Assembly: GCA_021805665.1 (NCBI GenBank)
Contig: JAJZEV010000286.1
Coordinates: 12,645 to 53,323 of the forward strand
Source: Pseudomonadota bacterium
GTDB taxonomy: Bacteria > Pseudomonadota > Alphaproteobacteria > Acetobacterales > Acetobacteraceae
Direction of reading: 5' to 3'
DNA: 40,679 bases
A program made the position numbers and the translations under genes. Position 1 is the first letter of the stretch, and the number at the start of each line of letters is the position of its first letter. Under the pieces are notes generated by a model. The model was not told the origin of the DNA and ran no database searches. It was given only the letters and a program-made list of their open reading frames with translations. This document shows positions 1 through 40,679 of the stretch, in pieces.

Positions 1-681
1 TTCGTGTTCACCCTGTCGGTCGTCGCGGTGATCTACACCTCGCTGGTCGCGCTGGCGCAGGAGGATATGAAGAAGCTGATCGCCTATTCCTCGATCGCCC
101 ACATGGGCGTGGTGACGATCGGCATCTTCACCGTCAACGTCCAGGGAATCTCCGGCGCGCTGTTCCAGATGCTGTCGCACGGCATCGTCTCGGCCGCATT
201 GTTCCTTGTCGTCGGCGTGGTGTACGACCGTATTCACTCCCGTGAGATTGCCCGCTACGGCGGTCTGGCCGACCGGATGCCGGCCTATGCGCTGGTGTTC
301 ATGCTGTTCATGATGGCCTCGGTCGGGTTGCCCGGCACCGCCGGTTTCGTGGGCGAATTCCTGGTGATCTTCGGTGCCTTGCAGGTGAACTTCTGGCTGG
401 CCCTGCTGGGCGGCATGGGGATGATCCTGGGCGCGGCCTATATGTTGTACCTGTATCGCCGGGTCATCTTCGGCCGCATCACCCGCGACGATCTGCGGAA
501 TATCCTGGACCTCAGCCCGCGCGAGTGGGTGGTGTTCGCCCCGCTGATCGTCCTGACCCTGTGGATGGGCATCTATCCTTCCAGCTTCACCTCGTATTTC
601 GACGCGACCGTGGGGGCGATGGTGCAGCACAACACCGCCGCGCTGGCGGCGACAACCAAGCTTGCCGGGATCGTAAACTAA
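1..681 (+). CDS. nuoM: NADH-quinone oxidoreductase subunit M, C-terminal part
   Basis: C-terminal 226 residues of an antiporter-like membrane subunit of respiratory complex I, which takes part in proton pumping. The 5' part is off the left edge, so the start is not visible. Seen: the stretch KKLIAYSSIAHMG followed by GISGALFQMLSHG, both hallmarks of the NuoM antiporter core with its conserved lysine, then several hydrophobic helices (for example the VFMLFMMASVGLPGTAGFVGE region) and a last membrane segment before the stop. The stop codon shares one base with the ATG of nuoN (TAATG), so the two are translationally coupled. Other nuo genes presumably lie to the left. Confidence 0.96.
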   Translation, partial: FVFTLSVVAVIYTSLVALAQEDMKKLIAYSSIAHMGVVTIGIFTVNVQGISGALFQMLSHGIVSAALFLVVGVVYDRIHSREIARYGGLADRMPAYALVFMLFMMASVGLPGTAGFVGEFLVIFGALQVNFWLALLGGMGMILGAAYMLYLYRRVIFGRITRDDLRNILDLSPREWVVFAPLIVLTLWMGIYPSSFTSYFDATVGAMVQHNTAALAATTKLAGIVN

Positions 682-2102
682 TGAACTGGACCTTGGCCCT
701 GCCGGAGATCGTCCTTGCCTGTGTGGGCATGGCGACACTGATCTTCGGCGTTCTCCGCAAGCAGGACTCCACCCTGCTGTGTACAATGTTCACCATCGGC
801 GGCTTCCTGATCGCCGGTCTGCTGGTATTGACCGGCACCAGCGGCTTCGGCTTCCACGGCCAGTTCGTCGCGGACCCGTTCAGCGCCTTCAACCAAATCC
901 TTATCCTGTCCGGCGCCGCTCTGTCCTCCATCCTTGCCCTCGGCTGGAACCGCGGCGAGGGCATCGCCCGGTTTGAGTTCCCGGTCCTGATGCTGTTCTC
1001 CACCGTCGGCATGATGATCATGGCGTCGGCGTCGAACCTGATGACGCTGTATATGGGCCTGGAACTGCAATCGCTGGCGCTTTACGTCCTGGCGGCGTTC
1101 GCCCGCGACAACCTTCGGTCCTCCGAGGCCGGTCTGAAGTATTTCGTGCTCAGCGGGCTGGCGTCCGGCCTGCTGCTCTATGGCATCTCGTTGGTTTACG
1201 GTTTCTCCGGCACCATGGACCTCGCATCGCTGCGCGAATTGCTGGTTAATCCGGCCAGCGCCTCGGCCGGACTGGTCGTCGGCATCGTCTTCGTGCTGGT
1301 CGGACTGGCGTTCAAGGTGTCCGCCGTCCCGTTCCACATGTGGACCCCCGATGTGTATGAAGGTGCGCCGACCCCGGTGACCGTGTTCTTCGCGACTGCC
1401 CCGAAAGTGGCCGCGATGTCGCTGGTGCTGCGGGTGATGGGCACCTCCTTTGCCTCGATGGTCGGCGCGTGGCAGATCCTGGTGGTCGTCATGTCCATCG
1501 CGTCCATGCTGCTGGGTGCGCTGGCCGCGATCGGGCAGACCAACATAAAGCGGCTGATGGCGTATTCCTCGATCGGCCATATGGGTTATGCGTTGATCGG
1601 CCTCGCCGTGGGTACCGCTGACGGTGTGCGCGGCGTGCTGGTGTACATGGTCATCTACGTGTTCATGACGGCCGGCACCTTCGGCTGCATCCTGGCGATG
1701 CGGCGCAAGGGCAGGGCGGTCGAGCAGATTTCCGATTTGGCCGGCCTTGCGTCCAACGACCCGGCCCTGGCGATGGTCCTGGCGCTGTTCATGTTCAGTC
1801 TGGCTGGCATCCCGCCGATGTCGGGCTTCTTCGGCAAGCTCTACATCTTCCTGGCCGCTGTTCAGTCCGGCCTGTGGACTCTCGCCGTTATCGGCGTGCT
1901 GACCAGCGTGATCGGCGCGTTCTACTACATACGCATTATCAAGGTGATGTACTTCGACGCAGCCGCCGAACGCTTCGATCCGCGCCCGGCCTCGTTGTCC
2001 TTCGTCGTGGCCGCGACCGGACTGTTCACCGGCTTCTTCTTCCTGTTCCCCGCACCGATCGTCGCGGCGGCACAGGCGGCGGCCAGCGTTCTGTTCAAAT
2101 AG
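681..2102 (+). CDS. nuoN: NADH-quinone oxidoreductase subunit N
   Basis: Membrane subunit N of complex I (473 residues, usual length), homologous to NuoL and NuoM and part of the proton-translocating arm. The protein is almost wholly hydrophobic with about 14 predicted helices. It contains the family core KRLMAYSSIGHMGY at about residues 288-301 and the PFHMWTPDVYEGAPTPVT segment before it. An in-frame opening extends further upstream inside nuoM, but the ATG overlapping the nuoM stop gives the expected N-terminus MNWTLALPEIVL. It is the last gene of the nuo operon here; the next gene begins 68 bases later and is unrelated. No clear terminator is visible behind it. Confidence 0.96.
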   Translation: MNWTLALPEIVLACVGMATLIFGVLRKQDSTLLCTMFTIGGFLIAGLLVLTGTSGFGFHGQFVADPFSAFNQILILSGAALSSILALGWNRGEGIARFEFPVLMLFSTVGMMIMASASNLMTLYMGLELQSLALYVLAAFARDNLRSSEAGLKYFVLSGLASGLLLYGISLVYGFSGTMDLASLRELLVNPASASAGLVVGIVFVLVGLAFKVSAVPFHMWTPDVYEGAPTPVTVFFATAPKVAAMSLVLRVMGTSFASMVGAWQILVVVMSIASMLLGALAAIGQTNIKRLMAYSSIGHMGYALIGLAVGTADGVRGVLVYMVIYVFMTAGTFGCILAMRRKGRAVEQISDLAGLASNDPALAMVLALFMFSLAGIPPMSGFFGKLYIFLAAVQSGLWTLAVIGVLTSVIGAFYYIRIIKVMYFDAAAERFDPRPASLSFVVAATGLFTGFFFLFPAPIVAAAQAAASVLFK

Positions 2103-2170
2103 CGCCGGTTACCCGAACCATTAAGATACGTAGCAATCGCCGGGGGAAACGATTATAGACCGCCGCCCTG

Positions 2171-3310
2171 ATGCTCGTCACGAAGGTCGGTCGGTTATAC
2201 ATGGCTACAGACGTTATCGCCGGAACCGGCATCTCCGATCAGGAGCTGGTGCTCAAGTTCGAAAGCCTCGGCGACAACTGCGAACTCGGCTTAGTGCAGC
2301 GCCGCGTCGGCGTGGAACCGCTTGGTATGTTCCGGTTCGCGGGCGCGCCGCTGCGCCATCTGATTCGGGCGATGCACGCGCGGTTCGAAGGGATGGCGAT
2401 CCCCGATCATGTCCAGGTTCGGCCGGAGAACGGCGAGTATATGGTCAATCTGACCAAGTACGATTTCGTTTATCATGCGGACGTGAAGGTGGGTCAGGCG
2501 GACCCCGAGGTCTTACAGAAGCAGCAGGTGCGCACGGTTGGATTTCTGACCCGAAAACTGATCGACGACCTTGAAAATCCAACCAAGATCATGGTCTTCC
2601 GGCAGAACGAGCCGGTGTCGGCCAACGACCTGATCGATCTGCGGATTGCCTTGGCTGGCTACGGGCCGGCCACCTTGCTGTGGGTCCAGGCAGCCCGCCC
2701 CGGCCATCCACCCGGATCGGTTGTCAGGATCGACGACCGGTTGATAGTCGGGCATGTCAGCCGGCTTGCCCTGCGGGAGGACGTGCCCGATCTGGATGTG
2801 GCCTCGTGGCTGGCCATGCTGCGGCAGGCCCATGCCATCCATACCGGGCAAGGTGCCCCACCGGTTTCGGACAGCGGCGAATCCCGCATTGTCCTGACAT
2901 TTGGCAAGGATGGGAATGCGTCGGCCCACACTGGCTACGGCTGGTCGGCGCCCGAGAACGGGTTCACTTGGACGGTCGGGGAGCGGAGCCTGTTAACGCT
3001 CGGAACGCCGCCCCCGGCGGCAGCCGGCTATTGGATGGAAATGGATGTCGCGCCGTTCGTCGCCCCCCCGGCGGTAATGGCGCAGGTGTTGCGAGTGACG
3101 ATCAACGGGCATGCGGTCCATACATTCGATCCGCTGAGCCGCGGTTCGGTGGGCTGCGGCGTCCCCGGCCATGTCGTTCAGGGTTCGGACAAGCTGGAAA
3201 TCGTGTTCGAACACCCGCATGCCGCCAGTCCCCGGGCAGTTGCCGGGGAGAAAGATGACCGCCGCCTCGCGGTGTCGTTCAGCCGCCTGTCGTTAGCCGG
3301 CCGGAACTAG
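2171..3310 (+). CDS. Uncharacterised protein, SLGDNCE-type N-terminus with beta-sandwich-like C-terminus
   Basis: No assured function. The first half carries the signature FESLGDNCELGLVQRR followed by GVEPLGMFRFAGAPL, a pattern I associate with uncharacterised alphaproteobacterial proteins, often found in or beside polysaccharide/glycosyltransferase loci. The second half (from about residue 235) has GYGWSAPENGFTWTVG and an alternating hydrophobic pattern with VTINGHAV, as in carbohydrate-binding-like beta-sandwich modules attached to surface-sugar enzymes. No signal peptide or membrane helix is obvious, so it is probably cytoplasmic. An alternative ATG at 2201 (MATDVIAGTG) is equally plausible, since neither start has an ideal ribosome-binding site. 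It is not obviously operonic with nuoN. Confidence 0.8.
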   Translation: MLVTKVGRLYMATDVIAGTGISDQELVLKFESLGDNCELGLVQRRVGVEPLGMFRFAGAPLRHLIRAMHARFEGMAIPDHVQVRPENGEYMVNLTKYDFVYHADVKVGQADPEVLQKQQVRTVGFLTRKLIDDLENPTKIMVFRQNEPVSANDLIDLRIALAGYGPATLLWVQAARPGHPPGSVVRIDDRLIVGHVSRLALREDVPDLDVASWLAMLRQAHAIHTGQGAPPVSDSGESRIVLTFGKDGNASAHTGYGWSAPENGFTWTVGERSLLTLGTPPPAAAGYWMEMDVAPFVAPPAVMAQVLRVTINGHAVHTFDPLSRGSVGCGVPGHVVQGSDKLEIVFEHPHAASPRAVAGEKDDRRLAVSFSRLSLAGRN

Positions 3311-3388
3311 ACCCGGGGCACCTGCCCGGCCTTTGACAACGCGGCCGTGGCCGGTGAGAACTTGGGCACCACCGGGAAGGAAACCAGG

Positions 3389-4267
3389 ATGTCCGCAGTT
3401 CCGCAATCGACCATCGGCTTTATCGGCCTGGGCGTGATGGGGGAGCCGATGTGCGGGCACCTCGCGCGCCGATCGGGAATGCCCATCGTCGCCTTCGATC
3501 TTCGTCCGGAACCGTTGGAGCGGCTTGCGGTGCATGGTGTGAAGGCCGGGTCCCTGGCCAGCATCGCGGCGGATTGCGCCACGATCCTGCTGTCGCTGCC
3601 GGATGGCAAGGCGGTGGCCGCCGTCATCGCCCAGCTTGAACCCCATCTGCGGGCTGGTCAGTGCGTGGTCGATACCAGCACGTCCTCGGTCGAACTCACC
3701 CGCCAGATCGGCGCGCGCCTCACCGCCAAGGGCATCCAGTATGCCGATGCGCCCGTCGCCCGGACCCGCGAGGCGGCCTCGCGCGGCGAGCTGAGCATCA
3801 TGGTCGGGGCCACCGACCAAACCTTTGACCGGATCAAGCCGATCCTGGAGACGATGGGCACCGACGTGACCCATTGCGGCCCGGTCGGCTGCGGGCAGGT
3901 CGTCAAAATCCTGAACAACATGCTGGTGTTCCAACATTGCGGCGCGTTGGCCGAGGCCATCGCCATTGGACGGCGCAACGGTGTCCCGCCGGAGGTTCTG
4001 CTGCCCACCATGGCGATGGGCTCCGGCGACAGCTTCGTGTTGCGCAATCATGGCATGAAAGCGATGCTTCCCGGCGTGTTCCCGGAACGCGCATTCTCCA
4101 CCCGCTATGCGATGAAGGACCTGTCCTATGCGCTGGAAATGGCGGATGCGGCCGGCCTGGACATGGCAGCCGCGAAACTGACCATGGACCGGCTGAAGCA
4201 GGCCGAGGCGGCGGGTTATGGCGATCAGTACCATCCCGTCGCCCTGAAGGTCATAGACCCGCAATGA
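3389..4267 (+). CDS. NAD(P)-dependent oxidoreductase, beta-hydroxyacid dehydrogenase family
   Basis: 292-residue enzyme of the 3-hydroxyisobutyrate dehydrogenase / tartronate semialdehyde reductase family; the substrate cannot be told from sequence. The N-terminal Rossmann fold has FIGLGVMGEPM (Gly13, Gly15, Gly18) and a likely catalytic lysine Lys173 in GCGQVVKILNNM. The usual DAPVSGG substrate segment is replaced by DAPVARTREAASRGELS, so substrate preference may differ from the classical enzymes. The start is chosen at the ATG 7 bases after GGGAAGGA; a further-upstream opening has no such site. Its stop overlaps the next ATG (ATGA), which couples it to the hydrolase that follows and suggests one catabolic unit. 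Confidence 0.9.
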   Translation: MSAVPQSTIGFIGLGVMGEPMCGHLARRSGMPIVAFDLRPEPLERLAVHGVKAGSLASIAADCATILLSLPDGKAVAAVIAQLEPHLRAGQCVVDTSTSSVELTRQIGARLTAKGIQYADAPVARTREAASRGELSIMVGATDQTFDRIKPILETMGTDVTHCGPVGCGQVVKILNNMLVFQHCGALAEAIAIGRRNGVPPEVLLPTMAMGSGDSFVLRNHGMKAMLPGVFPERAFSTRYAMKDLSYALEMADAAGLDMAAAKLTMDRLKQAEAAGYGDQYHPVALKVIDPQ

Positions 4268-5508
4268 GCGTTTTCCCCGGCGCCGAGGCCTGGCGCGACG
4301 CCTGTGCCGGCGATGCCACCCTGGCTGCCTGGTCCGGGGCGTGGTCCGTCGTGTTCGCCGTCGTCAGTGGCGCGCAGACAACCGCATTCCGCTTTGTGGA
4401 TGGCAAGGTCCAACAAGGCGGTGGTGACCCGGTGTTCACCCTGGCCGCCCCGGATGCGATCTGGGCGAAGTTTCTGCTGCCGGTTCCGCCCAGGCACCAT
4501 CATGGCATCTTCGCGATGCACTACCGCGTGCCGGAGTTCGCGATCCGGGGCGACCAACTGGCGTTCATGCAGCATGCCCATGTGGTGCGGCGTGTGCTGG
4601 AGATCGGCAAGTGGCTGGCGCTGGGCAATGAAGCCCCGGTGCCGGTCAGCCTGTCGCCGCGCGGCGGGGTTCGGCCGATGCCGAAGGTCCAGGGCGGTTA
4701 TGTTCCGGTTACCGTCGGCGGCGTGACGTATCAGATCTACTACGAAACCGCCGGCTCCGGCCAGGATGTCCTGTGCATGCACACCGCCGGGTCGGACTCG
4801 CGCCAGTTTCACGGGCTGATGGCCGATGAGCGGATTACCGCCGGCCATCGGCTGGTGGCGTTCGATCTGCCCTGGCATGGTAAATCCCTGCCGCCGGAGG
4901 GCGCCATCCCCGGGTCCTGGCGGCTGAACACCGACCTTTATGTCGACCTGATCATGGGTTTTGCCGCCGCCGCCGGCCTGGATAAGCCGATCGCGCTGGG
5001 TGCGTCGATGTCCGGGGAGATTTGCCTGGAGTTGGCGTACCGGCATCCGGATGCGTTCAGCGGGATCGTGGCTTGCGAGGCCTGCGAGAAGATCGAGCAG
5101 CGCCAGACCTCTTGGGCGGCCCATCCAGGCGTCAACCAGTCGATGTTCGTGCCGGAATGGATCCGAGCGCTGAGCGCGCCGCAGAGTCCGGCGGAATATC
5201 AGGAGGCGATTGCCTGGCATTACGGACAGGGCGGGCCGGCGGTGTTCTACGGCGACATCGCGTTCTACTCGGGCGACTGGGACGCGCGGGAGCGGGTCGG
5301 GAAAATCGACACCAACCGTTGCCGGTTGTTCATGCTGACCGGGGAGTACGACTACTCCTGCACGGTGGAACTGTCGCGGGCGACGGCGGAGAAGATTCCC
5401 GGCGTGGTGTTCCGGGAGATGAAGGGGATCGGCCATTTCCCGTTCGCGGAGAACCCGAAGCTGTTCGCGGAGTACCTGCTGCCGGTGCTGGAGGATTTGC
5501 GCGGATAG
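4264..5508 (+). CDS. Fusion of SCP2-like domain and alpha/beta hydrolase
   Basis: 414 residues in two parts. Residues 1 to about 130 (FAVVSGAQTTAFRFVDGK and what follows) look like a small SCP2/sterol-carrier-like domain. From about 145 it is an alpha/beta hydrolase with nucleophile Ser248 in GASMSG, a probable acid Asp363 in GEYDYS and His391 in GIGHFPF. It probably hydrolyses an ester or thioester of a hydrophobic or CoA-linked substrate; this is inference. The ATG overlaps the stop of the upstream dehydrogenase, so the two are probably made together. It converges with the lytic transglycosylase gene with only six bases between the stops, and no terminator is visible there. Confidence 0.87.
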   Translation: MSVFPGAEAWRDACAGDATLAAWSGAWSVVFAVVSGAQTTAFRFVDGKVQQGGGDPVFTLAAPDAIWAKFLLPVPPRHHHGIFAMHYRVPEFAIRGDQLAFMQHAHVVRRVLEIGKWLALGNEAPVPVSLSPRGGVRPMPKVQGGYVPVTVGGVTYQIYYETAGSGQDVLCMHTAGSDSRQFHGLMADERITAGHRLVAFDLPWHGKSLPPEGAIPGSWRLNTDLYVDLIMGFAAAAGLDKPIALGASMSGEICLELAYRHPDAFSGIVACEACEKIEQRQTSWAAHPGVNQSMFVPEWIRALSAPQSPAEYQEAIAWHYGQGGPAVFYGDIAFYSGDWDARERVGKIDTNRCRLFMLTGEYDYSCTVELSRATAEKIPGVVFREMKGIGHFPFAENPKLFAEYLLPVLEDLRG

Positions 5509-5514
5509 CAGCGG

Positions 5515-6654
5515 CTAGAAGGAATCCCGCGGGGGCGGCACGGTCAGGCAGGCGATACCGTGCCCTGTCAGCCGGCCGCATGCCTGTGCGGCGGCTTGCG
5601 CGGTCAGCCCGGACAGGCGTGCGCGGAACGCCACCTGGTTGCCGAACGGCACCGTCGCCGGAAGTTCTATCTTCGCCTGGTCGAGCAGGTCGGGCGCGGC
5701 CGAACGGGCGCGTTTGGCGGCGGCCTCGGCTGTGGACAGGTTGGCGAACGCGCCGACCTGGATCATCCAGCGTCCGGGGGGTGGCCCGGACGGTGCGGCC
5801 GGATGGAAGGCGATCTGCCGGGACAGCCGTTCCTGCAGCGGCCGCCGGGACTCGCTGGCGAACTGTTGCTGGGGGGCGATAGCAGCGGGCATGTGGCACG
5901 GCCGGGAAGGATCGTAGGCTGCGTCGGGATCGCAGTCCGGCGTGTTATAAGCGACGGCAGTGGCTGCCACGGGCGGGCGCAGTTTCACGCAGGGGCCGTC
6001 GGGGTTGTAAGCGGCGTCGGGGTCGCAGTCGGCCGGGGTTGGGCGGGCGGCGACCTGAATCGCGCGGGCGCCGCCGTACATCGCCAATGGGCCGGACATC
6101 GGGCGGTCGGACCCCAGGCGGGGCGCGATGGCGGCGACATAGTTCACCGTTTCGGTCGGCAGGGGCGTGCCCCGGGTCAGGTATTTGTCCAGCCGGTTCG
6201 GGCCGGCGTTGTAGGCCGCCAGGAAACCCGGGGAGCCGAAACGGTCGTACATCTCCCGCAGGTAGGCGGTGCCGGCCAGGATATTGTTGTGCGGGTCGAA
6301 CGGGTCGTCGCCCAGGTTGTAACGCTGACGCAAGCCGTCATAGGTGTCTGGCATCACCTGCATCAGGCCCATGGCGCCGGCCGCGGAGATCACGTCCTCC
6401 TGCCCGCCGGATTCCTGGTGCATCACGCCGCGGACCCAGGGTTCCGGGACGGCAAACCGGGCGGAAGCCTCATGGATATAGGGGCCCCACGGGTCGCTGG
6501 CGGGGCCGGGCGGCGGGTAATACCGGGTTGGGTTGCGCTGGATCGCCGACCGGTACGGGTGGCTGGTGCCGCACGCGGCGAGCGTTGCCAGCAGCGCCAG
6601 GCAGGCGAACAGGCGGATCCGACGGGCCGTTGTGGATGCAAGGCTACGATGCAT
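5515..6654 (-). CDS. Lipoprotein lytic transglycosylase with SPOR domain
   Basis: 379-residue periplasmic peptidoglycan-cleaving enzyme. An N-terminal hydrophobic signal ends in a lipobox (LAAC, Cys28), so it is probably a lipoprotein. The SLT domain (about 55-185) has the catalytic glutamate Glu81 in HQESGG, then AMGLMQVMP and LAAYNAGPNR, the family signature. A C-terminal SPOR domain (about 294-375, starting RWMIQVGAF) would bind denuded glycan at the division site. The linker holds two copies of a C-D-P-D-A-A-Y motif closed by a second Cys 12 residues on (Cys210/Cys222 and Cys241/Cys253, exactly 31 residues apart), which I do not recognise. It may act in septal wall turnover (RlpA/MltE-like role; inference). 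Confidence 0.93.
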   Translation of the reverse strand: MHRSLASTTARRIRLFACLALLATLAACGTSHPYRSAIQRNPTRYYPPPGPASDPWGPYIHEASARFAVPEPWVRGVMHQESGGQEDVISAAGAMGLMQVMPDTYDGLRQRYNLGDDPFDPHNNILAGTAYLREMYDRFGSPGFLAAYNAGPNRLDKYLTRGTPLPTETVNYVAAIAPRLGSDRPMSGPLAMYGGARAIQVAARPTPADCDPDAAYNPDGPCVKLRPPVAATAVAYNTPDCDPDAAYDPSRPCHMPAAIAPQQQFASESRRPLQERLSRQIAFHPAAPSGPPPGRWMIQVGAFANLSTAEAAAKRARSAAPDLLDQAKIELPATVPFGNQVAFRARLSGLTAQAAAQACGRLTGHGIACLTVPPPRDSF

Positions 6655-6785
6655 GGGCGGGAAACCGGCGCGAGGAGGTTCGTTCTGTTATCACAGGCAT
6701 TCAGGAAACCGGTAGAGAACTTTGATCGCGTTACAGTTTCCCGCCACCCCCGTGATCGACCCGCCACAGTGTCCCGGCCGGGGTG

Positions 6786-7550
6786 CTACATGGCGATGGA
6801 GAACCCGCCATCCACGGGGATCGCTGTTCCGGTTACGAAGTCCGATGCCGACGACGCCAGGAACGCGGCCACGCCGGCCATGTCGTGCGGGGTGCCCCAG
6901 CGGCCGCCGGGGGTGCGCCTTTGTACGCTGTCCTGTAGGCCCGACACTTGCTCCCGCGCGCGCTTGGTCAGGTCGGTGTCGATCCAGCCCGGCAGGACGG
7001 CGTTGACCTGGATGTTGTCCTTGGCCCAGGCGGTCGCCATTGCCCTGCTCATTTGCACGATGCCGCCTTTACTGGAGGCATAGGCGGTGGCGAAGGGGGC
7101 ACCGAACAGCGACATCATCGAGCCGATGTTGATCATCTTGCCGCCGCCGGCCTTGACTATTTCAGGATAGGCGGCCTGGGAGCAGAAGAACGCGCTGGTG
7201 AGGTTGGTGTCCATGACGTGGTGCCATTCGTCCTCGGTCAGGTCCTGCGGCTGTTTGCGCACCGAGGTGCCGGCGTTGTTGACAAGGATATCCAGGTGTC
7301 CGTGCTTTGCCACCGTTGCCGCGACCAGGGCGACGCATTCCGCTTTGTTCGTGACGTCGGCGACCAGGAAGCTGGCTTCGGCGCCCATGTCGCGGAGGGT
7401 TTGTAGCGCACCGGCGGCCTTGGCTTCGTTGCGGCCGGCGATGACGATGGCCGCACCCAGGGAGGCGATGCCCTGTGCCATGCCAAGGCCAATGCCGCCG
7501 TTGCCGCCGGTGATCAGGGCGACCTTGCCCTTGAGGTCGAACAGATTCAT
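6786..7550 (-). CDS. SDR family oxidoreductase
   Basis: 254-residue classical short-chain dehydrogenase/reductase. Cofactor motif TGGNGGIG (residues 14-21), NNAG (91-94), and a catalytic set Asn116, Ser144, Tyr157, Lys161 (YASSK). The C-terminal GWIDTDL and PVDGG segments are typical of gluconate 5-dehydrogenase/glucose 1-dehydrogenase-like SDRs, but the substrate is unknown. The start ATG follows GGGGA by eight bases and gives MNLFDLKGK. A long upstream in-frame extension is low-complexity Arg/Pro-rich and was not used; a second ATG five codons upstream is possible. It lies behind the lytic transglycosylase start, with a 131-base gap. Confidence 0.92.
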   Translation of the reverse strand: MNLFDLKGKVALITGGNGGIGLGMAQGIASLGAAIVIAGRNEAKAAGALQTLRDMGAEASFLVADVTNKAECVALVAATVAKHGHLDILVNNAGTSVRKQPQDLTEDEWHHVMDTNLTSAFFCSQAAYPEIVKAGGGKMINIGSMMSLFGAPFATAYASSKGGIVQMSRAMATAWAKDNIQVNAVLPGWIDTDLTKRAREQVSGLQDSVQRRTPGGRWGTPHDMAGVAAFLASSASDFVTGTAIPVDGGFSIAM

Positions 7551-7680
7551 TGGATGAGTCCCCATTTTCGGGCGCCAATTTGCGGGCGGGCGGATTGGGG
7601 CGCAAGGGCCGCGGCGGTTTGCCGGTGGCGTTGAGGGACACTTGCGGTCGGGGCGGTGGGTGACGGTCCGCTTTGTGCGA

Positions 7681-7718
7681 CGCGGAGATCGCTGAGGAAC
7701 GCAGAGATCGCGGAGAAG
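7681..7718. repeat. Short purine-rich tandem repeat, about 9.5-base unit
   Basis: Four imperfect copies of a CGC-N-GAGA-type unit in a row, readable as two 19-base halves with 15 of 19 identical bases (CGCGGAGATCGCTGAGGAA against CGCAGAGATCGCGGAGAAG). It lies in the 278-base divergent gap between the SDR and the luciferase-like gene. Similar strings of this kind occur as dispersed intergenic repeats in some GC-rich proteobacteria (from memory, not checked). Confidence 0.6.
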
Positions 7719-7828
7719 GACGTCCGGGACAGGACTGGCCGTGGCGGCCGCAGATTCGGGCGATCGATTTGCATTTGCCCGCCGCGCGTATCCGCCGCAG
7801 ATTTGGGCGACGAACAGGGAGGACAACG

Positions 7829-8869
7829 ATGCGGGTTTCAATCGGGCTGCCGGCGAACGACTGGCAGGCTTGCGCCGCGGCGGCGAAGCAGGCGGAGGAC
7901 GACGGTGCGGACGCGGTGACAGCCAGCGAGTTGAAGCACGATCCGTTCACGCCGCTCGCATTCGCCGCGATGGCGACTCAGCGCGTGTCGCTGGTGCCAT
8001 CGGTGGCGATCGCGTTTCCGCGTAGCCCGATGGTGGTCGCCAACCTGGCCTGGGACATTCATCGCCACTCCAAGGGTCGGTTCGTTGTCGGTCTGGGTAG
8101 CCAGATCAAGGCGCATAATGAGCGCCGGTTCAGCACGCCGTGGGTCGCGCCCGCCGCCCGTCTGGGCGAATATATCGAATCGCTGCGGGCGATCTTCCGC
8201 TGTTGGGAGACCGGGGAGAAGCTGATCTATCAGGGTAAATACTACAATTTCTCCTTGATGACGCCGGAGTTCTCGCCGGGGCCGCAGGGCTTGCCGATGC
8301 CGCCGATCGCGATGGCCGCCGTCGGGCCGCTGATGTTGAAGACCGCCGCGCGGGTTGCCGACAGCGTGCGGTTGCACGGTTTCGCCACCCGGGAATACCT
8401 GGAAAAAGTGGTTCGGCCGCTGATCGCCGAGGAACTGGCGGCCCGCGGCAAGTCATTCGAGAATTTCGAGGTCACCGGGGGCGGGTTTGTCGCGACCGGC
8501 CCTGACGCGGCCAGCGTTCGGGCGGCGGCGGAGACGGTGCGGTACCGGGTGGCGTTCTATGGCTCGACGCCGGCTTATCGCGGGGTGTTCGACTTGCATG
8601 GCGTGTCGGACCTGGGGGTCAAGCTGACGGAAATGTCCAAGCAGGGGCAGTGGGGCCAGATGGCCGCGCAAGTGCCGGACGATGTGCTGGATTTGTTTGT
8701 CGCCAGGGCGACTTACGACGAGCTGCCGGCGGCGATCGAGAAGCGCTACGGAGGGATTGTCGATACGGTTTCGATCGATTTCGCGCCCGGCACCAGCGCG
8801 GCGACACGGCGGGCGACGATCGCGGCGGTGCAGGCGATACCGAGTACTTTCAAGGGGTTTCGCACATAG
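7829..8869 (+). CDS. Luciferase-like (LLM class) flavin-dependent oxidoreductase
   Basis: 346-residue TIM-barrel enzyme of the bacterial luciferase superfamily, resembling the F420-dependent-type subgroup (TIGR03617-like). Seen: MRVSIGLPANDW at the N-terminus, the ASELKHDPFTPLAF segment, SLVPSVAIAFPRSPMVVA, and RFVVGLGSQIKAHNERRFS, which is the barrel strand characteristic of these proteins. Whether the cofactor is FMN or F420 cannot be told from sequence; alphaproteobacteria usually lack F420, so FMN is more likely. The start is supported by GGGAGGA five bases upstream; an upstream extension contains the purine repeat translated and is not credible. The substrate is unknown. Confidence 0.9.
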   Translation: MRVSIGLPANDWQACAAAAKQAEDDGADAVTASELKHDPFTPLAFAAMATQRVSLVPSVAIAFPRSPMVVANLAWDIHRHSKGRFVVGLGSQIKAHNERRFSTPWVAPAARLGEYIESLRAIFRCWETGEKLIYQGKYYNFSLMTPEFSPGPQGLPMPPIAMAAVGPLMLKTAARVADSVRLHGFATREYLEKVVRPLIAEELAARGKSFENFEVTGGGFVATGPDAASVRAAAETVRYRVAFYGSTPAYRGVFDLHGVSDLGVKLTEMSKQGQWGQMAAQVPDDVLDLFVARATYDELPAAIEKRYGGIVDTVSIDFAPGTSAATRRATIAAVQAIPSTFKGFRT

Positions 8870-9015
8870 GAGACATGGCGGGATAAGCGGGTCGCGCGGT
8901 GGGGATCGCTGGCCTGCGGGGTCTATGAGGGGCTTCGCCGAACTTGCATCGATCGATGCGGTTAGCCCTGCGTGTCTCTTGAGCCGCCGAAGCTGGCGTT
9001 GGCCGGGGTGGCTTT

Positions 9016-9094
9016 CTTGGAAGGGCACGAAGGGCCGCTGAGGGTGCCGCATCGCGGCTTCGCGGCCCTCAGCGGCCCTTCGCGCCCTCCCAAG
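9016..9094. repeat. 79-base inverted repeat (29-base arms)
   Basis: Left arm 9016-9044 and right arm 9066-9094 are complementary over 29 bases with only two differences, both G-U compatible when read as RNA on the plus strand. The 21-base loop holds a smaller CCGC/GCGG pairing. No T-tract follows, so it is not a standard terminator. It may be a dispersed palindromic element or a structured RNA. Confidence 0.75.
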
Positions 9095-9382
9095 CGAATT
9101 GAAGGCGGAACGACCGGGCTCGCTGGCGGTTCTGGCGCACCGTGGTGGCTCGATTGCCGACAAGTCCCCGGGGGCGGCGTTCGGTGCGCCTCGTTGGGCG
9201 CCGAAGGGGCGGCGGATTGTTTGACTGACACTGCCCATGTGTTGCGGCCATGACGCTCGGGCAGGGCCGGTCGAACGGCCCCGCTCCCGCACCCCCTCCC
9301 GTTGGGCCGGACAATGCGCTAACATCGGCGACGTGAGGGCGCATGGGTGCCCGCGACGCACGGGCCCGTATCCCCAAGGGCG

Positions 9383-9402
9383 CCTTCGGAAACGAAGGAG
9401 GT
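9383..9402 (+). promoter_or_regulatory. Hairpin with GAAA loop masking the Shine-Dalgarno site
   Basis: CCTTCG (9383-9388) pairs perfectly with CGAAGG (9393-9398) around a GAAA tetraloop. The 3' arm contains the first four bases of the strong SD AAGGAGGT (9395-9402), six bases before the EF-G paralogue ATG. A competing pairing, GGCGC 9338-9342 with GCGCC 9380-9384, would break this stem. Translation control by opening of the hairpin is inference. Confidence 0.5.
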
Positions 9403-9408
9403 GCGGCT

Positions 9409-11355
9409 ATGTCAGGAACAACAAAAGTCAGAAGTCCCCGTTCGGTGGCTCTGGTGGGCCCCTACAGCAGCGGAAAATCCACGCTTTTCGAGGCACTGCT
9501 GGACGCAGCGGGTGCCCCGCTCAAGCGGCCGGCCGATCCGCGCAACCGCCCGATGACCACCGAGATCCGACTTGGCCATTGCTCCTACCTTGGCGACCCC
9601 TGGACGATCCTGGATTGCCCGGGGTCCATCGAGTTCGCGTTTCAGACTTGTTCCGCCCTGACGATGGCCGATATCGCGGTGGTTGTGTGCGAACCCAGCC
9701 CGGCGAAGGCGGCGATGGTGGCGCCGCTGCTGAAGATGCTGAAAGATCGGGCCGTCCCGCATATGGTGTTCGTCAACAAGATCGACACGCTGGAAGACGG
9801 TCTCGCGGACACGCTGGCGGCGCTGCAGGCGTTTGCCGCCAGCCCGCTGGTGCTGCGGCAGATGCCGATCTTCGATGGCCCGACCGTCACCGGGTATGTC
9901 GATCTGATGAGCGAGCGGGCATATCGCTACCGTAAGGGCCAGGCATCGGAACTGATGCAAATCCCGCCGGCGATGCTGGCGGAGGAGCAGGCGGCTCTGG
10001 GCCGGCTGGTGGAAACCCTGGCCGACCATGACGACGTGCTGCTGGAAAAAGTGCTGGAGGATATCAAGCCGACGCCGGAAGAACTGTATCGCGACATGCG
10101 CAAGGACCTTGTGGACGGCGCGGCGATCGAGGTTCTTGTCGGCGCGGCGGAAAACGCCAATGGGGTGCGGCGGCTGTGGAAGGCGCTGCGCCATGATACC
10201 CCCGACCCGGCCGAGGCGGCCGAACGGCGATCCATCATTCCCGGTGGCGCGCCGCGGGTCCAGGTGTTCAAAACGGTCTATGCGGGGCATACCGGCAAGC
10301 TGTCGTATGCCCGGGTCTGGAGCGGAACGCTGACCGATGGCGCGCAACTTGGCGGCACGCGGCTTGGCGGCATTTATCGTTACAATGGCGGCGACCTGAC
10401 GAAAATTCCCGGTGCGCAACAGGGCGATGTGGTCGCGCTGGGGCGGCTGGACGGGGTGAGGACCGGGGCGACCTTGTCGTCGGGCGGGCAGCCGGAGCAG
10501 TTGCCGTTTCCGGAAGCAGACCCGCCGGTGTTCGCGATGGCCATCGCCACCACGGATCGCAAGGACGACGTGAAACTGTCCGGCGCGCTGCACAAACTGG
10601 CGGAGGAAGACCCCTCGCTGTTCATCACCCAGGACGGCGAAACCGTGCTGCACGGACAGGGGGAAATGCACCTGCAAACGACGGTGGAGCATCTGGCGCG
10701 CGATTATGGGCTGAAGCTGACCACGCATAAGCCGGCGGTTGCGTATAAGGAAACGATACGGCGGCCGGTGCAGGAGCATGGTCGGCTGAAGCGGCAAACC
10801 GGCGGGCACGGTCAGTTCGCCGACGTCAAGATCGACATCGCCCCCAGGGCGCGCGGCGAGGGATTCCAGTTCGTCGATAAAGTCGTCGGCGGGGCGGTGC
10901 CGCGCAACTTCATCCCCTCGGTCGGCGAGGCGGCGGAGGAGGCGACGCGCAAGGGGCCGTTCGGATATCCGGTGGTGGATGTGTCCGTCACCCTGGTGGA
11001 TGGCGGATTTCATTCCGTTGACAGTTCTGACATGGCGTTCAAGACCGCGACTCAGATCGCGATGAAAGAGGGGCTGGCGAAGGCCGATCCGGTGCTGCTG
11101 GAGCCGGTCGATCATGTGACCATCAGCGTGCCGAACGATTATACGGCGCGGGCGCAGCGGTTGCTGACCGGACGCCGCGGGCAGATACTGGGGTTCGCGG
11201 AGCGGCAGGACTGGCCGGGGTGGGACGATGTCGCGGCGCTGGTGCCGGAGGCGGAGTTGCATGATCTGATCATCGAGTTGCGGTCGCAGACGATGGGGCT
11301 GGGGACGTACCGGCGGAAATTCGACCATCTGGCGGAGACGCGGGCGGTTTTGTGA
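9409..11355 (+). CDS. Elongation factor G-like GTPase (EF-G paralogue)
   Basis: 648-residue translation-factor GTPase, a little shorter than canonical EF-G (about 690-700). P-loop GPYSSGKS is near residue 18 and the G4 motif NKID is intact. Switch I has no ERGIT-type sequence (RPMTTEIRLG instead). The G3 motif is DCPGSIEF where canonical EF-G has DTPGHVDF, so the histidine that activates water for GTP hydrolysis is missing. Domain IV keeps GGHGQFADVKI and the C-terminal domain keeps VPNDYTARAQRLLTGRRG. It belongs to the EF-G2-like group whose role is not settled and is unlikely to be the main fusA, which normally sits with rpsL-rpsG-tuf. The SD is excellent but lies in a hairpin. Confidence 0.92.
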   Translation: MSGTTKVRSPRSVALVGPYSSGKSTLFEALLDAAGAPLKRPADPRNRPMTTEIRLGHCSYLGDPWTILDCPGSIEFAFQTCSALTMADIAVVVCEPSPAKAAMVAPLLKMLKDRAVPHMVFVNKIDTLEDGLADTLAALQAFAASPLVLRQMPIFDGPTVTGYVDLMSERAYRYRKGQASELMQIPPAMLAEEQAALGRLVETLADHDDVLLEKVLEDIKPTPEELYRDMRKDLVDGAAIEVLVGAAENANGVRRLWKALRHDTPDPAEAAERRSIIPGGAPRVQVFKTVYAGHTGKLSYARVWSGTLTDGAQLGGTRLGGIYRYNGGDLTKIPGAQQGDVVALGRLDGVRTGATLSSGGQPEQLPFPEADPPVFAMAIATTDRKDDVKLSGALHKLAEEDPSLFITQDGETVLHGQGEMHLQTTVEHLARDYGLKLTTHKPAVAYKETIRRPVQEHGRLKRQTGGHGQFADVKIDIAPRARGEGFQFVDKVVGGAVPRNFIPSVGEAAEEATRKGPFGYPVVDVSVTLVDGGFHSVDSSDMAFKTATQIAMKEGLAKADPVLLEPVDHVTISVPNDYTARAQRLLTGRRGQILGFAERQDWPGWDDVAALVPEAELHDLIIELRSQTMGLGTYRRKFDHLAETRAVL

Positions 11356-11736
11356 CGGCGGCGGTGAGGACAGATCGAGCTGTGGACGGCTGCGCCCGAC
11401 CGGCGCGGATGTCGGCAATACTGAAAGGCGTGGATGGGGCACTTGACCCCATCGGCGCCAAGGCGGCGTGGCCAGACCCCTTATGCTCAGATGGGGACAC
11501 TGTTGGCGGAACATTGTCCTCCCTATACTTCATGGCCGTGACGAACATGGCCATGATGGGGAGTGTGAAAGCCATTTCCCACCCATGCATTTCCGAACCC
11601 TTGGCGGACGGACGCTGCAGTTCCGGGATAAAAGTTGATGGGCGCCATCGGGCACCGCCCGGCCGTGCCCACCGCGCCGGGTTGGCCGATCGGGAATCGA
11701 TGTTCTAACCTCCTGAACGAACCAGGGGGGAATCGC
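11356..11736. other. Intergenic region with candidate promoter and palindromes
   Basis: 381 bases without a credible gene. A perfect 7-bp hairpin GATGGGG/CCCCATC lies at 11433-11453. A -10-like TATACT at 11524-11529 has a weak -35 (TTGGCG at 11503, spacing 15) and is followed at once by the palindrome TCATGGCC-N11-GGCCATGA (11530-11556), which is operator-like. These would serve the SDR/CoA-transferase operon, leaving a leader of about 200 bases. Confidence 0.4.
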
Positions 11737-12489
11737 ATGAGCAGGCTCGACGGCAAGGTTATCATCGTCACGGGCGCCAGCCGGGGCATCGGGGCCTCGG
11801 CGGCGGCGGCGTTGGCCAAGGCGGGTGCGACGGTGGTGCTGACCGCGCGCGACGGTGCGTTGACGGAACAGGTTGCGAAATCGATCGGGCCGTCGGCCTC
11901 GGCCCGCGCCTGCGATGTGTCCGATTATGCGGCGTTCGCGGCGCTGGTCGCCGATACCGTGTCGCGCTTTGGCAAATTGGATGCGCTGATCAACAACGCT
12001 GGGGTGATCGAACCGATCGCGTCTATCGCCGACAGCGATCCGGCCGCATGGGGGCGCAACGTCGCTATCAACCTGACTGGTGCCTATCATGCGATCCGGG
12101 CCGTGCTGCCGGGGATGCTGGCGGCGGGCGGCGGGACCATCGTGAATGTATCGTCCGGTGCCGCGATCCGGCCGCTGGAGGGATGGAGCGCCTATTGCTC
12201 CGCCAAGGCCGGCCTGCACATGCTGACCCGGGCGATCGCGCTGGAAACGGCGGGGAAGGGAATCCGGGTGTTCGGTTTCCAGCCCGGCACCACCGACACC
12301 GACATGCAGGTGCTGATCCGCGCCTCCGGTGTGAACCCGGTCAGCCAAATTCCGCGTGAGAAGCTGACTCCCGTGGCGCTTCCGGCGGAATCCATCGTGT
12401 ACCTGTGCACGTCGGCGGCGGACGACCTGAACGGGCAGGAATTCAGCCTGAACGAGCCGTCGTTCCGGACCCGCGTGGGGATCGCGTGA
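11737..12489 (+). CDS. SDR family oxidoreductase
   Basis: 250-residue classical SDR. Cofactor motif TGASRGIG (12-19), NNAG (86-89), active-site Ser139 or Ser140, Tyr153 and Lys157 (YCSAK). The C-terminal end is unusual in lacking the normal VDGG segment and ending NEPSFRTRVGIA. The substrate is unknown, though coupling to a CoA-transferase suggests a hydroxyacyl or hydroxyacid. The start follows AGGGGGG by six bases; an in-frame extension upstream covers the non-coding leader and was rejected. The stop overlaps the next ATG (TGATG), so it is translationally coupled to the CoA-transferase. Confidence 0.92.
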   Translation: MSRLDGKVIIVTGASRGIGASAAAALAKAGATVVLTARDGALTEQVAKSIGPSASARACDVSDYAAFAALVADTVSRFGKLDALINNAGVIEPIASIADSDPAAWGRNVAINLTGAYHAIRAVLPGMLAAGGGTIVNVSSGAAIRPLEGWSAYCSAKAGLHMLTRAIALETAGKGIRVFGFQPGTTDTDMQVLIRASGVNPVSQIPREKLTPVALPAESIVYLCTSAADDLNGQEFSLNEPSFRTRVGIA

Positions 12490-13616
12490 TGGCCGGCCCG
12501 TTGGACGGCATCAAGGTCGTCGAGATCGGTCAGGCGCTGGCTGGCCCGCTGGCGGGGGTGATCCTGGCGGACATGGGCGCCGACGTGATCAAGGTGGAAA
12601 AGCCGGATGGCGGGGACGACGCCCGGTTATGGGGCCCTCCGTTCGTCGATGGCGCATCGGTCATGTTCCATGCCACCAATCGCGGCAAGAAATCCGTCAC
12701 GCTGGACATCAAGGACGCGGCGGATGTGGAGAAGCTGAAGTCGCTGGTGCGGGACGCCGATATCGTCATCCAGAACCTGCGGCCGGGGATCGTGGACGAA
12801 CTGGGTATCGGTTCGGATGCGATGATGGCGGTGAATCCGCGGGTGATCTATTGCTCGATCTGGGCGTTCGGGAATACCGGGCCGCTGAAGATGGCGCCGG
12901 GGTTCGATCCGTTGCTGCAGAGTTATGGTGCGGTGGTGACGCTGACCGGGCGACCGGACGATCCGCCGACCTTCTGCGCCCCGGCGATCAACGACACCGC
13001 CACCGGGATGTGGTGCGTGATCGGTGCGCTGGCGGCGCTGAAGCAGCGGGATCGCACCGGGGCAGGCTGCGTGATGGATTCGTCGCTGTTCGAAAGCGCC
13101 GTGGCCTGGGTGCAAGGCCCGCTGAACGCCTACAACGTCACCGGCAATTTGCCGCAACGCCATGGCGCGGCCAGCGCGACGCTGGCGCCTTACCAGATAT
13201 TCGAAACCGCCGACCGCCCGATCTGCATCGCCGCTGGCAACGACAGGCTGTTCGTCAAGCTGGCCCGGGCGATGGGGCATCCGGAATGGTGCCTCGATCC
13301 GCTGCTGTCGGATGGCCGCAAGCGCGCCGCCAACCGCATGGCGGTGGTCGATGTCATGCAGCCGGTGCTGCTGACCCGCACCCGCCAGGAGTGGATGGGC
13401 GTCATCGGGGAGGCGGGGGTGCCGTGTGCGCCGGTCAATTCGATCGCCGAACTGGCGGAAACCGAGCAGTTGCAGGCAATGGACATGATGCGGGTGCTGC
13501 CGGGGAGCAATTTGAAAGTCGTCGGTCTGCCCATCAGTTTCGACGGGCAGCGGCCGCATCCGCGCGGCGGTTCCCCCAAGCTGGGCGAGCACAACCAGGC
13601 GGTGTTTCCGGACTGA
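12489..13616 (+). CDS. CaiB/BaiF-type (class III) CoA-transferase
   Basis: 375-residue family III CoA-transferase, which moves CoA between carboxylic acids through an aspartyl-CoA thioester. Seen: the family N-terminus GIKVVEIGQALAGPLAG, GADVIKVEKP, RGKKSVTLDI, and the probable catalytic Asp169 in PAINDTATGMW, at the same residue number as in formyl-CoA transferase. The C-terminal half has GVPCAPVNSI, typical of the small domain. It overlaps the SDR stop by one base. Together with the SDR upstream and the exporter downstream (77 bases on) it suggests a small-acid catabolic unit; the acid itself cannot be named. Confidence 0.93.
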   Translation: MAGPLDGIKVVEIGQALAGPLAGVILADMGADVIKVEKPDGGDDARLWGPPFVDGASVMFHATNRGKKSVTLDIKDAADVEKLKSLVRDADIVIQNLRPGIVDELGIGSDAMMAVNPRVIYCSIWAFGNTGPLKMAPGFDPLLQSYGAVVTLTGRPDDPPTFCAPAINDTATGMWCVIGALAALKQRDRTGAGCVMDSSLFESAVAWVQGPLNAYNVTGNLPQRHGAASATLAPYQIFETADRPICIAAGNDRLFVKLARAMGHPEWCLDPLLSDGRKRAANRMAVVDVMQPVLLTRTRQEWMGVIGEAGVPCAPVNSIAELAETEQLQAMDMMRVLPGSNLKVVGLPISFDGQRPHPRGGSPKLGEHNQAVFPD

Positions 13617-13693
13617 CCAACGGTCGCCGTATCGACATGCGTCTGGTGCGCTGGCAGACAGACGGCGGAACCGGCTGCGAAAAGGTTTGCTGA

Positions 13694-15118
13694 ATGGCCT
13701 CTGGCCCAAATGTGCGAGACGATACGGCCAACGTCCCGGCCGAGACGGACGGGCTCCCGGTGCCGCAGCGGCACTGGGTCATGTTCTGCATCCTGCTGGG
13801 TATCGTGCTGTCCAGCCTGGACAGTGCGATCGCCAACATCGCCCTGCCGACGATTGCCCGGGATTTGGGTGCCAGCGACTCCGGTATCATCTGGGTGGTC
13901 AACGGCTTCCAGCTTGCCACGGCGGTGTGCCTGCTGCCGGCGGCGGCGCTGGGGGAGATTTTCGGGCATAAGCGGGTTTATGCCGTGGGGCTGATCGTGT
14001 TCACGGTCGCCTCCTTGGGCTGTGCGGTGGCGCCCAATCTGGGGGTGCTGGTCGCGGCCCGGGTGGCGCAAGGCTTGGGCGGGGCGTGCCTGTCCGCGTT
14101 GAGTCCGGCGCTGGTGCGCACGATTTACCCGCGCCGCATCCTGGGCAGCGGGTTCGCGTCGATCGCGCTGGCGGTGGCTATTTCTGGCGCGGTCGGGCCG
14201 ACAGTGGCGGCGCTGATTCTGTCGGTGGCGACGTGGCGCTGGCTGTTTCTGGTCAATTTGCCGGTGTGCCTGGTGGCCGTGCCGCTGTTTTTGTCGGTGG
14301 CGCCGGCCGGGCGAGGCAACGCAAGGCCATTCGATGTGTCCGGCGCCTTGCTAAGCGCGGTGGCCTTCGGGCTGCTGATTATCGGCGTCGATACGCTGGG
14401 CGGGTCCGATCGGAACAACGGCATTGCCGAGATCGTTGCTGGCGTGATTGGCCTGGGTTTGCTGGTATGGCAGCAAAGGCGGCGCAAGGTGCCGATGCTG
14501 CCGCTGGATTTGCTGCGGATTCCACTGTTCACGCTGTCGCTGGGCACGTCGGTCTGTTCCTACACCGCGCAAATCCTGGCCTATGTATCGTTGCCGTTCA
14601 TGCTGCAAACAACGATGCACCGGTCGGCTGTGGCGACGGGACTGCTGATCACCCCGTGGCCGCTGCTGGTGGCGTTCGCGGCGCCGATCGCGGGGCGGTT
14701 GTCGGGGCGGTATCCGGCGGCGCTGCTGGGCAGTATCGGTCTGGCGCTGCTGGCGGCGGGGCTGGTGGCGCTGGTGCTGCTGCCCGCCGCGCCAGCCGAC
14801 TGGGATGTCGCGTGGCGGATGGCGATCTGCGGCATCGGGTTCGGGTTCTATCAGACTCCGAACAACATCACGGTGATGACGGCAGGGCCGGTGTCCCGCA
14901 CCGGGGCGGCGGGCGGCATGATGGCGGTGGCGCGCACCGTCGGCTGGTCGCTGGGTTCGGCCCTGGTCGCGGTGATTTTCGCGTTGTGGCAGGCACGGGC
15001 GACGGTGGTGTGCCTGGAAGCCGCCGCCGGCTTTGCCGCTTTCGCCGCGGTGATCAGCAGTTCGCGGTCGCTGACTCCGCGGTCACCTGCCGCAGAAATG
15101 GCCCCACAGCCGCGATAA
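13694..15118 (+). CDS. MFS transporter, DHA2 (14-helix) drug:H+ antiporter type
   Basis: 474-residue inner-membrane transporter. The first helix carries SSLDSAIANIALPTIARDLG, the DHA2 motif, followed by WVVNGFQLATA and ARVAQGLGGACLSAL (motif C region). The hydrophobic pattern fits 14 helices. Substrates of this group are drugs and other hydrophobic compounds; no specific one can be assigned. AAAGG lies eight bases before the ATG. The 3' end overlaps the end of the convergent alpha/beta hydrolase gene by 65 bases. Probably expressed with the SDR/CoA-transferase pair, since no terminator separates them. Confidence 0.92.
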   Translation: MASGPNVRDDTANVPAETDGLPVPQRHWVMFCILLGIVLSSLDSAIANIALPTIARDLGASDSGIIWVVNGFQLATAVCLLPAAALGEIFGHKRVYAVGLIVFTVASLGCAVAPNLGVLVAARVAQGLGGACLSALSPALVRTIYPRRILGSGFASIALAVAISGAVGPTVAALILSVATWRWLFLVNLPVCLVAVPLFLSVAPAGRGNARPFDVSGALLSAVAFGLLIIGVDTLGGSDRNNGIAEIVAGVIGLGLLVWQQRRRKVPMLPLDLLRIPLFTLSLGTSVCSYTAQILAYVSLPFMLQTTMHRSAVATGLLITPWPLLVAFAAPIAGRLSGRYPAALLGSIGLALLAAGLVALVLLPAAPADWDVAWRMAICGIGFGFYQTPNNITVMTAGPVSRTGAAGGMMAVARTVGWSLGSALVAVIFALWQARATVVCLEAAAGFAAFAAVISSSRSLTPRSPAAEMAPQPR

Positions 15119-16028
15119 ACCCCTTGGTATTCTGGCCGTGGACGTTGTGGCCGGCCTCCGGCACGGTGACCAGCCGGCCCCGCGGCATGGCGCTCGCGAA
15201 CCGTTCGGCCGCGTCGGGTTCCAGGATGTTGGAGTTGGCGCCCCGCACCAGCAGAACGGGCAGATCGAACCCGGCCGCCTCGTCCAGCGTAATGTTCTCC
15301 TGCGGGCCGGACGCGCGGACGATTCCCAGCCGGCGGGGGGTGGAGTCGCATTTGCTGATGTATTTGCCGTCGGCGCGTTCAAGCATGTTGTATTTGACCG
15401 TCCGCTCGATGTGCTCGCGGCTGCGGTACGGATCGTATTGACGGACGTTGCGCACGAAATGCTCCAGGTCGTCGAATTCCTGGTTGGCCTGCACGAAGCC
15501 GCCGATCGCCGCCCGCCCGCGTTCCGACAGTTCCGGCCCCACATCGACGATCACCGCCGCGCGGACCGGAGTCTGGTTACGGCGCAGCAACAGCATCGTG
15601 TTGCGCCCGCCCATGGAGTGACCCATGACAATGGGCTTGTGCAGGCGCATGGCCGCGATGAAGGCTTCGGCGTCTAGCGACATTTCGTGGTTGGAATACG
15701 TGACGTCGCGGGACCACTCGCTGTCGCCGTGCCCGCGCTGATCCAGTGCGAGGACGCGGTAGTTTTGCGCCAGATGCAGGCTGACCAGGTCCCACGAATG
15801 GGCGGACTGGTGGCCGCCGTGCAGCAGCACGATGACGGGGGCATCGGCGTGGCCCCATTCCAGGAAGTGGAAGCGCATCTGGCGCAGCACCATGTTGCAG
15901 GACCGGTATGGCACGTTGGGGGCGTGCGGGATGCCCAGGTCACCGGCGCTTGCAAGCAGGCTGCGGAATTCGTCCGATCCGGTCATGTCCAGCGGGTCGG
16001 ACCCTTGGGCGAAGGTATTCAGGTACAT
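15054..16028 (-). CDS. Alpha/beta hydrolase
   Basis: 324-residue alpha/beta hydrolase. Oxyanion-hole HGG (70-72), DQRGHGDS (96-103), nucleophile Ser138 in GHSMGG, and His294 in EAGHNVHG near the C-terminus. It has no signal peptide. The substrate is unknown; the fold and motifs match small esterases, lactonases and C-C hydrolases. The chosen ATG gives MYLNTFAQGSDPL; a much longer in-frame opening runs antisense through the M20 gene and is rejected. The gene is divergent from the M20 amidohydrolase (105-base gap) and its 3' end is inside the MFS gene, an unusual convergent overlap. Confidence 0.9.
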   Translation of the reverse strand: MYLNTFAQGSDPLDMTGSDEFRSLLASAGDLGIPHAPNVPYRSCNMVLRQMRFHFLEWGHADAPVIVLLHGGHQSAHSWDLVSLHLAQNYRVLALDQRGHGDSEWSRDVTYSNHEMSLDAEAFIAAMRLHKPIVMGHSMGGRNTMLLLRRNQTPVRAAVIVDVGPELSERGRAAIGGFVQANQEFDDLEHFVRNVRQYDPYRSREHIERTVKYNMLERADGKYISKCDSTPRRLGIVRASGPQENITLDEAAGFDLPVLLVRGANSNILEPDAAERFASAMPRGRLVTVPEAGHNVHGQNTKGFIAAVGPFLRQVTAESATANC

Positions 16029-16133
16029 CGTGCGGTTTCTCCCGGGCGTTGGGACAACAACAACCCGAGCGGTCTGGCATGGCAAGAGCAGCGTGGTATG
16101 GTCGGGGCCTGAACCTTCCGTAAGGACCCGCCG

Positions 16134-17309
16134 ATGACCCAATCCGCGCTCGACCGTGCCCGCACGTATCAGGACGAACTGTCTGCGATTCGCCGCGACA
16201 TCCATGCCCATCCGGAACTGGGTCTGGAAGAATACCGCACCGCGGATCTGGTAGCCAAAAAGCTGGAGGAATGGGGTATCGAAGTGCATCGCGGCGTGGG
16301 CAAGACCGGCGTGGTGGGGGTGTTGCGTAACGGTAACGGCCAGGAGGCGGTCGGGCTGCGCGCCGACATGGACGCATTGCCGATCCTGGAGGCGTCCGGC
16401 CTGCCGTATGCGAGCCAGAATCCGGGGCGGATGCATGCCTGCGGGCACGACGGCCACACCACGATGCTGCTGGGCGCGGCGAAATACCTCGCGGAAACGC
16501 GCAACTTCAACGGCACGGTCAACTTCATCTTCCAGCCGGCCGAGGAAGGCGTCGGCGGGGCGCTGGAAATGCTGAAGGACAATTTGTTCGCGCGCTTTCC
16601 CTGCAACGCGGTGTACGGCATGCACAACCGGCCCGGCACGCCGGTGGGCCATTTCCTCACCGGCCCTGGTGCTCGGGCGGCCGGCGGGGCGTTTTTCGAT
16701 ATCGAGATTACCGGCAAGGGCGCGCACGGGGCACATCCCAGCCAGAGCATCGATCCGGTGCTGGTGGCCTGCCATCTTGGCGCGGCGTTGCAGTCGATCG
16801 TGTCGCGCAACGTGTCGGCGGCGGACACCGCGGTTCTGAGCATCACCCGGATCCAGTCGGGCGACGCCTATAACGTCATTCCGCAAACCGCGACGATGGC
16901 CGGAACGGTGCGGACCATGAAGGCCGAGGTCATGACGATGATCGAGACCAACATGCGCCGGTTGGTCACCAGTGTCGCCGCCGGGTTCGGTGCCGAGGCG
17001 ACCCTGGATTTCCGGGTGATTTTCGCCCCCATGGTCAACAACGATGCCGAATTCCTGGCCTATGCCGATGCCGCGGCCGAACTGGTGGGCGAGCAGGCCG
17101 TGCGCCGCGATGCGCCGCCGGGCATGGGGTCGGAGGATTTCAGCTTCATGATGGAGCAGGTTCCCGGCGCCCATATCAATCTGGGGAACGGCGACTCGGC
17201 GGCGCTGCACAACCATCTGTACGACTTCAACGATCAGGCGATTCCCTATGGCGTCGCGCTGTATGGCGCGATCGTGGAAAAGCGGCTGCCGAAGACCGAT
17301 TTGCGATAG
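16134..17309 (+). CDS. M20 family amidohydrolase (hippurate hydrolase-like)
   Basis: 391-residue metallopeptidase of the M20D group, which removes acyl or amide groups from amino-acid conjugates and related compounds. Metal-site motifs are all present: RRDIHAHPELG near the N-terminus, HACGHDGHTT (Cys103, His105), PAEEG (catalytic Glu near 137), the HNRPG segment, and a C-terminal HNHLYDFND. Length matches HipO/N-acyl-amino-acid amidohydrolases; the substrate cannot be told. TAAGGA precedes the ATG. It is followed by a perfect 10-bp hairpin that could end its transcript. Confidence 0.94.
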   Translation: MTQSALDRARTYQDELSAIRRDIHAHPELGLEEYRTADLVAKKLEEWGIEVHRGVGKTGVVGVLRNGNGQEAVGLRADMDALPILEASGLPYASQNPGRMHACGHDGHTTMLLGAAKYLAETRNFNGTVNFIFQPAEEGVGGALEMLKDNLFARFPCNAVYGMHNRPGTPVGHFLTGPGARAAGGAFFDIEITGKGAHGAHPSQSIDPVLVACHLGAALQSIVSRNVSAADTAVLSITRIQSGDAYNVIPQTATMAGTVRTMKAEVMTMIETNMRRLVTSVAAGFGAEATLDFRVIFAPMVNNDAEFLAYADAAAELVGEQAVRRDAPPGMGSEDFSFMMEQVPGAHINLGNGDSAALHNHLYDFNDQAIPYGVALYGAIVEKRLPKTDLR

Positions 17310-17359
17310 GCGTGGCGGCAGGATCAGCGAGTCGCCTGGCGGAGATTTCTGGCCTCTTT

Positions 17360-17391
17360 CGCCATGGCCGGGCGCAGTCCTGGCCATGGCG
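17360..17391. terminator. Perfect hairpin between convergent genes
   Basis: CGCCATGGCC (17360-17369) pairs with GGCCATGGCG (17382-17391) around 12 bases. No T-tract follows on either strand, so intrinsic termination is not assured. It sits between the M20 gene and the desaturase-like gene, whose 3' ends face each other. Confidence 0.55.
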
Positions 17392-17466
17392 GATAGAAAA
17401 AATCGTGTTCTGCCAAAATCTCATGCGGACGGGAGTCGGAATGCCGGCGCCCCGTTATTTCAACGC

Positions 17467-18519
17467 CTATCGCAGCGGCCGCGGCCCCGATCGGTCCAGC
17501 GGCGGTTCGGGTTGGTCGAAATCCGCCGTGACGGCGGGCGGCAAAGCGACGTTGCGCTGTATCCAGGCGCGGGCCAGCCGATAGATTTTGATCAGCGGCA
17601 GAACATGCAGTCGGGCCAGAGACTGGTATTCCTCGTGCTCATCGTTCGACAGGCCGAAGGTAAAATGCTGGTTCGGTTCCGGCACGGTCAGGGTTCCGAA
17701 CAGCCGGTCCCACACCGACAGCAGCAATCCGTAGTTACGGTTATAGTGTCGGGGTTCGACGCTGTGATGAAGCTGATGGTAGTACGGGCAGAGGAATAGG
17801 CGGTTCAGCCATGGGCCGTATGACATCTCCATGTTGGTGTGGCGGACTACATCCATCATCAGCAGGTCGCGGATCAGGTAGGCGCTGATGCCGAAGACGG
17901 TCAGTTCCACCGGATCGACCGCGAAAAACAACCATATGCCGTAGGTGAAGCCGGGGATCAGGCCATTCCACCAGCGGTTCAGGAGTTCATCCAGCGGATG
18001 AACGCGGTCCTTGGTGACCCCGACCATGACCTGTGCGGAGTGGTGGACCTTGTGCAGTTCCCACAGCACCGGGACCGTGTGGCAAAGCCGGTGATAGAGG
18101 TAGTACGAAAAGTCGTGGGCGACGACCATCGACACGGTGAAGGCGACGAGGGTCGGCGTGGAAGCCGGCCCGACCCGGGTCGCCGGCCCAAGTATCAGGG
18201 CCAGCAGCGTGTAAGCGGCGTAGCCCGCCGTGGCTGTCGATAATCCAAGCGGAATGACCAGCAACGGCATGAACAGCCGGCGGGACAGCCAGAACAGGAA
18301 ATCCGCCCTGGCGGATGGGTTGGTCAGGATTCCCGGGGGAATGCAGTGACGGAAGAAGCCGCGGAACCCGCCGGCCGACCGGGGGGATTGCCAGTACGTG
18401 AAAACGGCCGCGAATACGATCGTGGTCCCGACAAGATACAGGGCAATCCGATCCGGGCCAGGCAGGGCCGACCGGGCCGAGGCCATCATATCGGACATGG
18501 TAAACCCGGCAATTTGCAT
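17467..18519 (-). CDS. Sterol desaturase / fatty acid hydroxylase family membrane protein
   Basis: 350-residue integral-membrane diiron oxygenase of the ERG3/FA-hydroxylase family. The three histidine boxes are present: HDFSYYLYHR (135-144), HKVHH (156-160) and HQLHH (248-252), with R-x-HPLDELLNRWW between them. Four or more hydrophobic segments surround them. It would need O2 and an electron donor to hydroxylate or desaturate a lipid, perhaps a fatty acid or hopanoid/sterol-like molecule; which one is unknown. GGAG lies eight bases before the start. A perfect FNR/FixK-type box lies 88 bases upstream of the ATG, which fits regulation by oxygen, but the box could equally serve the divergent rpsF side. 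Confidence 0.92.
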   Translation of the reverse strand: MQIAGFTMSDMMASARSALPGPDRIALYLVGTTIVFAAVFTYWQSPRSAGGFRGFFRHCIPPGILTNPSARADFLFWLSRRLFMPLLVIPLGLSTATAGYAAYTLLALILGPATRVGPASTPTLVAFTVSMVVAHDFSYYLYHRLCHTVPVLWELHKVHHSAQVMVGVTKDRVHPLDELLNRWWNGLIPGFTYGIWLFFAVDPVELTVFGISAYLIRDLLMMDVVRHTNMEMSYGPWLNRLFLCPYYHQLHHSVEPRHYNRNYGLLLSVWDRLFGTLTVPEPNQHFTFGLSNDEHEEYQSLARLHVLPLIKIYRLARAWIQRNVALPPAVTADFDQPEPPLDRSGPRPLR

Positions 18520-18599
18520 GCATGGAACTCCGCGCGTGTCAGCCGCCTAGGTGCGGGCGGCAACCCGCTCGGAGTCTCGCCTTCCGGTGCGGCCGACGG

Positions 18600-18613
18600 T
18601 TGATCCAGATCAA
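18600..18613. promoter_or_regulatory. FNR/FixK-type binding site
   Basis: TTGATCCAGATCAA is a perfect match to TTGAT-N4-ATCAA, the consensus of FNR, FnrL and FixK oxygen-responsive regulators. Its centre is about 88 bases from the desaturase-like ATG and 245 bases from the rpsF ATG. A similar spacing is seen for the second perfect box upstream of hemA. Confidence 0.75.
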
Positions 18614-18784
18614 CCAGCCGATCACGCTTGGGTTAAGGTCATGGTTGGATAACGGTGTTGTCAGATGACGCGGCTATCCGGCCGACGGTGCCGCCCTGGC
18701 GCTTGCGTTGTTGCATTCCACCCCGATCCATGCTTCAAGCCCGCGCTTCCCTGCCGGGTGCGACGGCATCGCGCCCGGCTATGC

Positions 18785-18820
18785 CCATTTCCATCGTGGA
18801 AAGTGGACCAGACCCGGTCC
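18785..18820 (+). promoter_or_regulatory. Candidate rpsF leader structure (S6:S18 type?)
   Basis: Two adjoining hairpins precede rpsF: CCA-TTTCCA / TGGAAA-G-TGG around TCG (18785-18806), and GGACC / GGTCC around AGACCC (18805-18820). They share two bases and so compete slightly. Many bacterial rpsF leaders bind the S6:S18 complex for autoregulation; whether this one matches that motif was not tested. Confidence 0.35.
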
Positions 18821-18851
18821 GGGGCAGAGACAAGCCATAGGGGGTACACAC

Positions 18852-19319
18852 ATGCCGCTTTACGAAACCGTGCTAATCGCGCGGAACGACGTCACGCAAC
18901 AACAGGTCGAGGCGATTGCCGACGAAATCGGCACCGAACTCGAAACCGACGGCGGAGCCGTCAAGAAGCGTGAATACTGGGGCCTGCGCGGCCTCGCTTA
19001 CCGCATCAAGAAGAACCGCAAGGGCCACTACATGCTGCTCGGCCTCGACGCCAAGCCGGCATTCGTGACCGAGATGGAGCGTAAGCTCGGTCTCAACGAA
19101 GACGTTCTGCGCTTCATGACGGTTCGCATCGAAGAAATCGACGAAGCCCCGTCCGCCATCCTGTCGCGCAAGTCCGATGACCGGGAGCGTGGGTTCCGTG
19201 GGCCTAAGCCCGCCGGACGCTTCGAGAGCGGTCGCCGCCGTGGCTTCGACGACCGTGAGGAATTCCGCGCCCGCGACGGGTTTGGCGGCGACGAATTCCG
19301 CGCCGGGATCGAGGAGTAA
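18852..19319 (+). CDS. rpsF: 30S ribosomal protein S6
   Basis: 155-residue small-subunit protein S6, which pairs with S18 on the platform. MPLYETVLIAR, the EYWGLRGLAYRIKKNRKGHYML core and FMTVRIEE are diagnostic. A C-terminal tail from about residue 110, rich in Arg, Gly, Asp and Glu, makes it longer than the 131-135 residues of many homologues; such tails are common in alphaproteobacteria. The AGGGGG site lies seven bases before the ATG. First gene of rpsF-rpsR-rplI; rpsR starts six bases after its stop. Confidence 0.98.
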   Translation: MPLYETVLIARNDVTQQQVEAIADEIGTELETDGGAVKKREYWGLRGLAYRIKKNRKGHYMLLGLDAKPAFVTEMERKLGLNEDVLRFMTVRIEEIDEAPSAILSRKSDDRERGFRGPKPAGRFESGRRRGFDDREEFRARDGFGGDEFRAGIEE

Positions 19320-19325
19320 GCATCA

Positions 19326-19598
19326 ATGTCCGATACAGAAGTCAATCCAGCCGCCCGACGCACCGCCGTTGGCGCCCGCCGGCCGTTCTACCGCCGCCGC
19401 AAGTCCTGCCCGTTCTCCGGCCCGAATGCGCCGAAGATCGACTATAAGGACGTGCGTCTGCTGTCCCGCTTCCTGTCGGAGCGCGGCAAGATCGTCCCGA
19501 GCCGTATCACCGCGGTGTCTGCGAAGAAGCAGCGCGAGCTTGCGGTGGCCATCAAGCGCGCCCGTTTCCTGGCGCTGCTGCCCTACATCGTCGCCTAA
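19326..19598 (+). CDS. rpsR: 30S ribosomal protein S18
   Basis: 90-residue S18, with [20 protein letters not shown] and [18 protein letters not shown] as expected, and a slightly extended, Ala/Arg-rich N-terminus compared with E. coli (75 residues). It binds 16S rRNA as a heterodimer with S6. Its stop codon runs directly into the SD of rplI (TAAGGAG). Confidence 0.98.
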
Positions 19599-19610
19599 GG
19601 AGCAGGTTCC

Positions 19611-20171
19611 ATGGCCGCCGTTGAACTGATCCTGCTCCAGCGCGTCGAAAAGCTGGGCCAGATGGGAGATGTGGTTAAGGTAAAGCCGGGTTATGCCCGT
19701 AACTACCTGTTGCCGCAGAAGAAGGCGCTTCGCGCCAACAAGGATAACCGCGCCCGCTTCGAAGCGCAGCGCGCGCAGCTTGAGGCGCAGAATATCAAGC
19801 GCCGCGAGGAAGCCGAACGTGTGGCCGAACGCGTTGTCGGTCTGTCCGTCGTCATCATCCGCCAGGCGGGCGAGGCGGGGAGCCTGTACGGGTCTGTTTC
19901 GTCGCGCGACATCGCCGAGGCAAGCACCGCCGCGGGCCTGACGATCGACCGTTCGCAGGTTGTGCTGGAACATCCGATCAAGACGCTGGGGCTGACGAAG
20001 GTCCGTGTTGCGCTGCATCCGGAAGTGTCGATTCCGGTGACCGTCAATGTTGCCCGTAGCCCGGAGGAGGCCGAACGCCAAGGCCGTGGCGAACGTGCGA
20101 CCGGCACGGCCGACGAGGACGAAGACCAGGCGCCGACCGAAGAGAATATCTTCGAAGGCGACACGCCTTAG
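19611..20171 (+). CDS. rplI: 50S ribosomal protein L9
   Basis: 186-residue L9, a 23S-rRNA-binding protein with two globular domains joined by a long helix. The N-terminal domain has [20 protein letters not shown] and [17 protein letters not shown]. The helix ([20 protein letters not shown]) and C-terminal domain ([15 protein letters not shown]) follow. A Glu/Asp-rich tail of about 35 residues beyond the usual 147-150 ([14 protein letters not shown]) is extra. Last gene of the ribosomal operon, followed at once by a strong hairpin. Confidence 0.98.
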
Positions 20172-20181
20172 CCGACCGAAC

Positions 20182-20229
20182 GGCTGGTTGCTTCCCCCAC
20201 CGGCGACTTGGCGGGGGAAGTAACCAGCC
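20182..20229 (+). terminator. Strong hairpin after rplI
   Basis: 17-base arms (20182-20198 and 20213-20229) pair completely with one G-U, around a 14-base loop. It begins ten bases after the rplI stop, as expected of an operon terminator, but no T-tract follows. Confidence 0.7.
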
Positions 20230-20230
20230 A

Positions 20231-20256
20231 CGGGGACTTGTATCGAATGGTCCCCG
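20231..20256 (+). promoter_or_regulatory. Second hairpin in the rplI-cfa gap
   Basis: CGGGGAC (20231-20237) pairs perfectly with GTCCCCG (20250-20256) around 12 bases, starting two bases after the rplI hairpin. Function unknown. Confidence 0.5.
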
Positions 20257-20282
20257 CTATGCTTTGACGAACCCGGACGTTC

Positions 20283-20319
20283 GATCCAATGTTGTACCTC
20301 AAGGTCACAACATTGGATT
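20283..20319 (+). promoter_or_regulatory. 12-bp perfect inverted repeat just upstream of the cyclopropane-synthase-like gene
   Basis: ATCCAATGTTGT (20284-20295) and ACAACATTGGAT (20307-20318) are exact complements; in RNA the stem can extend inward by ACC/GGT and outward by a G-U pair. It ends nine bases before the chosen ATG, so it could be an operator for a DNA-binding protein or an mRNA hairpin affecting translation. Confidence 0.65.
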
Positions 20320-20327
20320 GGAAAGCC

Positions 20328-21584
20328 ATGCGCTTCGTCCTCGATGCCATTCTTCGGCGCTTGATCACGACCGGACGCCTGACGGTTGTCTGGCCAGACG
20401 GTTCCCGTTCCGCCTACGGCGCCGGGGGCGGGCCTTCCGCCACCATGCGGTTGCGCGACAGGCGCACTATACGCCGCCTTATTTTCAATCCGATGCTGGG
20501 CGCCGGGGAAGCCTATATGGCCGACGGCCTGTCGGTGGATGAGGGCGGGCTGTACGACCTGATGGATGTGCTTCTGCTGAATGTGGAGGTCAATCCCGCC
20601 AGTCATCCGGTCATGCAACTGCGGGTACATCTGTCCGACGTTGGACGGCGGCTGTTTCAGCATAACCCGGCCGGCCGGTCACGCCGCAACGTCGCGCACC
20701 ATTACGACCTCAACGGGCGTCTTTACAGTCTGTTCCTGGATCGCGACCGGCAATACTCCTGTGCCTATTTCCAGCATGGCGACGAATCCCTGGAAGCCGC
20801 CCAGGCGGCGAAGAAGCGTCATATCGCGGCAAAGTTGTGTCTGGACCGGCCCGGTCTGCGGGTGCTCGACATCGGCTGCGGATGGGGCGGCATGGCCCTG
20901 ACCCTTGCCCGGGATTTCGGTGCGCAGGTGACCGGCGTCACGTTGTCGCGGGAACAACTGACGGAAGCGCGTGCGCGTGCGGCGGCGGAGGGACTGGAAG
21001 ACCGTGTGCGGTTCGAGATGCTGGACTATCGTGCAATTACCGAAACATTCGACCGGATCGTCTCTGTTGGGATGTTCGAGCATGTGGGGATCGGCCATTA
21101 TCGGACATTCTTCGACGTGGTCGGACGCTGTCTGAAGCCGGATGGCGTGGCGCTGGTTCATGCGATCGGCCGCTCTGACGGGCCGGGCAGCACTAATCCC
21201 TGGATTCGTAAATATATCTTCCCGGGCGGCTATTCCCCGGCGTTGTCCGAGGTTTTGCCGTCCGTCGAGCGATCGGGGCTGGTGGCGACGGATATCGAAA
21301 TCCTGCGTCTGCATTATGCCGAGACGCTGCGCCACTGGCGGCGGCGGTTCGCGGCAAACCGCGATGCCATCGCGACGTTGTACGACGACCGGTTTTGCCG
21401 CATGTTCGAATTCTACCTGACGGGATCGGAACTGACATTCCGCCGATCCGGGCACATGGTCTGGCAGCTTCAGGTGGCGCACGATCAGGCCGCGGTGCCG
21501 CTGACGCGCGACTATATCGCGGCGGTCGAGGCGGGCCAGCCGATCGGGGAGACGGCCGAGGCGGGCAATCCGCTGCGGCGGTGA
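20328..21584 (+). CDS. Cyclopropane-fatty-acyl-phospholipid synthase family SAM methyltransferase
   Basis: 418-residue enzyme that would add a methylene from SAM across a double bond of membrane phospholipid acyl chains, or a related C-methylation. The N-terminal lipid-binding-like domain (1-115) is followed by HHYDLNGRLYSLFLDRDRQYSCAYF, the SAM motif VLDIGCGWGGMA (from 179) and SVGMFEHVGIGHY, all diagnostic of the CFA family. The ATG at 20328 gives the normal N-terminus (MRFVLDAILRRLI). A farther ATG at 20289 lies inside the inverted repeat and is less likely. In the same orientation as the ribosomal genes but separated from them by a strong hairpin. Confidence 0.93.
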   Translation: MRFVLDAILRRLITTGRLTVVWPDGSRSAYGAGGGPSATMRLRDRRTIRRLIFNPMLGAGEAYMADGLSVDEGGLYDLMDVLLLNVEVNPASHPVMQLRVHLSDVGRRLFQHNPAGRSRRNVAHHYDLNGRLYSLFLDRDRQYSCAYFQHGDESLEAAQAAKKRHIAAKLCLDRPGLRVLDIGCGWGGMALTLARDFGAQVTGVTLSREQLTEARARAAAEGLEDRVRFEMLDYRAITETFDRIVSVGMFEHVGIGHYRTFFDVVGRCLKPDGVALVHAIGRSDGPGSTNPWIRKYIFPGGYSPALSEVLPSVERSGLVATDIEILRLHYAETLRHWRRRFAANRDAIATLYDDRFCRMFEFYLTGSELTFRRSGHMVWQLQVAHDQAAVPLTRDYIAAVEAGQPIGETAEAGNPLRR

Positions 21585-21635
21585 CGGCTGGGCCGGATCG
21601 TGCCAGGATGGCGTCGACATAACGGGAGGCGGACC

Positions 21636-22490
21636 ATGTATTTCGGCGCATCGATGTTTTTCACCGACTATTCGATGACCTCGGCGGCTTTGGCGAAGGC
21701 GCTGGAGCAGCGTGGGTTCGAATCGATTTGGGCGCCGGAACATTCGCATATTCCGCTGTCCCGCCGGTCCCCGTGGCCGGGCGGGGGCGATTTGCCGAAG
21801 CAGTATTACGATGTGATGGATCCGTTCGTGACGCTGACGGCGGCAGCGGCGGCGACCACCACGCTGAAGATCGGCACGGGGGTTTGTCTGGTGAACCAGC
21901 GCGATCCGATTCAGACGGCCAAGCTGGTGGCGTCGATCGATCAGGTGTCTGGCGGGCGGTTCCTGTTCGGTATCGGGGTGGGCTGGAACGCCGAGGAGAT
22001 GGAAGACCACGGCACCGTCTTCGCGACCCGGGCGAAACTGGTGCGGGAGCGGGTAGAGGCGATGAAGGAAATCTGGACCAAGCCGAAGCCTGAATATCAC
22101 GGCGAATTCGTCGATTTCGGCCCGATGATGACATGGCCGAAGCCGGTGCAGAAGGCACATCCGCCGGTGATCGTGGGCGGCGCGTTCCCCCATGGTGCCC
22201 GCCGCGCGGTGCGGTATGGCGAGGGCTGGATCCCGCTGGCGGGGCGTCCCGGCCAGTATGGCGATGTGTTCGACACGGTGCCGAAGTTCCGTGCGATGCT
22301 GGCGGAAGCCGGCCGGGACGCCGATTCGTGCCCGGTGTCGATTTTCGGGTCGGGCGAGGACCTGGACACCCTGAAGCGGTACCGGGATATCGGCATTGCC
22401 CGCGTGGCGGTCAGCGTGCCGGCGGCCGGCGAGGATGTCGTGCTGCCGATCCTGGATCGTTGGGCGGATCTGATCCGTCGGGTTGGCTGA
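21636..22490 (+). CDS. Luciferase-like (LLM class) flavin-dependent oxidoreductase, TIGR03619-like
   Basis: 284-residue TIM-barrel oxidoreductase with WAPEHSHIPLSRRSPWPGG, TGVCLVNQRDPIQTAKLVAS, GGRFLFGIGVGWNAEEMEDHG and PPVIVGGAFPHGARRAVRYG, which mark the bacterial luciferase superfamily. Annotation pipelines usually call these F420-dependent, but FMN is as likely in this type of organism. The substrate is unknown. GGGAGG lies six bases before the ATG. It is a distant paralogue of the protein at 7829-8869. Confidence 0.92.
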   Translation: MYFGASMFFTDYSMTSAALAKALEQRGFESIWAPEHSHIPLSRRSPWPGGGDLPKQYYDVMDPFVTLTAAAAATTTLKIGTGVCLVNQRDPIQTAKLVASIDQVSGGRFLFGIGVGWNAEEMEDHGTVFATRAKLVRERVEAMKEIWTKPKPEYHGEFVDFGPMMTWPKPVQKAHPPVIVGGAFPHGARRAVRYGEGWIPLAGRPGQYGDVFDTVPKFRAMLAEAGRDADSCPVSIFGSGEDLDTLKRYRDIGIARVAVSVPAAGEDVVLPILDRWADLIRRVG

Positions 22491-22537
22491 TCGTCCCCAC
22501 CCTTGGCGTGAAGCTCCGAACGCGGGATACTGGATGG

Positions 22538-22849
22538 ATGACAAATCCATCCACCTCCCGAACCGAACGCCTGCACGCGGCGCTGACCCTGGCGTTCGCG
22601 CCGTCGCTGCTGGAGGTTCAGGACGACAGTGCCCGTCATGCCGGCCATTCCGGTGCGCAGCCGGGCGGTCAGTCGCATTTCAACGTGCTGCTGGTCAGTG
22701 CGGCATTCCATGACATGAACCGGGTTGCCCGGTCCCGAGCAGTGCATGCCGCGTTGGCGGGGGAGTTCGGGCCGGCGGATGGGGGCGGGATGCATGCATT
22801 ATCGCTGACGCTGCGTACGCCAGAAGAGCATGCGGCTTTCCGGGGGTAG
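22538..22849 (+). CDS. BolA family protein
   Basis: 103-residue BolA/IbaG-type protein, a partner of monothiol glutaredoxins in Fe-S cluster handling, and in some bacteria a regulator of cell shape. Seen: ERLHAALTLAFAPSLLEVQDDS, a GGQSHFNVLLVSAAFHDMNRVARSRAVHAAL core with the conserved histidine, and a C-terminal MHALSLTLRTPEE. It has a longer Gly/Ala/His insert (HAGHSGAQPGG) than typical family members. It sits 47 bases after the luciferase-like gene and may be co-transcribed with it. Confidence 0.93.
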   Translation: MTNPSTSRTERLHAALTLAFAPSLLEVQDDSARHAGHSGAQPGGQSHFNVLLVSAAFHDMNRVARSRAVHAALAGEFGPADGGGMHALSLTLRTPEEHAAFRG

Positions 22850-22884
22850 ATAATTTTCATCGACGCGAAAAAATTGGCCATGCG

Positions 22885-22899
22885 GAGTATTTTATTCTC
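22885..22899. promoter_or_regulatory. AT-rich dyad, candidate Lrp-type operator
   Basis: GAGTATTTTATTCTC is an imperfect dyad with GAG/CTC ends and an AT-rich centre, similar to Lrp-family sites. It lies 54 bases before the start of the adjoining Lrp/AsnC gene. Autoregulation is a common habit of the family; here it is inferred. Confidence 0.4.
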
Positions 22900-22952
22900 T
22901 GAGCCCGGGTTATGGATGCCTCGCGCACTGTTACCCAGCGAAAGGAACGACC

Positions 22953-23417
22953 ATGGCCGCGGATAAGGACCTCGATCGCGTTGACCGCGAAATTCTCCGG
23001 CTGATTTCGGTCGATGCATCGCTGTCGCTGGCCGACATCGCAACGAAGGTGGGGCTGACGCCGACCCCCTGCTGGAAGCGTATCCGCCGGATGGAGCAGG
23101 ACGGCATCATCCAGCGCCGCGTCGCCATCCTGGACGCGGACAAGGTCGGTCTGCCGGTATCGGTGTTCGTGGCGGTGGAAACGGCGGACCACTCCAGCGA
23201 ATGGCTGGGACGCTTCGCCGAGGTGGTGAAAAACACCCCGGCCATCGTCGATGCGTGGCGGATGAGCGGGGATGTCGATTATCTGCTGCATGTGGTGGTG
23301 GCCGATATCGCGGCTTACGACCATTTCTACCGCAAGCTGATCGCGGCGATCCCGCTGCGCAATGTCAGCAGCCGGTTCAGCATGGAACGGATGAAAGCCG
23401 CGCCGTTGCCGGTGTAG
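22953..23417 (+). CDS. Lrp/AsnC family transcriptional regulator
   Basis: 154-residue regulator with an N-terminal winged helix-turn-helix (about 8-55: DREILRLISVDASLSLADIA, TPTPCWKRIRRMEQDGIIQ) and a C-terminal RAM/AsnC effector domain (WRMSGDVDYLLHVVVADIAAY). Family members respond to amino acids and often control amino-acid metabolism or transport; the ligand is unknown. AAAGGA lies about six bases before the ATG. No obvious target operon is adjacent. Confidence 0.94.
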   Translation: MAADKDLDRVDREILRLISVDASLSLADIATKVGLTPTPCWKRIRRMEQDGIIQRRVAILDADKVGLPVSVFVAVETADHSSEWLGRFAEVVKNTPAIVDAWRMSGDVDYLLHVVVADIAAYDHFYRKLIAAIPLRNVSSRFSMERMKAAPLPV

Positions 23418-23527
23418 CCGCGCACGCACGTACATCCGCGTGCCAAATACCTGAAATTTTTTCTGGTTTATCAACCTTCTATTAATCATTTCCTGCTTTT
23501 TTGGCCCCCGGCAATCAGGAGGTGGCC

Positions 23528-23824
23528 ATGACAGCCAGTCGTCTTATCAATCGAAACGTCGTCGCGGAGCGCGGACGGACCAGCATGCGGCTGGAACCCG
23601 AACTCTGGGACATGTTAGCCGAAATCTGCGAGCGCGAATCGCGGGATATGAGCACTTTGGTGCGTCAGATCGAAGCGGCCGGGCACGCAGGGGGCCGCAC
23701 GAGCGCGGTTCGGGTCTATGTCGCCAACTACTTCCACGTCGCGGCGACCGAAATCGGTCACGCGGCGGTTGGACATGGGCCGCTTATGGGACGGGTCGCG
23801 GAGCTGACACGCTCCGCTGCCTAG
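23528..23824 (+). CDS. Ribbon-helix-helix domain protein (RHH_4-like)
   Basis: 98-residue protein. Residues 15-50 (GRTSMRLEPELWDMLAEICE, then RDMSTLVRQIEA) match the RHH_4 ribbon-helix-helix domain widespread in alphaproteobacteria, the first strand being RTSMRLE. The C-terminal half has SAVRVYVANYFHVAATE. The start has a strong SD, AGGAGGT, four bases upstream. The target is unknown. The preceding 80 bases are unusually AT-rich for this window and probably carry the promoter. It faces ccmI with a perfect hairpin between them. Confidence 0.85.
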   Translation: MTASRLINRNVVAERGRTSMRLEPELWDMLAEICERESRDMSTLVRQIEAAGHAGGRTSAVRVYVANYFHVAATEIGHAAVGHGPLMGRVAELTRSAA

Positions 23825-23900
23825 GGCGATAACCGCGCGGATATCGCTGTTCAGACCGTTTCGGGGCGGTTCGTCCCCCGTACGGCCACCGCCGACCCGC

Positions 23901-23931
23901 CGTCATGGCCCCGCTGTTCGGGGCCATGACG
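23901..23931. terminator. Perfect 13-bp hairpin between convergent genes
   Basis: CGTCATGGCCCCG (23901-23913) pairs exactly with CGGGGCCATGACG (23919-23931) around CTGTT. It is a plausible bidirectional terminator for the RHH gene and for ccmI (whose stop is 12 bases away), although T-tracts are missing. Confidence 0.7.
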
Positions 23932-23942
23932 ATGGCGGCCCG

Positions 23943-25313
23943 CTATTGTTTAGGCAGCGAGTCGATCGCCGACTGGATCATCTTGGCGTCGTCGGTTCCG
24001 GGGGGGATTTTGGTCAGCAGCCTGGTCCAGTATTGCCGCCCGTCATCCGGATGACCGTCCTGTGCCGCGGCCAGGCCCAGATACCACAGCACCAGGGGCT
24101 GATCGGGTGTGCTCTGCTCGATCTGCTTCAGCAGCGTCACGACGCGGGCGGGCAGTTTCTCGGACGGAGTTTGGTCAGTCAGCAGTGCGCGGACTTCCCG
24201 CAGCGGGATGGAGGTATCGTCGGGCTTCAGCTTCGCGGCATGGTCGAACGCGTCGGCCGCTTTATCCGGCTGGTGCAGTACGGCGTAGGCTTGGCCAAGA
24301 CGCAGCCATCCGTCCAGGTTCCCGGGGTCGGCGGCCTGCTTCGCGGCCAACTGCGCCACCATGCCCTGGATCATTGCCGCCCTGTCTGCCTCGGACATGT
24401 TCGCGGCGTTGGCGATCGCGTTCGCGTCCGGGCCGGGTGCCGGTGCCGGGGTGGTGCCCCTTGCCAGTTCGGGGACCGGAATTCCGGCCGACCGAGCGGC
24501 CTCGGCGATTTTGAGGGCAAGCTGCGGGCGCAATGGCGAGTCTGACGGCTGTTCCGCCAGCAGCGCCTGGAACCCGTCGATGGCCTTTTGCGGTTCGCCC
24601 GCCTGCATCGCGGCGACGGCTTCGTAATAGCGGGCCAGACCATTGGCCGGATCGGCGGCCAGCACCTGCTTTAGTGCCGCCTCGGCGGCGGGCGTGACCG
24701 TGCCGCCGGCTTGCAGCACCAGAATCTCGGCATGGTCGGCCAGTACGTCCGGGTCGTTCTGGCCCAGGGCGATGGCGTGGCGATAGGCTTCCTCGGCCTT
24801 GTCATACTGGTTGAGCATCGCGAGGTTGTGGCCGTACTGAACCCAGGCGGCACCATCCGAAGGGTTCTGTTGCAGTTTCGCCGCCAGTGCCGCGGTTGCG
24901 GTGTCCAGGGCAGCGGCGGGGTCGTCAACCGACGCCGACGCCGGGCGGCCGGCGAACGGCACGTCCGGGACCTCGGGCGCGCCTAAACGCAGATAGGTGG
25001 CCACGGACCCGGCGGCGACGACGAGGAATACCAGCAGCGCCAGCACCGGACTGCGCGACAGGCGCGGCGGGGAGGCAGGCAGCTTGTCGCTGGCGAGCAG
25101 GCGGCGCTGGATTTCCAGTCTGGCGGCGTCGGCCTCCTGGCCGGTGATGACACCGCGGGCGATATCGCGGTCCAGCTCCCTCAGTTGGTCGCGATAAACC
25201 GCCTGGTCGAAGCTGCCGCGCGACGCGACCGGGCGGCCGCCGCGCAGCAGCGGTGCCAAGATCGGCAGCAGGGCGCCGAAGGCCAGCAACGCCAGTAGAA
25301 ATGGCAGGATCAA
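23943..25313 (-). CDS. ccmI: Cytochrome c maturation protein CcmI (TPR)
   Basis: 456-residue apocytochrome chaperone of System I. The N-terminus is a membrane region (ILPFLLALLAFGALLPILAP), then the CcmI signature FDQAVYRDQLRELDRDIARG with IQRRLLAS, a second membrane helix (VLALLVFLVVAAGSVATYL), and several TPR repeats (WVQYGHNLAMLNQYDKAEEAY; WLRLGQAYAVLHQPDKAADAF). It would hold apocytochrome c for CcmF/CcmH. No suitable ATG is present: the start is probably TTG, overlapping the ccmH stop (TTGA), with GAGGA eight bases upstream. Last gene of the block; a 13-bp hairpin follows. Confidence 0.92.
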   Translation of the reverse strand: MILPFLLALLAFGALLPILAPLLRGGRPVASRGSFDQAVYRDQLRELDRDIARGVITGQEADAARLEIQRRLLASDKLPASPPRLSRSPVLALLVFLVVAAGSVATYLRLGAPEVPDVPFAGRPASASVDDPAAALDTATAALAAKLQQNPSDGAAWVQYGHNLAMLNQYDKAEEAYRHAIALGQNDPDVLADHAEILVLQAGGTVTPAAEAALKQVLAADPANGLARYYEAVAAMQAGEPQKAIDGFQALLAEQPSDSPLRPQLALKIAEAARSAGIPVPELARGTTPAPAPGPDANAIANAANMSEADRAAMIQGMVAQLAAKQAADPGNLDGWLRLGQAYAVLHQPDKAADAFDHAAKLKPDDTSIPLREVRALLTDQTPSEKLPARVVTLLKQIEQSTPDQPLVLWYLGLAAAQDGHPDDGRQYWTRLLTKIPPGTDDAKMIQSAIDSLPKQ

Positions 25314-25777
25314 GCGTCGTTTCCTCGGATCAGTCCATCCAGGCGCCGGGTTTCGTCGGCGCTGAGCGGCGTGGTTTCGGCGGGCGCTGACTGGCGGCGT
25401 TTCAGCCAGACCAGGGTGCCCAGCAGGCCGATCGCAAGCAGCGCCGGGGGACCGTACCACAGGACATAGGTTGCCGGCTCGACGGGCGGCTTCAACAGCA
25501 CGAAGGCGCCGTAACGATCGACCACGGCCTGGATGACCGCGGCGTTGGTGTTGCCGGCGGTCAGCCGTTCGCGCACGAACATGCGAATGTCGTGCGCCAG
25601 GTCGGCGCCGGATTCGTCGATCGATTCATTCTGGCACACCAGGCACCGAAGCTGGCTGCCGATCGCCCTGGCTCGGGATTCCAACGCCGGGTCGGCCAGA
25701 CGCTCCGCCGGTTCGACCGCCCGGGCGGCCACGGTGGTCAGCAGCAGCATCGCGAGCAGCAGAAGAAAGCGTCTCAT
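25310..25777 (-). CDS. ccmH: Cytochrome c maturation protein CcmH
   Basis: 155-residue thiol oxidoreductase that reduces the CXXCH motif of apocytochrome c before haem ligation. Signal peptide (residues 1-20), periplasmic domain with LRCLVCQNESI (Cys45, Cys48, the active pair), a C-terminal membrane helix (VLWYGPPALLAIGLLGTLVW) and a short cytoplasmic tail. It overlaps ccmG by an ATGA and ccmI by a TTGA. The length fits the short, CcmH-only form, with CcmI as a separate gene. Confidence 0.96.
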   Translation of the reverse strand: MRRFLLLLAMLLLTTVAARAVEPAERLADPALESRARAIGSQLRCLVCQNESIDESGADLAHDIRMFVRERLTAGNTNAAVIQAVVDRYGAFVLLKPPVEPATYVLWYGPPALLAIGLLGTLVWLKRRQSAPAETTPLSADETRRLDGLIRGNDA

Positions 25778-26310
25778 GACCGGTCGAGTTGCTTGAGCAG
25801 CGGGAGAAGTTCCTTCTCCACCGACTCGGCCGTCAGTGGGCCGACAAATCGCTTCTGGATGACGCCCTTGCTGTCGATGACATAGGTTTCCGGTACGCCA
25901 TAGACGCCGAAGTCAAGGCCGACCCGGCCGTCCTGGTCGATGCCGACCTGGCGGTATGGGTCGCCGAAGCTGGCCAGCAGGCGGCTGGAGTCGGCGGGTT
26001 TGTCCTTATAGGCGATGCCATACAGCGGGATGTGGTTTTCGGACGCCAGACGCATCAGCAGGGGATGCTCCACCCGGCACGGCACGCACCAGGAGGCAAA
26101 GAAATTCAGCACGAAGGGATGGCCCTTCAGCGCGTCCAGCGCCAGCGGCTTGGGATCGTCCAGGCCGGCCAGATCGAACGAAGGGGCCGGCTTGTCGATC
26201 ATCACGGACGGCAGTTCGCGGACATCCCGGGCGGGACGCAAGGCGACGAGGAAATAGCCAGCCAAGCCCAGGAACAGAACCAGCGGCAGCAGATAGAACA
26301 GTCGTTTCAT
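25774..26310 (-). CDS. ccmG: Thiol:disulfide interchange protein CcmG/DsbE
   Basis: 178-residue membrane-anchored thioredoxin-like protein that passes reductant to CcmH or apocytochrome. N-terminal anchor helix (LFYLLPLVLFLGLAGYFLV), active site WCVPC (Cys75, Cys78) in FASWCVPCRVEHP, and cis-Pro loop GVPETYVID. The start follows GGAGA at the end of ccmF, two bases behind its stop; the upstream in-frame extension lies inside ccmF and was not used. Its ATGA overlap with ccmH shows tight translational coupling. Confidence 0.96.
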   Translation of the reverse strand: MKRLFYLLPLVLFLGLAGYFLVALRPARDVRELPSVMIDKPAPSFDLAGLDDPKPLALDALKGHPFVLNFFASWCVPCRVEHPLLMRLASENHIPLYGIAYKDKPADSSRLLASFGDPYRQVGIDQDGRVGLDFGVYGVPETYVIDSKGVIQKRFVGPLTAESVEKELLPLLKQLDRS

Positions 26311-26312
26311 CG

Positions 26313-28304
26313 TTATTCTCCGGCGGCTGGCGCGGGCTCCGCCATGGCACGACGGACAGACCGAGCGGCGGCGCCGACGCGCCAGCGGCGATCGCTGAGA
26401 CTGACGACGCCGCCGAATGCCATGATGACGCAGCCGATCCAGATCCAGGGGACCAACGGCTTCCAGTAAACCCGGACGGTCCAATCCCCTTGGGTGTCGG
26501 ATTCACCCAGCGCCACATACAGGTCGGTCAAGAAGTTGGTGCGGATCGAGGTTTCGCTGGTGGTCTGCTTTTGCAGCGGGAAGAACCGCCGTTCGGGGTG
26601 CATGACCTTCACCAACTGGCCGTCCCGGGTAACACGGATGGCAGCGTCGTCAGCCACGAAGTTCGGGCCGGGGATGCGGGTGACGCTGTCCAGGGTCAGC
26701 TCGTAACCGGCGATGGCGATGGTGCCGCCGGGTTTCAGGATTTCGATGGCTTCCTTGTCCCAGGCGGAGGCAGCGAAGCCGGCGACCGAGACCGCCAGCC
26801 CGAAATGGGCGAACGACATACCATAGGCGGATCGCGGCAAACGGATTGCCCGCCGGAGGCTGTCGCCCAACGGCACCCGGAACAGACGCACGCGTTCGGC
26901 GACTTCGGTCAGCACCGCGGACCCCAGCCAAGCCGCCAGACCGAGGCCGAGCACCGCCAGGACCGGCCCGCCATAGGTCAGGTAGAACATCGCCAGCAGC
27001 ACCAGGGCGGTGGCGATATAGGCCACCCACAGCCGTTGCAGCGCGCCCAGCAGGTCGCCGCGCTTCCAGGCCAGCATCGGGCCGATGCCCACGGCGATAA
27101 TCATCGGCACCATCATCGGTGCGAAGGTGCGGTTGAAGAACGGGAACCCGACCGACAGTTTCGGCCCGCCCATCGCGTCCAGGAACAGCGGGTACAGCGT
27201 GCCCAGGAACACCGTCGCGCAACCGCAGGACAGCAGCACGTTGTTCAGCACCAACGCACCCTCTCGCGAGATCGGCGCGAACAGACCCCCGCCTTTCAGC
27301 GACGGGGCTCGGATGGCATACAGCGTCAGCGATCCGCCGATGGCGGCGACCAGCAGCAGCAGGATAAAGGTGCCGCGTTCGGGATCGGTGGCGAAGGCAT
27401 GCACCGACGTCAGCACGCCGGAGCGGACCAGGAACGTGCCCACCAGGGACAGCGAGAAGGTGACGATCGCCAGCAGGATGGTCCAGGATTTCAGTGTGTC
27501 GCGCTTTTCCACCACGATGGACGAATGGATCAGCGCGGTGCCGACCAGCCAGGGCATGAAACTGGCGTTTTCGACCGGATCCCAGAACCACCAGCCGCCC
27601 CAGCCCAGCGTGTAGTAGGCCCACCAGGAACCCATCGCGATGCCGATGGTCAGGGCACACCACGATGCCAGCGTCCATGGGCGGACCCAGCGTGCCCAGG
27701 CGGCATCGACCCGGCCCTCGATCAGCGCGGCGACAGCGAAGGCGAAGGCGACCGAAAAGCCGACATAGCCGAGGTAAAGGAACGGCGGATGGAAAGCGAG
27801 CCCGGGGTCCTGCAGCACCGGATTCAGCCCGTTGCCGTTCGCCGCGGCAGGGAACGTGCGCAGAAACGGGTTGGAGGTCAGCAGAATGAACAGCAGGAAC
27901 CCGACGGCGATCATGCCCTGAACCGCCAGGACGCGGGCGCGCAGGGCAGGGGGCAGGTTATCGCTGAACAGGGCCACCGCCGCCGCGCACAGCGACAGCA
28001 TGAAGACCCACAGCAGCATGGAGCCTTCGTGGTTACCCCAGACGCCGGTGATCTTATACAGCAGCGGCTTGTCGGTGTGGCTGTTCTCGATGACGTTGAT
28101 CACGGTGAAGTCGGAGGTGACATATGCGTGCATCAGCGACAGCATCGCCAGCGCCGTCAGGGCGAAACCCGTCAGCGCGCAAGACCGCCCGACCGCCATC
28201 CATCCGACATGACGCCGCGCCGCGCCGATCATCGGCACGGTTGACTGTATCGCTGCGACGAACAGCGCAAGGATCAGCGCGAAGTGACCCAGTTCAGTGA
28301 TCAT
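26313..28304 (-). CDS. ccmF: Haem lyase CcmF
   Basis: 663-residue polytopic membrane protein that catalyses haem attachment to apocytochrome c. The haem-handling WWD segment TLGWGGWWFWDPVENASFMPW lies in the N-terminal half, preceded by WGNHEGSMLLW and FHPPFLYLGYVG. The large periplasmic loop near the C-terminus (IAGYELTLDSVTRIPGPNF and beyond) is typical. In most System I operons ccmE, or ccmE and other genes, precede ccmF; here the gene directly upstream is hemA, 45 bases away. ccmA-E must be elsewhere. Confidence 0.97.
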   Translation of the reverse strand: MITELGHFALILALFVAAIQSTVPMIGAARRHVGWMAVGRSCALTGFALTALAMLSLMHAYVTSDFTVINVIENSHTDKPLLYKITGVWGNHEGSMLLWVFMLSLCAAAVALFSDNLPPALRARVLAVQGMIAVGFLLFILLTSNPFLRTFPAAANGNGLNPVLQDPGLAFHPPFLYLGYVGFSVAFAFAVAALIEGRVDAAWARWVRPWTLASWCALTIGIAMGSWWAYYTLGWGGWWFWDPVENASFMPWLVGTALIHSSIVVEKRDTLKSWTILLAIVTFSLSLVGTFLVRSGVLTSVHAFATDPERGTFILLLLVAAIGGSLTLYAIRAPSLKGGGLFAPISREGALVLNNVLLSCGCATVFLGTLYPLFLDAMGGPKLSVGFPFFNRTFAPMMVPMIIAVGIGPMLAWKRGDLLGALQRLWVAYIATALVLLAMFYLTYGGPVLAVLGLGLAAWLGSAVLTEVAERVRLFRVPLGDSLRRAIRLPRSAYGMSFAHFGLAVSVAGFAASAWDKEAIEILKPGGTIAIAGYELTLDSVTRIPGPNFVADDAAIRVTRDGQLVKVMHPERRFFPLQKQTTSETSIRTNFLTDLYVALGESDTQGDWTVRVYWKPLVPWIWIGCVIMAFGGVVSLSDRRWRVGAAARSVRRAMAEPAPAAGE

Positions 28305-28349
28305 CGGTACGCGTGCCCCAATCGGTTGAAAGGCGGACGCGAGGCTCTA

Positions 28350-29567
28350 TCACGCTGCCCTGCGCCGCTCCAGCGGGATGATCGCCTGCAACGCCGCGAC
28401 CAGTTCGTCCATCATCGCATCGGTGTGCAGCGGGCCGGGCGTGAAGCGCAGGCGTTCCTCGCCGCGCGGAACCGTTGGGTAGTTGATCGGGGTGGCATAC
28501 ATGCCAAATTCGTTCAGCAGACGCTGGCTGACGTCCATGCACAACGACGCCTCGCCGATGTGCAGCGGCACGATATGGCTGACGGACTCGATGCGCGGCA
28601 GTCCGGCTTCGTCGAAGCGGGCTTTCAGGGTCGCGGCCCGTTCGAACAGTTTTGCCCGGCGGGCATGGTCCTGGCGCACATGGCGCACGCTGGCCAGCGC
28701 GGCGGCGGCGGTCATCGGCGGCAGAGAGGTGGTGAAGATGAAGCCGGGCGCGGTGGAACGGATGAAATCGACCACGTCGGCATCGCCGGTTATGTAGCCG
28801 CCGTGGCAGCCATAAGCCTTGGCGAGCGTGCCCTCGATAATATCGACACGGTGGGCGACGCCGTCGCGTTCCGACACGCCGCCGCCGCTTGGGCCGTACA
28901 TGCCGACGGCATGAACCTCATCCAGGTAGGTCATCGCGTCGTATTTGTCGGCCAGATCGCAGATCGCGGCGATTGGCGCGATGTCGGCATCCATCGAATA
29001 GACGGATTCAAAGGCGATCAGCTTCGGCGCGCCCGCCGGGGATGCGCGCAGCAGCGATTCCAAATGCGCCATGTCGTTGTGGCGGAAGATGCTGACCACG
29101 CCGCGCGAGCCCTTGATGCCGGCGATCATCGACGCGTGGTTCTTGGAGTCGGAAAACACCTGCCACGGATGGTCGGGGCCGTGCGGGAAGCTGTTCAGGA
29201 TGGTGGACAATGCCGCCTGATTGGAAACGAAGCCGGAGGTGAACAGCAAGCCGGCCTGTTTGCCGTGCAGGCTGGCGAGTTCCGCCTCCAGTTCGTCATG
29301 GACCGGGCTGGTGCCACTGATGTTACGGGTGCCGCCGGCCCCGGCGCCCATGGTTTGGGCGGCTTCGCATGCCGCGTTGACCGGAACCGGATGGCCGCCC
29401 ATCGCCAGATAATCGTTCGACGACCAGACCAGCACCCGCGTCCCGTCCGGGCGCAGATAGTAAGGGAAACCGTCAGCCCGCTTCTGCAGCGGGGTGAATA
29501 TCCGGTAACGTCCCTGGTCGCGGATCGAATCGAGGGAACGCCGGCAGTGTTCTTTGAACGCGGTCAT
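28350..29567 (-). CDS. hemA: 5-aminolevulinate synthase
   Basis: 405-residue PLP enzyme that condenses succinyl-CoA and glycine to 5-aminolevulinate, the first committed step of haem synthesis in alphaproteobacteria. Seen: [38 protein letters not shown] with the PLP aspartate, and [15 protein letters not shown], which carries the Schiff-base Lys250. Length matches the family (about 400-405). Directly upstream of ccmF in the same direction, so haem precursor synthesis and cytochrome c haem ligation may share a transcript. An FNR/FixK-type box lies about 83 bases upstream of its ATG. Confidence 0.97.
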
Positions 29568-29629
29568 TCTGTAGGAAGCCTTCAGCTCGCCAATCCGGTG
29601 AAAACGTCGTTAACCCTTGTCGCAGAACG

Positions 29630-29657
29630 ATTACAGGGAACCATTGATCCGTATCAA
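29630..29657 (-). promoter_or_regulatory. Candidate hemA promoter overlapping the FNR box
   Basis: Minus-strand TTGATA (29657-29652) and TGTAAT (29635-29630) are separated by 16 bases and each match the sigma70 hexamers at five of six positions. The -35 hexamer is the first half of the FNR box. If this is the real promoter, the bound regulator would block it; a class II activated start further downstream is the alternative. Confidence 0.45.
29644..29657. promoter_or_regulatory. FNR/FixK-type binding site upstream of hemA
   Basis: TTGATCCGTATCAA, a perfect match to TTGAT-N4-ATCAA, centred about 83 bases from the hemA ATG and 235 bases from the divergent gene. Control of hemA by FnrL/FixK-like regulators is known in other alphaproteobacteria. 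Confidence 0.8.
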
Positions 29658-29885
29658 TCCTGTTCGCTTGGCTTGCCCGCCCCATTCAGCGCCAACATGC
29701 GCCGTTTGCGCGTTTCGTCAAAGGGGGCATCGCTGTCGATGGACAGGGGTTAATCATCCGAACCGGGGGCGCCCGATGGGCGCGGGGCAGGCATGCCGCC
29801 GCCCTGCTTTGCAACCGGGCGCGGCGATGGCATAGGAAAATGTTGCATCGCAATATTTGACCACCATTTTTGCCAGGAGCCGCGC

Positions 29886-30503
29886 ATGCCGTTGAGCCAG
29901 CCCGTCCCCCGCGAGCGTTCCCACACGCGTGCCATCGAGATCGCCGGCTACCGCCGGGTGGATGGGCTTTATGACATCGAGGCGCATCTGACGGACTGCA
30001 AGACATTCGGGCAGACCAATTTCGACCGGGGATACATCGAGGCGGGGGAACCGATCCACGACATGTGGATGCGCCTGACCCTGGACGACACGATGCATAT
30101 CCGCGCTGTCGAGGCGGTCAGCGACAAGACTCCATATCGGCTTTGTCCGACCGCCGCGCCGAATTTTACCCGGCTGGTGGGGATGCAGATCAGGCCGGGC
30201 TTCCTGCGGGATGCGACGCACAAGGTGGGCGGGACGGTCGGCTGCACGCATCTGCGGGAACTGCTGCAGCAAATGGCGACCACGGCGTTCCAGACGATCA
30301 ATGCCGCCAAGGCCCGTCACGAACTGGCGGCGGAGGGCGTGAAGGACGAAACCCCCGGCAGCGATGTGCTGGACAGGCGCATTACCGAGAAGTGGGACGG
30401 TGGGCGGAAGATACTGAACACCTGCCTTGCGTATGACGAAAAAGGCCCGCTGGTGCAGCGCCGCTGGCCGCATCTGTTCACCGGGGCGGACGCGGCTGAG
30501 TAA
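29886..30503 (+). CDS. DUF2889 domain protein
   Basis: 205-residue protein with RERSHTRAIEIAGYRRVDGLYDIEAHLTDCK, then PGFLRDATHKVGGTVGCTHLRELL near the middle, the pattern of the DUF2889 family. The function is unknown to me; family members are cytoplasmic and widespread in beta- and alphaproteobacteria. The chosen ATG has AGGAG six bases upstream; a longer in-frame opening has no such site. Divergent from hemA and converging on the glycan gene at 30521. Confidence 0.85.
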   Translation: MPLSQPVPRERSHTRAIEIAGYRRVDGLYDIEAHLTDCKTFGQTNFDRGYIEAGEPIHDMWMRLTLDDTMHIRAVEAVSDKTPYRLCPTAAPNFTRLVGMQIRPGFLRDATHKVGGTVGCTHLRELLQQMATTAFQTINAAKARHELAAEGVKDETPGSDVLDRRITEKWDGGRKILNTCLAYDEKGPLVQRRWPHLFTGADAAE

Positions 30504-30520
30504 CAGGCTGCCTGTTCCAC

Positions 30521-32260
30521 TCACCAGCCGGCCGCAACGATCTTGTCGTGGACGGTGTCAGGCGTGTCCTCACCGAACCACAGATCGATATACCGGCCGC
30601 TCCCGAGCATCGCCGGCGGCACCCAGACCCGCGCGAAGGCGGGGTCGAAACCGGCTTTGGCGTATTGTTCGATCAGCGACAGGTGCCGCGGGCGCCAGAA
30701 CATCGCTGTCGGTGTCCCAAGAAAGGTTCCCATGATAGGGATTCCCGAAGGATAGCCGACAATGAAGCGCGCCCGCTTCAGAATTTCCCGTGTTTCGACA
30801 ATGCTGTATTGCCCGACGATGTTGATATAAATGTCATGAAAGTCATCGCCGCAGGCCCGGACGAAATCCTGAAGGTAATCCAGATCGTAAGCGGCACCGG
30901 TGATTACGATACGGAGACCGAAACGATCGTGCAGCTTGCGTCCGAGAGCGGTCCAGTCCTCGACACGCCATAGCCCGCCGCGATTGAAACCCTCGATGGA
31001 ATTCATCCGTCGGGAACTCAGGTAGAATACCGCGAATCCGGATCCGGCATGGGCAGTGAGTTTGTCGGCCCCTTGGGTGTCTTGGGGCAACTCCCGATAG
31101 CGGGAAAACACGTCATAATCCAGTAAAGCCGGATCGAGGTCAAGGCTGCGGGCGGTTTCAGCGAAGTCGTGCCCTTGTTCCAGATAGCTGTTCACGACGA
31201 AGCGATAGGTAAAAGGCGCGGCCGACGAATAGTCTTCCGGCGCGACCGGACCCGCCGGCAGATAGTTGAGGTATCCGGTTTCCGGATCGACAAGGTCTGG
31301 CGGATGAATGTCGAACCGGGCCGGAATCACAGTCTCCACGAATTCGAACCGTTCCAGTAACGCGTTCGACCGCCGGGCGGTGTCGCCGCCGGGGTCGTTC
31401 ACGAACACGCGCAACTTTTCGACACCGTAACGGGCCAGCAGCGCCGGCACCAGGACAATGCTCCACAGGACATCGCCGATCCCGGAGAAGATGCCGACGT
31501 CCAGCACGCGGGGGCCGGTGACAGCCTGCCCGATCAACCAGAAGTCCTCAGCCTCCAACAGGTGCGGTTCGCGAAACGGGCTGTTCCGGAACATGGTTTC
31601 CAGGCCGTCGCGGCTTGGAAAATGAAACTGGCTGGATGGCCGGACGACCGGCGAGGCGCCCATCGCGGAGGCATTCAGGTCCGGGTGCGCGGCGCTGCGT
31701 GCGCGGAATACCAGAATGCCGCCGGTGACCAGCATCTGCGACAGACCGATCAGTGTCCGGTCGGGGAAAGCGATATGACTGGTGAGGTCGGGCAGGATGA
31801 TCGCTTGAAACCGAGCCTCGCTGTCCACCTGGACCGATCTGGGGGTGAGGCGGACGATGTTGGGGGTCTGCATATCGGGGTGGTCGGTGGCAACAGCGAT
31901 CGTGTCCGCTGGAATCCCGCCGGAGATGAGATGGTCTCGTCTTTCCTTAACGAAACGCTCCATATCCTGGATTTCGGACGGTCCATACGGCGGTGCGATA
32001 TCCGGTTGGTCCGGCTTTCTCAGCGCGCCGACCATGTCGGAAAAAAATGAGCCGCATAGCGGGCAGCCCAGCATGTTGGCGCCCTTCACGTTCATGAACG
32101 ACGCCAGCCGGCGATTTCCGCAAATGCAAATATGGTCGGACATGTCGATGATGCCGGTCACAACCGGCGCCGTCGACGATGGGTGCGGCGGCGCGGTATC
32201 CGGGTTGACGACATTCGTGGCGGCGGGCCGTCCGACCAGCCGGAGCAATCGGTCTCTCAT
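30521..32260 (-). CDS. Putative methyltransferase-like / GT9-like glycosyltransferase fusion with zinc-binding N-terminus
   Basis: About 579 residues, not firmly assigned. The N-terminal part has four cysteines (45, 47, 66, 69; CICGNRR and GCPLCGSFFSDM) as in the zinc-binding lead of sugar methyltransferases, then a degenerate SAM-methyltransferase-like stretch (LIGLSQMLVTGGILVFRARS). The C-terminal half (from about 265) resembles ADP-heptose-type GT9 transferases: FNRGGLWRVEDWTALGRKL, IVITGAAYDLDYLQDF and IVGYPSGIPIMGTFLGTPTAMFW. Probably acts on a surface polysaccharide. An upstream TTG at 32296 is an alternative start; the ATG was preferred but neither has a good SD. Base composition is less GC-rich than its neighbours. 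Confidence 0.75.
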   Translation of the reverse strand: MRDRLLRLVGRPAATNVVNPDTAPPHPSSTAPVVTGIIDMSDHICICGNRRLASFMNVKGANMLGCPLCGSFFSDMVGALRKPDQPDIAPPYGPSEIQDMERFVKERRDHLISGGIPADTIAVATDHPDMQTPNIVRLTPRSVQVDSEARFQAIILPDLTSHIAFPDRTLIGLSQMLVTGGILVFRARSAAHPDLNASAMGASPVVRPSSQFHFPSRDGLETMFRNSPFREPHLLEAEDFWLIGQAVTGPRVLDVGIFSGIGDVLWSIVLVPALLARYGVEKLRVFVNDPGGDTARRSNALLERFEFVETVIPARFDIHPPDLVDPETGYLNYLPAGPVAPEDYSSAAPFTYRFVVNSYLEQGHDFAETARSLDLDPALLDYDVFSRYRELPQDTQGADKLTAHAGSGFAVFYLSSRRMNSIEGFNRGGLWRVEDWTALGRKLHDRFGLRIVITGAAYDLDYLQDFVRACGDDFHDIYINIVGQYSIVETREILKRARFIVGYPSGIPIMGTFLGTPTAMFWRPRHLSLIEQYAKAGFDPAFARVWVPPAMLGSGRYIDLWFGEDTPDTVHDKIVAAGW

Positions 32261-32390
32261 CGCTGCGTCTGTTCCCGCATTCAGGTCAGCGTTCAATCGA
32301 GACGATAACGCTTCCGTTTCGGCAGTATTTCAGATTTCTGCCTGCCGATCCACACCCGGCAGCGATCTCAACGTCCTGCCGCCTGACGCA

Positions 32391-33119
32391 TCACGTCGCG
32401 GGTTTGGCATCCAGGCGGTTGTCGCGCGGACGGAACAGGCAATCGACCTCGACCAGGGAGACTTCGTCGATCCAATGGAAGTTCACCGGGTGGATTTGTG
32501 CGGGTACGAAGCCAGCTTCCGCCATGAATGCGATTGCCTCGTGGAATTGCCAGTTGCCCTCATACAGTTGAATAATGGGCAATTCCATCAGCACGCCCTT
32601 GATGCTGGACAGGGTATTCCGGGCGCCGAGGAGGACTTGTTTTTCGAAGCCCTGGGTGTCGATCTTGAGCAAGGTGTTCGCGCCCGCCGTCAGGGAAGCA
32701 AAATGGTCCAGGGTGCTGACCTCGATTTCCTCGGTACGCCGGGAGGCGGCGGTTTCGGCAAAGGCAGTCGCTGCATTTGTCGTTGGCAGCAGCGAACTGA
32801 ATACCGACGATTCAGATATATTGATGATCGCCTTGCCGGGCTCCGCGCCCAGCGCAAGATTATGTGCGTTCCAGCGTGGATCGGAACCAGCGGTTTGCGC
32901 CAACGTGCGAAAAACAGACGCCACCGGCTCGAACGACTCGATTTGTCCGGTATAGCCTTTCTCGCGCAGCGACGAGGCGAATTGCCCGACGTTGGCGCCG
33001 ACGTCGAACACAAGGTCGATATCGCGGTTCACGATGTAATCATCGATCGTCTTTCTGAAGCTTGACCGGCCGATATCGATATCGAATCGCTTTAATGTCC
33101 GTTTTACAATTTCTTTCAT
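32391..33119 (-). CDS. FkbM family methyltransferase
   Basis: 242-residue SAM-dependent O-methyltransferase of the FkbM group, often found in exopolysaccharide, LPS and glycolipid loci. Seen: VFDVGANVGQFASSLREKG (motif I at 38-45), SFEPVASVFRTL, and TLLKIDTQGFEKQVLLG, all diagnostic. It follows the start of the fusion gene (131-base gap) in the same direction and probably takes part in the same surface-sugar modification. AT content is clearly higher than in the neighbouring dnaE. Confidence 0.9.
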   Translation of the reverse strand: MKEIVKRTLKRFDIDIGRSSFRKTIDDYIVNRDIDLVFDVGANVGQFASSLREKGYTGQIESFEPVASVFRTLAQTAGSDPRWNAHNLALGAEPGKAIINISESSVFSSLLPTTNAATAFAETAASRRTEEIEVSTLDHFASLTAGANTLLKIDTQGFEKQVLLGARNTLSSIKGVLMELPIIQLYEGNWQFHEAIAFMAEAGFVPAQIHPVNFHWIDEVSLVEVDCLFRPRDNRLDAKPAT

Positions 33120-33298
33120 TCCATGAGTCCCCGACTGCGTTCTTCTCCATGTGGCAAGACGGTACGGGAAATCAAAGGCTGTACTGTTGACAATGCGATG
33201 TACTCGCGGCCCGGGCGGACGTTTCGGGGAATTGTTCCGGTTTTGTCTGCCGGTCGATCATGCGTTCGGATGGCGCCGTCGCCCGCGTCCTAACGGGC

Positions 33299-36200
33299 TT
33301 AGACTTCCTCCACCCGATCAACGCCCGGCAGCGATTTCAATGCCTGCGCCAGGCGCGGCGTGACGTTGTAGCCGCCGGGCAGGGCGATTTCGACGTCCCG
33401 CGCGCTGCCGATCCGGGGCACCAGCGTGACCCGCCCACGGCCACCGCTTTCGCGGCCCAGAATGGTGCCGATATGGGGGACGGCGGCGGTTTCATGCAGC
33501 CAGATGCGGATCGAGGCACCTGCCGCGGCGGCGGCCTGATCCAACGGGGTGACATCCATGGCGGTTATCCGCACGGCCTCACCCTCGGTTTTTAGTTCGG
33601 CGTTGACCAGCACGTTGTTGCCGGACCCCAGCAATTCGCGGGACCGGGTCAGCACTTCGCTGAAGCAGGTGACCTCCACCGATCCGGCGGCGTCGGAAAT
33701 TCGCACCCAGGCCATGCGGCTGCCGGTGCGGGTAATGCGTTCCTTTATTGCAACGACGGTACCGGCGATCTTCACCCGGCTGACACCTGCCGCGGCCCGG
33801 GATTCGATGTGAACCGACTGGGTGACACCAAGGCGCCGCAAGGCTTGGGCATACACGTCGAGAGGATGCGCGGTGAGGTGAAACCCCACGGCCTCGGCCT
33901 CGAACGCCAGCCGCTCCAGCGGCGGCCAATCCGGGAGATCCGGCAGGCGGAGGGATTCCGGTTTGCTGGACGCACCGCCGAACAGGCCGATCTGCCCGCT
34001 TTCCTTTTCCTCCTGGTCCGCCTGGGCTCGGCGCAGGATGGTTTCCGCGCCGGCAAACAGGCGGGAGCGGTTGCCGTCCAGCCGGTCGAACGCGCCAGCG
34101 CGGGCGAGGTTTTCGATCTGCATGCGATTGATCTGGCGCGGATCGACGCGGGTCGCGAAGTCGGCGATGTCGGCGAATGGCTTGTCCCCGCGGACAGCGG
34201 CGACGGATTCCATTGCCGAGAAGCCAACCTTCTTCACCGCCGCCAAGGCGTAACGAATGGCCAGGCGGCCATCCTCCATCCGCTCCACCGTAAAGTCGGC
34301 GTTGGACTTGTTGATGTCGGGCGGCAGGATTTTGATCGAACCGCGTTCGGCTTCCTGCTTCAGTGCTGCCAGGCGGTCGGTGTTGCTGATGGCCAGACTC
34401 ATGCACGACGCCAGAAACACTTCTGGATGGTTGGCCTTCAGCCACGCGGTCTGGTAGGCGACCAGGGCATAGGCGGCGGCATGCGATTTGTTGAAGCCGT
34501 AGTCGGCGAACTTCGCCATCAGGTCGAAGACCTCGGTGGCTTTCGCGGGGTCGATGCCGCGCTTGATCGACCCTTCGGTAAAGATGTTTCGTTGCGCCTC
34601 CATTTCCGCCGCGATTTTCTTGCCCATCGCCCGTCGCAACAAATCCGCACCGCCGAGGCTGTAGCCCGCCATCTTCTGGGCGATCTGCATGACCTGTTCC
34701 TGATAGACCATGATGCCATAGGTCTCTGACAGGATATCGTGAATCTCCGGGTGCGGCGCGTCCCAGGCCTCGCCATGCTTGCGCCGGCAATAGTCGGGGA
34801 TATTGGCCATCGGGCCGGGGCGATACAGCGCAACGGCGGCGATCAGATCCTCGAACCGGTCGGGGCGCATCTGGCGCAACGTGTCGCGCATGCCCTGGCC
34901 TTCCAACTGGAACACCCCGCCGGCGTCGCCCTTGGCCAGCATCTCATAAGTTCGCTTGTCGTCGAACGGCAGGCGATCCAGATCCACCGGCGTTCCCAAC
35001 CCCTTCAGGAAGTTTTCCGCCCGGCGCAGGATGGTCAGCGTGGTCAGGCCCAGGAAGTCGAACTTCACCAGGCCCGCCTGCTCCACATGCTTCATCGAGT
35101 ATTGCGTGACCAGAAAGTCCGATTTCGGATCCTTATACAGCGGGACAAGTTCCACCAGCGGACGGTCGCCGATCACCACGCCGGCGGCGTGGGTGGACGC
35201 GTGGCGATACAGACCCTCCACCCGCAAGGCGATTTCCAGCAGCCGGCCAATGGCTTCGTCCTGATCTCGTAACGTCTGCAAGCGGGGTTCGCCGTCCACC
35301 GCCTGTTGCAGCGTGACCGGCTTGGCCGGATTGTTGGGGATCAGTTCGGCGACTTTGTTGACGTGCCCGAACGACATGCCCAGCACACGGCCCACGTCGC
35401 GCACCGCGGCGCGGGCTTGCAGCTTTCCGAAAGTGATGATCTGCGCCACACGGTCGCCGCCGTATTCGTTGCGGACATAGTCGATGACCTTGTCCCGGCC
35501 CTCCTGGCAGAAATCGATATCGAAGTCGGGCATCGATACGCGTTCGGGGTTCAGGAACCGCTCGAACAACAGGTTGAAGCGCAGCGGATCCAGATCGGTG
35601 ATGGTCAGCGCCCAGGCAGCGACCGAACCCGCACCCGAACCGCGGCCGGGACCGACCGGTATGCCCTTGGCTTTCGACCACTGGATGAAGTCGGCGACGA
35701 TCAGGAAGTAGCCGGAGAACCCCATCTTGGCGATGACATCCAGCTCATACCGCAGGCGTACGCGGTAGGTTTCGCGGGTGGAGGCGTCGGCACCGATCGC
35801 ATCCATGCGCCGTTCCAGCCCCTCCGCGGCCATCGCCCGGACGGTTTCCTCCTCGGTCTGCCCGGGGCGGACCTTGGGGCATATCGGAAGCAGGGGTTTG
35901 CGGGTTTCGGCCATCGCGGCACAACGGCGGGCAATGGCGAGGGTGTTGTCGCAGGCTTCCGGCAGGTCGGCGAACAGAGCGCGCATGGCGGCGGCGGGCT
36001 TGAACCAGTGTTCGGCGGTGACCCGGCGGCGGTCCTGTTCGGACAGGGTGCGGCCCTCGGCGATGCACAGCAGGGCGTCGTGTGCCTCGTGCATGTCGGG
36101 CGTGGCAAAGTAGCAGTCGTTGGTGGCAACCAGCGGGATGCCACGGGCATCGGCCAGGCCGATCAGGCCGGGTTCGATGGCGGTTTCGACCGACAGGCCG

Positions 36201-36721
36201 TGACGGTGCAGTTCCTGAATGGTGCGGCCGGGGAACGCCTCCAGCATGGCATCCAGCAGGCGTTCGGCGTCGGTTTTCTGGCCTTCCGACAGCATGCGGC
36301 CGATCGGGCCGGTGGTGGCCCCGGTCAGCAGCAGAAGCCCGGCCGCATGCTGGGCGATCGTGGCGAACGGCAGTTGCGGTTTCAGGATCGGGTCGGTGTC
36401 CAGAAAGCCCATGGACGACAGGCGCTGCAGGTTGGCCATGCCCGTCGCGTCCTGCGCCAGCAGAACGATGGGATCGGGGGGCAGCCGAGGGTTGTCGGCG
36501 CGGGCGACGCCGATCTGGCAGCCGATGATCGGCTGGATGCCCTTGCCGGTGCAGTATTGGGAGAATTCCAGTGCGCCGAACAGGTTACCGGTGTCGGTAA
36601 TCGCGGCGGCGGGCATGTTCGCCGCCTTGGCCAGCGCGACGATCTTGTCGGGGCGGATGGCGCCCTCGCTTAGCGAATAGGCGGAATGGGTGCGGAGGTG
36701 GACGAAATCGGCGTATGGCAT
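33299..36721 (-). CDS. dnaE: DNA polymerase III subunit alpha
   Basis: 1140-residue replicative polymerase. The N-terminal PHP domain begins FVHLRTHSAYSLSEG. The palm carries MPDFDIDFCQEGRDKVID with catalytic Asp401 and Asp403, and GRGSGAGSVAAW and DFLGLTTLTIL elsewhere. The C-terminal part contains helix-hairpin-helix and OB-fold sequence (VSRVKIAGTVVAIKERITRTG). Length and motifs fit DnaE1, the essential form, rather than DnaE2/ImuC. The ATG gives MPYADFVHLR; a 45-codon extension upstream lies in the region of the divergent DUF2256 gene and was rejected. Confidence 0.97.
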   Translation of the reverse strand: MPYADFVHLRTHSAYSLSEGAIRPDKIVALAKAANMPAAAITDTGNLFGALEFSQYCTGKGIQPIIGCQIGVARADNPRLPPDPIVLLAQDATGMANLQRLSSMGFLDTDPILKPQLPFATIAQHAAGLLLLTGATTGPIGRMLSEGQKTDAERLLDAMLEAFPGRTIQELHRHGLSVETAIEPGLIGLADARGIPLVATNDCYFATPDMHEAHDALLCIAEGRTLSEQDRRRVTAEHWFKPAAAMRALFADLPEACDNTLAIARRCAAMAETRKPLLPICPKVRPGQTEEETVRAMAAEGLERRMDAIGADASTRETYRVRLRYELDVIAKMGFSGYFLIVADFIQWSKAKGIPVGPGRGSGAGSVAAWALTITDLDPLRFNLLFERFLNPERVSMPDFDIDFCQEGRDKVIDYVRNEYGGDRVAQIITFGKLQARAAVRDVGRVLGMSFGHVNKVAELIPNNPAKPVTLQQAVDGEPRLQTLRDQDEAIGRLLEIALRVEGLYRHASTHAAGVVIGDRPLVELVPLYKDPKSDFLVTQYSMKHVEQAGLVKFDFLGLTTLTILRRAENFLKGLGTPVDLDRLPFDDKRTYEMLAKGDAGGVFQLEGQGMRDTLRQMRPDRFEDLIAAVALYRPGPMANIPDYCRRKHGEAWDAPHPEIHDILSETYGIMVYQEQVMQIAQKMAGYSLGGADLLRRAMGKKIAAEMEAQRNIFTEGSIKRGIDPAKATEVFDLMAKFADYGFNKSHAAAYALVAYQTAWLKANHPEVFLASCMSLAISNTDRLAALKQEAERGSIKILPPDINKSNADFTVERMEDGRLAIRYALAAVKKVGFSAMESVAAVRGDKPFADIADFATRVDPRQINRMQIENLARAGAFDRLDGNRSRLFAGAETILRRAQADQEEKESGQIGLFGGASSKPESLRLPDLPDWPPLERLAFEAEAVGFHLTAHPLDVYAQALRRLGVTQSVHIESRAAAGVSRVKIAGTVVAIKERITRTGSRMAWVRISDAAGSVEVTCFSEVLTRSRELLGSGNNVLVNAELKTEGEAVRITAMDVTPLDQAAAAAGASIRIWLHETAAVPHIGTILGRESGGRGRVTLVPRIGSARDVEIALPGGYNVTPRLAQALKSLPGVDRVEEV

Positions 36722-36788
36722 TAGGCCAGGATAGCAGGTGCGCCCGATTCTGGGCAGGGATGGATTGCGATCTGCTTGGGGGCAACCT

Positions 36789-36938
36789 GTGCGCCGGAAA
36801 TCCGATTTGCCGACGAAGGTATGCGCGGTCTGCGGCAAACCGTTTGCCTGGCGCAAAAAATGGGCGAAAGTTTGGCAGGAGGTCCGCTACTGCTCCGAAC
36901 GGTGCCGGCGTAGCAGGGGCGCCGGTGCGCGGTATTAG
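36789..36938 (+). CDS. DUF2256 small zinc-binding protein
   Basis: 49-residue protein (GTG start) with [20 protein letters not shown] and [13 protein letters not shown], the complete DUF2256 signature and its four cysteines. The function is unknown; homologues are often encoded near cryptochrome/photolyase genes, but none is seen here. GGGGG before the GTG is only a fair ribosome-binding site. A farther GTG at 36738 is possible. Divergent from dnaE with 67 bases between the starts. Confidence 0.85.
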
Positions 36939-37081
36939 GTTGCTCACCGCAGTCGACACCAAGCCAACAGGCGGGGGAACTGTCCAGCCTCGTCAATCCC
37001 GGGTTCGCAGGGGAGTTGCGTCAGTATTCTGCGACAAGGGCGTCAGAGTCCGGATCAACCGGACCCCGACGAAAGCCGGCG

Positions 37082-37693
37082 TCAGCCGCGCCGCCGCAAC
37101 ACCGCATCCTTGATCAGCGGGATACGGTCGTTACCGAAATACATGTCGTCACCGCCGACGAATATCGTCGGAGATCCAAACGCGCCCCTGTCGATCGCTT
37201 CCTGCGTGTTGGCGCGCAGCGTGTCCTTGACCGGCTGCTGGTCGATGGCCGCGAACAGCTTCGGTGCGTCGATGCCGAGGGCGTCGCAGATCCCGGTCAG
37301 TACCGGAATTTGCGAGATATCCTTATCGTCCGTCCAATAGGCCTTGAACGCGGCCCTGGCGAATGGCACCAGCTTGTCCTCCGGCTCCAGAACGATGCAG
37401 GCGCGCATTGCCTTGACGCTGTTCACCGGGAACACCGTGGGCCGGTAATGGATCGGCAGCCCAAGATAGCGCGCCCAGTCCTGCTGATCCTTCTTGCTGT
37501 AGGCGGATTTCGCCGGCACGGGCGCGTCGCGGGAGTTATAGACGCTTTGGTTCACGGCGTTGAAGACGCCGCCGACAAGAAACGGGCGCCACTGGATGGC
37601 GGCGCCGATTTCATCCTGCATCCGCAACAGAGATTCGAAAGCGAAATAAGTCCATGGGCTGGAGCAGTCGAAGAAACATTCAAGTTCGGCCAC
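37082..37693 (-). CDS. 2-hydroxychromene-2-carboxylate isomerase family (DsbA-like fold)
   Basis: 203-residue kappa-class GST/DsbA-fold protein. FFDCSSPWTYFAFESL at the N-terminus has the conserved catalytic serine. Further along are PVFPVNSVKAMR-type sequence (TVFPVNSVKAM), FKAYWTDDKDIS and GAFGSPTIFVGGDDMYFGNDRI, all typical. The family isomerises 2-hydroxychromene-2-carboxylate in naphthalene breakdown; no other naphthalene genes are here, so the true substrate is probably different. GTG start, with AGGAG eight bases upstream. Follows a GST gene in the same direction. Confidence 0.93.
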   Translation of the reverse strand: MAELECFFDCSSPWTYFAFESLLRMQDEIGAAIQWRPFLVGGVFNAVNQSVYNSRDAPVPAKSAYSKKDQQDWARYLGLPIHYRPTVFPVNSVKAMRACIVLEPEDKLVPFARAAFKAYWTDDKDISQIPVLTGICDALGIDAPKLFAAIDQQPVKDTLRANTQEAIDRGAFGSPTIFVGGDDMYFGNDRIPLIKDAVLRRRG

Positions 37694-37716
37694 GGGGTTG
37701 TCTCCTGTTATCGTTA

Positions 37717-38439
37717 TCAATAAGCGACAGGACGAGCGCGCTGATTGTACATAATCTTCGCTCTGCGTTCCTGTTCGTCCGGCGGAAGTTTCGTCACGTC
37801 CTCGGAAAGACCGGCGCCCGCGGCCATACCGAGCCGGAGGGCCGGGCGGGCCGACAATTCGTCGTGCCAGCGCTTCACGTATTTGAATTCCTCGATGTCC
37901 TGGCCTTGGGCTTTCCAGTTGACCGTCCACGGATAGCAGATCATGTCGGCAATGGTGTATTCGTTACCGGCTAAATATTGGCTTTCATACAGACGGTTGT
38001 TCAGCACGCCATACAGACGGTTTGCTTCATCGGTGAAGCGGCGGACGGCATAGGATTGATCGCCCTGTTTGTCGCCCAGCCGGCGGAAATGCCCGCATTC
38101 GCCCAGTTTGGGGCCTTGGTTGGCCATCTGCCAGATTACCCATTGGGTCACCGCGTATTTGCCGCGGGTGTCCCGGGGGTAGAACTTTCCGACTTTTTCC
38201 GCCAGATACAGCATGATCGCGCCGGATTCGAATATCGCAATCGGCTCCCCGCCGCCGGCCGGGGCGTTGTCCACCATCACCGGCATGCGGTGATTGGGGT
38301 TCATCTTCAGGAACTGGGGCGTGAACTGGTCGCCGCGGCCGATATTCACCGGAACGATACGGTAGGGGATTTCGGCTTCTTCCAGCAGGATCGTCACTTT
38401 CTTGCCGTTGGGCGTCGGCCAGTAGTGCAGGTCGATCAT
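37717..38439 (-). CDS. Glutathione S-transferase, Nu-class/YfcG-like
   Basis: 240-residue GST. The thioredoxin-like N-terminus is IDLHYWPTPNGKKVTILLEEAEIPY with the Thr-Pro-Asn region, followed by NPNHRMPVMVD and IFESGAIMLYLAEK, the glutathione-binding E-S-G-A motif. The C-terminal part (GNEYTIADMICYPWTVNW) matches the YfcG/YghU group, which act as disulfide-bond reductases as well as transferases. GAGAGGAA is eight bases before the ATG. Directly followed (23 bases) by the isomerase-like gene, so the two glutathione-fold enzymes are probably co-transcribed. Confidence 0.95.
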   Translation of the reverse strand: MIDLHYWPTPNGKKVTILLEEAEIPYRIVPVNIGRGDQFTPQFLKMNPNHRMPVMVDNAPAGGGEPIAIFESGAIMLYLAEKVGKFYPRDTRGKYAVTQWVIWQMANQGPKLGECGHFRRLGDKQGDQSYAVRRFTDEANRLYGVLNNRLYESQYLAGNEYTIADMICYPWTVNWKAQGQDIEEFKYVKRWHDELSARPALRLGMAAGAGLSEDVTKLPPDEQERRAKIMYNQRARPVAY

Positions 38440-38567
38440 GGTGTCTGGTTCCTCTCGATTAGGGTTAGTGAAATGCTACCGCACTGCCGCCAGACAGGCC
38501 AATGGCGGTTGACGCCCGCCGCCCGCCCCGGTCTGATGGCGGTAACAGTTTGGATGGATACAGAACC

Positions 38568-39281
38568 TTGGCTTCAGACATCGTACTCGTACACAGCTCC
38601 GACCTTCACGTCGATGACGACCCGCATCAGGGTCCGTACGGCGAGGACGGCACCACCGGCCTGCGTGTCGTGCTGAACGCGGCCAAAGAGCACAACGCCG
38701 ATTATGTGCTTCTGGTCGGCGACATCTTCGACAACAACCGCCAGTCCGCGGCGATCGTCGCGCAGTGCGTGGCGCTGCTGGCCGACATCGACCGGCCGGT
38801 GATCGTTCTGCCCGGGAACCACGATCCGGTGACGCCGGATTCCGTCTGGCTGCGTGGCGGCCTGAACAAGCTGCCGAATGTCCACATCATCGGCGTGACC
38901 CACGACCTGGCGGTTCACTTTCCCGATCACGACCTGGAGGTTTGGGGGCATGCCCATGTCGATTACAGCAACATGGTGCCGCTCCGCGAACCCCGGCCCC
39001 GCACTGCCCGATGGCACATTACCCTGGCGCACGGTCATTACGAGGACGACGGCGCCATCCCGCTGCGCCCGTCCTGGCTGATCGCGAACGCGGAAATCGA
39101 GGCGACCAAGGCCGACTACCTGGCGCTGGGGCATTGGAACCGGGCGGCGGAGGTTGGCACCGGGACGACGGTGCCGGCATACTACTCGGGGTCGCCCGAC
39201 CTGGCGAAATCGGTCAACGTCGTGCGGTTGCGGGGCAACGGGACGGTGGATGTCGCCAGGGCGCCGATCGCCTGGGATTAG
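38568..39281 (+). CDS. Metallophosphoesterase (SbcD/calcineurin-like)
   Basis: About 237 residues of the calcineurin-like fold. Metal-binding motifs in order: HSSDLH (Asp12, His14), VGDIFDNNR, PGNHDP, LAHGHYEDDG and LGHWN, with the expected spacings. Length is short for a nuclease SbcD, so it is a single-domain phosphoesterase; whether it acts on DNA, nucleotides or other phosphoesters is not clear. The start is uncertain: TTG 38568 gives MASDIVLVHSSDLH, which fits the family, while an ATG at 38502 would add 22 poorly conserved residues. Confidence 0.88.
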   Translation: MASDIVLVHSSDLHVDDDPHQGPYGEDGTTGLRVVLNAAKEHNADYVLLVGDIFDNNRQSAAIVAQCVALLADIDRPVIVLPGNHDPVTPDSVWLRGGLNKLPNVHIIGVTHDLAVHFPDHDLEVWGHAHVDYSNMVPLREPRPRTARWHITLAHGHYEDDGAIPLRPSWLIANAEIEATKADYLALGHWNRAAEVGTGTTVPAYYSGSPDLAKSVNVVRLRGNGTVDVARAPIAWD

Positions 39282-39675
39282 CTGGCGGCGGCGATCGCAT
39301 TTCTAGCACGGGCAGATCGGGCCTCGATAACACGATGTCAACGCTGCAAAGTGTGCATCGATCATAAACCGACCAGCGGGTGTTGATCTTTATGCATCTG
39401 GCATCGCGGTAAGTAATCGCACTCCTGCCAAGCCGGCTTTTATCGCTTCAGCTGGTCCGTTTGTCTCCTCCGCTGCAAGAATTACGTCCGCCCGATCTGC
39501 TACTTGCCCCCGGGCTGACGTCGGATTGATCGCCTTTGCTCAGCCGACCAAGTTAGCATCCCTATTACGATAACATTAGCTAACAATCGGCCTTCGATGC
39601 TAAGATATGACAAGCTCGCCAGTTACGCTGGACAGCGATTTCCCCTGATGTTTGTCTGCAGCGATTGAGGCTTAT
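39282..39675. other. AT-richer intergenic patch, possible boundary of acquired DNA
   Basis: 394 bases, by eye only about half G+C against about two-thirds around it. No complete gene seen. It holds a 49-codon start-less open frame on the minus strand (listed separately) and TA-rich sequence near 39560-39590 that may contain the promoter of the HEPN operon, though no convincing -35 was found. Confidence 0.5.
39390..39539 (-). pseudogene. Start-less 49-codon reading frame, possible gene remnant
   Basis: Reads as an uninterrupted frame ending in TAA, with protein-like composition (GQVADRADVILAAEETNGP and then EAIKAGLAGVRLLTAMPDA). An in-frame TGA lies just upstream, and the only ATG and GTG are close to the 3' end. 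This would fit the C-terminal remnant of a lost gene. I do not recognise the family, and a chance frame of this size is possible. Confidence 0.25.
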
Positions 39676-40101
39676 ATGGGAGCTGGCCAAAAGCGGAGTG
39701 ACCTTCAGGCGAATGCCCGGGCAAAGCTCGATGACGCGATCTTGCTGCTTGAAAATGGGCGATATTCCAATGCCTACTATCTCGCGGGATACGCGGTTGA
39801 GATCGGCCTGAAGGCGTGTATCGCCGCCCAAATCAGTGCGGAAACCATTCCCGATAAGGCCTTTATCAAAGGCATTCTGAACCACCAGTTTAAGACCCTG
39901 GTTGGTCTGGCCGGGCTTGCGGGATTGCTAAAGGATGAGGAGAATAATGACCAAATTTTTGCTACGAACTGGGCTCTCGCAGCGCAATGGGAGCCTGATG
40001 CTCGGTATGACGCGATCGATCCTATGTCGGCTCAGCTCCTCGTCGAGGCTATAGCTAGTCCAACCTCAGGAGTTCTGAAATGGATCAAAACACATTGGTA
40101 A
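39676..40101 (+). CDS. HEPN domain protein without the canonical RNase motif
   Basis: 141-residue helical protein. LLLENGRYSNAYYLAGYAVE followed by IGLKACIAAQ is the core of HEPN-domain proteins, and NHQFKTLVGLAGLAGLL with a C-terminal W-x4-RY (WEPDARYD) fits a subgroup I have seen as uncharacterised HEPN proteins. The R-x4-6-H motif of RNase-active HEPN toxins is absent, so canonical RNase activity is not expected. GAGG lies five bases before the ATG. It overlaps the next gene by 22 bases. AT-richer than the rest of the window, suggesting transfer. Defence or toxin-antitoxin roles are inferred from the fold only. Confidence 0.8.
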   Translation: MGAGQKRSDLQANARAKLDDAILLLENGRYSNAYYLAGYAVEIGLKACIAAQISAETIPDKAFIKGILNHQFKTLVGLAGLAGLLKDEENNDQIFATNWALAAQWEPDARYDAIDPMSAQLLVEAIASPTSGVLKWIKTHW

Positions 40102-40454
40102 GCAGCGGGCACGCGCTTGTAACAGAGATGGATGCAACGGGCTTCAGTCCACGCGTGGCAATGTGGGTTCATAATACCGACACCGACACATGGAAGCTAT
40201 GGCTGGTGCCCCCGAAAGGAAGTAAGGATAAAGCCGATTTCTACAGGCGTATCGCACAGATTGTGTCCGCGCATAGAGCGGAGGTCGGTAATCTAGATGC
40301 GAGCGACACGGAAATGGCCTTGGATACGCATCCCGCTGTCCAGGGTATCAGTCAATTCATGCGAATTTCCGGCCTCGGAGCCGCTCATTTTTCTGGTAAT
40401 CGCTTCAACGGTTACTATTTACCGGACGGAATCATTATGCGCTCGAACTTGTAG
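40080..40454 (+). CDS. Unknown small protein, partner of the HEPN gene
   Basis: 124 residues, no family recognised with confidence. It starts inside the HEPN gene, with AGGAG seven bases before its ATG, so translation is probably coupled. Seen: FSPRVAMWVHNTDTDTWKLW, DKADFYRRIAQIVSAHRAEV and a C-terminal HFSGNRFNGYYLPDGIIM; no membrane helix, signal peptide or known catalytic motif. The mix of aromatic strands and short helices suggests a compact alpha/beta fold. The nucleotidyltransferase (MNT) motif expected of classical HEPN partners is not present. Confidence 0.75.
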   Translation: MDQNTLVSSGHALVTEMDATGFSPRVAMWVHNTDTDTWKLWLVPPKGSKDKADFYRRIAQIVSAHRAEVGNLDASDTEMALDTHPAVQGISQFMRISGLGAAHFSGNRFNGYYLPDGIIMRSNL

Positions 40455-40497
40455 ATGCCAGACGGTGTAGCGGGTTCACACGCTTCCCTCAAGAACA

Positions 40498-40679
40498 TCA
40501 CCCGTCGGCGCGCGGAACCCACGGAATTTGCGCCACTTCGATCCCCTCTTCGATCAGGCTCTCGGCCTGTTCCTCCGAGGTCTCCCCATAGATCGGCTTC
40601 GCGTCTGCCTCGCCGCGATGCATCGCCCGCGCCCGATCCGCGAAATCCGGCCCCACATACTCGCAATTTTTCTCAACCT
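40498..40679 (-). CDS. DUF1178 family protein, C-terminal part
   Basis: Last 59 residues of a gene that continues off the right edge. NCEYVGPDFADRARAMHRGE, KPIYGETSEEQAESL and EEGIEVAQIPWVPRADG match the C-terminal half of DUF1178, an alphaproteobacterial family whose N-terminus usually carries a zinc-ribbon-like CxxC region. The role of DUF1178 is unknown. It converges with the HEPN operon, 43 bases away. Confidence 0.88.
   Translation of the reverse strand, partial: VEKNCEYVGPDFADRARAMHRGEADAKPIYGETSEEQAESLIEEGIEVAQIPWVPRADG

Follow-up and report, generated by a model that had tools for sequence, protein, structure and literature searches.

A conserved FNR/FixK box upstream of hemA in an Acetobacteraceae clade and its possible role in oxygen control of haem and cytochrome c genes

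Why should the gene for 5-aminolevulinate synthase, followed by genes for cytochrome c maturation, carry an FNR/FixK box upstream, and would a regulator bound there raise or lower expression? The question arose from a 40,679-nucleotide stretch of an Acetobacteraceae genome (the window), in which a first reading of the letters (the original prediction) had described a perfect TTGAT-CCGT-ATCAA box upstream of hemA and, on the minus strand, a TTGATA-16-TGTAAT promoter. Both read as described. Coordinates are collected in Table 1.

Table 1. Features around the hemA box (positions within the window)
Feature	Position	Strand	Basis or remark
hemA, 5-aminolevulinate synthase, 405 aa	28350..29567	-	NCBIfam TIGR01821, 545.9 bits, cut-off 338.55
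ccmF, 45 nt after hemA	26313..28304	-	Pfam CcmF_C, Cytochrom_C_asm
ccmG-like thioredoxin-fold protein	25774..26313	-	Pfam Redoxin
ccmH	25310..25777	-	Pfam CcmH
ccmI-like TPR protein (start codon uncertain)	23943..25460	-	Pfam TPR_CcmH_CycH
Divergent DUF2889 gene	29886..30503	+	Pfam PF11136
FNR/FixK box, perfect palindrome TTGATCCGTATCAA (+) / TTGATACGGATCAA (-)	29644..29657	.	Sequence; conservation
TTGATA, half-box, candidate -35 of P2	29652..29657	-	Function inferred
TGTAAT, originally predicted -10 (spacer 16), no A at position 2	29630..29635	-	Pair 1.8 bits
TAATCG, alternative P2 -10 (spacer 18)	29628..29633	-	Pair 2.9 bits in this genome
P1 -35, TTGACG	29716..29721	-	Genus promoter model
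P1 -10, CATGTT	29694..29699	-	Genus promoter model
GACAAG, weak candidate -10 at class II spacing (22 nt from box)	29616..29621	-	

Occurrence and conservation of the box

The box is a perfect TTGAT-N4-ATCAA palindrome, the form of an FNR/FixK site, and begins 90 nt upstream of the hemA ATG. It is one of two perfect boxes in the window, where 15 matches with at most two mismatches were counted against a mean of 7.4 in shuffled sequences, a number reached in none of 100 shuffles. The genome search proposed with the original prediction gave 15 perfect boxes, compared with 0.5 expected from the base composition of the window and none for the backwards pattern; that number is best taken as a maximum for real sites, since some are intragenic (e.g. 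L006) and the one at hemN enters twice, from two near-duplicate contigs.

Relatives were drawn from named genomes, the closest being Acetobacteraceae, Rhodopila and Acidisphaera records, and from further genomes of the same genus, 5 of 33 of which were without a full-length close hemA (G004, G019, G023, G024, G026). Removal of duplicates left 29 close loci, defined by HemA identity of 79% or more, 28 of them with enough upstream DNA for box counts (L117/L033, with only 34 bp, was excluded); one of the 28, from a named MAG (L034), was placed from HemA identity alone. Loss of the box in close relatives, named beforehand as an outcome that would speak against the prediction, did not occur. In the 260 bp preceding hemA, 24/28 close and 3/62 more distant loci carry a box when up to one mismatch is allowed, and 14/28 and 2/62 carry a perfect one. 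With two mismatches allowed the counts were 27/28 and 20/62, and because so many distant loci match, this last class is weak evidence. The backwards pattern, used as a control at up to one mismatch, matched 1/28 close loci. The site is thus kept, but its place shifts: the distance from box to ATG ranges from -49 to -238.

Conservation is also visible by column in the near group (class A, L096-L105, 10 hemA loci). Among eight representatives (L097 and L104 were left out), 8 of the 10 half-site columns are invariant and the other two reach 6/8 and 7/8, and only 2 of the 80 columns upstream of the box reach 7/8. A fortuitous palindrome with no role at hemA would agree with the perfect boxes found within genes and with the two-mismatch matches at distant loci, but the column pattern and the difference between close and distant loci at one mismatch make it very improbable. 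Judged by these comparisons, the box at hemA is not a chance occurrence. Rhodopila globiformis DSM 161 and Acidisphaera sp. S103 carry the locus, which can be tested in them; neither is labelled a metagenome assembly.

Linkage of haem and cytochrome c genes is specific to the clade. Same-strand adjacency of hemA and ccmF (28304-28350 here) was seen at 23/29 close loci and 0/18 distant loci among those examined (L016-L050 and L096-L125), and at one of the six close loci where ccmF is not next, the contig ends 46 bp after hemA. No terminator or promoter was found between hemA and ccmF (28200-28420). Oxygen control of haem synthesis, as originally proposed, is probable in view of the conserved FNR/FixK box before hemA. 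Its extension through hemA to ccmFGHI, part of the same proposal, is probable as well, given the short gap to ccmF, the lack of a detectable signal between the genes and the adjacency kept among close relatives.

Two further ideas were rejected. Photosynthesis as the reason for hemA control was set aside, no reaction-centre match (PF00124) being found in the genome, which is 94.5% complete. A leader peptide starting from the edge of the box was dropped on inspection by eye: an ATG is present there in several relatives, but not in L100 and L105.

Promoters and spacing at the box

A generic sigma-70 scan of 29300-29900, with a scanner that requires A at position 2 of the -10 element, returned no promoter; it also misses P1, ranked first below. 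Because plain TATAAT counting ignores a missing A, we built a promoter model for the genus from 30 leaders of 6S RNA and 22 of RNase P. For the latter, 28 of the 30 loci served as input (without L253 and L254), and six whose match does not start at base 1 (L238, L239, L242, L243, L246 and L248) were dropped. The model has a -35 element TTG(A/C)C(C/G) or TTGCTT-like, 16-18 nt of spacer and a -10 element of (T/C)A followed mostly by (A/T/C)(G/A)T(T/C/A). As A at position 2 was imposed when picking training hexamers, it cannot prove that this A is always needed.

By this model the best promoter upstream of hemA is P1, TTGACG-16-CATGTT, at 15.7 bits, compared with 12.1 bits for the 95th percentile of 40 shuffles. 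The pair TTGATA-16-TGTAAT scores 1.8 bits, and a role as the main promoter is not supported for it. Transcription from P1 would start near 29686, which would put the box centre near +36. The P1 pattern was found in 12/28 close relatives and in 8/10 class A sequences; it is absent in L101 and L103, and its score falls below the 95th percentile of the locus's own shuffles in L104, L106 and L110. In the 11 loci with both elements, the inferred P1 start precedes the box centre by 21.5 to 59.5 bp, and this variable distance argues against activation of P1.

The idea that half of the box serves as a -35 element, weak as the pair is here, fares better in relatives: in ten near relatives a -10-like element stands at a constant short distance, 8-10 nt, from the box. 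It may belong to a second promoter, P2, whose start in this genome would be at about 29620-29622. Plain TATAAT counting over class A favours the originally chosen hexamer (mean 3.4/6 at 8 nt). The alternative with an 18-nt spacer (TTGATA-TAATCG type) keeps the TA of TAATCG in 9/10 class A sequences and scores up to 11.6 bits in relative L102. Binding over a promoter or a transcription start is one way in which FNR can repress.

The spacing was compared with that at hemN and ccoN, usual FNR/FixK targets. At hemN a box was found in 23/24 loci (L165-L188), the exception, L176, being explained by a partial match that starts at residue 172. At ccoN a box with at most one mismatch lies 233-347 nt upstream in all 26 loci analysed (L288-L313; 26 of 30 were used, the partial L314-L317 being left out). 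Both genes have a -10-like signal 21-24 nt from the box, strong at hemN (genus-model p 0.0001 for 11 near and 0.018 for 12 far sequences) and, by the genus model, at ccoN (p <0.00005; TATAAT count p 0.076), where these p-values, like the others for spacing and for DUF2889 below, treat related sequences as independent. No -10-like signal was found at 8-10 nt at hemN (23 loci) or ccoN (26 loci).

At class A hemA (10 sequences) a -10-like signal does lie 8-10 nt from the box (model p 0.00025, TATAAT p <0.00005), with a low score in this genome; at an FNR-repressed promoter the box would be expected over the core promoter or start region, and this spacing may place it there; a weak class II signal at 21-24 nt is present too (p about 0.045 by either score). 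A fixed GTA..C element occupies positions 9-14 nt from the box. Thirteen other hemA sequences have a signal at 21-24 nt (TATAAT p 0.006, model p 0.056) and none at 8-10 nt. In four more (class B: L114, L118, L119, L120) a TAAGGT-like hexamer of low score abuts the box; these were omitted from the hemA spacing tests because the ribosome-site region falls inside the tested range of positions.

These spacings bear on class II activation, which we regard as a serious possibility, at somewhat under even odds. FixK on the box would recruit RNA polymerase to a start near 29608 and hemA-ccm expression would rise at low oxygen, with P1 providing the aerobic basal level. Over 23 hemA sequences together, the signal at 21-24 nt is consistent with it (model p 0.011, TATAAT p 0.0014), as are L122/L123, where a box with two mismatches lies at -41.5 of TTGAGG-16-TAGGTC. 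At class A, however, the best hexamers at class II spacing, with scores of -2.9 to 1.3, do not exceed a best-of-8-windows null (mean 0.04), whereas those of near-clade hemN score 1.8 to 4.4, and class II activation leaves the fixed GTA..C element unexplained.

The symmetric site lies in an intergenic region common to hemA and the divergent DUF2889 gene, and in L109/L112 it is nearer the DUF2889 start. An operator serving that gene is extremely unlikely all the same and was dropped, since 27 sequences examined in the DUF2889 direction showed no -10 signal 21-24 nt from the box (p 0.82 and 0.51).

Two minor observations were made at the reference genes. In the far clade, no more than 46-53 nt separate the hemN box from the aligned start codon, and class II activation would therefore give a nearly leaderless mRNA. 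At ccoN the box is always followed by TG, and the palindrome is thus commonly extended there to CA...TG.

The candidate regulator

HTH_Crp_2 matches were found at nine places in the genome, five of them over the cut-off. A FixK-like protein of 237 aa (L126) carries the helix LGLTIETVSR; its closest solved structure is FixK2 (4i2o, E 3.1e-44), whose chain has the matching helix LGLTLETVSR. The best NCBIfam model is FixK (NF050806), and as the score of 217.8 bits is below the 300-bit equivalog cut-off, we call the protein FixK-like and do not assign it to the equivalog. An N-terminal Fe-S cysteine cluster (CxxC...C) was looked for in it and not found. A FixL-like kinase that matches the FixL heme domain (heme PAS, 1dp6, E 5.6e-50) and a FixJ-like response regulator with a GerE domain are encoded upstream of fixK and share its contig and strand; the fixK-like gene is thus linked to fixL and fixJ. 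From its helix and gene neighbourhood, a FixK-type protein is the likely binder of the box.

Use of the box by another CRP/FNR member answering a non-oxygen signal appears improbable. An ENLSR motif is present in the helix of L128, a second protein of the CRP family, and at 94.5% completeness an FnrL may be missing from the assembly. The FixK-like helix, however, matches that of FixK2 and recurs in the FnrL-type proteins of other subclades in which the box is kept.

Taking the best regulator match of each of 30 genomes, we counted 13 proteins of FixK type, which lack the N-terminal cysteine cluster, and 8 of FnrL type; the pattern left 9 unclassified. The FnrL-type proteins have the cysteine cluster and the same helix start, both types reading LGLTIET(V/I)SR (L135-L147, L157-L164). 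All four class B genomes (G016, G028, G001, G003) have an FnrL-type best match. The oxygen sensor seems, on these patterns, to have been exchanged within the genus while the box was kept, although the distribution of the two types may simply follow phylogeny.

A box with one mismatch, TTGACCTGGATCAA, lies at the end of the fixJ-like gene (L284:6575-6588), about 500 bp before fixK, where it could possibly serve autoregulation.

Sign of control and known systems

We put at roughly 45% the reading in which the box is a FixK operator that ties hemA, and probably ccmFGHI, to low oxygen, its likeliest direct effect being a partial brake. The signal would pass from the FixL heme sensor through FixJ and FixK to the box. 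hemA would be driven mainly by the upstream housekeeping promoter P1, and perhaps also by P2; once bound to the box, FixK would overlie P2 and sit in the P1 leader. At low oxygen hemA-ccm would then be partly braked, ccm being reached by read-through, while hemN and ccoN would be switched on from the classic -41.5-like position.

What the computation establishes is the conserved box, the regulator genes, P1 as the highest-scoring promoter and the difference in -10 spacing; FixK binding, P2 activity, co-transcription and, most of all, the sign of control are inferred. Repression at hemA, as originally predicted, is geometrically plausible, but the class II -10 signal is present beside it. The weakness of P2 in this genome (1.8 or 2.9 bits), the weak class II signals at class A and in the 13 other hemA sequences, and the poor or missing P1 of five relatives all count against a brake. 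A dimer at about +36 may also be a poor roadblock. So, too, does precedent speak against it, the published hemA links considered here whose sign is stated being activation. Geometry in the clade leans to a brake and precedent to activation.

FnrL directly activates hemA in Rhodobacter sphaeroides, whereas R. capsulatus lacks this direct activation (PMC4634722). Another study of R. sphaeroides saw no significant change in hemA transcripts when fnrL was mutated and pointed to compensation, naming PrrA (PMC4263372). Our locus shares with that of R. sphaeroides the ALA synthase gene and a near-identical box (TTGATAAGGATCAA there), bound there by an FNR-family protein; it differs in that activation is reported there and the regulator is FnrL, whereas the candidate here is FixK-like. 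In Dinoroseobacter shibae, the anaerobically induced hemA3 has an FNR site 41.5 bp upstream of the start (PMC5398030), a favourable case for class II activation. That site too precedes an ALA synthase gene and is common to a divergent gene, but it is centred at -41.5, whereas here the best promoter lies upstream of the box. The order FixL-FixJ-FixK and the type of box are alike in Bradyrhizobium diazoefficiens FixLJ-FixK2 (PMC6515984, PMC9104804) and Rhodopseudomonas palustris FixK (PMC13327599). In the former hemA mRNA rises in microoxia with HemA protein constant (PMC6515984), and in the latter haem genes are under positive FixK regulation (PMC13327599), which again favours class II activation; the effect in both is positive, unlike the brake proposed here. 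A search of open-licence literature for Acetobacteraceae, FixK and hemA together found nothing, and the paper found for Rhodopila with FixK names Rhodopila once, in a FixLJ comparison.

As FNR/FixK control of ALA synthase is already known, the link itself adds a new taxon, and the geometry at hemA is perhaps a variant of that control. If the brake is true, a conserved operator changes sign by shifting relative to the promoter, along with an exchange of its regulator, and one oxygen signal governs both haem supply and cytochrome c maturation. The full picture strikes us as rather doubtful: a FixK/FNR-hemA link kept within one genus while the sign flips (activation at -41.5 in L122/L123, a brake over promoter or leader elsewhere), the sensor is swapped between FixLJ-FixK and a cysteine-cluster FnrL with one recognition helix, and cytochrome c maturation stands in the same operon.

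Two further points were noted in passing. Two contigs (L001 and L015; contigs C26 and C336 of G000) carry slightly different copies of the hemN upstream region, a doubling that is probably strain variation in the assembly. The second perfect box of the window, TTGATCCAGATCAA at 18600-18613, lies between a fatty-acid-hydroxylase gene and a gene that resembles rpsF by eye; 20 nt past it on the plus strand is a TAAGGT hexamer (18634-18639), near class II spacing.
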